Assembly (NCBI GenBank): GCA_902778375.1
Contig: CACYXJ010000024.1
Span: forward strand, 1 to 33,030
Source of the DNA: an uncultured Erysipelotrichaceae bacterium
GTDB taxonomy: Bacteria > Bacillota_I > Bacilli_A > Erysipelotrichales > Erysipelotrichaceae
Direction: 5' to 3'
DNA: 33,030 nt
The notes beneath the pieces were generated by a model. That model searched no databases. It was not told the origin of the DNA and was given only the letters and a program-made list of their open reading frames with translations. How positions within the stretch are numbered: the stretch's first letter is position 1; every line of letters begins with the position of its first letter. Of the stretch, positions 1 through 33,030 are shown one piece after another. Made by a program: the position numbers and the translations under genes.

Positions 1-357
1 TTCATCCCGCGAAAAACACAGGTCGCACCGGTCGAAATACACCTGCATGAGATACTGCATCTCTCGAGCCGAAAGCTCCATGGCTTCTCCGAACCGCAGG
101 CATTCCTCCCGTTTTGACGGGATATGCCTTCCTGTCCGCCAGTAGCGGATTTTTAGAATATCTGACTGGTCCGGAGTCCTTCCGTACATTCGCGTAAAGA
201 TCAGGGCATCAAGCTCCGCTTTGCCCGAAATTTCGTGCTTTTCCATAAAGCGCGAAGCCATCCCGTCAAGCCATAGCTTCTCCGGTCTCGTGTTCCGGCT
301 TTCCCTGATGCAGGCGTCAGCAAGCTTCAAGATTTCGTTCTTTTCTGTATCATTCAT
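1..357 (-). CDS. small hypothetical protein, partial (3' end outside window)
   Basis: Alternative start inside the frame above: ATG at 357 opens a charged, helical sequence (begins MNDTEKNEILKLADACI) of at least 119 residues, with no stop before the window edge. Its start overlaps by four bases (ATGA) the stop of the membrane-protein fragment at 354, the usual sign of translational coupling, so it was probably the last gene of that operon. The stretch around residues 70-105 (R.G..IPSKREECLRFGEAM) resembles small helix-turn-helix-like segments in Firmicutes proteins, with a basic region followed by two short helices. I do not recognise a named family, and no function is claimed. Confidence 0.55.
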   Translation of the reverse strand, partial: MNDTEKNEILKLADACIRESRNTRPEKLWLDGMASRFMEKHEISGKAELDALIFTRMYGRTPDQSDILKIRYWRTGRHIPSKREECLRFGEAMELSAREMQYLMQVYFDRCDLCFSRDE

Positions 358-798
358 ATCTTCAGCGCCTTTCCCGAAGCGATTGCCGCTATGATACCCG
401 GAATGATCCAGCTCATCATCATTGTAAATGGCAGTGACGAGAAGCCCATGCGCGGTGCCGCAAGTGCAAGAACAACCAGCTGCGTCAGCATGGAAATGAT
501 TCCGTGCCTGGCGGATGCATTCCCGCAGGACAACGGTTCCGTATCCTTTTCTTCGCACCCTTGAAACGACCCGGCCGATCTGAACAGTCAGCGGATCATC
601 GTTTTTCACAAACAGGCGGGCATATGTAAAGATCCCTTCCTCATCGCCCAGCCAGATGTGCAGACTGCGGGGATCGATGCCGTCGATATCCTGATAGATA
701 CAGTTCTGCTCGACAACAAATACTTCCGAACGCAGGCGCAGGATCTCATACAGTTCTTCTGCAGTCAGCATGGAAAATGTCTTTACGGTTACATTCAT
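1..798 (-). CDS. ElaA-type GNAT acetyltransferase N-terminus in a chimeric open frame (runs off left edge)
   Basis: Read by hand on the minus strand from an ATG at 798. Residues 1-106 match the ElaA branch of GNAT N-acetyltransferases: the VFVVEQNCIYQDIDG block (residues 26-40) is the family hallmark, followed by IGRVV (74-78) and an acetyl-CoA loop R.KGYGT (82-88). Family members are about 150 residues and end with an AQ...FYE..GF and a DGIPH block. Both are missing here. After about residue 106 (position 481) the frame becomes Cys/Gly/His-rich sequence with no acetyltransferase character, yet it stays open, enters the next gene in frame at 357 and leaves the window. ElaA is therefore truncated and very likely inactive. 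A caller may report the whole 1-798 frame as one gene; I read it as a chimera. Substrate unknown. Confidence 0.6.
   Translation of the reverse strand, partial: MNVTVKTFSMLTAEELYEILRLRSEVFVVEQNCIYQDIDGIDPRSLHIWLGDEEGIFTYARLFVKNDDPLTVQIGRVVSRVRRKGYGTVVLRECIRQARNHFHADAAGCSCTCGTAHGLLVTAIYNDDELDHSGYHSGNRFGKGAEDMNDTEKNEILKLADACIRESRNTRPEKLWLDGMASRFMEKHEISGKAELDALIFTRMYGRTPDQSDILKIRYWRTGRHIPSKREECLRFGEAMELSAREMQYLMQVYFDRCDLCFSRDE
354..482 (-). pseudogene. 3' remnant of a membrane-protein gene
   Basis: In a different frame from ElaA, 482-354 encodes two strongly hydrophobic stretches (QLVVLALAAP and a segment with WIIPGIIAAIA) ending in K-A-L-K-I and TGA at 356-354. The ATGA overlap with the following gene argues that this frame, rather than the ElaA frame, was the native one here. 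The frame stays open a little further upstream, to about 570, but there it overlaps well-conserved ElaA sequence. Only about 43 residues clearly belong to it and no start codon of its own is visible. I cannot assign a family. Confidence 0.5.
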
Positions 799-833
799 CT
801 GATTTGTGCTCTTTCTTTTTTTTACTATTTTTC

Positions 834-862
834 ATTGTATGAAATAACCGGAGCCAAGACAA
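834..862 (-). promoter_or_regulatory. sigma-A promoter of the elaA-like gene
   Basis: On the minus strand TTGTCT (862-857), a 17-base spacer and TACAAT (839-834), about 35 bases before the ATG at 798. Confidence 0.5.
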
Positions 863-872
863 TTGTTACACA

Positions 873-881
873 TGCTAGAAT
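873..881 (+). promoter_or_regulatory. extended -10 promoter of the ROK kinase
   Basis: TGC directly before TAGAAT (876-881), an extended -10 element. No good -35 is seen 17 bases upstream. The start codon follows at 897 after a GGAG site. The promoter is divergent from that of the elaA-like gene. Confidence 0.4.
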
Positions 882-896
882 AAAACCGGAGAAATT

Positions 897-1838
897 ATGA
901 ATATACTTGCATTTGATTTCGGCGGTACCTTTGTCAAATACTGCCTGGTAAATGAAAAAGCGGAAATGCGTGAATACGGCAAGCTTCCGGCACCGGTTTC
1001 AGGCCGCGAAGCGTTTCTTGACCTGATCACGGATCTGTACCGGCAGTATCCGTATGCGGACGGAATCGCCGTTTCGATGCCCGGCGTGATCGACAGTGAA
1101 AGCGGCAGGATCCTACTGGTTGCTCTCTATCCTGAAATGAACGGTGAAAACCTGTATGACCTTCTGAAGGAAAAGATCCCGGTCCCGGTCAGTGTGGAGA
1201 ACGACGGCAAGGCGGCAATTCTCGCCGAAGCCTGGAAAGGTTCGCTGGCAGGTGTCAGGGACGCGGCCTGTGTCCTGCTTGGCAGCGGTATCGGCGGCGG
1301 CATCATCATGGATTCGAAACTGCAGAAAGGAGCCGGTTTCGCAGCCGGTGAAATCAGCAACATGATGATCATGCCCGGACAGTATGACAAAACCAATGCC
1401 CTCTGCTACGATGCCAGCATGACCGGATTCCTCAAAGCTGTCGCCCGGGCGAAAGATATGGATCCAGCCCTTTTTGAAACATCCGGCAACGCCTCGTCCA
1501 GTGAAAAACGGATCACCGGCATGGATGTGTTCCGCTGGCTTGAGGAAGAAGATGAGGAAACTTCTGCCGTCTACCGGACATGGATCAGAAAACTTGGCTG
1601 GCTGCTGTTCAATCTCAAGCTTGTCATCTCGCCGGAAAAGATTGTGATCGGCGGCGGTGTTTCCCGCAACCGGCGTTTCATTACCGACCTGCAGGAAGAA
1701 TATCAGAGAATCGCTTCCGTACTCGGAGAAGACATGCCGGAGACAGTCATCGATGTCTGCCGTTATGAAGCTGACGCCAACCTGCTTGGCGCTGTATATA
1801 ACTGGCTGCAGATGCATCAGAAAAAGGAACTGCTTTGA
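897..1838 (+). CDS. ROK family sugar kinase, zinc-motif-less (BglK-like)
   Basis: 313 residues. Cytoplasmic ATP-dependent sugar kinase fold: phosphate loop DFGGT (residues 7-11), catalytic base in the E-N-D triad (101-103), and nucleotide-site glycines (LGSGIGGGI, GGGVSRN). The zinc-binding GH and CxCG..GC motif of ROK glucokinases and fructokinases is absent: the site reads GEISN and is followed by a single Cys. This is also the state in Listeria-type beta-glucoside kinases as I remember them, so a disaccharide or glycoside substrate is possible. There is no DNA-binding N-terminus, so it is not a NagC/XylR-type repressor. It converges on a PTS transporter gene, suggesting shared sugar use. 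GGAG ribosome binding site 6 bases before ATG. Family sure, substrate inferred. Confidence 0.85.
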   Translation: MNILAFDFGGTFVKYCLVNEKAEMREYGKLPAPVSGREAFLDLITDLYRQYPYADGIAVSMPGVIDSESGRILLVALYPEMNGENLYDLLKEKIPVPVSVENDGKAAILAEAWKGSLAGVRDAACVLLGSGIGGGIIMDSKLQKGAGFAAGEISNMMIMPGQYDKTNALCYDASMTGFLKAVARAKDMDPALFETSGNASSSEKRITGMDVFRWLEEEDEETSAVYRTWIRKLGWLLFNLKLVISPEKIVIGGGVSRNRRFITDLQEEYQRIASVLGEDMPETVIDVCRYEADANLLGAVYNWLQMHQKKELL

Positions 1839-1854
1839 ACCGCAGTTCCTTTTC
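1821..1854. terminator. bidirectional terminator between ROK kinase and PTS genes
   Basis: Twelve-base-pair stem, AAAAGGAACTGC (1822-1833) with GCAGTTCCTTTT (1842-1853). The loop contains the kinase stop codon. T-runs occur on both strands, so it serves both convergent genes. Confidence 0.85.
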
Positions 1855-1874
1855 AGTTGTCATGCGTTTTGTTT

Positions 1875-3719
1875 TCAGGCTGCCTTGGCCACATCCGGCA
1901 GGTCGTTTCCGTTCGTCAGGACGACGATAACGGTATCGGAGTAACCGGCTTTTTTGATTTCCGACCTGTCAAAGGTCAGAAGCTTGTCTCCCTTTTCGAT
2001 CTTCTGTCCCTGTTCGACATAGGATTCGAAACCTTTGCCGTCCATGTTTACAGTATCGATACCGACATGTACCAGTACCTCGATGCCGTCATTGCTGGCA
2101 AGACCGACAGCATGTTTTGTCGGGAACACCATGATTACCTCGCCGTCAAACGGCGCGTATACCGTTTCCCCTTCAGGAATGATGCCGACGGAGGGACCCA
2201 TGGTTTCAGCAGCGAACATCGGATCGGCGATTTCCGATGCGGGAATGATTCTGCCGGCTACCGGCTGGACGACATTGCCCTTTCCGGTCGTAAATGCATT
2301 TTCTTCCGGAACAGTCGTTACGACAGGTGCGGCATCTTCCGGATCTTCACGCCAGAGAACGAATGTCAGGGCGAATGCGATACCGCCGGCAATTGCCAGC
2401 ATGACGGTATAGCCGAAGTAGTTGTTGATGATCAGATAGCCGGGAATACCGGTGACACCGTTGGCATGGGCGCCGAGCTTGGTGATCGCGCCGAACAGAG
2501 AACCAGCCGCACCGCCGATCGCAGCATAGATGAACGGCTTCATGAAGCGCAGGTTGACACCGAAGATCGCCGGTTCGGTAATACCCAGCGATGCCGACAG
2601 GGAAGACGGGATGGCAATAGCCTTTGTCTTCTGGTTTCTGGCTTTCAGACCGACTGCGAGACACGCGCCGAACTGGGCGAAGTTGGCAGCGGAAGCAATC
2701 GGCATCCAGGTGTTCAGGGCACCGGCTCCGAGCATGCCGAGTTCGATCGTGTTGTACATATGATGCAGGCCCATAACAACTGTGACCGGATAGACCGCAC
2801 CCATGACACAGGCACCGATCGGGTTGGCCACCAGCGTTGTTGCGAAGTTAAGAACGATCGTTTCCAGACCCGAGAAGATCGGACCGATGACCATGAATGT
2901 CAGGAGAGCTGTCACCAGAACGGTTGTCAGCGGTGTGACAAACAGATCGATCATTTCCGGTACATGGGCATGGAGCCACTTTTCGACCTTGCACATCAGC
3001 CAGATGGCGATGACGACCGGAATGACATGTCCCTGATAGCCGAGCTGGTTGATCTGGCCGAGGACATAGTTGCCGATCTTGATTCCTTCGCCGAACAGAT
3101 ACCAGACACCATAGCCGTTGGCTGCGTTCCAGCCGTTGGTCAGGGCCGGATGCACCATCATCAGACCGATGACAGCGCCGAGGAATTCATTGCCGCCGAA
3201 CACTTTCGTGGCACTGATTGCCACCAGCACCGGCAGGAATGCGAAAGCAGTATTTGCGGCCATGTCCAGGAAACCGAACCATGCGGAATCATGGAAGGTC
3301 GGGATGGCGTTGCCGAGTGCTTCGACAAGACCCATCATCAGACCGGCGGCGACGATTGCCGGCAGGATCGGGACGAATACGTCGCCGAGTGTCTTTACCA
3401 GCCGTTTCCACCACGGCATGTTGGCCGCGGCCGCTGCTTTGACATCATCTTTGGTGCCGGCGGAAACACCGCTGACATCAAGGAATTCTTCATATACCTT
3501 GTTGACGGTTCCGGTTCCGATAATGATCTGCAGCTGACCGTTTGACGAGAAAACACCCTGTACTCCGTCGGTGTTTTCCAGTGCCTTGACATCGACCTTG
3601 CTGTTGTCAACGATCGCAAGACGAAGTCTTGTGGCACAGTGTGCGGCAGAGGCGATATTGTCTTTTCCGCCAAGATGACTGAAAATCTCTTCTGCGCACT
3701 TGCGATAATCCAAAGCCAT
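1875..3719 (-). CDS. PTS sugar transporter EIIBCA, glucose superfamily (sucrose/trehalose/beta-glucoside type)
   Basis: 614 residues; imports and phosphorylates a sugar using HPr-phosphate. EIIB domain 1-85 with phospho-Cys28 (AAHCATRLR). EIIC membrane domain about 105-450 with the G-I-T-E-P-A-I-F-G-V-N-L-R signature. Fused EIIA domain about 475-614 with the paired histidines His536 and His551 (VLVHVGIDTV; His551 is the phosphorylated one by family analogy). The NLR.MKPF variant of the EIIC signature is more like sucrose/trehalose permeases than BglF, while the EIIBCA domain order is typical of BglF/BglP. I therefore leave the sugar open. GGGG ribosome binding site 5 bases before ATG. A promoter and several inverted repeats precede it. 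No BglG-type antiterminator gene is present nearby. Confidence 0.9.
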   Translation of the reverse strand: MALDYRKCAEEIFSHLGGKDNIASAAHCATRLRLAIVDNSKVDVKALENTDGVQGVFSSNGQLQIIIGTGTVNKVYEEFLDVSGVSAGTKDDVKAAAAANMPWWKRLVKTLGDVFVPILPAIVAAGLMMGLVEALGNAIPTFHDSAWFGFLDMAANTAFAFLPVLVAISATKVFGGNEFLGAVIGLMMVHPALTNGWNAANGYGVWYLFGEGIKIGNYVLGQINQLGYQGHVIPVVIAIWLMCKVEKWLHAHVPEMIDLFVTPLTTVLVTALLTFMVIGPIFSGLETIVLNFATTLVANPIGACVMGAVYPVTVVMGLHHMYNTIELGMLGAGALNTWMPIASAANFAQFGACLAVGLKARNQKTKAIAIPSSLSASLGITEPAIFGVNLRFMKPFIYAAIGGAAGSLFGAITKLGAHANGVTGIPGYLIINNYFGYTVMLAIAGGIAFALTFVLWREDPEDAAPVVTTVPEENAFTTGKGNVVQPVAGRIIPASEIADPMFAAETMGPSVGIIPEGETVYAPFDGEVIMVFPTKHAVGLASNDGIEVLVHVGIDTVNMDGKGFESYVEQGQKIEKGDKLLTFDRSEIKKAGYSDTVIVVLTNGNDLPDVAKAA

Positions 3720-3732
3720 ATTATCCCCTTTC

Positions 3733-3751
3733 TCACGTCCGTAAGACGTGA
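3733..3751 (-). repeat. inverted repeat in PTS 5' leader, next to the ribosome binding site
   Basis: TCACGTC (3733-3739), 5-base loop, GACGTGA (3745-3751). It forms a hairpin a few bases upstream of the Shine-Dalgarno site in the mRNA, or could be an operator. Confidence 0.45.
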
Positions 3752-3771
3752 CTGAGCAGTATTTCAGAGCG

Positions 3772-3794
3772 GCGCATAGTTATGAATTATGTGC
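3772..3794 (-). promoter_or_regulatory. operator-like imperfect palindrome in PTS leader
   Basis: GCGCATA (3772-3778) and TATGTGC (3788-3794), one mismatch, nine bases between the arms. It sits between the putative start of transcription and the gene. Regulator unknown. Confidence 0.35.
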
Positions 3795-3799
3795 TTTCA

Positions 3800-3815
3800 G
3801 CAGATCCGTATCTGC
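3800..3815 (-). repeat. short hairpin in PTS leader
   Basis: GCAGAT, 4-base loop, ATCTGC. It lies just downstream of the putative -10. It does not match the ribonucleic antiterminator consensus of LicT/SacY targets that I know. Confidence 0.4.
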
Positions 3816-3833
3816 CCAGTTGAATATGACCAC

Positions 3834-3842
3834 AGTATACCA
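3834..3842 (-). promoter_or_regulatory. extended -10 promoter of PTS gene
   Basis: On the minus strand TGG followed by TATACT (3839-3834). The -35 is weak (TTCAAC, 17 bases upstream). Confidence 0.5.
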
Positions 3843-3875
3843 TGGCCGCTATATTGGTTGAAATGATATACAGTG

Positions 3876-3913
3876 GAAAATAAAAAACTGCACTTCCTAT
3901 CCGGTCTGTGCAG
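3876..3913 (-). terminator. terminator of the S1-domain gene
   Basis: Stem CTGCAC (3913-3908) with GTGCAG (3893-3888), followed on the minus strand by TTTTTTATTTT. The 14-base loop contains the stop codon of the gene. Confidence 0.65.
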
Positions 3914-4277
3914 TATCTTTTCCGGCAAGTGCCTCATTGATCCATTCAGGCATTTTGCGGGCGATGGAGCGGAAGCCGATCTTCATCGGCGGCAGCGATG
4001 CCTTCGTCATGACGGGCCGGCGGCGGTTGCGGGTATGGGTGCGCCGTACTGCCTTGAGCGAAAGCTTGGCCTGATTTGAATGGGGATCGAATTCCATGAT
4101 CTTGACTCTGACGGTTTCGCCGACATGAACGAAACGGCTGATATCCCTGACAAATCCGTCGCTGATTTCCGAGATATGGATCAGTCCGGTCGTATGTCCG
4201 TCCAGAGCCACAAATGCTCCGTAGGGCTGGATCCCGGTCACTTTTCCCTCTGCGATCTGTCCTGTTTTATAGTTCAT
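3897..4277 (-). CDS. S1 domain RNA-binding protein (GSP13/YugI/CvfD-like)
   Basis: 126 residues. One S1 RNA-binding domain (about 1-75: G.V.GI.PYGAFV, GLIHISEIS, V.VKI.EFD). It is followed by a basic stretch (RRTHTRNRRRP, about 78-88) and a short conserved tail I-G-F-R-S-I-A-R-K-M-P-E-W-I. This layout is that of the stand-alone ribosome-associated or post-transcriptional regulators GSP13 of Bacillus and CvfD of Streptococcus. Single gene with its own extended -10 promoter and terminator. GGAAGG ribosome binding site. Family assignment is firm; its RNA targets are unknown. Confidence 0.88.
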   Translation of the reverse strand: MNYKTGQIAEGKVTGIQPYGAFVALDGHTTGLIHISEISDGFVRDISRFVHVGETVRVKIMEFDPHSNQAKLSLKAVRRTHTRNRRRPVMTKASLPPMKIGFRSIARKMPEWINEALAGKDTAQTG

Positions 4278-4295
4278 ATAATACCTTCCTACGCA

Positions 4296-4304
4296 AGTAT
4301 ACCA
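4296..4304 (-). promoter_or_regulatory. extended -10 promoter of the S1-domain gene
   Basis: On the minus strand TGG-TATACT (4304-4296), 18 bases before the start codon at 4277. Confidence 0.5.
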
Positions 4305-4318
4305 CGTTAAACGAGTTG

Positions 4319-4327
4319 TGCTATACT
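4319..4327 (+). promoter_or_regulatory. extended -10 promoter of the yuiD-nfu operon
   Basis: TGC-TATACT (4319-4327), 28 bases before the ATG at 4356. A CAGGAG ribosome binding site follows. Divergent from the S1-gene promoter. Confidence 0.5.
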
Positions 4328-4355
4328 ATCTAGGATAAAGTAATCAGGAGTATCT

Positions 4356-4820
4356 ATGTTAGTATCTTGGCGTGTTATGGTACCCTTCTGGTCGGCCCTT
4401 ACAGCTGCGGTGATTGCCCAGCTGCTGAAGCCGGCAATCGCGTACCTGCACACAAAAAAATGGAACTGGTCCCTGGCAAGAGCTGCCGGCGGATTCCCCA
4501 GTTCACACAGCGCTCTTGTATCGGCGCTAGCCCTTTCAGTAGGCATGGTGGAACAGTTCCGTTCCTCTATTTTCGCCGTTACTCTTGCCCTGGCTGTGAT
4601 CGTGATTTACGACGCTGCCAACGTAAGGTATTACAGTGGACAAAACATTAAAGTTACGCAAAAATTAGTTCATGATCTGCAGGAACTGTATCCCGATCTT
4701 CTGGATGATCCCCTGTATGACACGAAACTGAAACCCGTACTCGGGCACCGCTGGTTCGAAGTTTTCGGCGGCATTCTGCTCGGTATCGTTGTTGCCCTGA
4801 TCTTTCATATCAGAGTATAG
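4356..4820 (+). CDS. YuiD-like (DUF212) integral membrane protein, PAP2/haloperoxidase-related
   Basis: 154 residues. Conserved G-F-P-S-S-H-S-A (residues 47-54) and L-G-H-R-W-F-E-V-F-G-G (about 130-140) identify the DUF212 family (B. subtilis YuiD, also annotated as divergent PAP2 or acid phosphatase/vanadium haloperoxidase-related). The paired SH and GH motifs recall phosphatidic-acid-phosphatase active sites, so a lipid phosphatase role is possible but unproven. Hydrophobic segments at about 8-30, 55-85 and 136-152 imply a small membrane protein. Its stop is 14 bases before the NFU gene, so the two are probably co-transcribed. Confidence 0.85.
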   Translation: MLVSWRVMVPFWSALTAAVIAQLLKPAIAYLHTKKWNWSLARAAGGFPSSHSALVSALALSVGMVEQFRSSIFAVTLALAVIVIYDAANVRYYSGQNIKVTQKLVHDLQELYPDLLDDPLYDTKLKPVLGHRWFEVFGGILLGIVVALIFHIRV

Positions 4821-4834
4821 AAAGAAGGAAGTCT

Positions 4835-5146
4835 ATGAGTGAAACTGAAAAAGAAACAAAAAAGCGCAGTCCTGAAGAACAGGCTGCGTATGATGATCTG
4901 GTTGCCCGCATCAACCACACCCTGAACAAACTGCGTCCCTATATCCAGGCTGACGGCGGCGATGTTCACTTTGTGGATTTCGAAGACGGAATCGTCACTG
5001 TATCGATGAGCGGAGCCTGTGCCGGATGCATGGCTCTCAACACTACCCTGAATGACGGCATCGAAGCGCTTCTGATCGACGAAGTCCCGGAAGTCAAGGG
5101 CGTGCAGCTTGAGCAGGCAGACCCTTTCAGCAATTATTACTTCTGA
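4835..5146 (+). CDS. NFU/NifU C-terminal domain Fe-S cluster scaffold protein
   Basis: 103 residues. A single NifU C-terminal domain with the cluster-ligating C-A-G-C (Cys62, Cys65) after the QADGGDV block (38-44). Such proteins carry and deliver Fe-S clusters in the cytosol. The first 20 residues are charged and probably disordered. The start is set by an AAGGAAG site 8 bases upstream. Second gene of the yuiD-nfu pair, followed by two terminator hairpins. No SUF genes are in the window. Confidence 0.92.
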   Translation: MSETEKETKKRSPEEQAAYDDLVARINHTLNKLRPYIQADGGDVHFVDFEDGIVTVSMSGACAGCMALNTTLNDGIEALLIDEVPEVKGVQLEQADPFSNYYF

Positions 5147-5172
5147 ACACGGCAGAAACCGTGTTTTCTTTA
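5146..5172 (+). terminator. terminator after the NFU gene
   Basis: Stem AACACGG (5146-5152) with CCGTGTT (5159-5165), six-base loop, then TTTCTTT. Confidence 0.8.
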
Positions 5173-5186
5173 TATCCGAAGAGATA

Positions 5187-5224
5187 AAATCCGGATTATT
5201 GTCAGAATTCCGGATTTTTTTCTG
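5187..5224 (+). terminator. second hairpin with T-run upstream of glnN
   Basis: AAATCCGG (5187-5194) with CCGGATTT (5210-5217) and a run of T. It backs up the first terminator. The 60 bases after it are very T-rich and hold no gene. Confidence 0.6.
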
Positions 5225-5292
5225 TTTTTTCAAGATATTTTTCAGTTTTTCTCCGGATTTCTGAATTTTTTCATCATTTTCGCGATTATTTT

Positions 5293-5321
5293 TTGATTTT
5301 GTATATTCACAGGAGTATTCT
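5293..5321 (+). promoter_or_regulatory. sigma-A promoter of glnN
   Basis: TTGATT (5293-5298), 17-base spacer, TATTCT (5316-5321). An almost perfect ribosome binding site AAGGAGG (5332-5338) precedes the ATG at 5346, which suggests high expression. No GlnR or TnrA box was recognised. Confidence 0.55.
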
Positions 5322-5345
5322 TGTTCTATACAAGGAGGAAATGTT

Positions 5346-7436
5346 ATGGGAAAGCCTTTTGAAGATTTTGGCAGTCTGGTATTCAGCGAGCAGGAAATGG
5401 AAGACCGCCTGCCGCGTCCGGTTTACCAGTCATGGAAGAAAACCGTTGCCAACGAAAGCACTCTCGACCGTCCCACCGCCGATGCGATTGCCCATGCCAT
5501 GAAACTGTGGGCCATGGAGAAAGGAGCCACGCACTTCACGCACTGGTTCCAGCCGATGACCGGCGGCACAGCAGAAAAACATGATTCCTTTATCGAACCG
5601 GGACCTGCCGGCAACCCGATCGCCCGTTTTTCCGGCAAAATGCTGATCAAGGGCGAACCGGATGCCTCCAGTTTCCCCAGCGGCGGCCTGCGCGCGACTT
5701 TTGAAGCCCGTGGCTATACCTACTGGGATGTGACCAGTCCGGTATTCATCCGCGACAATGTCCTGTGTATCCCGACCGTCTTTGTTTCCTACACCGGTGA
5801 AGCTCTGGACCGTAAGGAACCGCTGATCAAATCGATCGGTGCCCTCTCGCGGGCTGCCACAAGGGTCGTCAACCTCTTCGGCGACAAGGATGTAAAATCC
5901 TGCAATATTTCTGTCGGTCTCGAACAGGAGTACTTCCTGATCGACCGCCGTTATTTCGACAGACGTCTCGACCTGAAGCTGACCGGCCGCACCCTGTTCG
6001 GTGCCCCGGCTCCGAAACGCCAGGAACTGGACGATCATTACTTCGGATCCATTCCGACCCGTGTTTCCGCCTTCATGAAGGAAGTCAACCAGGAACTCTG
6101 GAAGCTTGGCATCTACGCCAAGACCGAACATAACGAAGTCGCTCCCGGTCAGTTCGAACTGGCACCGGTCTTCACCAACGGCAACATCGCTGTCGACCAG
6201 AACCAGATCACCATGGATATTCTGCGCAAGACGGCGGAGAAACACGGTCTGGCCTGTCTGCTGCATGAAAAACCGTTTGAAGGCATCAACGGTTCCGGCA
6301 AGCACGATAATTATTCGATCGTCACCGATGACGGACAGAATCTGTTCTCACCGGGTGAAAAACCGGCGGAAAACATCCGCTTCCTGGTATTCATGTGCGC
6401 ATTCATCAAAGCTGTCGATACCTATCCGGTGCTTCTGAGAATGAGCGCGTCGGATGCCGGCAACGATCACCGTCTGGGTGCCAACGAAGCTCCGCCGGCA
6501 ATCATCTCCGTCTATCTTGGCAACTATATCGAAGATATTCTTTACAGCCTCTATCAGGGTCACAAATCCCAGAAAGGCAAAAACGAGATCCGGGATTTCT
6601 CACCGGTCACAACGCTGTCCTATATTCCCCACGACAACACCGACCGCAACCGTACTTCACCGGTCGCCTTTACCGGCAACAAGTTCGAATTCCGCATGCT
6701 GGGTTCCAGCATGTCTGCCGCATTCCCGAATACCGTCCTGAATGCGATCATGGCTGAATCGCTCAACGAAATCGCCAATCAGCTGGACGGGATCAAATAC
6801 CTGCAGGATATCCGCGAAAAGGCAATCGACATCTGCCGCAACATTATCCACGATCATAAGCGGATCCTGTTCTCCGGCGACGGCTACAGCGAGGAATGGG
6901 TCAAGGAGGCTGCCCGCAGAGGTCTGCCGTCCGTGCGTTCGTTCATCGAGTCCGTCCAGGTTCTCAACGATCCGAAAGTTGTCGGACTCTTCACTTCCCT
7001 GGATATCTATTCCGAGAAGGAACTCTCGGCCAACCGGACAATCCTGGAAGAACGCTACGAAAAGAAGATGGTCATCGAAGTCCGCACCTTGCTGGAAATG
7101 ACCCGCAAGGATGTCCTGCCGGCAATGACAGCGGAGTTCTCATTCAATGCCCGGGCTCTGTCGGCCGCCGACGCTGCAGCTCCGAAGTTTGTCAAGGATC
7201 AGGTCAAAAAACTGTCCGCCCTCATCGACGATACCGCCAAGGCGGTAACTGCTCTGGAAAAAGGATGGCAGAAAGCCGTATCTGCTCCGGACTGCTTCAG
7301 CCGCGGCAAAAACATCTATTATGACGTCACCCCGCTGATGCAGAAACTGCGCGCGCTGATCGATTCCTATGAAGAAATCGCCTCCCGCGAATTCTATCAT
7401 CTGCCGATGTACGAAGAGATGCTGTTCAATCTCTGA
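5346..7436 (+). CDS. glnN: type III glutamine synthetase (GSIII)
   Basis: 696 residues, the usual length for GSIII (about 700). ATP-dependent ligation of ammonia to glutamate in the cytosol. Family blocks are seen in order: the N-terminal G-G-L-R-A-T-F-E-A-R-G block (113-123), L-E-Q-E-Y-F-L-I-D (catalytic-sheet Glu), N-E-V-A-P-G-Q-F-E-L-A-P, F-E-G-I-N-G-S-G-K-H (ammonium/glutamate site) and M-S-A-S-D-A-G-N-D-H-R-L-G. The C-terminal third is the helical GSIII-specific region. Single gene with its own promoter, very strong ribosome binding site and bidirectional terminator. With NrfA at the other end of the window it would assimilate the ammonia made from nitrite; that link is inference. No regulator gene is adjacent. 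Confidence 0.96.
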   Translation: MGKPFEDFGSLVFSEQEMEDRLPRPVYQSWKKTVANESTLDRPTADAIAHAMKLWAMEKGATHFTHWFQPMTGGTAEKHDSFIEPGPAGNPIARFSGKMLIKGEPDASSFPSGGLRATFEARGYTYWDVTSPVFIRDNVLCIPTVFVSYTGEALDRKEPLIKSIGALSRAATRVVNLFGDKDVKSCNISVGLEQEYFLIDRRYFDRRLDLKLTGRTLFGAPAPKRQELDDHYFGSIPTRVSAFMKEVNQELWKLGIYAKTEHNEVAPGQFELAPVFTNGNIAVDQNQITMDILRKTAEKHGLACLLHEKPFEGINGSGKHDNYSIVTDDGQNLFSPGEKPAENIRFLVFMCAFIKAVDTYPVLLRMSASDAGNDHRLGANEAPPAIISVYLGNYIEDILYSLYQGHKSQKGKNEIRDFSPVTTLSYIPHDNTDRNRTSPVAFTGNKFEFRMLGSSMSAAFPNTVLNAIMAESLNEIANQLDGIKYLQDIREKAIDICRNIIHDHKRILFSGDGYSEEWVKEAARRGLPSVRSFIESVQVLNDPKVVGLFTSLDIYSEKELSANRTILEERYEKKMVIEVRTLLEMTRKDVLPAMTAEFSFNARALSAADAAAPKFVKDQVKKLSALIDDTAKAVTALEKGWQKAVSAPDCFSRGKNIYYDVTPLMQKLRALIDSYEEIASREFYHLPMYEEMLFNL

Positions 7437-7443
7437 TATCAAA

Positions 7444-7481
7444 AGAAAGCCGTCTGTGCGATTTTGCACAGGCGGCTTTTA
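7444..7481. terminator. bidirectional terminator between glnN and the AI-2E family gene
   Basis: Long stem AAAGCCGTCTGTGC (7446-7459) with GCACAGGCGGCTTT (7466-7479), one G-T pair, six-base loop, T-rich on both strands. It overlaps the stop of the minus-strand gene. Confidence 0.88.
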
Positions 7482-8642
7482 CTGTTCCTTGCTTTCCTCT
7501 GACGGGAAGTATATTTTCTTTTCCCTGAGACGCCGGTGGATCCAGTCCTCTGTCAGGGTATAGATGACCGAGAAGATCGGAATGCCGACAAACATACCGA
7601 CAATGCCGAACATGGCACCGCCGATAATGATGGCGAACATGACCCACAGTGTCGGAAGACCGACAGCGTCGGAGAGAATATGCGGACCGATGATATTGCC
7701 GTCGATCTGCTGCAGGACAAGAATGAAGATCATGAATTCAAGTGCCTGGAACGGATCGATGATCAGCAGGATCAGCGTACTCGGCACGGCCCCGATAAAC
7801 GGACCAAAGACCGGAATCATATTGGTGATGCCGACAACGAAGGCGATCAGCGGCGCATACGGCATCTGCATCAGGGTGACGCAGATATAGCAGATCACGC
7901 CGATGATCAGGGAATCCACGAACTTGCCGAAGATAAAACTGTTGAAGGTTCCGGCTGTCAGTTTCATGACATGGACCAGGTTCTCCGCCGTCCCCTGCTC
8001 GAATACGCCGTAGATGAACATCTTGATCTGCCGTTTGAATTTCTCCTCATCGAGCAGAAGATACATGGTTATGATCACGCCGATGAAGAAATTCATGATT
8101 CCCTTGGCAAAGGAAATGGAATATGACAGGATCTGGGCAAGACCGCCCTGCGCACCTGTCAGCCACTCGGTCAGCTTTTCTCCCATCAGTTTGACGCCGT
8201 TGCTGAGGAACTGGGCAATTTCCGGCGCGCCGGAATTGACTTTTTCGATCAGTTCCCGCAGTGTCTGCACATACCCGTCAAAGGATGCGATAAAGATCGA
8301 CAGACTGCTCGCCAGCTGCGGGATCAGGATGGCGAAGAATACGACGATTCCCGCCAGAAGCACGATCATGGCAGCCGCGACACCGACATACCGTTTTGCC
8401 TTCTTTGACCATTTCACGTTTGCCAGCAGATCGTTTTCCACAAACCGCCGCAGCGGGACGGTGATAAAGGCAAAGACAATACCGAACAAAAACGGCGCCA
8501 GTGCCTGCAATGCACTGGAAAAGAAGCCTCCCAGCCAGCGCAGGTTGTTCACCAGCTGGAAGAACAGTACGATGATGACTCCGGAGATCGAGAACGCCTT
8601 GATACTTTCCAGAGTTTCTTCTTTCAGATTCGTAAACTTCAT
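7479..8642 (-). CDS. AI-2E family (PerM/YdiK-type) membrane transporter
   Basis: 387 residues with about eight hydrophobic segments. The family pattern is present: an N-terminal pair of helices, a long central amphipathic stretch (about 115-175) and the C-terminal block F-V-V-G-I-T-N-M-I-P-V-F-G-P-F-I-G followed by G-N-I-I-G-P-H-I-L-S-D-A-V-G-L. The family was named after an E. coli protein linked to autoinducer-2 export, but many members move ions such as Na+ or H+. I would not infer quorum sensing. Monocistronic, with an extended -10 promoter at 8665-8673. Confidence 0.9.
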   Translation of the reverse strand: MKFTNLKEETLESIKAFSISGVIIVLFFQLVNNLRWLGGFFSSALQALAPFLFGIVFAFITVPLRRFVENDLLANVKWSKKAKRYVGVAAAMIVLLAGIVVFFAILIPQLASSLSIFIASFDGYVQTLRELIEKVNSGAPEIAQFLSNGVKLMGEKLTEWLTGAQGGLAQILSYSISFAKGIMNFFIGVIITMYLLLDEEKFKRQIKMFIYGVFEQGTAENLVHVMKLTAGTFNSFIFGKFVDSLIIGVICYICVTLMQMPYAPLIAFVVGITNMIPVFGPFIGAVPSTLILLIIDPFQALEFMIFILVLQQIDGNIIGPHILSDAVGLPTLWVMFAIIIGGAMFGIVGMFVGIPIFSVIYTLTEDWIHRRLREKKIYFPSEESKEQ

Positions 8643-8664
8643 TTTACTGTTCCCATTCCTACTG

Positions 8665-8673
8665 ATTATAACA
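8665..8673 (-). promoter_or_regulatory. extended -10 promoter of the AI-2E family gene
   Basis: On the minus strand TGT-TATAAT (8673-8665), 22 bases before the start at 8642. The -35 is poor. Confidence 0.5.
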
Positions 8674-8711
8674 CGTTGCGGTTTTTTTTCATCTGAGGTA
8701 TGTCTTTTTGG

Positions 8712-8740
8712 TTGACGCTGTAATCATTGGGTGGTTTAAT
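8712..8740 (+). promoter_or_regulatory. sigma-A promoter of the metK leader
   Basis: TTGACG (8712-8717), 17-base spacer, TTTAAT (8735-8740). Predicted start of transcription is near 8747, just before the first strand of the riboswitch P1 helix. Confidence 0.75.
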
Positions 8741-8749
8741 ACATATGTC

Positions 8750-8835
8750 TTTTATCAAGAATGGGATGAGAGAGTCAGCTCTGTGACCCCATACCAACCT
8801 GCATCCGCAAGGTGGTACTGCTGACATCGATAAGG
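8750..8835 (+). promoter_or_regulatory. SAM-clan riboswitch aptamer (S-box-like, SAM-I/IV type)
   Basis: Lies between the metK promoter and metK. P1: TTATC (8752-8756) with GATAA (8829-8833), extended by G-U pairs. The 5' strand continues CAAGA exactly as in classical S-boxes. A P2 arm ATGGG...CCCAT (about 8761-8792) carries a terminal hairpin AGAG-TCAG-CTCT. P3: ACCA...TGGT around CCTGC/GCAAGG (8793-8816). Loop GTCAGC (8774-8779) is perfectly complementary to GCTGAC (8820-8825) in the junction after P3, the pseudoknot expected for SAM-I/SAM-IV RNAs. The P4 stem of classical SAM-I is absent, which points to the SAM-I/IV-like part of the clan. The ligand is presumed S-adenosylmethionine, the product of the gene it controls. 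Confidence 0.78.
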
Positions 8836-8902
8836 AAGAGATTCAAGCACAAATGATACGTCTCTTTCTGAAGATCTTGAAAAGACCGTTTATAGAAAGG
8901 GA
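8834..8902 (+). promoter_or_regulatory. translational expression platform of the metK riboswitch
   Basis: TCTCTTTCT (8861-8869) can pair over nine bases (one G-U) with AGAAAGGGA (8894-8902), which contains the metK ribosome binding site. The same 8861-8868 stretch can instead pair with GGAAGAGA (8834-8841), whose first bases belong to the 3' strand of P1. The two folds exclude each other, so P1 formation on ligand binding should favour hiding the ribosome binding site. No terminator T-run is present, so control looks translational. Confidence 0.6.
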
Positions 8903-8910
8903 CTTTTATT

Positions 8911-10002
8911 ATGGCAAAAACATTTTTCACTTCCGAATCCGTTACCAGCGGACATCCGGATAAGATCTGCGATTACATCGCCGATTCCATACTCGATGAA
9001 GCTCTGAAACAGGACCGCGACAGTCATATGGCCGTCGAAGCGACGATCAAGGACGACCTGATCCTGGTCTATGGCGAAGCCGGCACGAAAGCTGTGCTGG
9101 ATTACGAGAAAATCGCTCTTGATGCGATCCGGGAAATCGGCTATACCGAAGACTATCATGTCATGGTCAAGGTCAACCGCCAGTCGGATGAAATCAACTC
9201 GGCTGTCATCGGCCAGGAAATCGGCGCCGGCGACCAGGGCATCATGTTCGGCTATGCCTGCAGCGAGACCGACAATCTGATGCCGGCAGCGATCCATTAC
9301 GCCCACCTTCTGGCTGCCAGACTGGAAACAGTCAGACGTCAGGATCCCCGTCTGCGTCCGGACGGAAAGACCCAGGTGACCTGTGAATATGATGACGGTG
9401 TTCTGAAACGGATCGACGCCATCGTCGTTTCCACTCAGCATATCGCCGGTATTACCCAGCAGGAACTGAATGATCTGATTATCAATCAGGTGATCCTGCC
9501 GGTTATCCCGAAGGAACTGATCGATGACGATACCGATTATCTGATCAATCCTTCCGGCTCCTTCATTCTCGGCGGCAGCTGGGGTGATTCCGGCACGACC
9601 GGCCGCAAGATCGTCGTCGATTCCTATGGCGGCTATGCGCCGATCGGCGGCGGCTGCTTCTCGTCCAAGGATCCGACCAAGGTCGACCGTTCCGCTGCCT
9701 ACTATGCCCGCTATGTCTGCCGCAACCTTGTTGCCAACGGCCTTGCGGAAAAGTGCCAGCTGCAGCTCTCCTATGCCATCGGTCTGGCCGAGCCGGTATC
9801 CGTTTACATCCAGTCATTCGGAACATCCCGTTTTACCGATGAGGAACTGGGAGAGATCGTCGAAAGCAATTTCAGCTTCCGCGTCTCCGACATCATCAAC
9901 GAACTGAATCTGAAGCGTCCGATTTACCGTTCCACTGTCAATTACGGTCACTTCGGAAAAGACTACCTGCCCTGGGAACAGTTCAAAAAGATTATTTACT
10001 GA
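8911..10002 (+). CDS. metK: S-adenosylmethionine synthetase
   Basis: 363 residues, somewhat shorter than the usual 380-400. Makes SAM from methionine and ATP. Seen: S-V-T-S-G-H-P-D-K (9-17, catalytic His15), G-A-G-D-Q-G-I-M-F-G-Y-A, G-R-K-I-V-V-D and K-D-P-T-K-V-D-R-S-A-A-Y, so the substrate Lys and Arg residues are kept. The usually invariant glycine-rich loops differ: G-G-S-W-G-D-S-G-T-T instead of the G-G-P-x-G-D-x-G-L-T type, and Y-A-P-I-G-G-G-C-F-S-S instead of the x-A-x-H-G-G-G-A-F-S-G type. This marks a divergent MetK branch. Controlled by the SAM-clan riboswitch upstream. Start set by AGAAAGG 11 bases before ATG. Confidence 0.96.
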   Translation: MAKTFFTSESVTSGHPDKICDYIADSILDEALKQDRDSHMAVEATIKDDLILVYGEAGTKAVLDYEKIALDAIREIGYTEDYHVMVKVNRQSDEINSAVIGQEIGAGDQGIMFGYACSETDNLMPAAIHYAHLLAARLETVRRQDPRLRPDGKTQVTCEYDDGVLKRIDAIVVSTQHIAGITQQELNDLIINQVILPVIPKELIDDDTDYLINPSGSFILGGSWGDSGTTGRKIVVDSYGGYAPIGGGCFSSKDPTKVDRSAAYYARYVCRNLVANGLAEKCQLQLSYAIGLAEPVSVYIQSFGTSRFTDEELGEIVESNFSFRVSDIINELNLKRPIYRSTVNYGHFGKDYLPWEQFKKIIY

Positions 10003-10030
10003 ACATGGTGAAAAACCATGTTTTCTTTTT
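10002..10030 (+). terminator. terminator of metK
   Basis: Stem AACATGG (10002-10008) with CCATGTT (10016-10022), then TTCTTTTT. Confidence 0.85.
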
Positions 10031-10035
10031 GCGAA

Positions 10036-10063
10036 TAAGAAAAGGAGACCTTTTCAGGTCTCC
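10036..10063 (-). terminator. terminator of ileS
   Basis: On the minus strand GGAGACC (10063-10057) with GGTCTCC (10050-10044), six-base loop, then TTTTCTT. Confidence 0.85.
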
Positions 10064-10071
10064 CGGAATTC

Positions 10072-12786
10072 TTATCCTTTGATGACACGGCGGCATCTCG
10101 GGCAGAGGCCGTCTTCATCTGCTTCCTCGCTGTAATTCCAGCAACGCGGGCATTTGGTTCCCGGTGCTTTCGTGACTTCCGGCTCGCCTTCACCGGCTGT
10201 GATATCCGTTTTGGAAACGATCAGCCACTGGGCAACATCATCACCCAGCGTACCGCGGAAGAGTTCCTGAATGTCATCTGCCAGATGCAGCGTGACAGCT
10301 GCTTCCTGACCGGAAGCGATCAGTTTCTCGTTACGGGCATTTTCCAGAGCCTTGTTGACATCGGAACGGACGTCGAGAAGCTTTGCGAATGTTTCCTTCA
10401 GTTCAGCCGCATTGGCATATTCCCTGACTTCCGGATAAGACATATAGTGCACGCTTTCTTCCGCGTCATTGGAGAAATGCGTCCATACTTCTTCGCAGGT
10501 ATAGACAAGGAACGGTGCCCACAGTCTGACCAGTGCATCCACAGCCAGCCAGTATACCGACTGTACCTGACGGCGACGCCGGTCATCCGCACTGCTGCAG
10601 TAAAGGATATCCTTGGTAAAGTCGCAGTAGTAGGAGCTGAGTTCGTTAACCATGAAGTTCATCAGCGTCTTGTTGGCTGCGACATAGTCATAGTCAAGAA
10701 CCTGACGGCGGACATTGGCGACAACATCATTGAGCTGAACCAGAATATACTGATCGACAGCTGTCAGATCTTCATAGGCGACCATGTCCTTCTTCGGATC
10801 GAAATCTGCCGGGTTGATATTGCCGAGCAGGAAACGGAAAGTATTGCGGATCTTGCGGTACTGGTCGGATACCTGCTTGATGTTGGAAGGTCCAAGTTTC
10901 AGGTCTTCCTTGAAGTCAGAAGTCATCGCCCACAGACGGAACACATCGGCACCGTTCTGGTTGATGATATCCATCGGATTGACGACGTTGCCGACCGACT
11001 TGGACATCTTTTCACCCTTGGAATCGCAGACGTAGCCGTGGGAGAGAACTTCCCGGTAGGGAGCTCCGCCCTTGACCGCCGTGCCGACGATCATCGAGGA
11101 GTTGAACCAGCCTCTGTACTGGTCGGAGCCTTCGAAATACAGGTCACACGGATATTCGCCGCCGCGGGCTTCCAGTTCGTTCCAGGAAGATCCGGAATCG
11201 AACCAGACATCCATGATATCGGTTTCCTTGGTGAATGTTCCGTTCGGAGACTTTTCGTTGGCATATCCTTCCGGCAGAAGATCCTTCGCTTCTCTTTCAA
11301 ACCAGACATTGGATCCGTATTCCTCAAACAGGTCGGCGATATGGTCGAAGACTTCCTTTTCCATGATCGGCGAGCCGTCTTCGCAGTAGATGATCGGAAT
11401 CGGGACACCCCACAGACGCTGTCTGGAAATGCACCAGTCGCCGCGGTCCTTGATCATGTTATACATTCTGATCTGGCCCCATTCGTTGTGCCATGTGACA
11501 TGATTCTGGATCTGATCCAGAACTGCCTCGCGAACCTTGTCGATCGAGCAGAACCACTGCTTGGCGGCACGGAAGATGACCTTCTTCTTCAGACGGTCGT
11601 CATGCGGATAGGAGTGGACCATTGTTTCGACTGCCAGAAGCAGCCCCTTCTCGTTCATCATCGTGATGATCTTTTTCGAGCAGTCTTCGAAGAAGAGACC
11701 CTGGCATTCCGGACCTGCTTCTTCATTCATATTGCCGTGCTCGTCGACCGTGCAGATCGGTGCGACGCCGTAGTTCTGCAGGACATAATAGTCGTCAAGA
11801 CCGTGACCGCCGGCAGTATGAACACAGCCGGTACCATCTTCATCCGTGACATGGTCGCCGACGATGACCGGGCAGTCCTTGTCGAGAACGACATGATGGT
11901 ATGTGATATTTTCCAGTTCTTTTCCCTTGAATGTACGGAGAACGCCCTGATTGGTCAGCTGGAATTTTTCCAGCAGTCTGTCGGCAAACTTTTCCAGGAA
12001 GACCAGCTTGCCCTTTTCCGTCTGGATCTCGGCATAGGTCAGATCCGGGTTCAGGGAAACCGCCTGGTTGGCCGGAATCGTCCACGGTGTCGTGGTCCAG
12101 ATCACAAAATAGTCATTCTCATCGAGAATGCCCTTGCCGTCACTGACCGGGAATGCCACATAGATGGTGGCGTCCTTGACATCACGGTAGACGATTTCGG
12201 AATCGGCAATCGCTGTTTCATTGAACGGCGACCAGTAGATCGGCTTGAGTCCCTGGAAGATCAGACCGTCCAGGGCCATCTTCTCGAAGGAGCGGATCTG
12301 GCGGGCTTCAAAGTCTTTGAACAAGGTGATATACGGATGCTCGTAATCGGCAATCTGACCGAGACGCTTTTCCGTCGCCATCTGGGTTGCGATCTGTCCC
12401 TTTGCATATTCCATGCACTTGGAACGGAATTCCGCCGGCGAGAGTTTCTTTCTGTCGACGCCGAGTTTCTGAATGGCGTTTTCGATCGGCAGACCATGTG
12501 TGTCCCAGCCCGGAAAGAACGGTGTATAGAAGCCGCTCATGGCGTGGGAGCGGACAATAAAGTCCTTGATCACACGGTTCATTGCCGTACCGGCATGCAG
12601 GTTGCCGTTGGCATACGGCGGACCGTCATGCAGAATAAACGTCTTCTGTCCCTCATGACGGGAGATGATCTGGTTGTAATGATCGTTCTTCTCCCAGTTT
12701 TCCAGAATTCCCGGTTCCTTCTTTGCCAGATTACCTCTCATTTCAAAATCGGTATTCGGCATGTTCAGAGTTGTTTTGTAGTCCAT
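10072..12786 (-). CDS. ileS: isoleucyl-tRNA synthetase
   Basis: 904 residues from the start chosen here (MDYKTTLNMPNTDF). Class I enzyme charging tRNA-Ile in the cytosol. Seen: the HIGH-type motif as G-N-L-H-A-G-T-A (near residue 60), the CP1 editing domain (about 190-390, with T-T-P-W-T-I-P-A-N), D-V-W-F-D-S-G-S-S, the K-M-S-K-S loop (near 590), the anticodon-binding helical domain, and a C-terminal zinc knuckle (C-P-R-C...C-P-R-C). A start eight codons upstream (12810) is open, but it lies next to the T-box terminator and has no ribosome binding site, while GAAGGAG and AGAGG precede 12786. Controlled by an Ile T-box. Last gene of the sepF-ylmH-divIVA group. Confidence 0.97.
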   Translation of the reverse strand: MDYKTTLNMPNTDFEMRGNLAKKEPGILENWEKNDHYNQIISRHEGQKTFILHDGPPYANGNLHAGTAMNRVIKDFIVRSHAMSGFYTPFFPGWDTHGLPIENAIQKLGVDRKKLSPAEFRSKCMEYAKGQIATQMATEKRLGQIADYEHPYITLFKDFEARQIRSFEKMALDGLIFQGLKPIYWSPFNETAIADSEIVYRDVKDATIYVAFPVSDGKGILDENDYFVIWTTTPWTIPANQAVSLNPDLTYAEIQTEKGKLVFLEKFADRLLEKFQLTNQGVLRTFKGKELENITYHHVVLDKDCPVIVGDHVTDEDGTGCVHTAGGHGLDDYYVLQNYGVAPICTVDEHGNMNEEAGPECQGLFFEDCSKKIITMMNEKGLLLAVETMVHSYPHDDRLKKKVIFRAAKQWFCSIDKVREAVLDQIQNHVTWHNEWGQIRMYNMIKDRGDWCISRQRLWGVPIPIIYCEDGSPIMEKEVFDHIADLFEEYGSNVWFEREAKDLLPEGYANEKSPNGTFTKETDIMDVWFDSGSSWNELEARGGEYPCDLYFEGSDQYRGWFNSSMIVGTAVKGGAPYREVLSHGYVCDSKGEKMSKSVGNVVNPMDIINQNGADVFRLWAMTSDFKEDLKLGPSNIKQVSDQYRKIRNTFRFLLGNINPADFDPKKDMVAYEDLTAVDQYILVQLNDVVANVRRQVLDYDYVAANKTLMNFMVNELSSYYCDFTKDILYCSSADDRRRRQVQSVYWLAVDALVRLWAPFLVYTCEEVWTHFSNDAEESVHYMSYPEVREYANAAELKETFAKLLDVRSDVNKALENARNEKLIASGQEAAVTLHLADDIQELFRGTLGDDVAQWLIVSKTDITAGEGEPEVTKAPGTKCPRCWNYSEEADEDGLCPRCRRVIKG

Positions 12787-12808
12787 ACCTCTTCTATCTC
12801 CTTCATCC

Positions 12809-12998
12809 AAAATAAAACGCCCTTAGATCTAAGGACGTCATAAACGCGGTACCACCTTAGTTCACTCTTTGCGAGTGCCCTCTTTTTCCTTAACGCGGAG
12901 AACGTTCTGCTCACAGGTGATGTCCGTTCCTGTCCTGCACGCCTGCTTTCACCATGACAGGCTCTCTGTTGGATTAGAGACAAGACGGCGCGTCCTGA
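12809..12998 (-). promoter_or_regulatory. T-box riboswitch, isoleucine specific (AUC specifier)
   Basis: Reading leftwards on the minus strand: stem I with upper helix CCTGTC/GACAGG enclosing the G-G-T-G-A-A-A-G distal elements; a specifier loop carrying ATC (12921-12919), an Ile codon; stem III GCACTC/GAGTG; the conserved T-box AAGGTGGTACCGCG (12858-12845); then a near-palindromic terminator CGTCCTTAGA/TCTAAGGGCG (12837-12818) with a TTTTATTTT tail. Uncharged tRNA-Ile should stabilise the antiterminator and allow ileS transcription. It starts directly at the divIVA stop, so it acts on readthrough from upstream or on a promoter inside divIVA that I could not identify. Confidence 0.93.
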
Positions 12999-13481
12999 TC
13001 AGCGCAGTTTATCCTGGGCTTCTTTCAGCCACATCAGATCCGGCATTTCCGGAAGAGTGAAATCGTCGAGATCCTTCAGCAGGTTCTCCAGTTTCTGGCT
13101 GGCTTCGGTCTTGACGCTGCCGGCCTCCTGGTAAAGAACGGAAAGATCTTCAAGGATTCCCCTGGCGGAAGCAAGTGCTTCCCTGATAATCACATCGGCG
13201 TTTTTCTGTGCCGTGTTGATGATTTCGTTGGCTTCCCGGAGTGACAGCCTGGCGATGTTGTCGGCTGTTTCCTTGCGGGCATCATCCGTTTTCTGCAGTT
13301 CCTGGTAACGCCGCCTGAGCTCTTCCAGGTTTCTGGTCGTTTCCACCAGCTGGTCCTGATACAGCTGCAGCTTCCGCTCAAGCTGGGCGATCTCTGCGGC
13401 GTAGCGCTCGATGGCATCGTCGACAGCGAAGCGGTCATAGCCGTTTTTTGTTATTCGGAATGTCGGCCTGCTGTTGGTCAT
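12999..13481 (-). CDS. divIVA: DivIVA domain cell-division protein
   Basis: 160 residues. N-terminal DivIVA lipid-binding domain (F-R-I-T-K-N-G-Y-D-R-F-A-V-D-D, residues 8-22) followed by a long coiled coil (about 30-140). DivIVA proteins bind curved membrane at the septum and poles and organise division or peptidoglycan machinery. The gene is in its classical position between ylmH and ileS. It begins 11 bases after the ylmH stop with an AGAGGTAAAG ribosome binding site. Function beyond localisation is inferred from family. Confidence 0.93.
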   Translation of the reverse strand: MTNSRPTFRITKNGYDRFAVDDAIERYAAEIAQLERKLQLYQDQLVETTRNLEELRRRYQELQKTDDARKETADNIARLSLREANEIINTAQKNADVIIREALASARGILEDLSVLYQEAGSVKTEASQKLENLLKDLDDFTLPEMPDLMWLKEAQDKLR

Positions 13482-13492
13482 CTCTTTACCTC

Positions 13493-14236
13493 TTATACAT
13501 TCTGCAGAAATTCAGCCACGATCCGGCCGTTGCGGGTCTTCCGCAGGATGCCGAGATACGTGAATCTGCCGGTTCCGCGAATCGAAATCGTAACGTTATT
13601 ATATGCCAAATCATCAGGTGCTTCAAGCGTTATATGGTTGACCTGGACCAGACCCTGACGGATCATTTCCTTGGCTTCGCTGCGGCTGCAATGAGTCAAA
13701 GCAGCAACAATCGCATCCATCCTTTCGCTGGCGGCGACCGCCTGGATTCTTCTGACGGCAAACTCCTGCACCGGCCGCTCATCCGTCAGTTCAAAAGACA
13801 CGCTGAGCTGGTTGATACGGATCAGATTGTCGATCAGAAAGCGGGCCATCGTCTTTGATGTGTAAAGATAGATATGATCCTCAGCGATCCAGAAATCGCC
13901 GAAACTGTGGCGGTCGATCTGCAGCGACATCAGGGCGCCGAGAATATCCCGGTGACCGATCTTCCGGAAGCGCTGGTCGATCTTCGCCTGAATGCATGCA
14001 ATATCAGAAAAGTCATCTTCCTCATCATAAAGGAAAATGACTTTTTTCTTTCTTGCTCCCGGATAACCGCCGTCATAACGGACAAGTGCGGATTCAGGAA
14101 ACAGTTTCTGCATGGCCGCCTGCTCTTCTTCGTTGAGAAAAGAAGAGGCAAGGGACTGATGCCATGTCTCGCTTTTATCTTTCAGATCACTGAGATGCGC
14201 TGCCAGGGATTCGTAATCTCCGGCATTATTCATCAT
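13493..14236 (-). CDS. ylmH: YlmH-type S4 domain RNA-binding protein
   Basis: 247 residues. N-terminal helical region, a central ribosome-protein-like fold, and a C-terminal S4 RNA-binding domain (about 180-240: S-R-S-E-A-K-E-M-I-R-Q-G-L-V-Q-V-N). YlmH homologues bind the ribosome/tRNA complex and have been tied to rescue of stalled 50S-peptidyl-tRNA. The gene is in the division cluster of Firmicutes. The start (two adjacent ATGs at 14236 and 14233) overlaps the sepF stop, which implies translational coupling. The yggT-like ylmG gene that usually lies between sepF and ylmH is missing. Confidence 0.9.
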   Translation of the reverse strand: MMNNAGDYESLAAHLSDLKDKSETWHQSLASSFLNEEEQAAMQKLFPESALVRYDGGYPGARKKKVIFLYDEEDDFSDIACIQAKIDQRFRKIGHRDILGALMSLQIDRHSFGDFWIAEDHIYLYTSKTMARFLIDNLIRINQLSVSFELTDERPVQEFAVRRIQAVAASERMDAIVAALTHCSRSEAKEMIRQGLVQVNHITLEAPDDLAYNNVTISIRGTGRFTYLGILRKTRNGRIVAEFLQNV

Positions 14237-14630
14237 CGCTGTCCAGAGAAATCACGCCGTCGACACTGACGCTCTTCGGAGCGCAGAGAATGACGTTGTG
14301 ACCGATCTTCTGAATTGTTCCGTCCAGGGCGAAGACAACGCCTGTCAGGAAATCGATGGTGCGCTGTGCATAGTCACGCTGCAGACGGTGCAGGTTGACG
14401 ACACAGGCTCTTCTCTGCTTGAGGTGACGGCCGATTTCCTCGGCTTCCTCGAAGCTGCGCGGTTCAAACAGAACCATCTGGGCATCAGACGGGATCTGTG
14501 TTACTTTTGTCTGCTGTGTTTCGTAAGTGCTGACCGGCTTTGTTTCGCTTTCGGTATACTCCAGTTCTTCGCCTTCATCCTCTTCTTCGTCGATCGGAGC
14601 GATGAAATTCTTGATCTTCTCAAATGCCAT
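14226..14630 (-). CDS. sepF: cell-division protein SepF
   Basis: 134 residues. A short N-terminal amphipathic membrane-targeting helix (M-A-F-E-K-I-K-N-F-I), an acidic linker (13-45), and the C-terminal SepF domain (about 50-130: V-L-F-E-P-R-S-F-E-E-A, V-V-N-L-H-R-L, R-T-I-D-F-L-T-G). It anchors FtsZ to the membrane and bundles it. First gene of sepF-ylmH-divIVA-ileS, with a strong promoter and a GGAGGT ribosome binding site. ylmD and ylmE, usual upstream neighbours, are not here; a peptidase operon lies there instead. Confidence 0.94.
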   Translation of the reverse strand: MAFEKIKNFIAPIDEEEDEGEELEYTESETKPVSTYETQQTKVTQIPSDAQMVLFEPRSFEEAEEIGRHLKQRRACVVNLHRLQRDYAQRTIDFLTGVVFALDGTIQKIGHNVILCAPKSVSVDGVISLDSDDE

Positions 14631-14656
14631 GATTCAGGACCTCCATAATCGAAAAT

Positions 14657-14685
14657 ATTATACCATTGCAGTATTGCTAAAACAA
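14657..14685 (-). promoter_or_regulatory. strong sigma-A promoter of the sepF operon
   Basis: TTGTTT (14685-14680), 17-base spacer, TATAAT (14662-14657) preceded by TGG (extended -10), 27 bases before the sepF ATG. Confidence 0.75.
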
Positions 14686-14691
14686 CGGATT

Positions 14692-15747
14692 CTAAAGCTT
14701 ATTGACGGTACTCCAGTCGAGTCTGCGGCAGATTTCAATACCGAGGCGAACTGCCTCTTCATAGTCCCGCAGAGTGCAGAAACAGTTGCTGGAATGAATG
14801 TAGCGGACAGGGACGGAAATGACGATTGCCGGAACGCCTGCTTTGGAATTCACCATGGCGCCGTTGGTACCGCCGCCGCTGCGGACAGCTTCCTGAACGG
14901 TGATGCCGCATTCCTTTGCGGTATCGAGGGCGAGTTTCTGGAAACGCCAGTTGGTGATCATGGAGACGTCGAAATGTCTAAGCATCGGGCCCTTCTTCAG
15001 ACCGGCCTGGATCATATAGTCCTCGCTGAAGGTATCATCGGCGGGACAGCCTTCGAAGGCGATCATGACATCCGGCTTCAGAGCTTCGGCGTTGGAAAGC
15101 ACGCCGCGCTCCCCTACTTCCTCCTGGGTCGAGAAGGATCCCATGATATTGCAGGGAAGTTCCTCGTCCTTCAGACTGTCCAGAATGTCCACGACAACCG
15201 CCGCGCCGATCCTGTCGTCGAACGCCTTGCCGTAGAACAGTCCTCTTTCCTCATCGAAGTCGCAGCTGATATCCGGCACACCCGGACAGCCGATGCCAAG
15301 ACCCAGCGCTTCTGTTTCCTCTTTGGATACCGTACCGCAGTCAAGAACCATATTCGCGACTTCCAGCGGTCTGTTCTTTTCTTCCGCGCTCATGAAATGC
15401 GGCGGCTTGCTGGCAACGACAGCCTTGACCAGATTTCCGTCTTTGGTTCTTAACCGGAAGGAACTGGTCGGAAAGGAAGCAGCTGCCCATCCGCCCAGCG
15501 GCAGGAAACGCATCGTTCCGTTGGGCTTGATTGCCTGGACAATGACGCCGACTTCATCGAGATGGGCATCCAGCATGACCCGCGGCTTGTCGGAACCGGG
15601 TTCCTTTTCGCAGCGGACATTGGTCATATGATCGGTATAGGTTTCGTAATCCGGCAGTTCATTGCGGACGATGGCGGCTGCGTCATCTTCGAACCCAGAA
15701 GGTCCGAAGGCTTCCGACAGCGCTATGATACGACTGATTCTGTCCAT
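14692..15747 (-). CDS. M42 family metal-dependent aminopeptidase
   Basis: 351 residues, normal for M42 (glutamyl aminopeptidase/'endoglucanase' type, PepA/YsdC). Di-metal ligands are visible: His62 and Asp64 in D-A-H-L-D-E-V-G, Asp177 or Asp178 in F-D-D-R-I-G, the general base and ligand pair Glu209-Glu210 in T-Q-E-E-V-G, and His317 in R-Y-I-H-S. The insertion between them is the PDZ-like dimerisation domain typical of these dodecameric cytosolic enzymes. It starts 12 bases after the oligoendopeptidase stop with AAAGGAG, so the two form a peptide-degradation operon. Substrate preference is not predictable. Confidence 0.93.
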   Translation of the reverse strand: MDRISRIIALSEAFGPSGFEDDAAAIVRNELPDYETYTDHMTNVRCEKEPGSDKPRVMLDAHLDEVGVIVQAIKPNGTMRFLPLGGWAAASFPTSSFRLRTKDGNLVKAVVASKPPHFMSAEEKNRPLEVANMVLDCGTVSKEETEALGLGIGCPGVPDISCDFDEERGLFYGKAFDDRIGAAVVVDILDSLKDEELPCNIMGSFSTQEEVGERGVLSNAEALKPDVMIAFEGCPADDTFSEDYMIQAGLKKGPMLRHFDVSMITNWRFQKLALDTAKECGITVQEAVRSGGGTNGAMVNSKAGVPAIVISVPVRYIHSSNCFCTLRDYEEAVRLGIEICRRLDWSTVNKL

Positions 15748-15759
15748 GTTTATCTCCTT

Positions 15760-17466
15760 TTATTCAATTCCGCTCATATCGTAGTTTTTCAGGAAAGCAT
15801 CGGCTTTCGCACAGACACCGCGAAGCGTATTCTCGTCAAACGGGCTGGCAAGACCGGCACCCTCCAGCAGTTCGGTAAATACCTTGGAACCGCCCTGCTC
15901 CGTATATTTCATATATGTGTTCCAGGCTGACTTCAGGTCGTCCTGGATCATTGCCCAGAATTCAAGGGAGACTGTCTGGGCAAGGCAGTAGTCGATATAG
16001 TAGAACGGCGCCGAATAGATATGATGCTGACGCTGCCAGCCGTAGCCTTCCCCGTATACCGGAATGTCACCGTCCAGTTTCATCCACGGCCGGTAGATGC
16101 CTTCCAGTTTCCGCCAGCAGGCATGCCGCTCTTCCGGTGTCATTTCCGGATGGGCATAGACTTCGTGCTGGAAGTGGTCGACCATCGTTCCGTAAGGAAT
16201 GAACTTCAGAGCGCCGGAAAGATGGGAATACAGATACTTGCGGGCATCTTCACCGAAGAAATCATCCGCCCACTTTTCAGCGAAGAATTCCATCGACATG
16301 GAGTGGCATTCGCAGGCTTCCATGGTCGGATAGATATAGCTGACCGGCACCCGCCTGCGGTTGACATAAGCCTCGAAAGCATGGCCGGCTTCATGGGTAA
16401 TGACTTCGACGTCTCCCTGGGTGCCGTTGAAGTTGGCGAAGATGAACGGCACTTCGTAATCATAGAGACCGGTGCAGTAGCCGCCGCCTCTTTTGCCTTC
16501 CATCGACAGCAGGTTCATCAGTTCACCATCGAGCATCGTATGGAAGAATTCGCTTGTTTCCGGCGAAAGTTCGTCGTAGAACTTCTTCCCGGCGGCAACG
16601 ATATCATCGGGACTGCCGGCCGGTTTCGGATTGCCGCTGCGGAATTCCAGCTGGTTGTCCGCAAAGGACATCGGATAGGACTTGCCGAGACGTTCTGCCT
16701 GAGCCTGGAAGACACCGACAGCTACCGGTACGACGTATTTCTGTACAGCGGTGCGGAATTTCTCCACGTCATGGCTGTCGTAGCAGTTTCTGCCCATGCG
16801 GTAATAGCCAAGCTGTGTGTAGCCGTCATAGCCAAGCTTGCGGCCCATACGGTCACGGATCTTCACGAGCTGGTCGTAATACGTGTCAAGTTCTTCCTGA
16901 TGATCCTTGTACCACTGCCCTTCGGCGATCCACGCCTGTCTTCTTCTTTCATCGTCGGGATCGTTCTTGAACGGTGTCATCTGCGAGAGCGTGTATGTCT
17001 TTCCTTCAAACGGAACCTGGGCGGATGCCAGCAGATCCTCATAGGCGGAAGCGATACGGTTTTCCTCCTGCATGTCTTCGATGATTTCCGGTGCGAATGT
17101 CTTCAGGTCGATCTCGGCATTAACGAACATCAATGTGCCGTATTCCTTCTCGAAGTCGGGGCGGAACGGTGATTCCAGCATCGCTTTTGAAAAGCGCACC
17201 AGATATTCCTGCAGTCCCGGCAGCGAAGCATCCCAGAATTTGATCTCCTCATCATAGAAGGTATCCCGGGTATCGATATCATGCCGGATCTGCGCGAGTT
17301 CCTTCTGGGTCATGATATGCATCTCCAGAGTGTTCTTGGCAATGAAGGCGGCATGTGCTTCTTCATAGGTTCTTGCGTTCTGCAGATCAGTAATGATCCG
17401 CTTCATTTCTTCAGCGGTTTCCTGCAGGTCGGGACGGCTGTATTTCATTTCCGAAAACTTGATCAT
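15760..17466 (-). CDS. M3 family oligoendopeptidase (PepF-like)
   Basis: 568 residues, typical for the shorter oligoendopeptidase F group. The zinc site H-E-A-G-H (358-362) follows G-T-Q-G-D-V-E-V-I-T, and a third ligand Glu is expected in the M-E-A-C-E-C-H-S-M-S-M-E-F-F block. A C-terminal G-Y-G-W-Q-R-Q-H-H-I-Y..P-F-Y-Y-I-D-Y block supplies the His/Tyr active-site residues known for M3 peptidases. It cleaves short peptides in the cytosol. Upstream gene of the pair with the M42 aminopeptidase. AGGAG ribosome binding site before the ATG at 17466. Confidence 0.94.
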   Translation of the reverse strand: MIKFSEMKYSRPDLQETAEEMKRIITDLQNARTYEEAHAAFIAKNTLEMHIMTQKELAQIRHDIDTRDTFYDEEIKFWDASLPGLQEYLVRFSKAMLESPFRPDFEKEYGTLMFVNAEIDLKTFAPEIIEDMQEENRIASAYEDLLASAQVPFEGKTYTLSQMTPFKNDPDDERRRQAWIAEGQWYKDHQEELDTYYDQLVKIRDRMGRKLGYDGYTQLGYYRMGRNCYDSHDVEKFRTAVQKYVVPVAVGVFQAQAERLGKSYPMSFADNQLEFRSGNPKPAGSPDDIVAAGKKFYDELSPETSEFFHTMLDGELMNLLSMEGKRGGGYCTGLYDYEVPFIFANFNGTQGDVEVITHEAGHAFEAYVNRRRVPVSYIYPTMEACECHSMSMEFFAEKWADDFFGEDARKYLYSHLSGALKFIPYGTMVDHFQHEVYAHPEMTPEERHACWRKLEGIYRPWMKLDGDIPVYGEGYGWQRQHHIYSAPFYYIDYCLAQTVSLEFWAMIQDDLKSAWNTYMKYTEQGGSKVFTELLEGAGLASPFDENTLRGVCAKADAFLKNYDMSGIE

Positions 17467-17537
17467 AATACGTCTTCTCCTGTTTCTCTACGTAACATGA
17501 TACAACACAATTTTCTTTTTTTCTTTACGGGCAATTA

Positions 17538-17546
17538 TGATATACT
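17538..17546 (+). promoter_or_regulatory. extended -10 promoter of tRNA-Ser
   Basis: TGA-TATACT (17538-17546), 14 bases before the tRNA. The sequence upstream is T-rich without a clear -35. Confidence 0.5.
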
Positions 17547-17560
17547 CTTATATGCATTAC

Positions 17561-17649
17561 GGAGAATTACCCAAGAGGCTGAAGGGGGCGGTTTCGAAAA
17601 CCGCTAGACGTGAAAGCGTGCGGGGGTTCAAATCCCTCATTCTCCGCCA
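17561..17649 (+). tRNA. tRNA-Ser (CGA anticodon)
   Basis: Acceptor GGAGAAT pairs with ATTCTCC. Discriminator G and CCA are encoded (17646-17649). Anticodon stem GCGGT/ACCGC has loop TTCGAAA, giving anticodon CGA (17595-17597) for UCG codons. A long class II variable arm with GACGTGAAAGCGT fits serine, and the T arm GGGGGTTCAAATCCC is normal. Confidence 0.97.
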
Positions 17650-17656
17650 TCCATGC

Positions 17657-17685
17657 AAAATGCCCGATACAGGGCATTTTTTATT
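17657..17685 (+). terminator. terminator after tRNA-Ser
   Basis: AAATGCCC (17658-17665), six-base loop, GGGCATTT (17672-17679), then a T-run. Confidence 0.85.
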
Positions 17686-17710
17686 ATTCGAACGCTTTTT
17701 GTATGAAGAT

Positions 17711-17739
17711 TTGTACTTCTTTTTTCCGGCCGTTAAAAT
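17711..17739 (+). promoter_or_regulatory. sigma-A promoter of the cotH-like/truD operon
   Basis: TTGTAC (17711-17716), 17-base spacer, TAAAAT (17734-17739), 50 bases before the ATG. Confidence 0.6.
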
Positions 17740-17788
17740 ATAAAGTATCAGTGATTCAAAACAGCACAGTCAACAGGAGACAATTCCA

Positions 17789-19891
17789 ATGAAAAAGAAA
17801 TTCACGGCACTGCTGGCAACGGCAGCTCTATCTATTCCTCTTCTGTTATCTCTTAACGCATGCGGCACAAAAGACAATCATGCGGAAACTGATCTGACTC
17901 AGCCTCAGCACGGCATACCGCTCGTCATCATCCGTATCGATGAAAGTGACACTTCGATTGCGGATATGAACAACAGCGAAGATCATTCCGTCAGATGCAC
18001 CGGAACCGTTGAAATCAAGGTGCCGGAAGGCTATGTCAGCGAATACGGCGATAATGCCTTACCTGAGGGAGAAATCACGCTGAATTACATCCGCGGCCGC
18101 GGCAACTATACCTGGAACCCCGGTCCGGACGCCAAGAAACCATATAAGATCAAATTTGAGGAAAAGCAGAATCTGTTCGGCATGGGTGCCGACAAGGAAT
18201 GGGCACTGCTTGCCAACACCGAAGATGCTTCGCTCATGAAAAACCGGATCGTATCCCTGGCCGGTGAACAGCTTGGTTTCCGCTATACGCCGCAGATGAT
18301 TCCGGTGGATGTGGTCATGATCGGCAGCGAATCAGGCATGGCGGAACTGGGCAGCTACTGTCTCAGTGAACTGGTCAGCCTGAAACGGCTGGGTGTTACC
18401 GATGCGAAAATGATCGCCATGTATTATGAAATACAGAATCTCGGCGAGCCGTTCTTCACGACCGGTTCCGGCCTCGAAATAAAGTATGATGATCCGGAAG
18501 AAGAAAACGAGCAGGTCAGGGATTATGTGAACGCTCTTGAAACAATGATCGGGGAGCCTGATCACATTGACGAAGAAACACACACGGAAATTGCCGCAAA
18601 GATGGATATGAAAACCGCGGCCGATTACTGGTGGGTCCAGGAGTTCTTCTGCAACGGTGACGCCTTTGCGACCGACAGCACCTATATGTACCTCGATCCG
18701 GACGACAGCTGGAAACTGTACTGGGGTCCGCTGTGGGACTTCGACCTATCGATGACCGATGTCAGCGACGGCGAGGAAGAGAATACCCTGGCCGGGTTCA
18801 ACAACACCGCGATGCTGTGGATCGACCAGCTTCGCTACAAGGATCCCCTGTTCTGCGAACTGCTGAAAGAACGCTGGAACGGTTCGGGTGATGCGGACGA
18901 TCCCGGAATGAACCGGCTGCTGACGGACATCACCAAAGAAGGCGGCTGGATGGACCGGGCGAAAGAACAGCTCCGTTCTTCCTGGGAGAGGAATCATGAA
19001 CTCTGGACCGTGCCGGATCCGGAAGGAAACGAGGAAGAAACCGACTATGATACCGCGGTCGAAAAAGTCAGAACATGGATCGAGAACCGCCGGCGGTGGA
19101 TCAATGACCACCTTGATGAACTCGGAAACGTTTATCATACGGTTTCCTATACAGCAGACGGAAATACCGTCAGAACGGAACTGGTGCGGGACGGCGGCTG
19201 GCCAGACGGCATGGACGCACCGGAAAAAGAAGGATTTCTGTTTGTCCGCTGGCAGACGAAAGATACCGGCGAAGAGTTAGGTACCGTCAAAATCACAAAG
19301 GATACGGAATTTGAAGCTGTCTATATCAGCGAAGATGAGGCGGTAAAACCGGAAGCAGTCTACCTTGCTTACAGTGAGGACTGGGCCGCCCTGGGTGATG
19401 GGGAATACTGGAGAAACTATGAGACTGTCATTCCGGAAGATGCGATTTCGCCAAAGAAAACCTGGACATCCTCCGATGAATCCGTGGCCACTGTCAATGA
19501 CTACGGAACAGTGACTCTTCTGTCAGAAGGAGATACCGTATTGACACTGACACTGTATAACGGTTTGTCCGCATCTTTCACCCTGCATGTTTACGACGAC
19601 AATTCAATCAGTCCGCAGCTGCCGGAAGGCGTCGCTGTAAAGTCCGGGAACCTGACACTGAAAATCGGTCAGACTGAGCAGATCGGTTTTTCTCTCCTGC
19701 CCGCCAGCGGCATCTTCCATGATTATTATATTGATTATGAGAGCGAGACTGACGGCATTATCAAAATCGATACGAACACAGGAACCGTTACCGGTCTGAA
19801 GCCGGGCACGGCAGATGTTATACTGCATCTCTTTACGGACAGCGGGAAAAACGAATACACGGACCGCTGTACAATTACTGTCACTGAATAA
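17789..19891 (+). CDS. CotH kinase domain lipoprotein with InlB-type and Ig-like repeats
   Basis: 700 residues. Lipoprotein signal peptide with lipobox L-N-A-C (Cys25), so it is anchored on the outer face of the membrane. The CotH domain (about 65-430) has R-G-R-G-N-Y-T-W, K-K-P-Y-K-I-K-F and the signature Y-W-G-P-L-W-D-F-D. CotH proteins are atypical protein kinases in Bacillus spore coats, and many non-spore surface homologues have unknown targets. After it come an InlB B-repeat-like module (about 450-513, ending T-K-D-T-E-F-E-A-V-Y) and two bacterial Ig-like (Big2) modules (about 515-600 and 605-700, W-T-S-S-D-E-S-V-A-T-V and the second with G-T-V-T-G-L-K-P-G). Acidic overall. AGGAGA ribosome binding site. 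truD follows after 15 bases. Confidence 0.9.
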   Translation: MKKKFTALLATAALSIPLLLSLNACGTKDNHAETDLTQPQHGIPLVIIRIDESDTSIADMNNSEDHSVRCTGTVEIKVPEGYVSEYGDNALPEGEITLNYIRGRGNYTWNPGPDAKKPYKIKFEEKQNLFGMGADKEWALLANTEDASLMKNRIVSLAGEQLGFRYTPQMIPVDVVMIGSESGMAELGSYCLSELVSLKRLGVTDAKMIAMYYEIQNLGEPFFTTGSGLEIKYDDPEEENEQVRDYVNALETMIGEPDHIDEETHTEIAAKMDMKTAADYWWVQEFFCNGDAFATDSTYMYLDPDDSWKLYWGPLWDFDLSMTDVSDGEEENTLAGFNNTAMLWIDQLRYKDPLFCELLKERWNGSGDADDPGMNRLLTDITKEGGWMDRAKEQLRSSWERNHELWTVPDPEGNEEETDYDTAVEKVRTWIENRRRWINDHLDELGNVYHTVSYTADGNTVRTELVRDGGWPDGMDAPEKEGFLFVRWQTKDTGEELGTVKITKDTEFEAVYISEDEAVKPEAVYLAYSEDWAALGDGEYWRNYETVIPEDAISPKKTWTSSDESVATVNDYGTVTLLSEGDTVLTLTLYNGLSASFTLHVYDDNSISPQLPEGVAVKSGNLTLKIGQTEQIGFSLLPASGIFHDYYIDYESETDGIIKIDTNTGTVTGLKPGTADVILHLFTDSGKNEYTDRCTITVTE

Positions 19892-19906
19892 CGGAGGATA
19901 ACGAAA

Positions 19907-20908
19907 ATGATCATCAAATACATACCGGAGGACTTTATCGTCCAGGAAGTGCTGGTAACCGACCATACACCGAAATATGAAGGGCAGCCGTATATGCTGC
20001 TGTGCCTCGACAAAAAAGGCTTTTCGACATTCGATGCCATGAAAAAGATCGAAACCTGGTTCGGTATAAATGAAACAGAGACGGCCGGGCTGAAGGACAG
20101 CGACGGCATCACATCCCAGAAAATCAGCATTCCCATCAGTCACAGAGACATGCTGGATCGTCTCGATGAATTCAATCAGGAAAACATGGATGAAAAATCA
20201 TTTATCCATCTCTCGTTCCTCGGCTACATCAACGAGCCTCTGAAACCGGCACGGCTGGAAGGAAATGTATTCCGACTGCGGCTGCGGGACATGGACAAAG
20301 CCCGGGCGGAGAAATGGATGAAAAAACAGATCTATACCCTTGTCTATCCGAATTATTTCGACAAGCAGCGCTTCGGTATTCCCAACCACAAAAAACAGAC
20401 GCATCTGATCGGCGAAGCTCTTTACAACAAGGACTTCCGGAAAGCATATGAATACCTGCTGGAGTCCGGCACCAGCGAAGTTTCCCTGCCGTTTGAAGGC
20501 GATTATGAAAAATTCTTCTCGCAGATTGACAAACGGGTCCGCGGCTTCTACGATTCGGCATTGTATTCCGCGGATTTCAATGCCAGACTGGGTGACCTTC
20601 TGGAAGAAGGCGGTCCGGTCTGCACCGTGGAAGATGAAGGCATAACATTCCGGATGCCGAAAGAGAAACGGACCATGGCCGGGCTGATGGCAGAGGATTT
20701 CCCGGAAGAAGAAATCGGAACATTCCGTATCAAAACCCTTGAGCAGGCCGTGCCGCGCAAGCTGCTGGTCACAACCAACGTCAATTTTCTCGGCTGCGAA
20801 GATGACGAATTCCATCCCGGCAAATCCGTGCTGACCGTCTCCTTCTTCCTGCCGATGGGAGCGTATGCCACAATGGCAATGAAGCAGCTGGATATATTCC
20901 TGCAGTAA
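19907..20908 (+). CDS. truD: tRNA pseudouridine(13) synthase TruD
   Basis: 333 residues. Isomerises U13 of tRNA-Glu-type tRNAs in the best-studied cases. Seen: the N-terminal P-E-D-F-I-V-Q-E (7-14), the catalytic loop A-G-L-K-D (60-64; Asp64 is the nucleophile by analogy with E. coli), T-S-Q-K-I, N-Y-F-D-K-Q-R-F-G and a TRUD insertion region (about 185-260). Strong GGAGG site before the ATG. It lies 15 bases after the CotH-like lipoprotein gene, so the two share a transcript although no functional link is obvious. TruD is common in Proteobacteria and archaea and patchy in Firmicutes. Confidence 0.93.
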   Translation: MIIKYIPEDFIVQEVLVTDHTPKYEGQPYMLLCLDKKGFSTFDAMKKIETWFGINETETAGLKDSDGITSQKISIPISHRDMLDRLDEFNQENMDEKSFIHLSFLGYINEPLKPARLEGNVFRLRLRDMDKARAEKWMKKQIYTLVYPNYFDKQRFGIPNHKKQTHLIGEALYNKDFRKAYEYLLESGTSEVSLPFEGDYEKFFSQIDKRVRGFYDSALYSADFNARLGDLLEEGGPVCTVEDEGITFRMPKEKRTMAGLMAEDFPEEEIGTFRIKTLEQAVPRKLLVTTNVNFLGCEDDEFHPGKSVLTVSFFLPMGAYATMAMKQLDIFLQ

Positions 20909-20914
20909 ACCGGA

Positions 20915-20948
20915 CAAAAAAAAAGGAGGACAAGCATTCCTCCTTTTC
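20915..20948. terminator. bidirectional terminator between truD and pfp
   Basis: AAAGGAGGA (20922-20930) with TCCTCCTTT (20938-20946), seven-base loop, with A- and T-runs on either side for the two convergent genes. Confidence 0.85.
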
Positions 20949-20968
20949 ATGTGTTTTAGACCGCGGTT

Positions 20969-22204
20969 TTATTTCGTTTCGATTTCTTCGCCGCGCATAT
21001 AGTACGGAACCACCTGTTCCGGCAGACCGTCCTTGAGAATCTGGTCCGGCGTGCCTTCGATCAGAGGCTTCATATAGTCGACGGCATCCAGGGTGACACC
21101 GACATAATTCGGCTCGATCCATTCCTTCGGAAAGTTGCGGACATAGTTGGCGACCTTGTCTGCTTCGAAGGCGATATATTCGACATCGTAGTCGTTGACA
21201 TCTGTACGGCGTTTGATACCGACCATCATGCCGGTGAATGCCGGGTCGGCGGAACGCATGTGAGCAGACATGCCGAGATTGTATGACTCGGTCACATCGA
21301 CCAGCGACTGTTCGGAAGCGTGGCATCTCTGGGCGGCGGAAAGATCCTGGACGCGGCAGCGTGAGCAGATATCGTTGTCGAGAATCATCTGTTCCAGTGC
21401 TTTTCCGGCACCGCCAAGGACGGCATGACCGAACAGGTCATTGCGGGCTTCGCCGGCCGAGACATACGTGCCGTCAGCGTAATGCGCGCCTTCGGAAATG
21501 ACGACAAAGCACTTGGATGTCGCTTCGATGCATTCCCGGATCCTGTCAAGGACCTTGTTTTCATCAAAGGATACTTCCGGCAGGATCAGCACGTCGACGA
21601 TTCCGGAAAGACAAGCCGAAGCAGCCAGCCAGCCGGCATCACGTCCCATCGTCTCAAGAATAAACACTTCCTTGCGGGAAGGCGGATAGACATTGAGATC
21701 CTGCCAGCACTGCAGAGCTGTGGTGGCGATAAACTTCGCGGCTGAGGCAAAACCCGGGCTGTGGTCAGTCACCATCAGGTCATTGTCGATCGTCTTCGGG
21801 CAGCCGATGAAACGGCGGTTGGTGATATTATGTTCCGCCGCGTACTCGGAAAGTGCCGCGACCGTATCCATGGAATCGTTGCCGCCGACATAGAACATCG
21901 TCGACACGTCATATTTTTCCATGATCCTGAAGATCTGGTCCATATCGTCCACATTGCGGCGGCGCAGTTTGTAACGGCAGGATCCCAGAGCCGAAGACGG
22001 CGACTGGCGCAGCACCTGGTTTTCGTGGTCGCTCATTTTTGTCAGATCGACAAAGCGTTCTTCGAGGACTCCCTCAATACCGTTCAGACCGCCGTAAACA
22101 TGTTCATAGAGCGGATTCAGCTGATTTGCTTTGACAATGCCGGCAACAGTCGCATTGATAACGGGACTCGGACCGCCGGACTGGGCAACGATACAATTAG
22201 GCAT
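20969..22204 (-). CDS. pfp: pyrophosphate-dependent phosphofructokinase
   Basis: 411 residues. Phosphorylates fructose 6-phosphate with PPi, reversibly, in glycolysis. The phosphate-donor loop reads G-G-N-D-S (107-111), with Asp110 where ATP enzymes have Gly. The catalytic block is P-K-T-I-D-N-D (136-142) with Lys137, and M-G-R-D-A-G-W-L-A follows. These three features together define the PPi-dependent type. The N-terminal phosphate loop is Q-S-G-G-P-S-P-V-I-N. Monocistronic, with an extended -10 promoter, AAAGGAG site and bidirectional terminator. No ATP-PFK gene is in the window, so whether this is the only PFK cannot be judged. Confidence 0.9.
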   Translation of the reverse strand: MPNCIVAQSGGPSPVINATVAGIVKANQLNPLYEHVYGGLNGIEGVLEERFVDLTKMSDHENQVLRQSPSSALGSCRYKLRRRNVDDMDQIFRIMEKYDVSTMFYVGGNDSMDTVAALSEYAAEHNITNRRFIGCPKTIDNDLMVTDHSPGFASAAKFIATTALQCWQDLNVYPPSRKEVFILETMGRDAGWLAASACLSGIVDVLILPEVSFDENKVLDRIRECIEATSKCFVVISEGAHYADGTYVSAGEARNDLFGHAVLGGAGKALEQMILDNDICSRCRVQDLSAAQRCHASEQSLVDVTESYNLGMSAHMRSADPAFTGMMVGIKRRTDVNDYDVEYIAFEADKVANYVRNFPKEWIEPNYVGVTLDAVDYMKPLIEGTPDQILKDGLPEQVVPYYMRGEEIETK

Positions 22205-22252
22205 ATGTGTTTACTCCTTTATCAATGATATAGAATCTTGTTATCTGTTTTC

Positions 22253-22261
22253 ATTATAACA
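22253..22261 (-). promoter_or_regulatory. extended -10 promoter of pfp
   Basis: On the minus strand TGT-TATAAT (22261-22253), about 48 bases before the ATG. The -35 is weak. Confidence 0.5.
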
Positions 22262-22284
22262 ATGATACGGGTGATGGAGCATGT

Positions 22285-22314
22285 AAAAACAGAAGGTTCT
22301 CCCCTTCTGTTTTC
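22285..22314 (-). terminator. terminator of the ABC-F gene
   Basis: AAAACAGAAGG (22286-22296) with CCTTCTGTTTT (22303-22313). On the minus strand it ends in TTTTT. Confidence 0.8.
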
Positions 22315-22321
22315 TGTGTGG

Positions 22322-24187
22322 TCATCCTTCTTCGCTGAGTTCTTCCCAACGGTCCATCAGGGCTGCCAGTTCGCTGTGGATATCGTCGATATCAGCTTCC
22401 AGAAGATTCATCTTCTGATAATCGTGATAGTATTCCGGTTCGAAGCGGAGTTCCCGCATCGCTTCCAGTTCCTCTTCCTTGGCTGTGATTTCTTTTTCGA
22501 TCCGGGCGATTTCGCGGCGTCTTGACTCCGGTGACATCTGCCGCCGGGAATCCTTTTTTTCATTGTCGGCGGGTCTGGAAACTTCGGCTGCTGCCGCTGT
22601 GTTTTTTTCCTTTTCCATATATTCGCTGTAGGTCATCGGCAGGTATCTGCAGCTGCCGTCGTTTTCCAGCACGAGAAGCGCGGTCGCCAGACGGGAAATG
22701 AAATAACGGTCATGGGAAACAAACAGAAGTGTTCCGCTGAAATCCTTCAGCGCTTCTTCCAGCGCTTCCTTGCCGGGGATATCCAGATGGTTGGTCGGTT
22801 CGTCCAGGATCAGCAGGTTGGAATGCTGCAGCAGCAGTTTGGCGAAACTCAGTCTCACCTTCTCGCCGCCGGAAAGCACATCGACTGTCTTGAACACATC
22901 ATCGGCCGAAAACAGGAACTGTCCAAGGACACTGCGGATCGCAGTGCGGTCAAGATCGGGATTCTCATCCCAGATTTCCTCCAGCACGGTCTTGCCGGAT
23001 GAGAACTGGGCAAGCTGCTGGTCGAAATAGCCGGTTTCGATCTGATGGCCGAACAGGAAACTGCCGCCAAGCGGCTCCACCTGTCCCATCAGAGTCCTGA
23101 CAAAGGTCGACTTGCCGGTGCCGTTGGGACCGATGACCGCCACCCTGTCGCCGCGGCGCATTTCCATTGTCACTTCCGCCAGCACCGAATCATAGCCGAT
23201 CTTCAGATGATCGACTTCCAGCACCCTCTCACCGCCTTTCAGATACGGCGTGAAGCGGGCATGGAATGTCCTGCTGTCGGCTTTTTCCGGTTCGATCTTC
23301 TCCATCCGCTCCAGATACTTGATCTTCGACTGGGCGAATGCCGCCTTGTTTTTCTTGTAGCGGAATTTCTCGATCAGCGCCTGCAGACGTTCGATATCCT
23401 TCTGCTGCCTTTCATAGGCAGCCATCTGCCGCTCAAGATCGTTTTCCCGCTGTTCGGTGAATGATGTATAGTTGCCGGCATAACGTTTCATGCGGCCGTA
23501 TTCCATGTTGTATACACAGTCGACGATTCTGTCCAGGAACATCCGGTCATGCGACACAAGTACGACTGCTTTGGGATAATTCTTCACATATCCTTCCAGC
23601 CATTCGATGGCATAGAGGTCGAGATGGTTCGTCGGTTCGTCGAGCAGAAGCACATCCGGTTTGGAAAGCAGCAGCCGGACAAAAGCGATGCGTGTCTTCT
23701 GGCCGCCGGAGAATTCGCCGATCTTCCGTTTGAGATCGCTGATTTCAAAACCGAAGCGGGTAAAGACCGTCTTCATCTCCGCTTCCCAGTTGTAACCGTT
23801 CAGCACCTCGAAGCGTTCCTGCAGTTCGGCATACTGCTTCAGGATCTTTTCCGAGGCATCCTCTTTCATGATCTCTTCCAGTTCATGCATACGTTCCTGG
23901 AGATCGAAGATATCCTGATAGATGGTCATCAGTTCTTCTTCGACAGTTCTTTCGTCGTGTTCCAGAACCTTCTGTGCCAGGTAGCCGATGGTCACGCCGT
24001 TCTGCCGGGAAACTGTTCCGGAATCGAAATTCTCCTCACCGCACATGCAGCGCAGAAAAGTCGTCTTGCCGCAGCCGTTGCGGCCGACGATGGCGATCTT
24101 TTCCGTTCCCCGGATCTCGAAGTTGACGTCTTCGAACACGGTATCGGCACCGTAATATTTGGATGCTTTGCTGACCTGATATAACAT
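22322..24187 (-). CDS. ABC-F family ATPase (ribosome-associated, no membrane domain)
   Basis: 621 residues. Two ABC domains. First: Walker A G-R-N-G-C-G-K-T-T (near 35), signature F-S-G-G-Q-K-T-R, Walker B L-L-L-D-E-P-T-N-H-L-D. Second: G-P-N-G-T-G-K-S-T (near 350), L-S-G-G-E-K-V-R, L-L-I-L-D-E-P-T-N-H-L-D. The linker between them (about 245-320, with R-Y-K-K-N-K-A-A-F-A-Q-S) is the P-site tRNA interaction motif of ABC-F translation factors. A C-terminal coiled coil (about 545-621) is similar to the Uup/YfmR-type tail. Probably a housekeeping translation factor; antibiotic-resistance function cannot be inferred. No clear Shine-Dalgarno; the transcript may be nearly leaderless. Confidence 0.92.
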   Translation of the reverse strand: MLYQVSKASKYYGADTVFEDVNFEIRGTEKIAIVGRNGCGKTTFLRCMCGEENFDSGTVSRQNGVTIGYLAQKVLEHDERTVEEELMTIYQDIFDLQERMHELEEIMKEDASEKILKQYAELQERFEVLNGYNWEAEMKTVFTRFGFEISDLKRKIGEFSGGQKTRIAFVRLLLSKPDVLLLDEPTNHLDLYAIEWLEGYVKNYPKAVVLVSHDRMFLDRIVDCVYNMEYGRMKRYAGNYTSFTEQRENDLERQMAAYERQQKDIERLQALIEKFRYKKNKAAFAQSKIKYLERMEKIEPEKADSRTFHARFTPYLKGGERVLEVDHLKIGYDSVLAEVTMEMRRGDRVAVIGPNGTGKSTFVRTLMGQVEPLGGSFLFGHQIETGYFDQQLAQFSSGKTVLEEIWDENPDLDRTAIRSVLGQFLFSADDVFKTVDVLSGGEKVRLSFAKLLLQHSNLLILDEPTNHLDIPGKEALEEALKDFSGTLLFVSHDRYFISRLATALLVLENDGSCRYLPMTYSEYMEKEKNTAAAAEVSRPADNEKKDSRRQMSPESRRREIARIEKEITAKEEELEAMRELRFEPEYYHDYQKMNLLEADIDDIHSELAALMDRWEELSEEG

Positions 24188-24196
24188 AACACTACC

Positions 24197-24225
24197 ATTC
24201 TACAGGAGAGACTCCCTCTTTCCAA
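24197..24225 (-). promoter_or_regulatory. sigma-A promoter of the ABC-F gene, close to the start codon
   Basis: TTGGAA (24225-24220), 17-base spacer, TAGAAT (24202-24197). Expected transcription start is near 24190, only a few bases before the ATG at 24187. Confidence 0.5.
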
Positions 24226-24249
24226 TAAAAAACAGGCTTTTCAGCCTGT
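24224..24249 (-). terminator. terminator of asnS
   Basis: On the minus strand ACAGGC (24249-24244), loop TGAAAA, GCCTGT (24237-24232), then TTTTTTATT. Confidence 0.85.
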
Positions 24250-24259
24250 CTCCTGTCAA

Positions 24260-25648
24260 TCAGAACATCAGGTTTTTCGGCGTTCTTGCGAACGGGATCA
24301 CGTCTCTGATATTTTCCATTCCGGTCATATACATGACCAGACGCTCGAAGCCGAGACCGAATCCGGAATGCTGGCAGCCGCCGTATCTTCTCAGATCGAG
24401 ATACCACTCCAGACCTTCCTTCTTCATGCCGATCGCATCCATCTTCTTTTCCAGAAGATCCAGACGTTCTTCACGCTGGGAACCGCCGACCAGTTCGCCG
24501 ACACCCGGCACCAGCAGGTCGCAGGCGGCGACAGTCTTGCCGTCGTCGTTCTGACGCATATAGAAAGCCTTGATCTCCGCCGGATAGTTGATCAGGAACG
24601 TCGGTCCCTTGACGACCTTTTCCGTCAGATATCTTTCATGTTCGGTATTGAGGTCCATGCCCCAGAAGATATTGCTGTTTTCGAATTTGACATCAGCCTG
24701 CTTCAGAAGTTCGATTGCTTCTGTATAAGGCATTCTTCTGAATTCGGAGTTTCTGACATGGTTGAGTCTGTCGAGCAGTGTTGTGTCGATACGCTCGTTG
24801 AAGAACTTCATTTCCTCCGGGCACATCTCCATGACATAATCGATGCAGAACTTGATCATGTCCTCAATGACATCCATATCATAATCGAGATCGGCAAATG
24901 CCATCTCCGGTTCGATCATCCAGAATTCCGCCGCGTGTGTTGTCGTGTTGGAGTTCTCAGCTCTGAATGTCGGTCCGAATGTATAGATATCGCGGAAAGC
25001 AAGGGCATATGCCTCACCCTGCAGCTGGCCGGAAACAGTCAGACTGGCATGCTTGCCGAAGAAATCTTCCTCATACTTGCCGTCGGACCTTGTCGTTACG
25101 GTAAATGTCTCGCCTGCACCTTCGGCATCGTTGCCGGTAATGATCGGTGTGTTGACATAGACAAAGCCCTGGGACTGGAAGAACTGGTGAATCGCCATCG
25201 CCAGAACGCTGCGGACTCTGAAGACAGCGGAGAAAGTATTAGTGCGCGGACGCAGATGTCCGATCTCACGCAGATATTCAAAAGAATGTCTTTTCTTCTG
25301 CAGGGGATAGCTGTTGTCGCATGCACCTTCAAGCGTGATCTCCATTGCCTGGATCTCGAACGGCTGTTTGGCATCCGGTGTTTCGACATAGCGGCCGATG
25401 ACAGCGATCGCTGTACCGGTCAGATACTTTCCGATCCGTTCATAATCCGCCACTGTATCGGCTGAATAAACGATCTGCGCATTCTGAAAATATGTTCCGT
25501 CGTTCAAAGCGATAAAGCCGACATTCTTACCGGTACGGTTGGTACGGATCCAGCCCTGCAGCTGAACGACTTCGTACTGATCCTTTTCGAGATCAGTACC
25601 CTCTCTGTTCAATTCATACAATTCGCGAATACTTACTTCTGTAGCCAT
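24260..25648 (-). CDS. asnS: asparaginyl-tRNA synthetase
   Basis: 462 residues from [10 protein letters not shown]. Class IIb enzyme charging tRNA-Asn. N-terminal OB-fold anticodon domain (about 18-105: [11 protein letters not shown]). Class II motif 1 region near [10 protein letters not shown]. Motif 2 is [11 protein letters not shown], with E-F-W-M-I-E-P-E following. Motif 3 is G-F-G-L-G-F-E-R. The frame is open 43 codons further upstream, but that part lies inside rex and lacks family sequence; AGGGGAG before 25648 fixes the start. It begins 13 bases after rex, so the two are probably co-transcribed. Has no T-box, unlike ileS. Confidence 0.96.
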
Positions 25649-25661
25649 AAAAAATCTCCCC

Positions 25662-26282
25662 TTATTTCTGAATGGAATTTGTCTCGAAAACCAGTTCCTG
25701 GATGGAAGAGACAATATCCACGTTTTTGACATATATTCCCTGCGGAACAGTAAAGTGTTCCATGGCGAAATTGACAAACCCGATGATGCCGTTTTCGATC
25801 AGCAGATCGACAGTCTCCTGAACATGACTGGAAATGCAGAGGATCGCGATCCGGCAGCCTTCCGGAAGTCTGGTGCTGATTTCATCCAGCGCATATACCG
25901 GAACGTTCGTATCATGTACGTTTTCCGGTTCCAGGTCGAAAGCACATACGATCTCACCTACCACATGGTTCCAGTTGTTATAGTTCAGCAGAGCTTTTCC
26001 CAGATTGCCGGCTCCGACAAGAATGATCTTCTCATCGAAATTCATGCCCAGCTGATCGGAAAAGATCCTGATCAGATTGTCAACATCATATCCGTACCCC
26101 TGTTTGCCGAGACTGCCGAGAAAACTGAAATCGCGGCGAATCGTCGTCGATTCGATCGACACGTATTCAGCCAGTTCACGGGAAAGGATCCGTGTCCTGC
26201 CGTCTGCCCGCAGGCGTCTGAGTGCTTTCAGATAAACAGGATATCTCTGCAGTGTGGCCTTAGGTACTTTTCTGTCTGTCAT
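25662..26282 (-). CDS. rex: redox-sensing transcriptional repressor Rex
   Basis: 206 residues from M-T-D-R-K-V-P-K. N-terminal winged helix (about 8-75: [13 protein letters not shown], with G-K-Q-G-Y-G-Y-D-V). Rossmann NAD(H) domain with G-A-G-N-L-G (90-95). C-terminal helix for dimer swap. Rex represses fermentation and respiration genes when NAD+ is high and releases DNA when NADH accumulates. Start at 26282 chosen because GGTGAT precedes it; a start four codons earlier (26294) is possible. It sits between tsaD and asnS and has its own promoter with an inverted repeat. Confidence 0.95.
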
Positions 26283-26298
26283 AATAATCACCATTCCA

Positions 26299-26326
26299 AT
26301 AGTACCATATTCTCACAGTTTGTGAA
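26299..26326 (-). promoter_or_regulatory. promoter of rex
   Basis: TTCACA (26326-26321), 16-base spacer, TACTAT (26304-26299) preceded by TGG. Confidence 0.5.
26313..26325 (-). promoter_or_regulatory. operator-like inverted repeat over the rex -35
   Basis: TCACA (26313-26317), three bases, TGTGA (26321-26325). It overlaps the -35 element, so a bound protein would block the promoter. Half-sites resemble the TTGTGA half of Rex boxes, but the spacing is shorter than the 8-base spacing of the usual Rex site and the order is inverted. The regulator is therefore unproven. Confidence 0.35.
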
Positions 26327-26342
26327 AAAAATGTTTTTTGTC

Positions 26343-27362
26343 TCAAATACCGTCTTCTTCACCCGGCATCAGCATCGACGGATCGGCTGCGTCGTCAAAT
26401 CCGCCGAAGAGTCCGTGCTGATAGGCGACATATCCTGCCGCTCCCATCATTGCCGCATTGTCCGTGCAGTAGCTTAACGGCGGGATGACAAGTTTTGTGT
26501 CCGGGCAGGACTTCATGTTTTCCTCCATCAGCTGACGGAGACGCGAATTCGCCGCGACACCGCCGGCCAGCACCAGCATTGCCGGTCTGTATTCCTTTAC
26601 GGCCGCGACTGTCTTTTTTACCATCGACTGCAGCGCTGTCTCCTGGAAACAGTACGCGGCATCAGCGATATTGATTTCCTCACCCTTCTTCTCTTCCCGC
26701 TGGATCATCTGCAGAACAGCGGTTTTCAGACCGGAGAAGGAAAAATCATAGGGATTGGCTGTTTTCGGAGTAGGAAGCGCGTAATGTTCCTTCCCTTCCT
26801 TTGCGATTTTGTCGATCTTCGGACCGCCCGGATAACCAAGTCCCAGTACTCTTGCGACCTTGTCGTAAGCTTCACCGATGGCATCGTCGCTTGTCGTGCC
26901 GATTACCTTGAAATCCCAGTCATTTTCCATCCAGACCAGCTGGGTATGACCGCCGGAGATAACCAGTGCCATCAGCGGAAATTCCAGTCCGGTGACAAAC
27001 CGGTTGGCATAGATATGGCCGCACATGTGATTCAGCGGCAGCAGCGGTTTGTGATAAGCCCAGGCAATCGCCTTGGCGGCCTGCACACCGACATGCAGGG
27101 AACCGATCAGACCAGGTCCTCTTGTATAGGCGACAGCGTCGATGTCATCCATTGAGACATTGGCCTGTTCCAATGCTTCGGTAACGACCGTCGAAATATT
27201 CTCGACATGAATGCGGCTTGCCACTTCCGGCACCACGCCGCCATAGCGGGTGTGCACATTGATCTGGGACGATACGATATTGGAAAGGATCTCACATCCG
27301 TCCTTCACTACGGCACATGCCGTTTCATCACAGCTGGATTCAATTGCCAGCAGCATTGTCAT
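26343..27362 (-). CDS. tsaD: tRNA N6-adenosine threonylcarbamoyltransferase TsaD
   Basis: 339 residues. Catalytic subunit that transfers threonylcarbamoyl to A37 of ANN-decoding tRNAs (t6A). Seen: A-I-E-S-S-C-D-E-T (6-14), metal ligands His112 and His116 in N-H-M-C-G-H, S-G-G-H-T, G-E-A-Y-D-K-V-A-R, G-G-V-A-A-N-S, and the Asp ligand in C-T-D-N-A-A-M. Start at 27362, or at the second ATG six bases later. It overlaps the end of rimI by 23 bases. Last gene of the t6A group tsaE-tsaB-rimI-tsaD. Confidence 0.97.
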   Translation of the reverse strand: MTMLLAIESSCDETACAVVKDGCEILSNIVSSQINVHTRYGGVVPEVASRIHVENISTVVTEALEQANVSMDDIDAVAYTRGPGLIGSLHVGVQAAKAIAWAYHKPLLPLNHMCGHIYANRFVTGLEFPLMALVISGGHTQLVWMENDWDFKVIGTTSDDAIGEAYDKVARVLGLGYPGGPKIDKIAKEGKEHYALPTPKTANPYDFSFSGLKTAVLQMIQREEKKGEEINIADAAYCFQETALQSMVKKTVAAVKEYRPAMLVLAGGVAANSRLRQLMEENMKSCPDTKLVIPPLSYCTDNAAMMGAAGYVAYQHGLFGGFDDAADPSMLMPGEEDGI

Positions 27363-27807
27363 ACTGATTTCCTCCCAAAGGCTTTATCATGAGATAGGCA
27401 TCCTCACCGTTCTCGTAATAACCTTTTCTGACAGCGGCTTTGATGAAGCCGCTTTTACTGTACAGACTGATTGCCCGTTCGTTGGATACCCGGACTTCCA
27501 GACTGATCACCTCGCAGCCTTCAGCCTCGGCTTCCGCAAGACATCTGTTCATCAGTGCCCTGCCGATTCCCCGGCCCTGTGCTTCTCTGGCAACTGCCAG
27601 ATTGGCGATCTGCGCCTGTTCGAACATGATCCAGAGATCCGCATAACCCAGAACGGTCCCGTTTTCCTCAAAGACGAAAAGACGGGCATACGGATTGTCA
27701 TTCATTTCATACAGAAAATTCTTTTTCTGCCAGGGATCGGCAGGAAACAGCTGTTCTTCCAGTTCAGCGATCCTGTCCAGATCCTTCTCTTCCATCATCC
27801 TGATCAT
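27340..27807 (-). CDS. rimI: ribosomal protein S18 alanine N-acetyltransferase RimI
   Basis: 155 residues. GNAT fold: A-R-E-A-Q-G-R-G-I-G-R-A-L-M acetyl-CoA loop (about 73-86), then L-E-V-R-V-S-N-E-R-A-I-S-L-Y-S-K-S-G-F, R-K-G-Y-Y and G-E-D-A-Y-L-M, which is the RimI pattern. Position between tsaB and tsaD is the standard one. Its start overlaps the tsaB stop by four bases (ATGA) and its end overlaps tsaD, so the genes are translationally coupled. Acetylation target is inferred from orthology. Confidence 0.93.
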   Translation of the reverse strand: MIRMMEEKDLDRIAELEEQLFPADPWQKKNFLYEMNDNPYARLFVFEENGTVLGYADLWIMFEQAQIANLAVAREAQGRGIGRALMNRCLAEAEAEGCEVISLEVRVSNERAISLYSKSGFIKAAVRKGYYENGEDAYLMIKPLGGNQYDNAAGN

Positions 27808-28400
27808 TTCTGAATCAGATATGCCTCTGAGGGCTTCAGGTATTCAGGAACGACGAGATGCACATTGTCTGCTTTCTTCCAGCAGTCTTTCAAGGCCAGG
27901 AAGTTTTGGACAATATCCGGCCAGCAGTCCGGCTGACCGATCAGATGACCGTCGCCGATTACCGTTTCACCGTTTACCAGACCGGCAATCGCTTCGCAGG
28001 TTTCCACCCGTTCCTCCTCGGTCTGTCTGCCGTTTTCATAACGGCATGTATACGCCCGTTTGCCTCTGGCATCGATCAGAACACGGCAGTCCTGATCACC
28101 GGCATACAGTCTCAATGTTCCGATCGTATAAAGCGGGATGTTCCGCAGGGCACAGACGACCTTCGCCACGGTCATGGCGATTCTGACACCGGTATAGCTG
28201 CCGGGTCCTTCCGATATGACAATCTGACCGATGTCCTCCGGCTGAATATTCACTTCATTGCACATCGCGGTCAGTTTCGGAAAGATTTCCTCTGACTGAT
28301 GTTTCCAGCATTCTTCCTGGACACGGGCAATGACCTGATCATCTTTGATCAGCCCCAGGACAAGATAGATATGACTTGTATCCATACATAATGTGATCAT
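27804..28400 (-). CDS. tsaB: t6A biosynthesis protein TsaB
   Basis: 198 residues, a little shorter than the common 220-235. Actin-like ASKHA protein, catalytically inactive partner of TsaD. Seen: N-terminal M-D-T-S (6-9), S-E-G-P-G-S-Y-T-G-V-R-I (the G-P-G-S-(Y/F)-T-G hallmark) and D-A-R-G-K-R-A-Y. The C-terminal part is reduced and ends P-S-E-A-Y-L. Overlaps tsaE by four bases (ATGA) and rimI by four bases. Confidence 0.94.
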   Translation of the reverse strand: MITLCMDTSHIYLVLGLIKDDQVIARVQEECWKHQSEEIFPKLTAMCNEVNIQPEDIGQIVISEGPGSYTGVRIAMTVAKVVCALRNIPLYTIGTLRLYAGDQDCRVLIDARGKRAYTCRYENGRQTEEERVETCEAIAGLVNGETVIGDGHLIGQPDCWPDIVQNFLALKDCWKKADNVHLVVPEYLKPSEAYLIQK

Positions 28401-28849
28401 GCAATTTCCTCCAGCAGTTCTTCATACTGCGTACCGTTGGCTTCCATGACAAACCGCCTTCTGTCATCTTCCAGCAGTGTGATCGTTACTCTCAGATATT
28501 CATCCGGAATCAACCAGGAAACAAACTGCGACCATTCAATGACTGTCAGGCCGTCGTCTTCCATCAGTTCCTCAAAGCCAAGGTCCTGCACCATGCCTTC
28601 CAGCCGGTAGGCATCGATATGGTACAGCGGCATCCGTCCCTGATATACCTTCAGGATTGTGAAGGTCGGACTGGTGACATTGCGTCTGATACCAAGTCCC
28701 CTGGCGATGCCCTGGGTCAGGGTTGTCTTTCCCGCTCCGAGATCACCTTCCAGAAGAAAAACCATGTTCTCCCTGGCAGCTCTTCCGAGCTTTTCGCCGA
28801 GCACATGTGTTTCTTCCCTGTTTTCCGTGCATACTTCCAAATACTTCAT
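28397..28849 (-). CDS. tsaE: t6A biosynthesis ATPase TsaE
   Basis: 150 residues. P-loop G-D-L-G-A-G-K-T-T (35-43), T-S-P-T-F-T (switch), Y-H-I-D-A-Y-R-L and the W-S-Q-F block with I-E-W define the TsaE family. It powers turnover of the TsaBD complex. First gene of tsaE-tsaB-rimI-tsaD. Promoter with TATAAT at 28877-28872 and a GTGAGG site before the ATG at 28849. An out-of-frame ATG five bases upstream is followed by a stop at once. Confidence 0.95.
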   Translation of the reverse strand: MKYLEVCTENREETHVLGEKLGRAARENMVFLLEGDLGAGKTTLTQGIARGLGIRRNVTSPTFTILKVYQGRMPLYHIDAYRLEGMVQDLGFEELMEDDGLTVIEWSQFVSWLIPDEYLRVTITLLEDDRRRFVMEANGTQYEELLEEIA

Positions 28850-28871
28850 TTCATTTGCCTCACGCCTGCCT

Positions 28872-28877
28872 ATTATA
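28872..28877 (-). promoter_or_regulatory. -10 element of the tsaE operon
   Basis: Consensus TATAAT on the minus strand, 23 bases before tsaE. No good -35. Confidence 0.45.
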
Positions 28878-28910
28878 TTACGAAAAGCGGGGTAAGGAAA
28901 CCGCGGCAGA

Positions 28911-28934
28911 AAGAAAAACCTGCCCGCAGGCAGG
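28911..28934 (-). terminator. terminator of the resB-ccsA operon
   Basis: CCTGCC (28934-28929), four-base loop, GGCAGG (28924-28919), then TTTTTCTTT on the minus strand. Confidence 0.85.
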
Positions 28935-28940
28935 CTGTGT

Positions 28941-29753
28941 TTACAGCAGTATGTCCCTGACCAGTGCTCCGTAAGAATGCAGGCCGGGCAGAAGCGTGTT
29001 GACGCCGATGAAGGTAAACAGTACGACAGGAACGGCGATCACCGCATACCAGGCCATCGCGGTTCCGGTTTTTTTGCGGCCAAGGCGCAGATGCAGATAA
29101 ATCGCATACAGGATCCATGTAATCAGGGCCCATACTTCCTTGGGATCCCATGTCCAGAATGAGGACCAGGCTTCTTCAGCCCAGATGGCACCGGTAAGAA
29201 TTGTCACCGTCAGAAGCAGAAGCCCCAGTGCGATCAGCCGGTAGATGAAATAATCCATCTGTTCCAGTCTTTCGTCCTCAGGATCCTTTTTCACTGCAAT
29301 CAGATAGCGTATCCCGGCAGCTCCCGCCAACATGAACGACGCATAGGAGAACGCAGCCGAACCGATATGGAAACCGAACCAGGCACTGCGCAGAGCCGGC
29401 ATCAGGTCGGTGACTTCCCGCGGCTGCAGGGCGGCATAGGAAATGATCAGAAAGTTCATCATCATACCGGCTGATTCGATCCATTCCAGATGGAACCGGT
29501 AATGCAGGAAGATCAGTATGACGGCGATTCCCCACGAGAAGGAGGCAGCGAATTCAAACTGGTTGGATAGCGGAAGCCTGCCGGCAACGATGCCGCGGTA
29601 AACAAGATATGCTGTTTCCAGAGCTGCTCCGGCCAGGAAAACATACCATCCCAGCGAGGAAATCTTTTCCTTTTTGAAGACCATTCCGACCAAGGTCAGA
29701 ACCATAGCCGCAAAATACAGGGCAAGACCTGTAAAAAACAGAAAATCAAGCAT
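28941..29753 (-). CDS. ccsA: System II cytochrome c haem lyase subunit, CcsA/ResC family
   Basis: 270 residues, about eight membrane segments. The haem-handling tryptophan-rich motif is clear (W191 to W213: E-E-A-W-S-S-F-W-T-W-D-P-K-E-V-W). Flanking histidines His129 (F-H-I-G-S) and His259 (L-H-S-Y-G) match the axial ligands of CcsA. L-S-N-Q-F-E-F is also a family block. With ResB it exports haem and attaches it to CXXCH motifs outside the membrane. Overlaps the 3' end of resB by 8 bases. Nomenclature varies (ResC, CcsA, 'CcsB'). Confidence 0.94.
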   Translation of the reverse strand: MLDFLFFTGLALYFAAMVLTLVGMVFKKEKISSLGWYVFLAGAALETAYLVYRGIVAGRLPLSNQFEFAASFSWGIAVILIFLHYRFHLEWIESAGMMMNFLIISYAALQPREVTDLMPALRSAWFGFHIGSAAFSYASFMLAGAAGIRYLIAVKKDPEDERLEQMDYFIYRLIALGLLLLTVTILTGAIWAEEAWSSFWTWDPKEVWALITWILYAIYLHLRLGRKKTGTAMAWYAVIAVPVVLFTFIGVNTLLPGLHSYGALVRDILL

Positions 29754-30990
29754 GTATATTCTCCTTTCTGCTGCGCACGATCTGTTTCAGTTCATAGCGC
29801 ATGCCTTCCGGCTTGCTGCCGAGAACCGTATATCCTTCCTCATCCACAGTGACGATCACCGGTGCCATGAAGAAGGTGATATAGAGTCCTGCTGTCATGA
29901 CCAGAAACGAAAGCAGAAGCAGGATATTGATGAATTTCGGGGACTGTTTGATGCGCAGACCGGGGTATTCCACCGGTTTGAGAAACTCGAACTCAAGATC
30001 GCCGATTTCTGTCTTGTCCCCCGGAAAAGCAAGCATGACATCCTTCTGTTTTCCTTCTTCCACTTCAATGTAAACATAGACCGGATTCTCATATCTTCCC
30101 GAAGTGCTTGTAACCAGCGACATCTCCCCGTTTTCTTCCGTGAAATCAGGATAGACATTATCGTAAAGAACGCCGTTGACACCGTCCTTGGAAAGGAAAT
30201 CATTGGTATCGACATAGAAACGGTCCTCATGTCCCTCTTTGTCACGGACAAGAATAGCACCTCTTGTGCCGTATGTCTGCTGAAACACCTTGTACTGTCC
30301 CATAGAGACCGGATGGTTGACACTGACTTCCCTTTCACCCGATTCTCTTCCGTCCGGAAGAATGATATTGATCACGCTTTTATAATCCAGTCGGCCGGCT
30401 GCGTCAGTAATGGCAAAATCGCTGACTGCGATTTTCGTGCCGTCATCCAGTATGATGCTTTCTCCCGGCATGCATGTCCGGTCGATGATTCTCGGAAGAT
30501 ACATGGCAAGGGACCAAAATACCACTGTCAGCAGGATGCCGAGATGGGTCAGAAAGGTTCCGTTTCTGCCGAAACTGTTCTTTGAATAGACACTGACATT
30601 CCCCTTTACCGTTTCCTTGCAGTGTTTCCTGCGCAGATATTCCCTGATCTGATCAAGCGTGTCAGGGTCAGTCTTTTCCACGGAGGGAACTCCTGTTGCC
30701 CGTTCGATTTCTTCTGTATCATCGTGACTGATCCCATGGAAGCGGACCAGCGAGCACATTGCCAGATTCAGACACAGCAGAACTGTCAGCAGGATAAAAT
30801 ACCAGCTGGTAAAGACATGATCCAACTGGAGGCTGAATATCAGTCCGTAATGGTTCGGATAGGCGCGCACATATGTCATCGGTTCGGCATTCTGGGGAAT
30901 CAGACTGCCGATTACCGATACAGCGCAGATCAGCCCAAGAAGAATCAAACCGAATTTCATTGATTTCAGATATTTCCAAACTTTTTCCAT
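29746..30990 (-). CDS. resB: System II cytochrome c biogenesis protein ResB (Ccs1)
   Basis: 414 residues. Three N-terminal membrane segments (about 10-30, 62-85, 147-167), a large extracytoplasmic domain (about 170-345) and a last segment (about 350-372), the ResB layout. Family blocks at the N-terminus: M-K-F-G-L-I-L-L-G and S-L-I-P-Q-N. Partner of CcsA in covalent haem attachment. First gene after the nrfA terminator, with an AGGAGAGG site. No thiol-reducing partner (CcdA, ResA) is in the window. Confidence 0.93.
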   Translation of the reverse strand: MEKVWKYLKSMKFGLILLGLICAVSVIGSLIPQNAEPMTYVRAYPNHYGLIFSLQLDHVFTSWYFILLTVLLCLNLAMCSLVRFHGISHDDTEEIERATGVPSVEKTDPDTLDQIREYLRRKHCKETVKGNVSVYSKNSFGRNGTFLTHLGILLTVVFWSLAMYLPRIIDRTCMPGESIILDDGTKIAVSDFAITDAAGRLDYKSVINIILPDGRESGEREVSVNHPVSMGQYKVFQQTYGTRGAILVRDKEGHEDRFYVDTNDFLSKDGVNGVLYDNVYPDFTEENGEMSLVTSTSGRYENPVYVYIEVEEGKQKDVMLAFPGDKTEIGDLEFEFLKPVEYPGLRIKQSPKFINILLLLSFLVMTAGLYITFFMAPVIVTVDEEGYTVLGSKPEGMRYELKQIVRSRKENIHA

Positions 30991-31002
30991 GATTCCTCTC
31001 CT

Positions 31003-31031
31003 ATAAAAAACCGTCCGCTTCCGCGAACGGT
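31003..31031 (-). terminator. terminator between nrfA and resB
   Basis: ACCGTTCGC (31031-31023), GGAA tetraloop, GCGGACGGT (31018-31010), one G-U pair, then TTTTTTATAG. Strong. No separate resB promoter is obvious, so resB may depend on partial readthrough from nrfA. Confidence 0.9.
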
Positions 31032-31055
31032 GTGATGCTTTGCCCGTAAAACTGT

Positions 31056-32381
31056 TTATTTCAGCATTGCATTCGCTTGATTGATGTATTCTTCAGCTTT
31101 ATCGAGACAGTGTGCTGTCAGCTGCATGTTGTGTACGCCTTCACTGTTTTCGACATAGACGAAATCCCAGAACCACTGCGCATTTCTGAACAGCATTCTG
31201 ATGTCTTCCAGATCCTGTCCTTCGATCTTCCCTTCCGCAATGGCTGCCGCAAGATCAGTGTCGAGCTGAGCCAGTGCTTCACCCAGCTGATTCTCCCGGT
31301 CGGTTGTTTCCTTCTGTATGGCGGCGACTTCACCTGCCAGATCCTTATGGCACTTCGCGCAGGTATTGTCGAGCAGATTCTGATCGCTCAGCGGTGATAC
31401 CCAGTAATGACTGGTATACTGCGTTCCGTCTTCCGCTGTCTTCTGCGGCATATGGCAGTCCGCGCATGTGAAAGACATGACAGCGTTCGGTCCGCCGTGC
31501 GGGCTTCCTTCATTCAGGAATGTTTCGAATTCCGGATGCTGTACCTTCAGTTTGCGGACACCGGTGTCTTCATCGACCCAGTCAGCGAACATATTGCCTT
31601 CGCCGTCAACAAGCTTGTTTTCATATTCCAGCATCAGATCCGGTGTCATATTGGCGAGACCGACATAAGCAAATGTAGTCGCTTTGGTGGCAGGGTCGAA
31701 ATAGTATTCGGAATGACACTGTCCGCAGGACAGATTTGCAGCGTCGATCGATTCGAAATCACCTGCGACTGCGTTTGTCAGGTATGGATGCGTAACCGTG
31801 ATCGATCCGTCTCCGACACCGTTGGCGTGGCAGTGGAAGCAGCCGAACGCGTCTTCGATCTTACCAGTGAAATCATCAAATGCCATAGCGTAGGCACTGT
31901 CTCCTTCATTCAGAACTTCGGCAGTGAAACTGGAAGTTTTGCAGGTATAGCAGTTTGCCAGCTTATGCGGACGGCCGGTAGCACTCAGATCAGTAATGAC
32001 ATAAGTATGACCGCGGGCGCTTCCGTAACTGATGGCAAAGCCGTAACCTTCATATAATGTCTTGATATACGGATTCTGTTCCGTATATTCGACAACTTCA
32101 CTGTTTTCATCATTCTGCATATAGGAGGTATACTGCAACGGGAATGTTTCTGCGTAGTCTTCCGCCTTGACGATTTGGACACCGGTTCCGGTTTCGGCGA
32201 CTTTGGCAGTTTTCACCCCAGCTGACGTATCAGCCGTCACAGTCTCTGCCGGTGCTGCTGCCGGTGCAGCCGCTGTCCCCTGCGAACCTTTATTCATATT
32301 GCCGGTGATCAGACCGACGGCCAGCGCAAAAACAAGAATGATCGCATAAAATTGGAAATCTTTTGAATTCAAATGTTTCAT
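31056..32381 (-). CDS. nrfA: ammonia-forming cytochrome c nitrite reductase (c552)
   Basis: 441 residues. Reduces nitrite to ammonia with six electrons, outside the membrane. N-terminal uncleaved-looking signal anchor (9-27), then an Ala/Pro linker. Five haem sites: Cys144-Cys147-Lys148 (the CXXCK active-site haem, diagnostic of NrfA), Cys181-Cys184-His185, Cys219-Cys222-His223, Cys306-Cys309-His310 and Cys341-Cys344-His345. Catalytic candidates: Arg123 (S-A-R-G-H-T-Y), Tyr226 (Q-C-H-S-E-Y-Y-F) and the S-P-H-G-G block (His295). His417 (G-V-H-N) fits a distal ligand. The open frame runs 19 codons further upstream, but GAGGT precedes 32381, and the upstream part overlaps the promoter. No NrfH is adjacent. 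Confidence 0.95.
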   Translation of the reverse strand: MKHLNSKDFQFYAIILVFALAVGLITGNMNKGSQGTAAAPAAAPAETVTADTSAGVKTAKVAETGTGVQIVKAEDYAETFPLQYTSYMQNDENSEVVEYTEQNPYIKTLYEGYGFAISYGSARGHTYVITDLSATGRPHKLANCYTCKTSSFTAEVLNEGDSAYAMAFDDFTGKIEDAFGCFHCHANGVGDGSITVTHPYLTNAVAGDFESIDAANLSCGQCHSEYYFDPATKATTFAYVGLANMTPDLMLEYENKLVDGEGNMFADWVDEDTGVRKLKVQHPEFETFLNEGSPHGGPNAVMSFTCADCHMPQKTAEDGTQYTSHYWVSPLSDQNLLDNTCAKCHKDLAGEVAAIQKETTDRENQLGEALAQLDTDLAAAIAEGKIEGQDLEDIRMLFRNAQWFWDFVYVENSEGVHNMQLTAHCLDKAEEYINQANAMLK

Positions 32382-32409
32382 TTGATGTACCTCGTAGTGA
32401 TCTATCTTT

Positions 32410-32438
32410 ATTCTATCCCAGAAGCAGATGCCCGTCAA
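32410..32438 (-). promoter_or_regulatory. sigma-A promoter of nrfA
   Basis: TTGACG (32438-32433), exactly 17 bases, TAGAAT (32415-32410), 29 bases before the ATG. Lies about 40 bases after the 5S gene. Confidence 0.75.
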
Positions 32439-32460
32439 AGAGATGAGGTGTCAATGAACA

Positions 32461-32478
32461 GCCTGAAAACAAAAAAAA
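32461..32478 (-). terminator. T-tract terminator of the rRNA operon
   Basis: The closing helix of 5S is followed on the minus strand by eight T, G and TTTT, so the 5S end stem probably acts as the terminator hairpin. Confidence 0.6.
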
Positions 32479-32588
32479 GACCTGGCAACGAGCGTACTTC
32501 ACCCAGGGGGCTATGTCGGCCGCTGAAGTGCTTAACTTCTGTGTTCGGGATGGGAACAGGTGTGACCACTTCGCTATCGTCACCAGAT
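32479..32588 (-). rRNA. rrf: 5S ribosomal RNA
   Basis: About 110 bases. On the minus strand the conserved C-C-C-A-T-C-C-C-G-A-A-C-A-C core (near 32555) and A-A-G-T-T-A-A-G-C are seen, and the terminal helix CTGG/CCAG closes the molecule. Ends accurate to a few bases. Confidence 0.95.
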
Positions 32589-32678
32589 CTATTTTCCAGG
32601 GAGTTCCCTGAAAACTGAATAACAGTATCCAAGACTTGCTGATCTTCTGAGTCATTGTGGCGCTCAGTTCTCTCGTGA
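32589..32678 (-). other. 23S-5S spacer
   Basis: About 90 bases between the rRNA genes. Contains a GGGAACTCCC-type inverted repeat next to 5S and an AGAGAACTGAGCG/CGCTCAGTTCTCT-like processing region. No tRNA is present in it. Confidence 0.7.

Positions 32679-33030
<352 letters not shown>

Follow-up and report, generated by a model that had tools for sequence, protein, structure and literature searches.

In the classical S-box logic, the 3′ flank of the closing helix P1 pairs with the expression platform and acts as an antiterminator. Not all of the RNAs that share the SAM core are built like the S-box (SAM-I) aptamer: P4 is also absent in SAM-IV (PMC6890682), and SAM-I/IV variants have no internal loop in P2 (PMC2864571). 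Moreover, expression platforms that combine control of transcription and translation have been described by Barrick and Breaker (PMC2258182). The leader considered here lies in a window of 33,030 nucleotides, the whole stretch of DNA that was analysed, from an uncultured gut or rumen member of the Erysipelotrichaceae. It is probably a SAM-I-type riboswitch that turns metK off in response to SAM, reduced to P1, P2, P3 and a loop-junction pseudoknot.

The metK gene (8911-10002; this and all features below are on the plus strand unless stated) encodes a methionine adenosyltransferase of 363 aa that scores 474 bits against TIGR01034 (cut-off 309). Together with the SAM-I model match given below, this bears out the preliminary description, which had placed a SAM-clan aptamer at metK. 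The closest metK outside its own genome, 94% identical, is in a MAG labelled Erysipelotrichaceae, and others are labelled Solobacterium sp. Upstream there is a divergent membrane-protein gene (7479-8642, minus strand) with weak YtvI/AI-2E-transporter matches, and downstream is ileS, also on the minus strand. A probable sigma-70 promoter can be read from the sequence (8712-8740: TTGACG at 8712-8717, 17 nt, TTTAAT at 8735-8740), which would put the start of transcription probably near G8747. The same TTGAC/TTTAAT layout, 7 nt ahead of GTCTTTTATC, is common to many leaders of the window's genus. A simple promoter scan did not list the metK promoter, which fell below its threshold with a -10 box that fails the scan's rule. 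The riboswitch feature is better set as extending from 8747, the probable transcription start, to the metK start codon at 8911.

The aptamer (8749-8836), supported by the Rfam RF00162 and RF01725 scores, our family model R1 and covariation, is a SAM-I fold from which one helix is missing. Its 5′ end (8747-8760) carries the P1 5′ strand plus CAAGA (8756-8760) and is also complementary to 8875-8886; by sequence and Rfam alignment the P1 strand UUUUAUC (8750-8756) is partnered by GAUAAGG (8829-8835). P2 (8761-8792) comprises P2a (AUGGG/CCCAU, 8761-8765/8788-8792), P2b (GAG/CUC, 8770-8772/8779-8781) and a kink-turn-type loop (GA 8768-8769, UGU 8782-8784, GA 8785-8786) in which the tandem G.A (GA/GA) and a 3-nt bulge are present by sequence. 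P3 (8793-8816, arms 8793-8802/8807-8816) contains the SAM-site core CCAACC...GGUGG and, with the Rfam alignment as guide, reads ACC-AA-CCUGC...GCAAGG-U-GGU. The pseudoknot joins GUCAG(C) at 8774-8779 to (G)CUGAC at 8820-8825 over 5-6 bp; the three nucleotides AUC (8826-8828) then stand where P4 is missing, and P1 follows. All of the elements first proposed, namely P1, the CAAGA entry, P2, P3 and the loop-junction pseudoknot, as well as the lack of P4, could be located in the sequence. Single-sequence folding of the leader gave an unremarkable energy (z = -1.8) and a minimum-energy structure that is not the aptamer. This free fold uses a local pairing of UCUUUUAUC (window 8748-8773) with GAUGAGAGA, possibly an early co-transcriptional competitor of P1.

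The aptamer precedes metK in more than 30 genera, and we have aligned 54 such leaders from the Erysipelotrichaceae, 19 of the genus-level set and 35 from other genera (L043, labelled Holdemania, proved to belong outside the genus-level set). In this alignment 94.5% of the cells are paired and 14 of the 28 pairs change on both sides; covariation beats 500 of 500 column shuffles on each of five measures, a statistic that is inflated by the kinship of the leaders, as are the permutation and z values given below, since shared ancestry makes the sequences less independent than these tests assume. Sliding the partners by 1-3 columns drops the pairing to 29-52%. P2, P3 and the pseudoknot all covary, the P2a pairs varying on both sides. 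For the pseudoknot, 99.6% of the cells are paired and three of the five pairs change on both sides, giving variants such as GUCAGC/GCUGAC, GUUAGC/GCUAAC, AUUAGC/GCUAAU and UUUGGC/GCCAAA. The covariation that had been called for among metK leaders is thus found in the pseudoknot, P2 and P3; the outer P1 pairs, examined across genera, show none (permutation z +0.6), and the inner P1 pairs hardly vary. P4 is absent from all 54 leaders, its place being taken by a linker of 3 nt in 53 of them and of 4 nt in the other. The kink-turn retains its A in 54/54 and its G in 50/54, so that one sheared G.A is kept in the relatives and the second is variable.

The family model R1, built from 17 leaders of the window's genus, gives the window leader 105.1 bits (as a member of the training set) and matches 206 of the order's 315 genomes, covering 48 of its 79 genera; among the matches listed, every one lies in the window's family. 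Other families of the class are also matched, more weakly. The sister family of the same order has SAM-I RNAs with P4 and, among its members listed as searched, no R1 match. Some MAGs of the Erysipelotrichaceae (L045, L047, L054), whose metK is 61-67% identical, lack an S-box motif within the 260 bases that precede the gene. At L007, one genus-labelled genome (G012) has a CCUAUGAAGAG-type aptamer and a terminator in front of a metK of a different kind, 38% identical, possibly the consequence of horizontal transfer or of contamination.

Aligned to the numbering of PMC3764141 and PMC6890682, the SAM site is strongly conserved: the equivalents of A6, U7, C8, G11, A12, C44, A45, C47, G56, U57, G58, A87 and U88 are found in 54/54 leaders, those of A9, A10 and A46 show few changes among the 54, and the pairs C44-G58 and C47-G56 are kept in all. 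The one consistent departure is in the P3 pair adjoining the SAM site, where G43-C59 has become C-G in every leader, a flip that is compensated. This accounts for the divergence of AUACCAACC from the classical GGCAACC that had been noticed at the outset. As positions 57-59 lie within 5 Å of SAM in SAM-I (PMC6890682), an invariant C43-G59 could conceivably mean that the aptamer senses some other ligand. We consider this exceedingly improbable, since the remaining contact positions are kept and the RNA stands before metK throughout, its relatives preceding MetN-type ABC-transporter ATPases.

With respect to the Rfam classes, SAM-I (RF00162), whose cut-off is 44.4 bits, scores 44.0 at 8749-8836 (E = 4.7e-9, 311 bases searched). 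This is the sole Rfam match in the 270-base gap ahead of metK, and SAM-I is matched nowhere else in the genome. The proposed comparison of models gives SAM-I and SAM-I/IV (RF01725, 39.9 bits, cut-off 41.1) both just under their cut-offs, and SAM-IV (RF00634) no match at E up to 10 in the searched stretch. Genus-mates score 34.9 to 58.5 bits with SAM-I, several above the 44.4 cut-off, and relatives reach 66.6 (L126) and 59.3 bits (L131). The near-miss with RF01725 and the lack of P4, as in SAM-IV, might suggest a SAM-I/IV or SAM-IV riboswitch, in which the SAM core is joined by a second pseudoknot between the P3 loop and the 3′ tail. This seems very unlikely: SAM-I scores higher, P2 carries the internal loop that the SAM-I/IV variants lack (PMC2864571), and the P3 loop, which ranges from ~2 to >10 nt across relatives with no constant sequence, leaves PK-2 without a constant partner. 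The SAM-I/IV assignment first put forward has accordingly been dropped for its sub-threshold score and the P2 loop, and SAM-IV for the absence of a model match and of the conserved P3 loop, PK-2 and P5 that define it. Judged from its sequence, the metK leader is a P4-less SAM-I RNA and not SAM-I/IV or SAM-IV, because the SAM-site residues are nearly all conserved, there is covariation in P2, P3 and the pseudoknot, and none of the aligned leaders has P4.

Downstream of the aptamer, the anti-Shine-Dalgarno strand GUCUCUUUCU (8860-8869), which corresponds to the 5′ arm of the terminator in other genera, pairs with the Shine-Dalgarno AGAAAGGGAC (8894-8903), which is followed by a U-tract, UUUUAUU (8904-8910). 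This masking helix has 10 bp, one more than the nine bases of the ribosome-binding-site mask originally recognised (in the window, z = -3.5; 19 leaders together give Stouffer -9.4, and another 25 give -8.1). It covaries, and within the genus own pairs beat exchanged ones (permutation z -4.8). The competing partner that had been seen beside P1 is also confirmed, with covariation. It is the stretch 8833-8842 of the P1 3′ strand and its flank (8829-8842), which pairs with 8860-8869 to give an antisequestor or antiterminator helix, hereafter helix B (Stouffer -8.4; permutation z -7.0 across genera), and which overlaps P1 by only ~3 nt (8833-8835).

Each of the 33 metK leaders examined from other genera carries an intrinsic terminator ahead of the ribosome binding site, and in these leaders the P1 3′ flank pairs with the expression platform. 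No separate terminator was found in the window's genus. There, the masking hairpin runs directly into the U-tract, and the spacer between Shine-Dalgarno and AUG is 82% U, versus 17% elsewhere (p 3e-9). In genera such as L112, L115 and L143 the terminator 5′ arm looks like the window's anti-Shine-Dalgarno strand CUCUUUCU. Given the U-tract behind the masking hairpin and the separate terminators of the 33 leaders, it appears that the terminator has been fused to the ribosome binding site, the Shine-Dalgarno replacing the terminator 3′ arm and the U-tract being retained. For the same reasons the window's genus may employ both transcriptional and translational control. A terminator scan listed nothing on the plus strand, the loop of the masking hairpin (~24 nt, containing the anti-P1 element described below) being too long for it and unusual for an intrinsic terminator. 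The initial view of a translational switch, unlike the terminator-based S-boxes, was correct as to the masking; it overlooked the terminators in the family and the U-tract on the masking hairpin itself.

The leader's first bases, GUCUUUUAUCAAGA, are complementary to a second downstream element, UCUUGAAAAGAC (8875-8886, against 8747-8760), directly before the Shine-Dalgarno, which the preliminary description had overlooked. In the window taken alone this anti-P1 duplex is modest (p 0.038), and L080 and L044 of the genus pair weakly; nevertheless, the best duplex is found at the same place, ~20 nt before the AUG, in 19/19 leaders, and near the same distance in nearly all of 25 further ones. Helix B and the masking helix already give a complete switch, and it could be argued that only the P1 3′ flank switches, the classical S-box logic having simply moved to the ribosome binding site, the 5′ complementarity arising incidentally from shared ancestry and from segments rich in U or in A/G. 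Within the genus the 5′ strand hardly departs from GUCUUUU, so that few changes can be tested. We nonetheless find this simpler platform unlikely in view of composition-preserving shuffles and of the own-versus-foreign permutation, in which the 5′ strand pairs better with the downstream region of its own leader than with those of others (z -5.9 for 33 leaders of distinct genera, -3.2 within the genus); toward the P1 3′ flank the same 33 leaders show no such preference (z +0.6). There are also compensatory changes: in L081 the 5′ end AUCACG is matched by CGUGAU downstream, in L096 GUCUUCU goes with AGAAGAC downstream and GAUAGAG in P1 (one base changing along with both partners), and further cases occur in L112 and L115. 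Finally, under the same test, 21 P4-bearing leaders of the sister family show no anti-P1 (p 0.975), although the canonical antiterminator is strongly positive in them. In L113, L127, L141 and L142 the 5′ strand instead fits the terminator 3′ half. These pairings suggest that both P1 strands can be captured downstream, either freeing or masking the ribosome binding site.

We would therefore picture the two-strand switch as follows. With its ligand, which we infer to be SAM, P1 (8750-8756/8829-8835) and the pseudoknot would form, leaving 8860-8869 to pair with the Shine-Dalgarno at 8894-8903 and to keep ribosomes off; the masking hairpin would probably also terminate transcription, since the U-tract comes after it. 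Without SAM, 8833-8842 would pair with 8860-8869 and the 5′ end (8747-8760) with 8875-8886. The two helices would form together; anti-P1, lying around helix B and crossing the mask, would on topological grounds exclude both P1 and the mask, leaving the Shine-Dalgarno open. The computed energies, which count neither the pseudoknot nor the ligand, are -49.6 kcal/mol for the ON ensemble, -51.5 for the masked one and -46.5 for P1 plus mask; the ON and masked ensembles are thus within 2 kcal/mol of each other. For the family as a whole, the balance of evidence tilts toward a three-way-junction SAM-I aptamer in which both P1 strands switch, the 3′ strand to the terminator or anti-Shine-Dalgarno arm and the 5′ strand to a site before the Shine-Dalgarno or to the terminator 3′ half, one genus having turned the terminator into a ribosome-binding-site hairpin.

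Other P4-less SAM-I-like RNAs occur elsewhere. A second one, CCAUAAAGAGA...CAGCAACC...GGUGCUAA.GCUUG...AUGG, stands before small proteins (none of the nine scanned reaches a Pfam cut-off), both in the same genus (L017, L018, L024, L025, L026, L072) and in other families (L161, L163, L165, L169, L172-L174). It also precedes GltX-like (L164) and PriA-like (L167) starts, and genome G323 has five matches. In other Bacilli families, L156, L157, L158 and L160 carry P4-less SAM-I-like RNAs with the pseudoknot UAUAGC/GCUAUA, which precede ABC-transporter ATPases that are probably MetN-like.

Many P4-less relatives pass the Rfam cut-off and so are already annotated as SAM riboswitches. Our literature search for P4-less SAM-I RNAs or a second switching strand found nothing relevant among the papers it covered; the apparent novelty lies in P4 being lost consistently across a family, and in the second switching strand. 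A SAM-I fold that is functional, or at least conserved, in a whole family without P4 bears on the role of this helix. The leaders of this one gene also offer a natural series from a separate terminator to one fused with the ribosome binding site, and they suggest a strand-exchange design that captures each of the two strands of the closing helix.

Compared with described systems, the window RNA shares with SAM-I (RF00162) the SAM core, P1-P2-P3, the kink-turn-type P2, the L2-J3/4 pseudoknot, the position at metK and the P1 3′ flank as switching strand; it differs in having no P4 and hence a three-way rather than four-way junction, in the flipped P3 base pair, in a longer pseudoknot and in a downstream partner for the 5′ strand too. 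SAM-IV (RF00634) has the core, PK-1 and the absence of P4 in common with it, but the window RNA has no PK-2, P5 or model match. With SAM-I/IV (RF01725) it shares the core, but has the P2 internal loop and PK-1 and no PK-2. The Xanthomonas SAM-I Xcc riboswitch (PMC7270179) likewise combines a SAM-I aptamer with anti-SD/SD masking and no separate terminator; its aptamer has P4, and neither a U-tract after the masking hairpin nor capture of the 5′ strand was noted for it. In the dual attenuators (PMC2258182), too, the ribosome binding site forms part of the 3′ arm of a hairpin resembling a terminator; the window's hairpin, a putative terminator, has a loop of ~24 nt that holds anti-P1.
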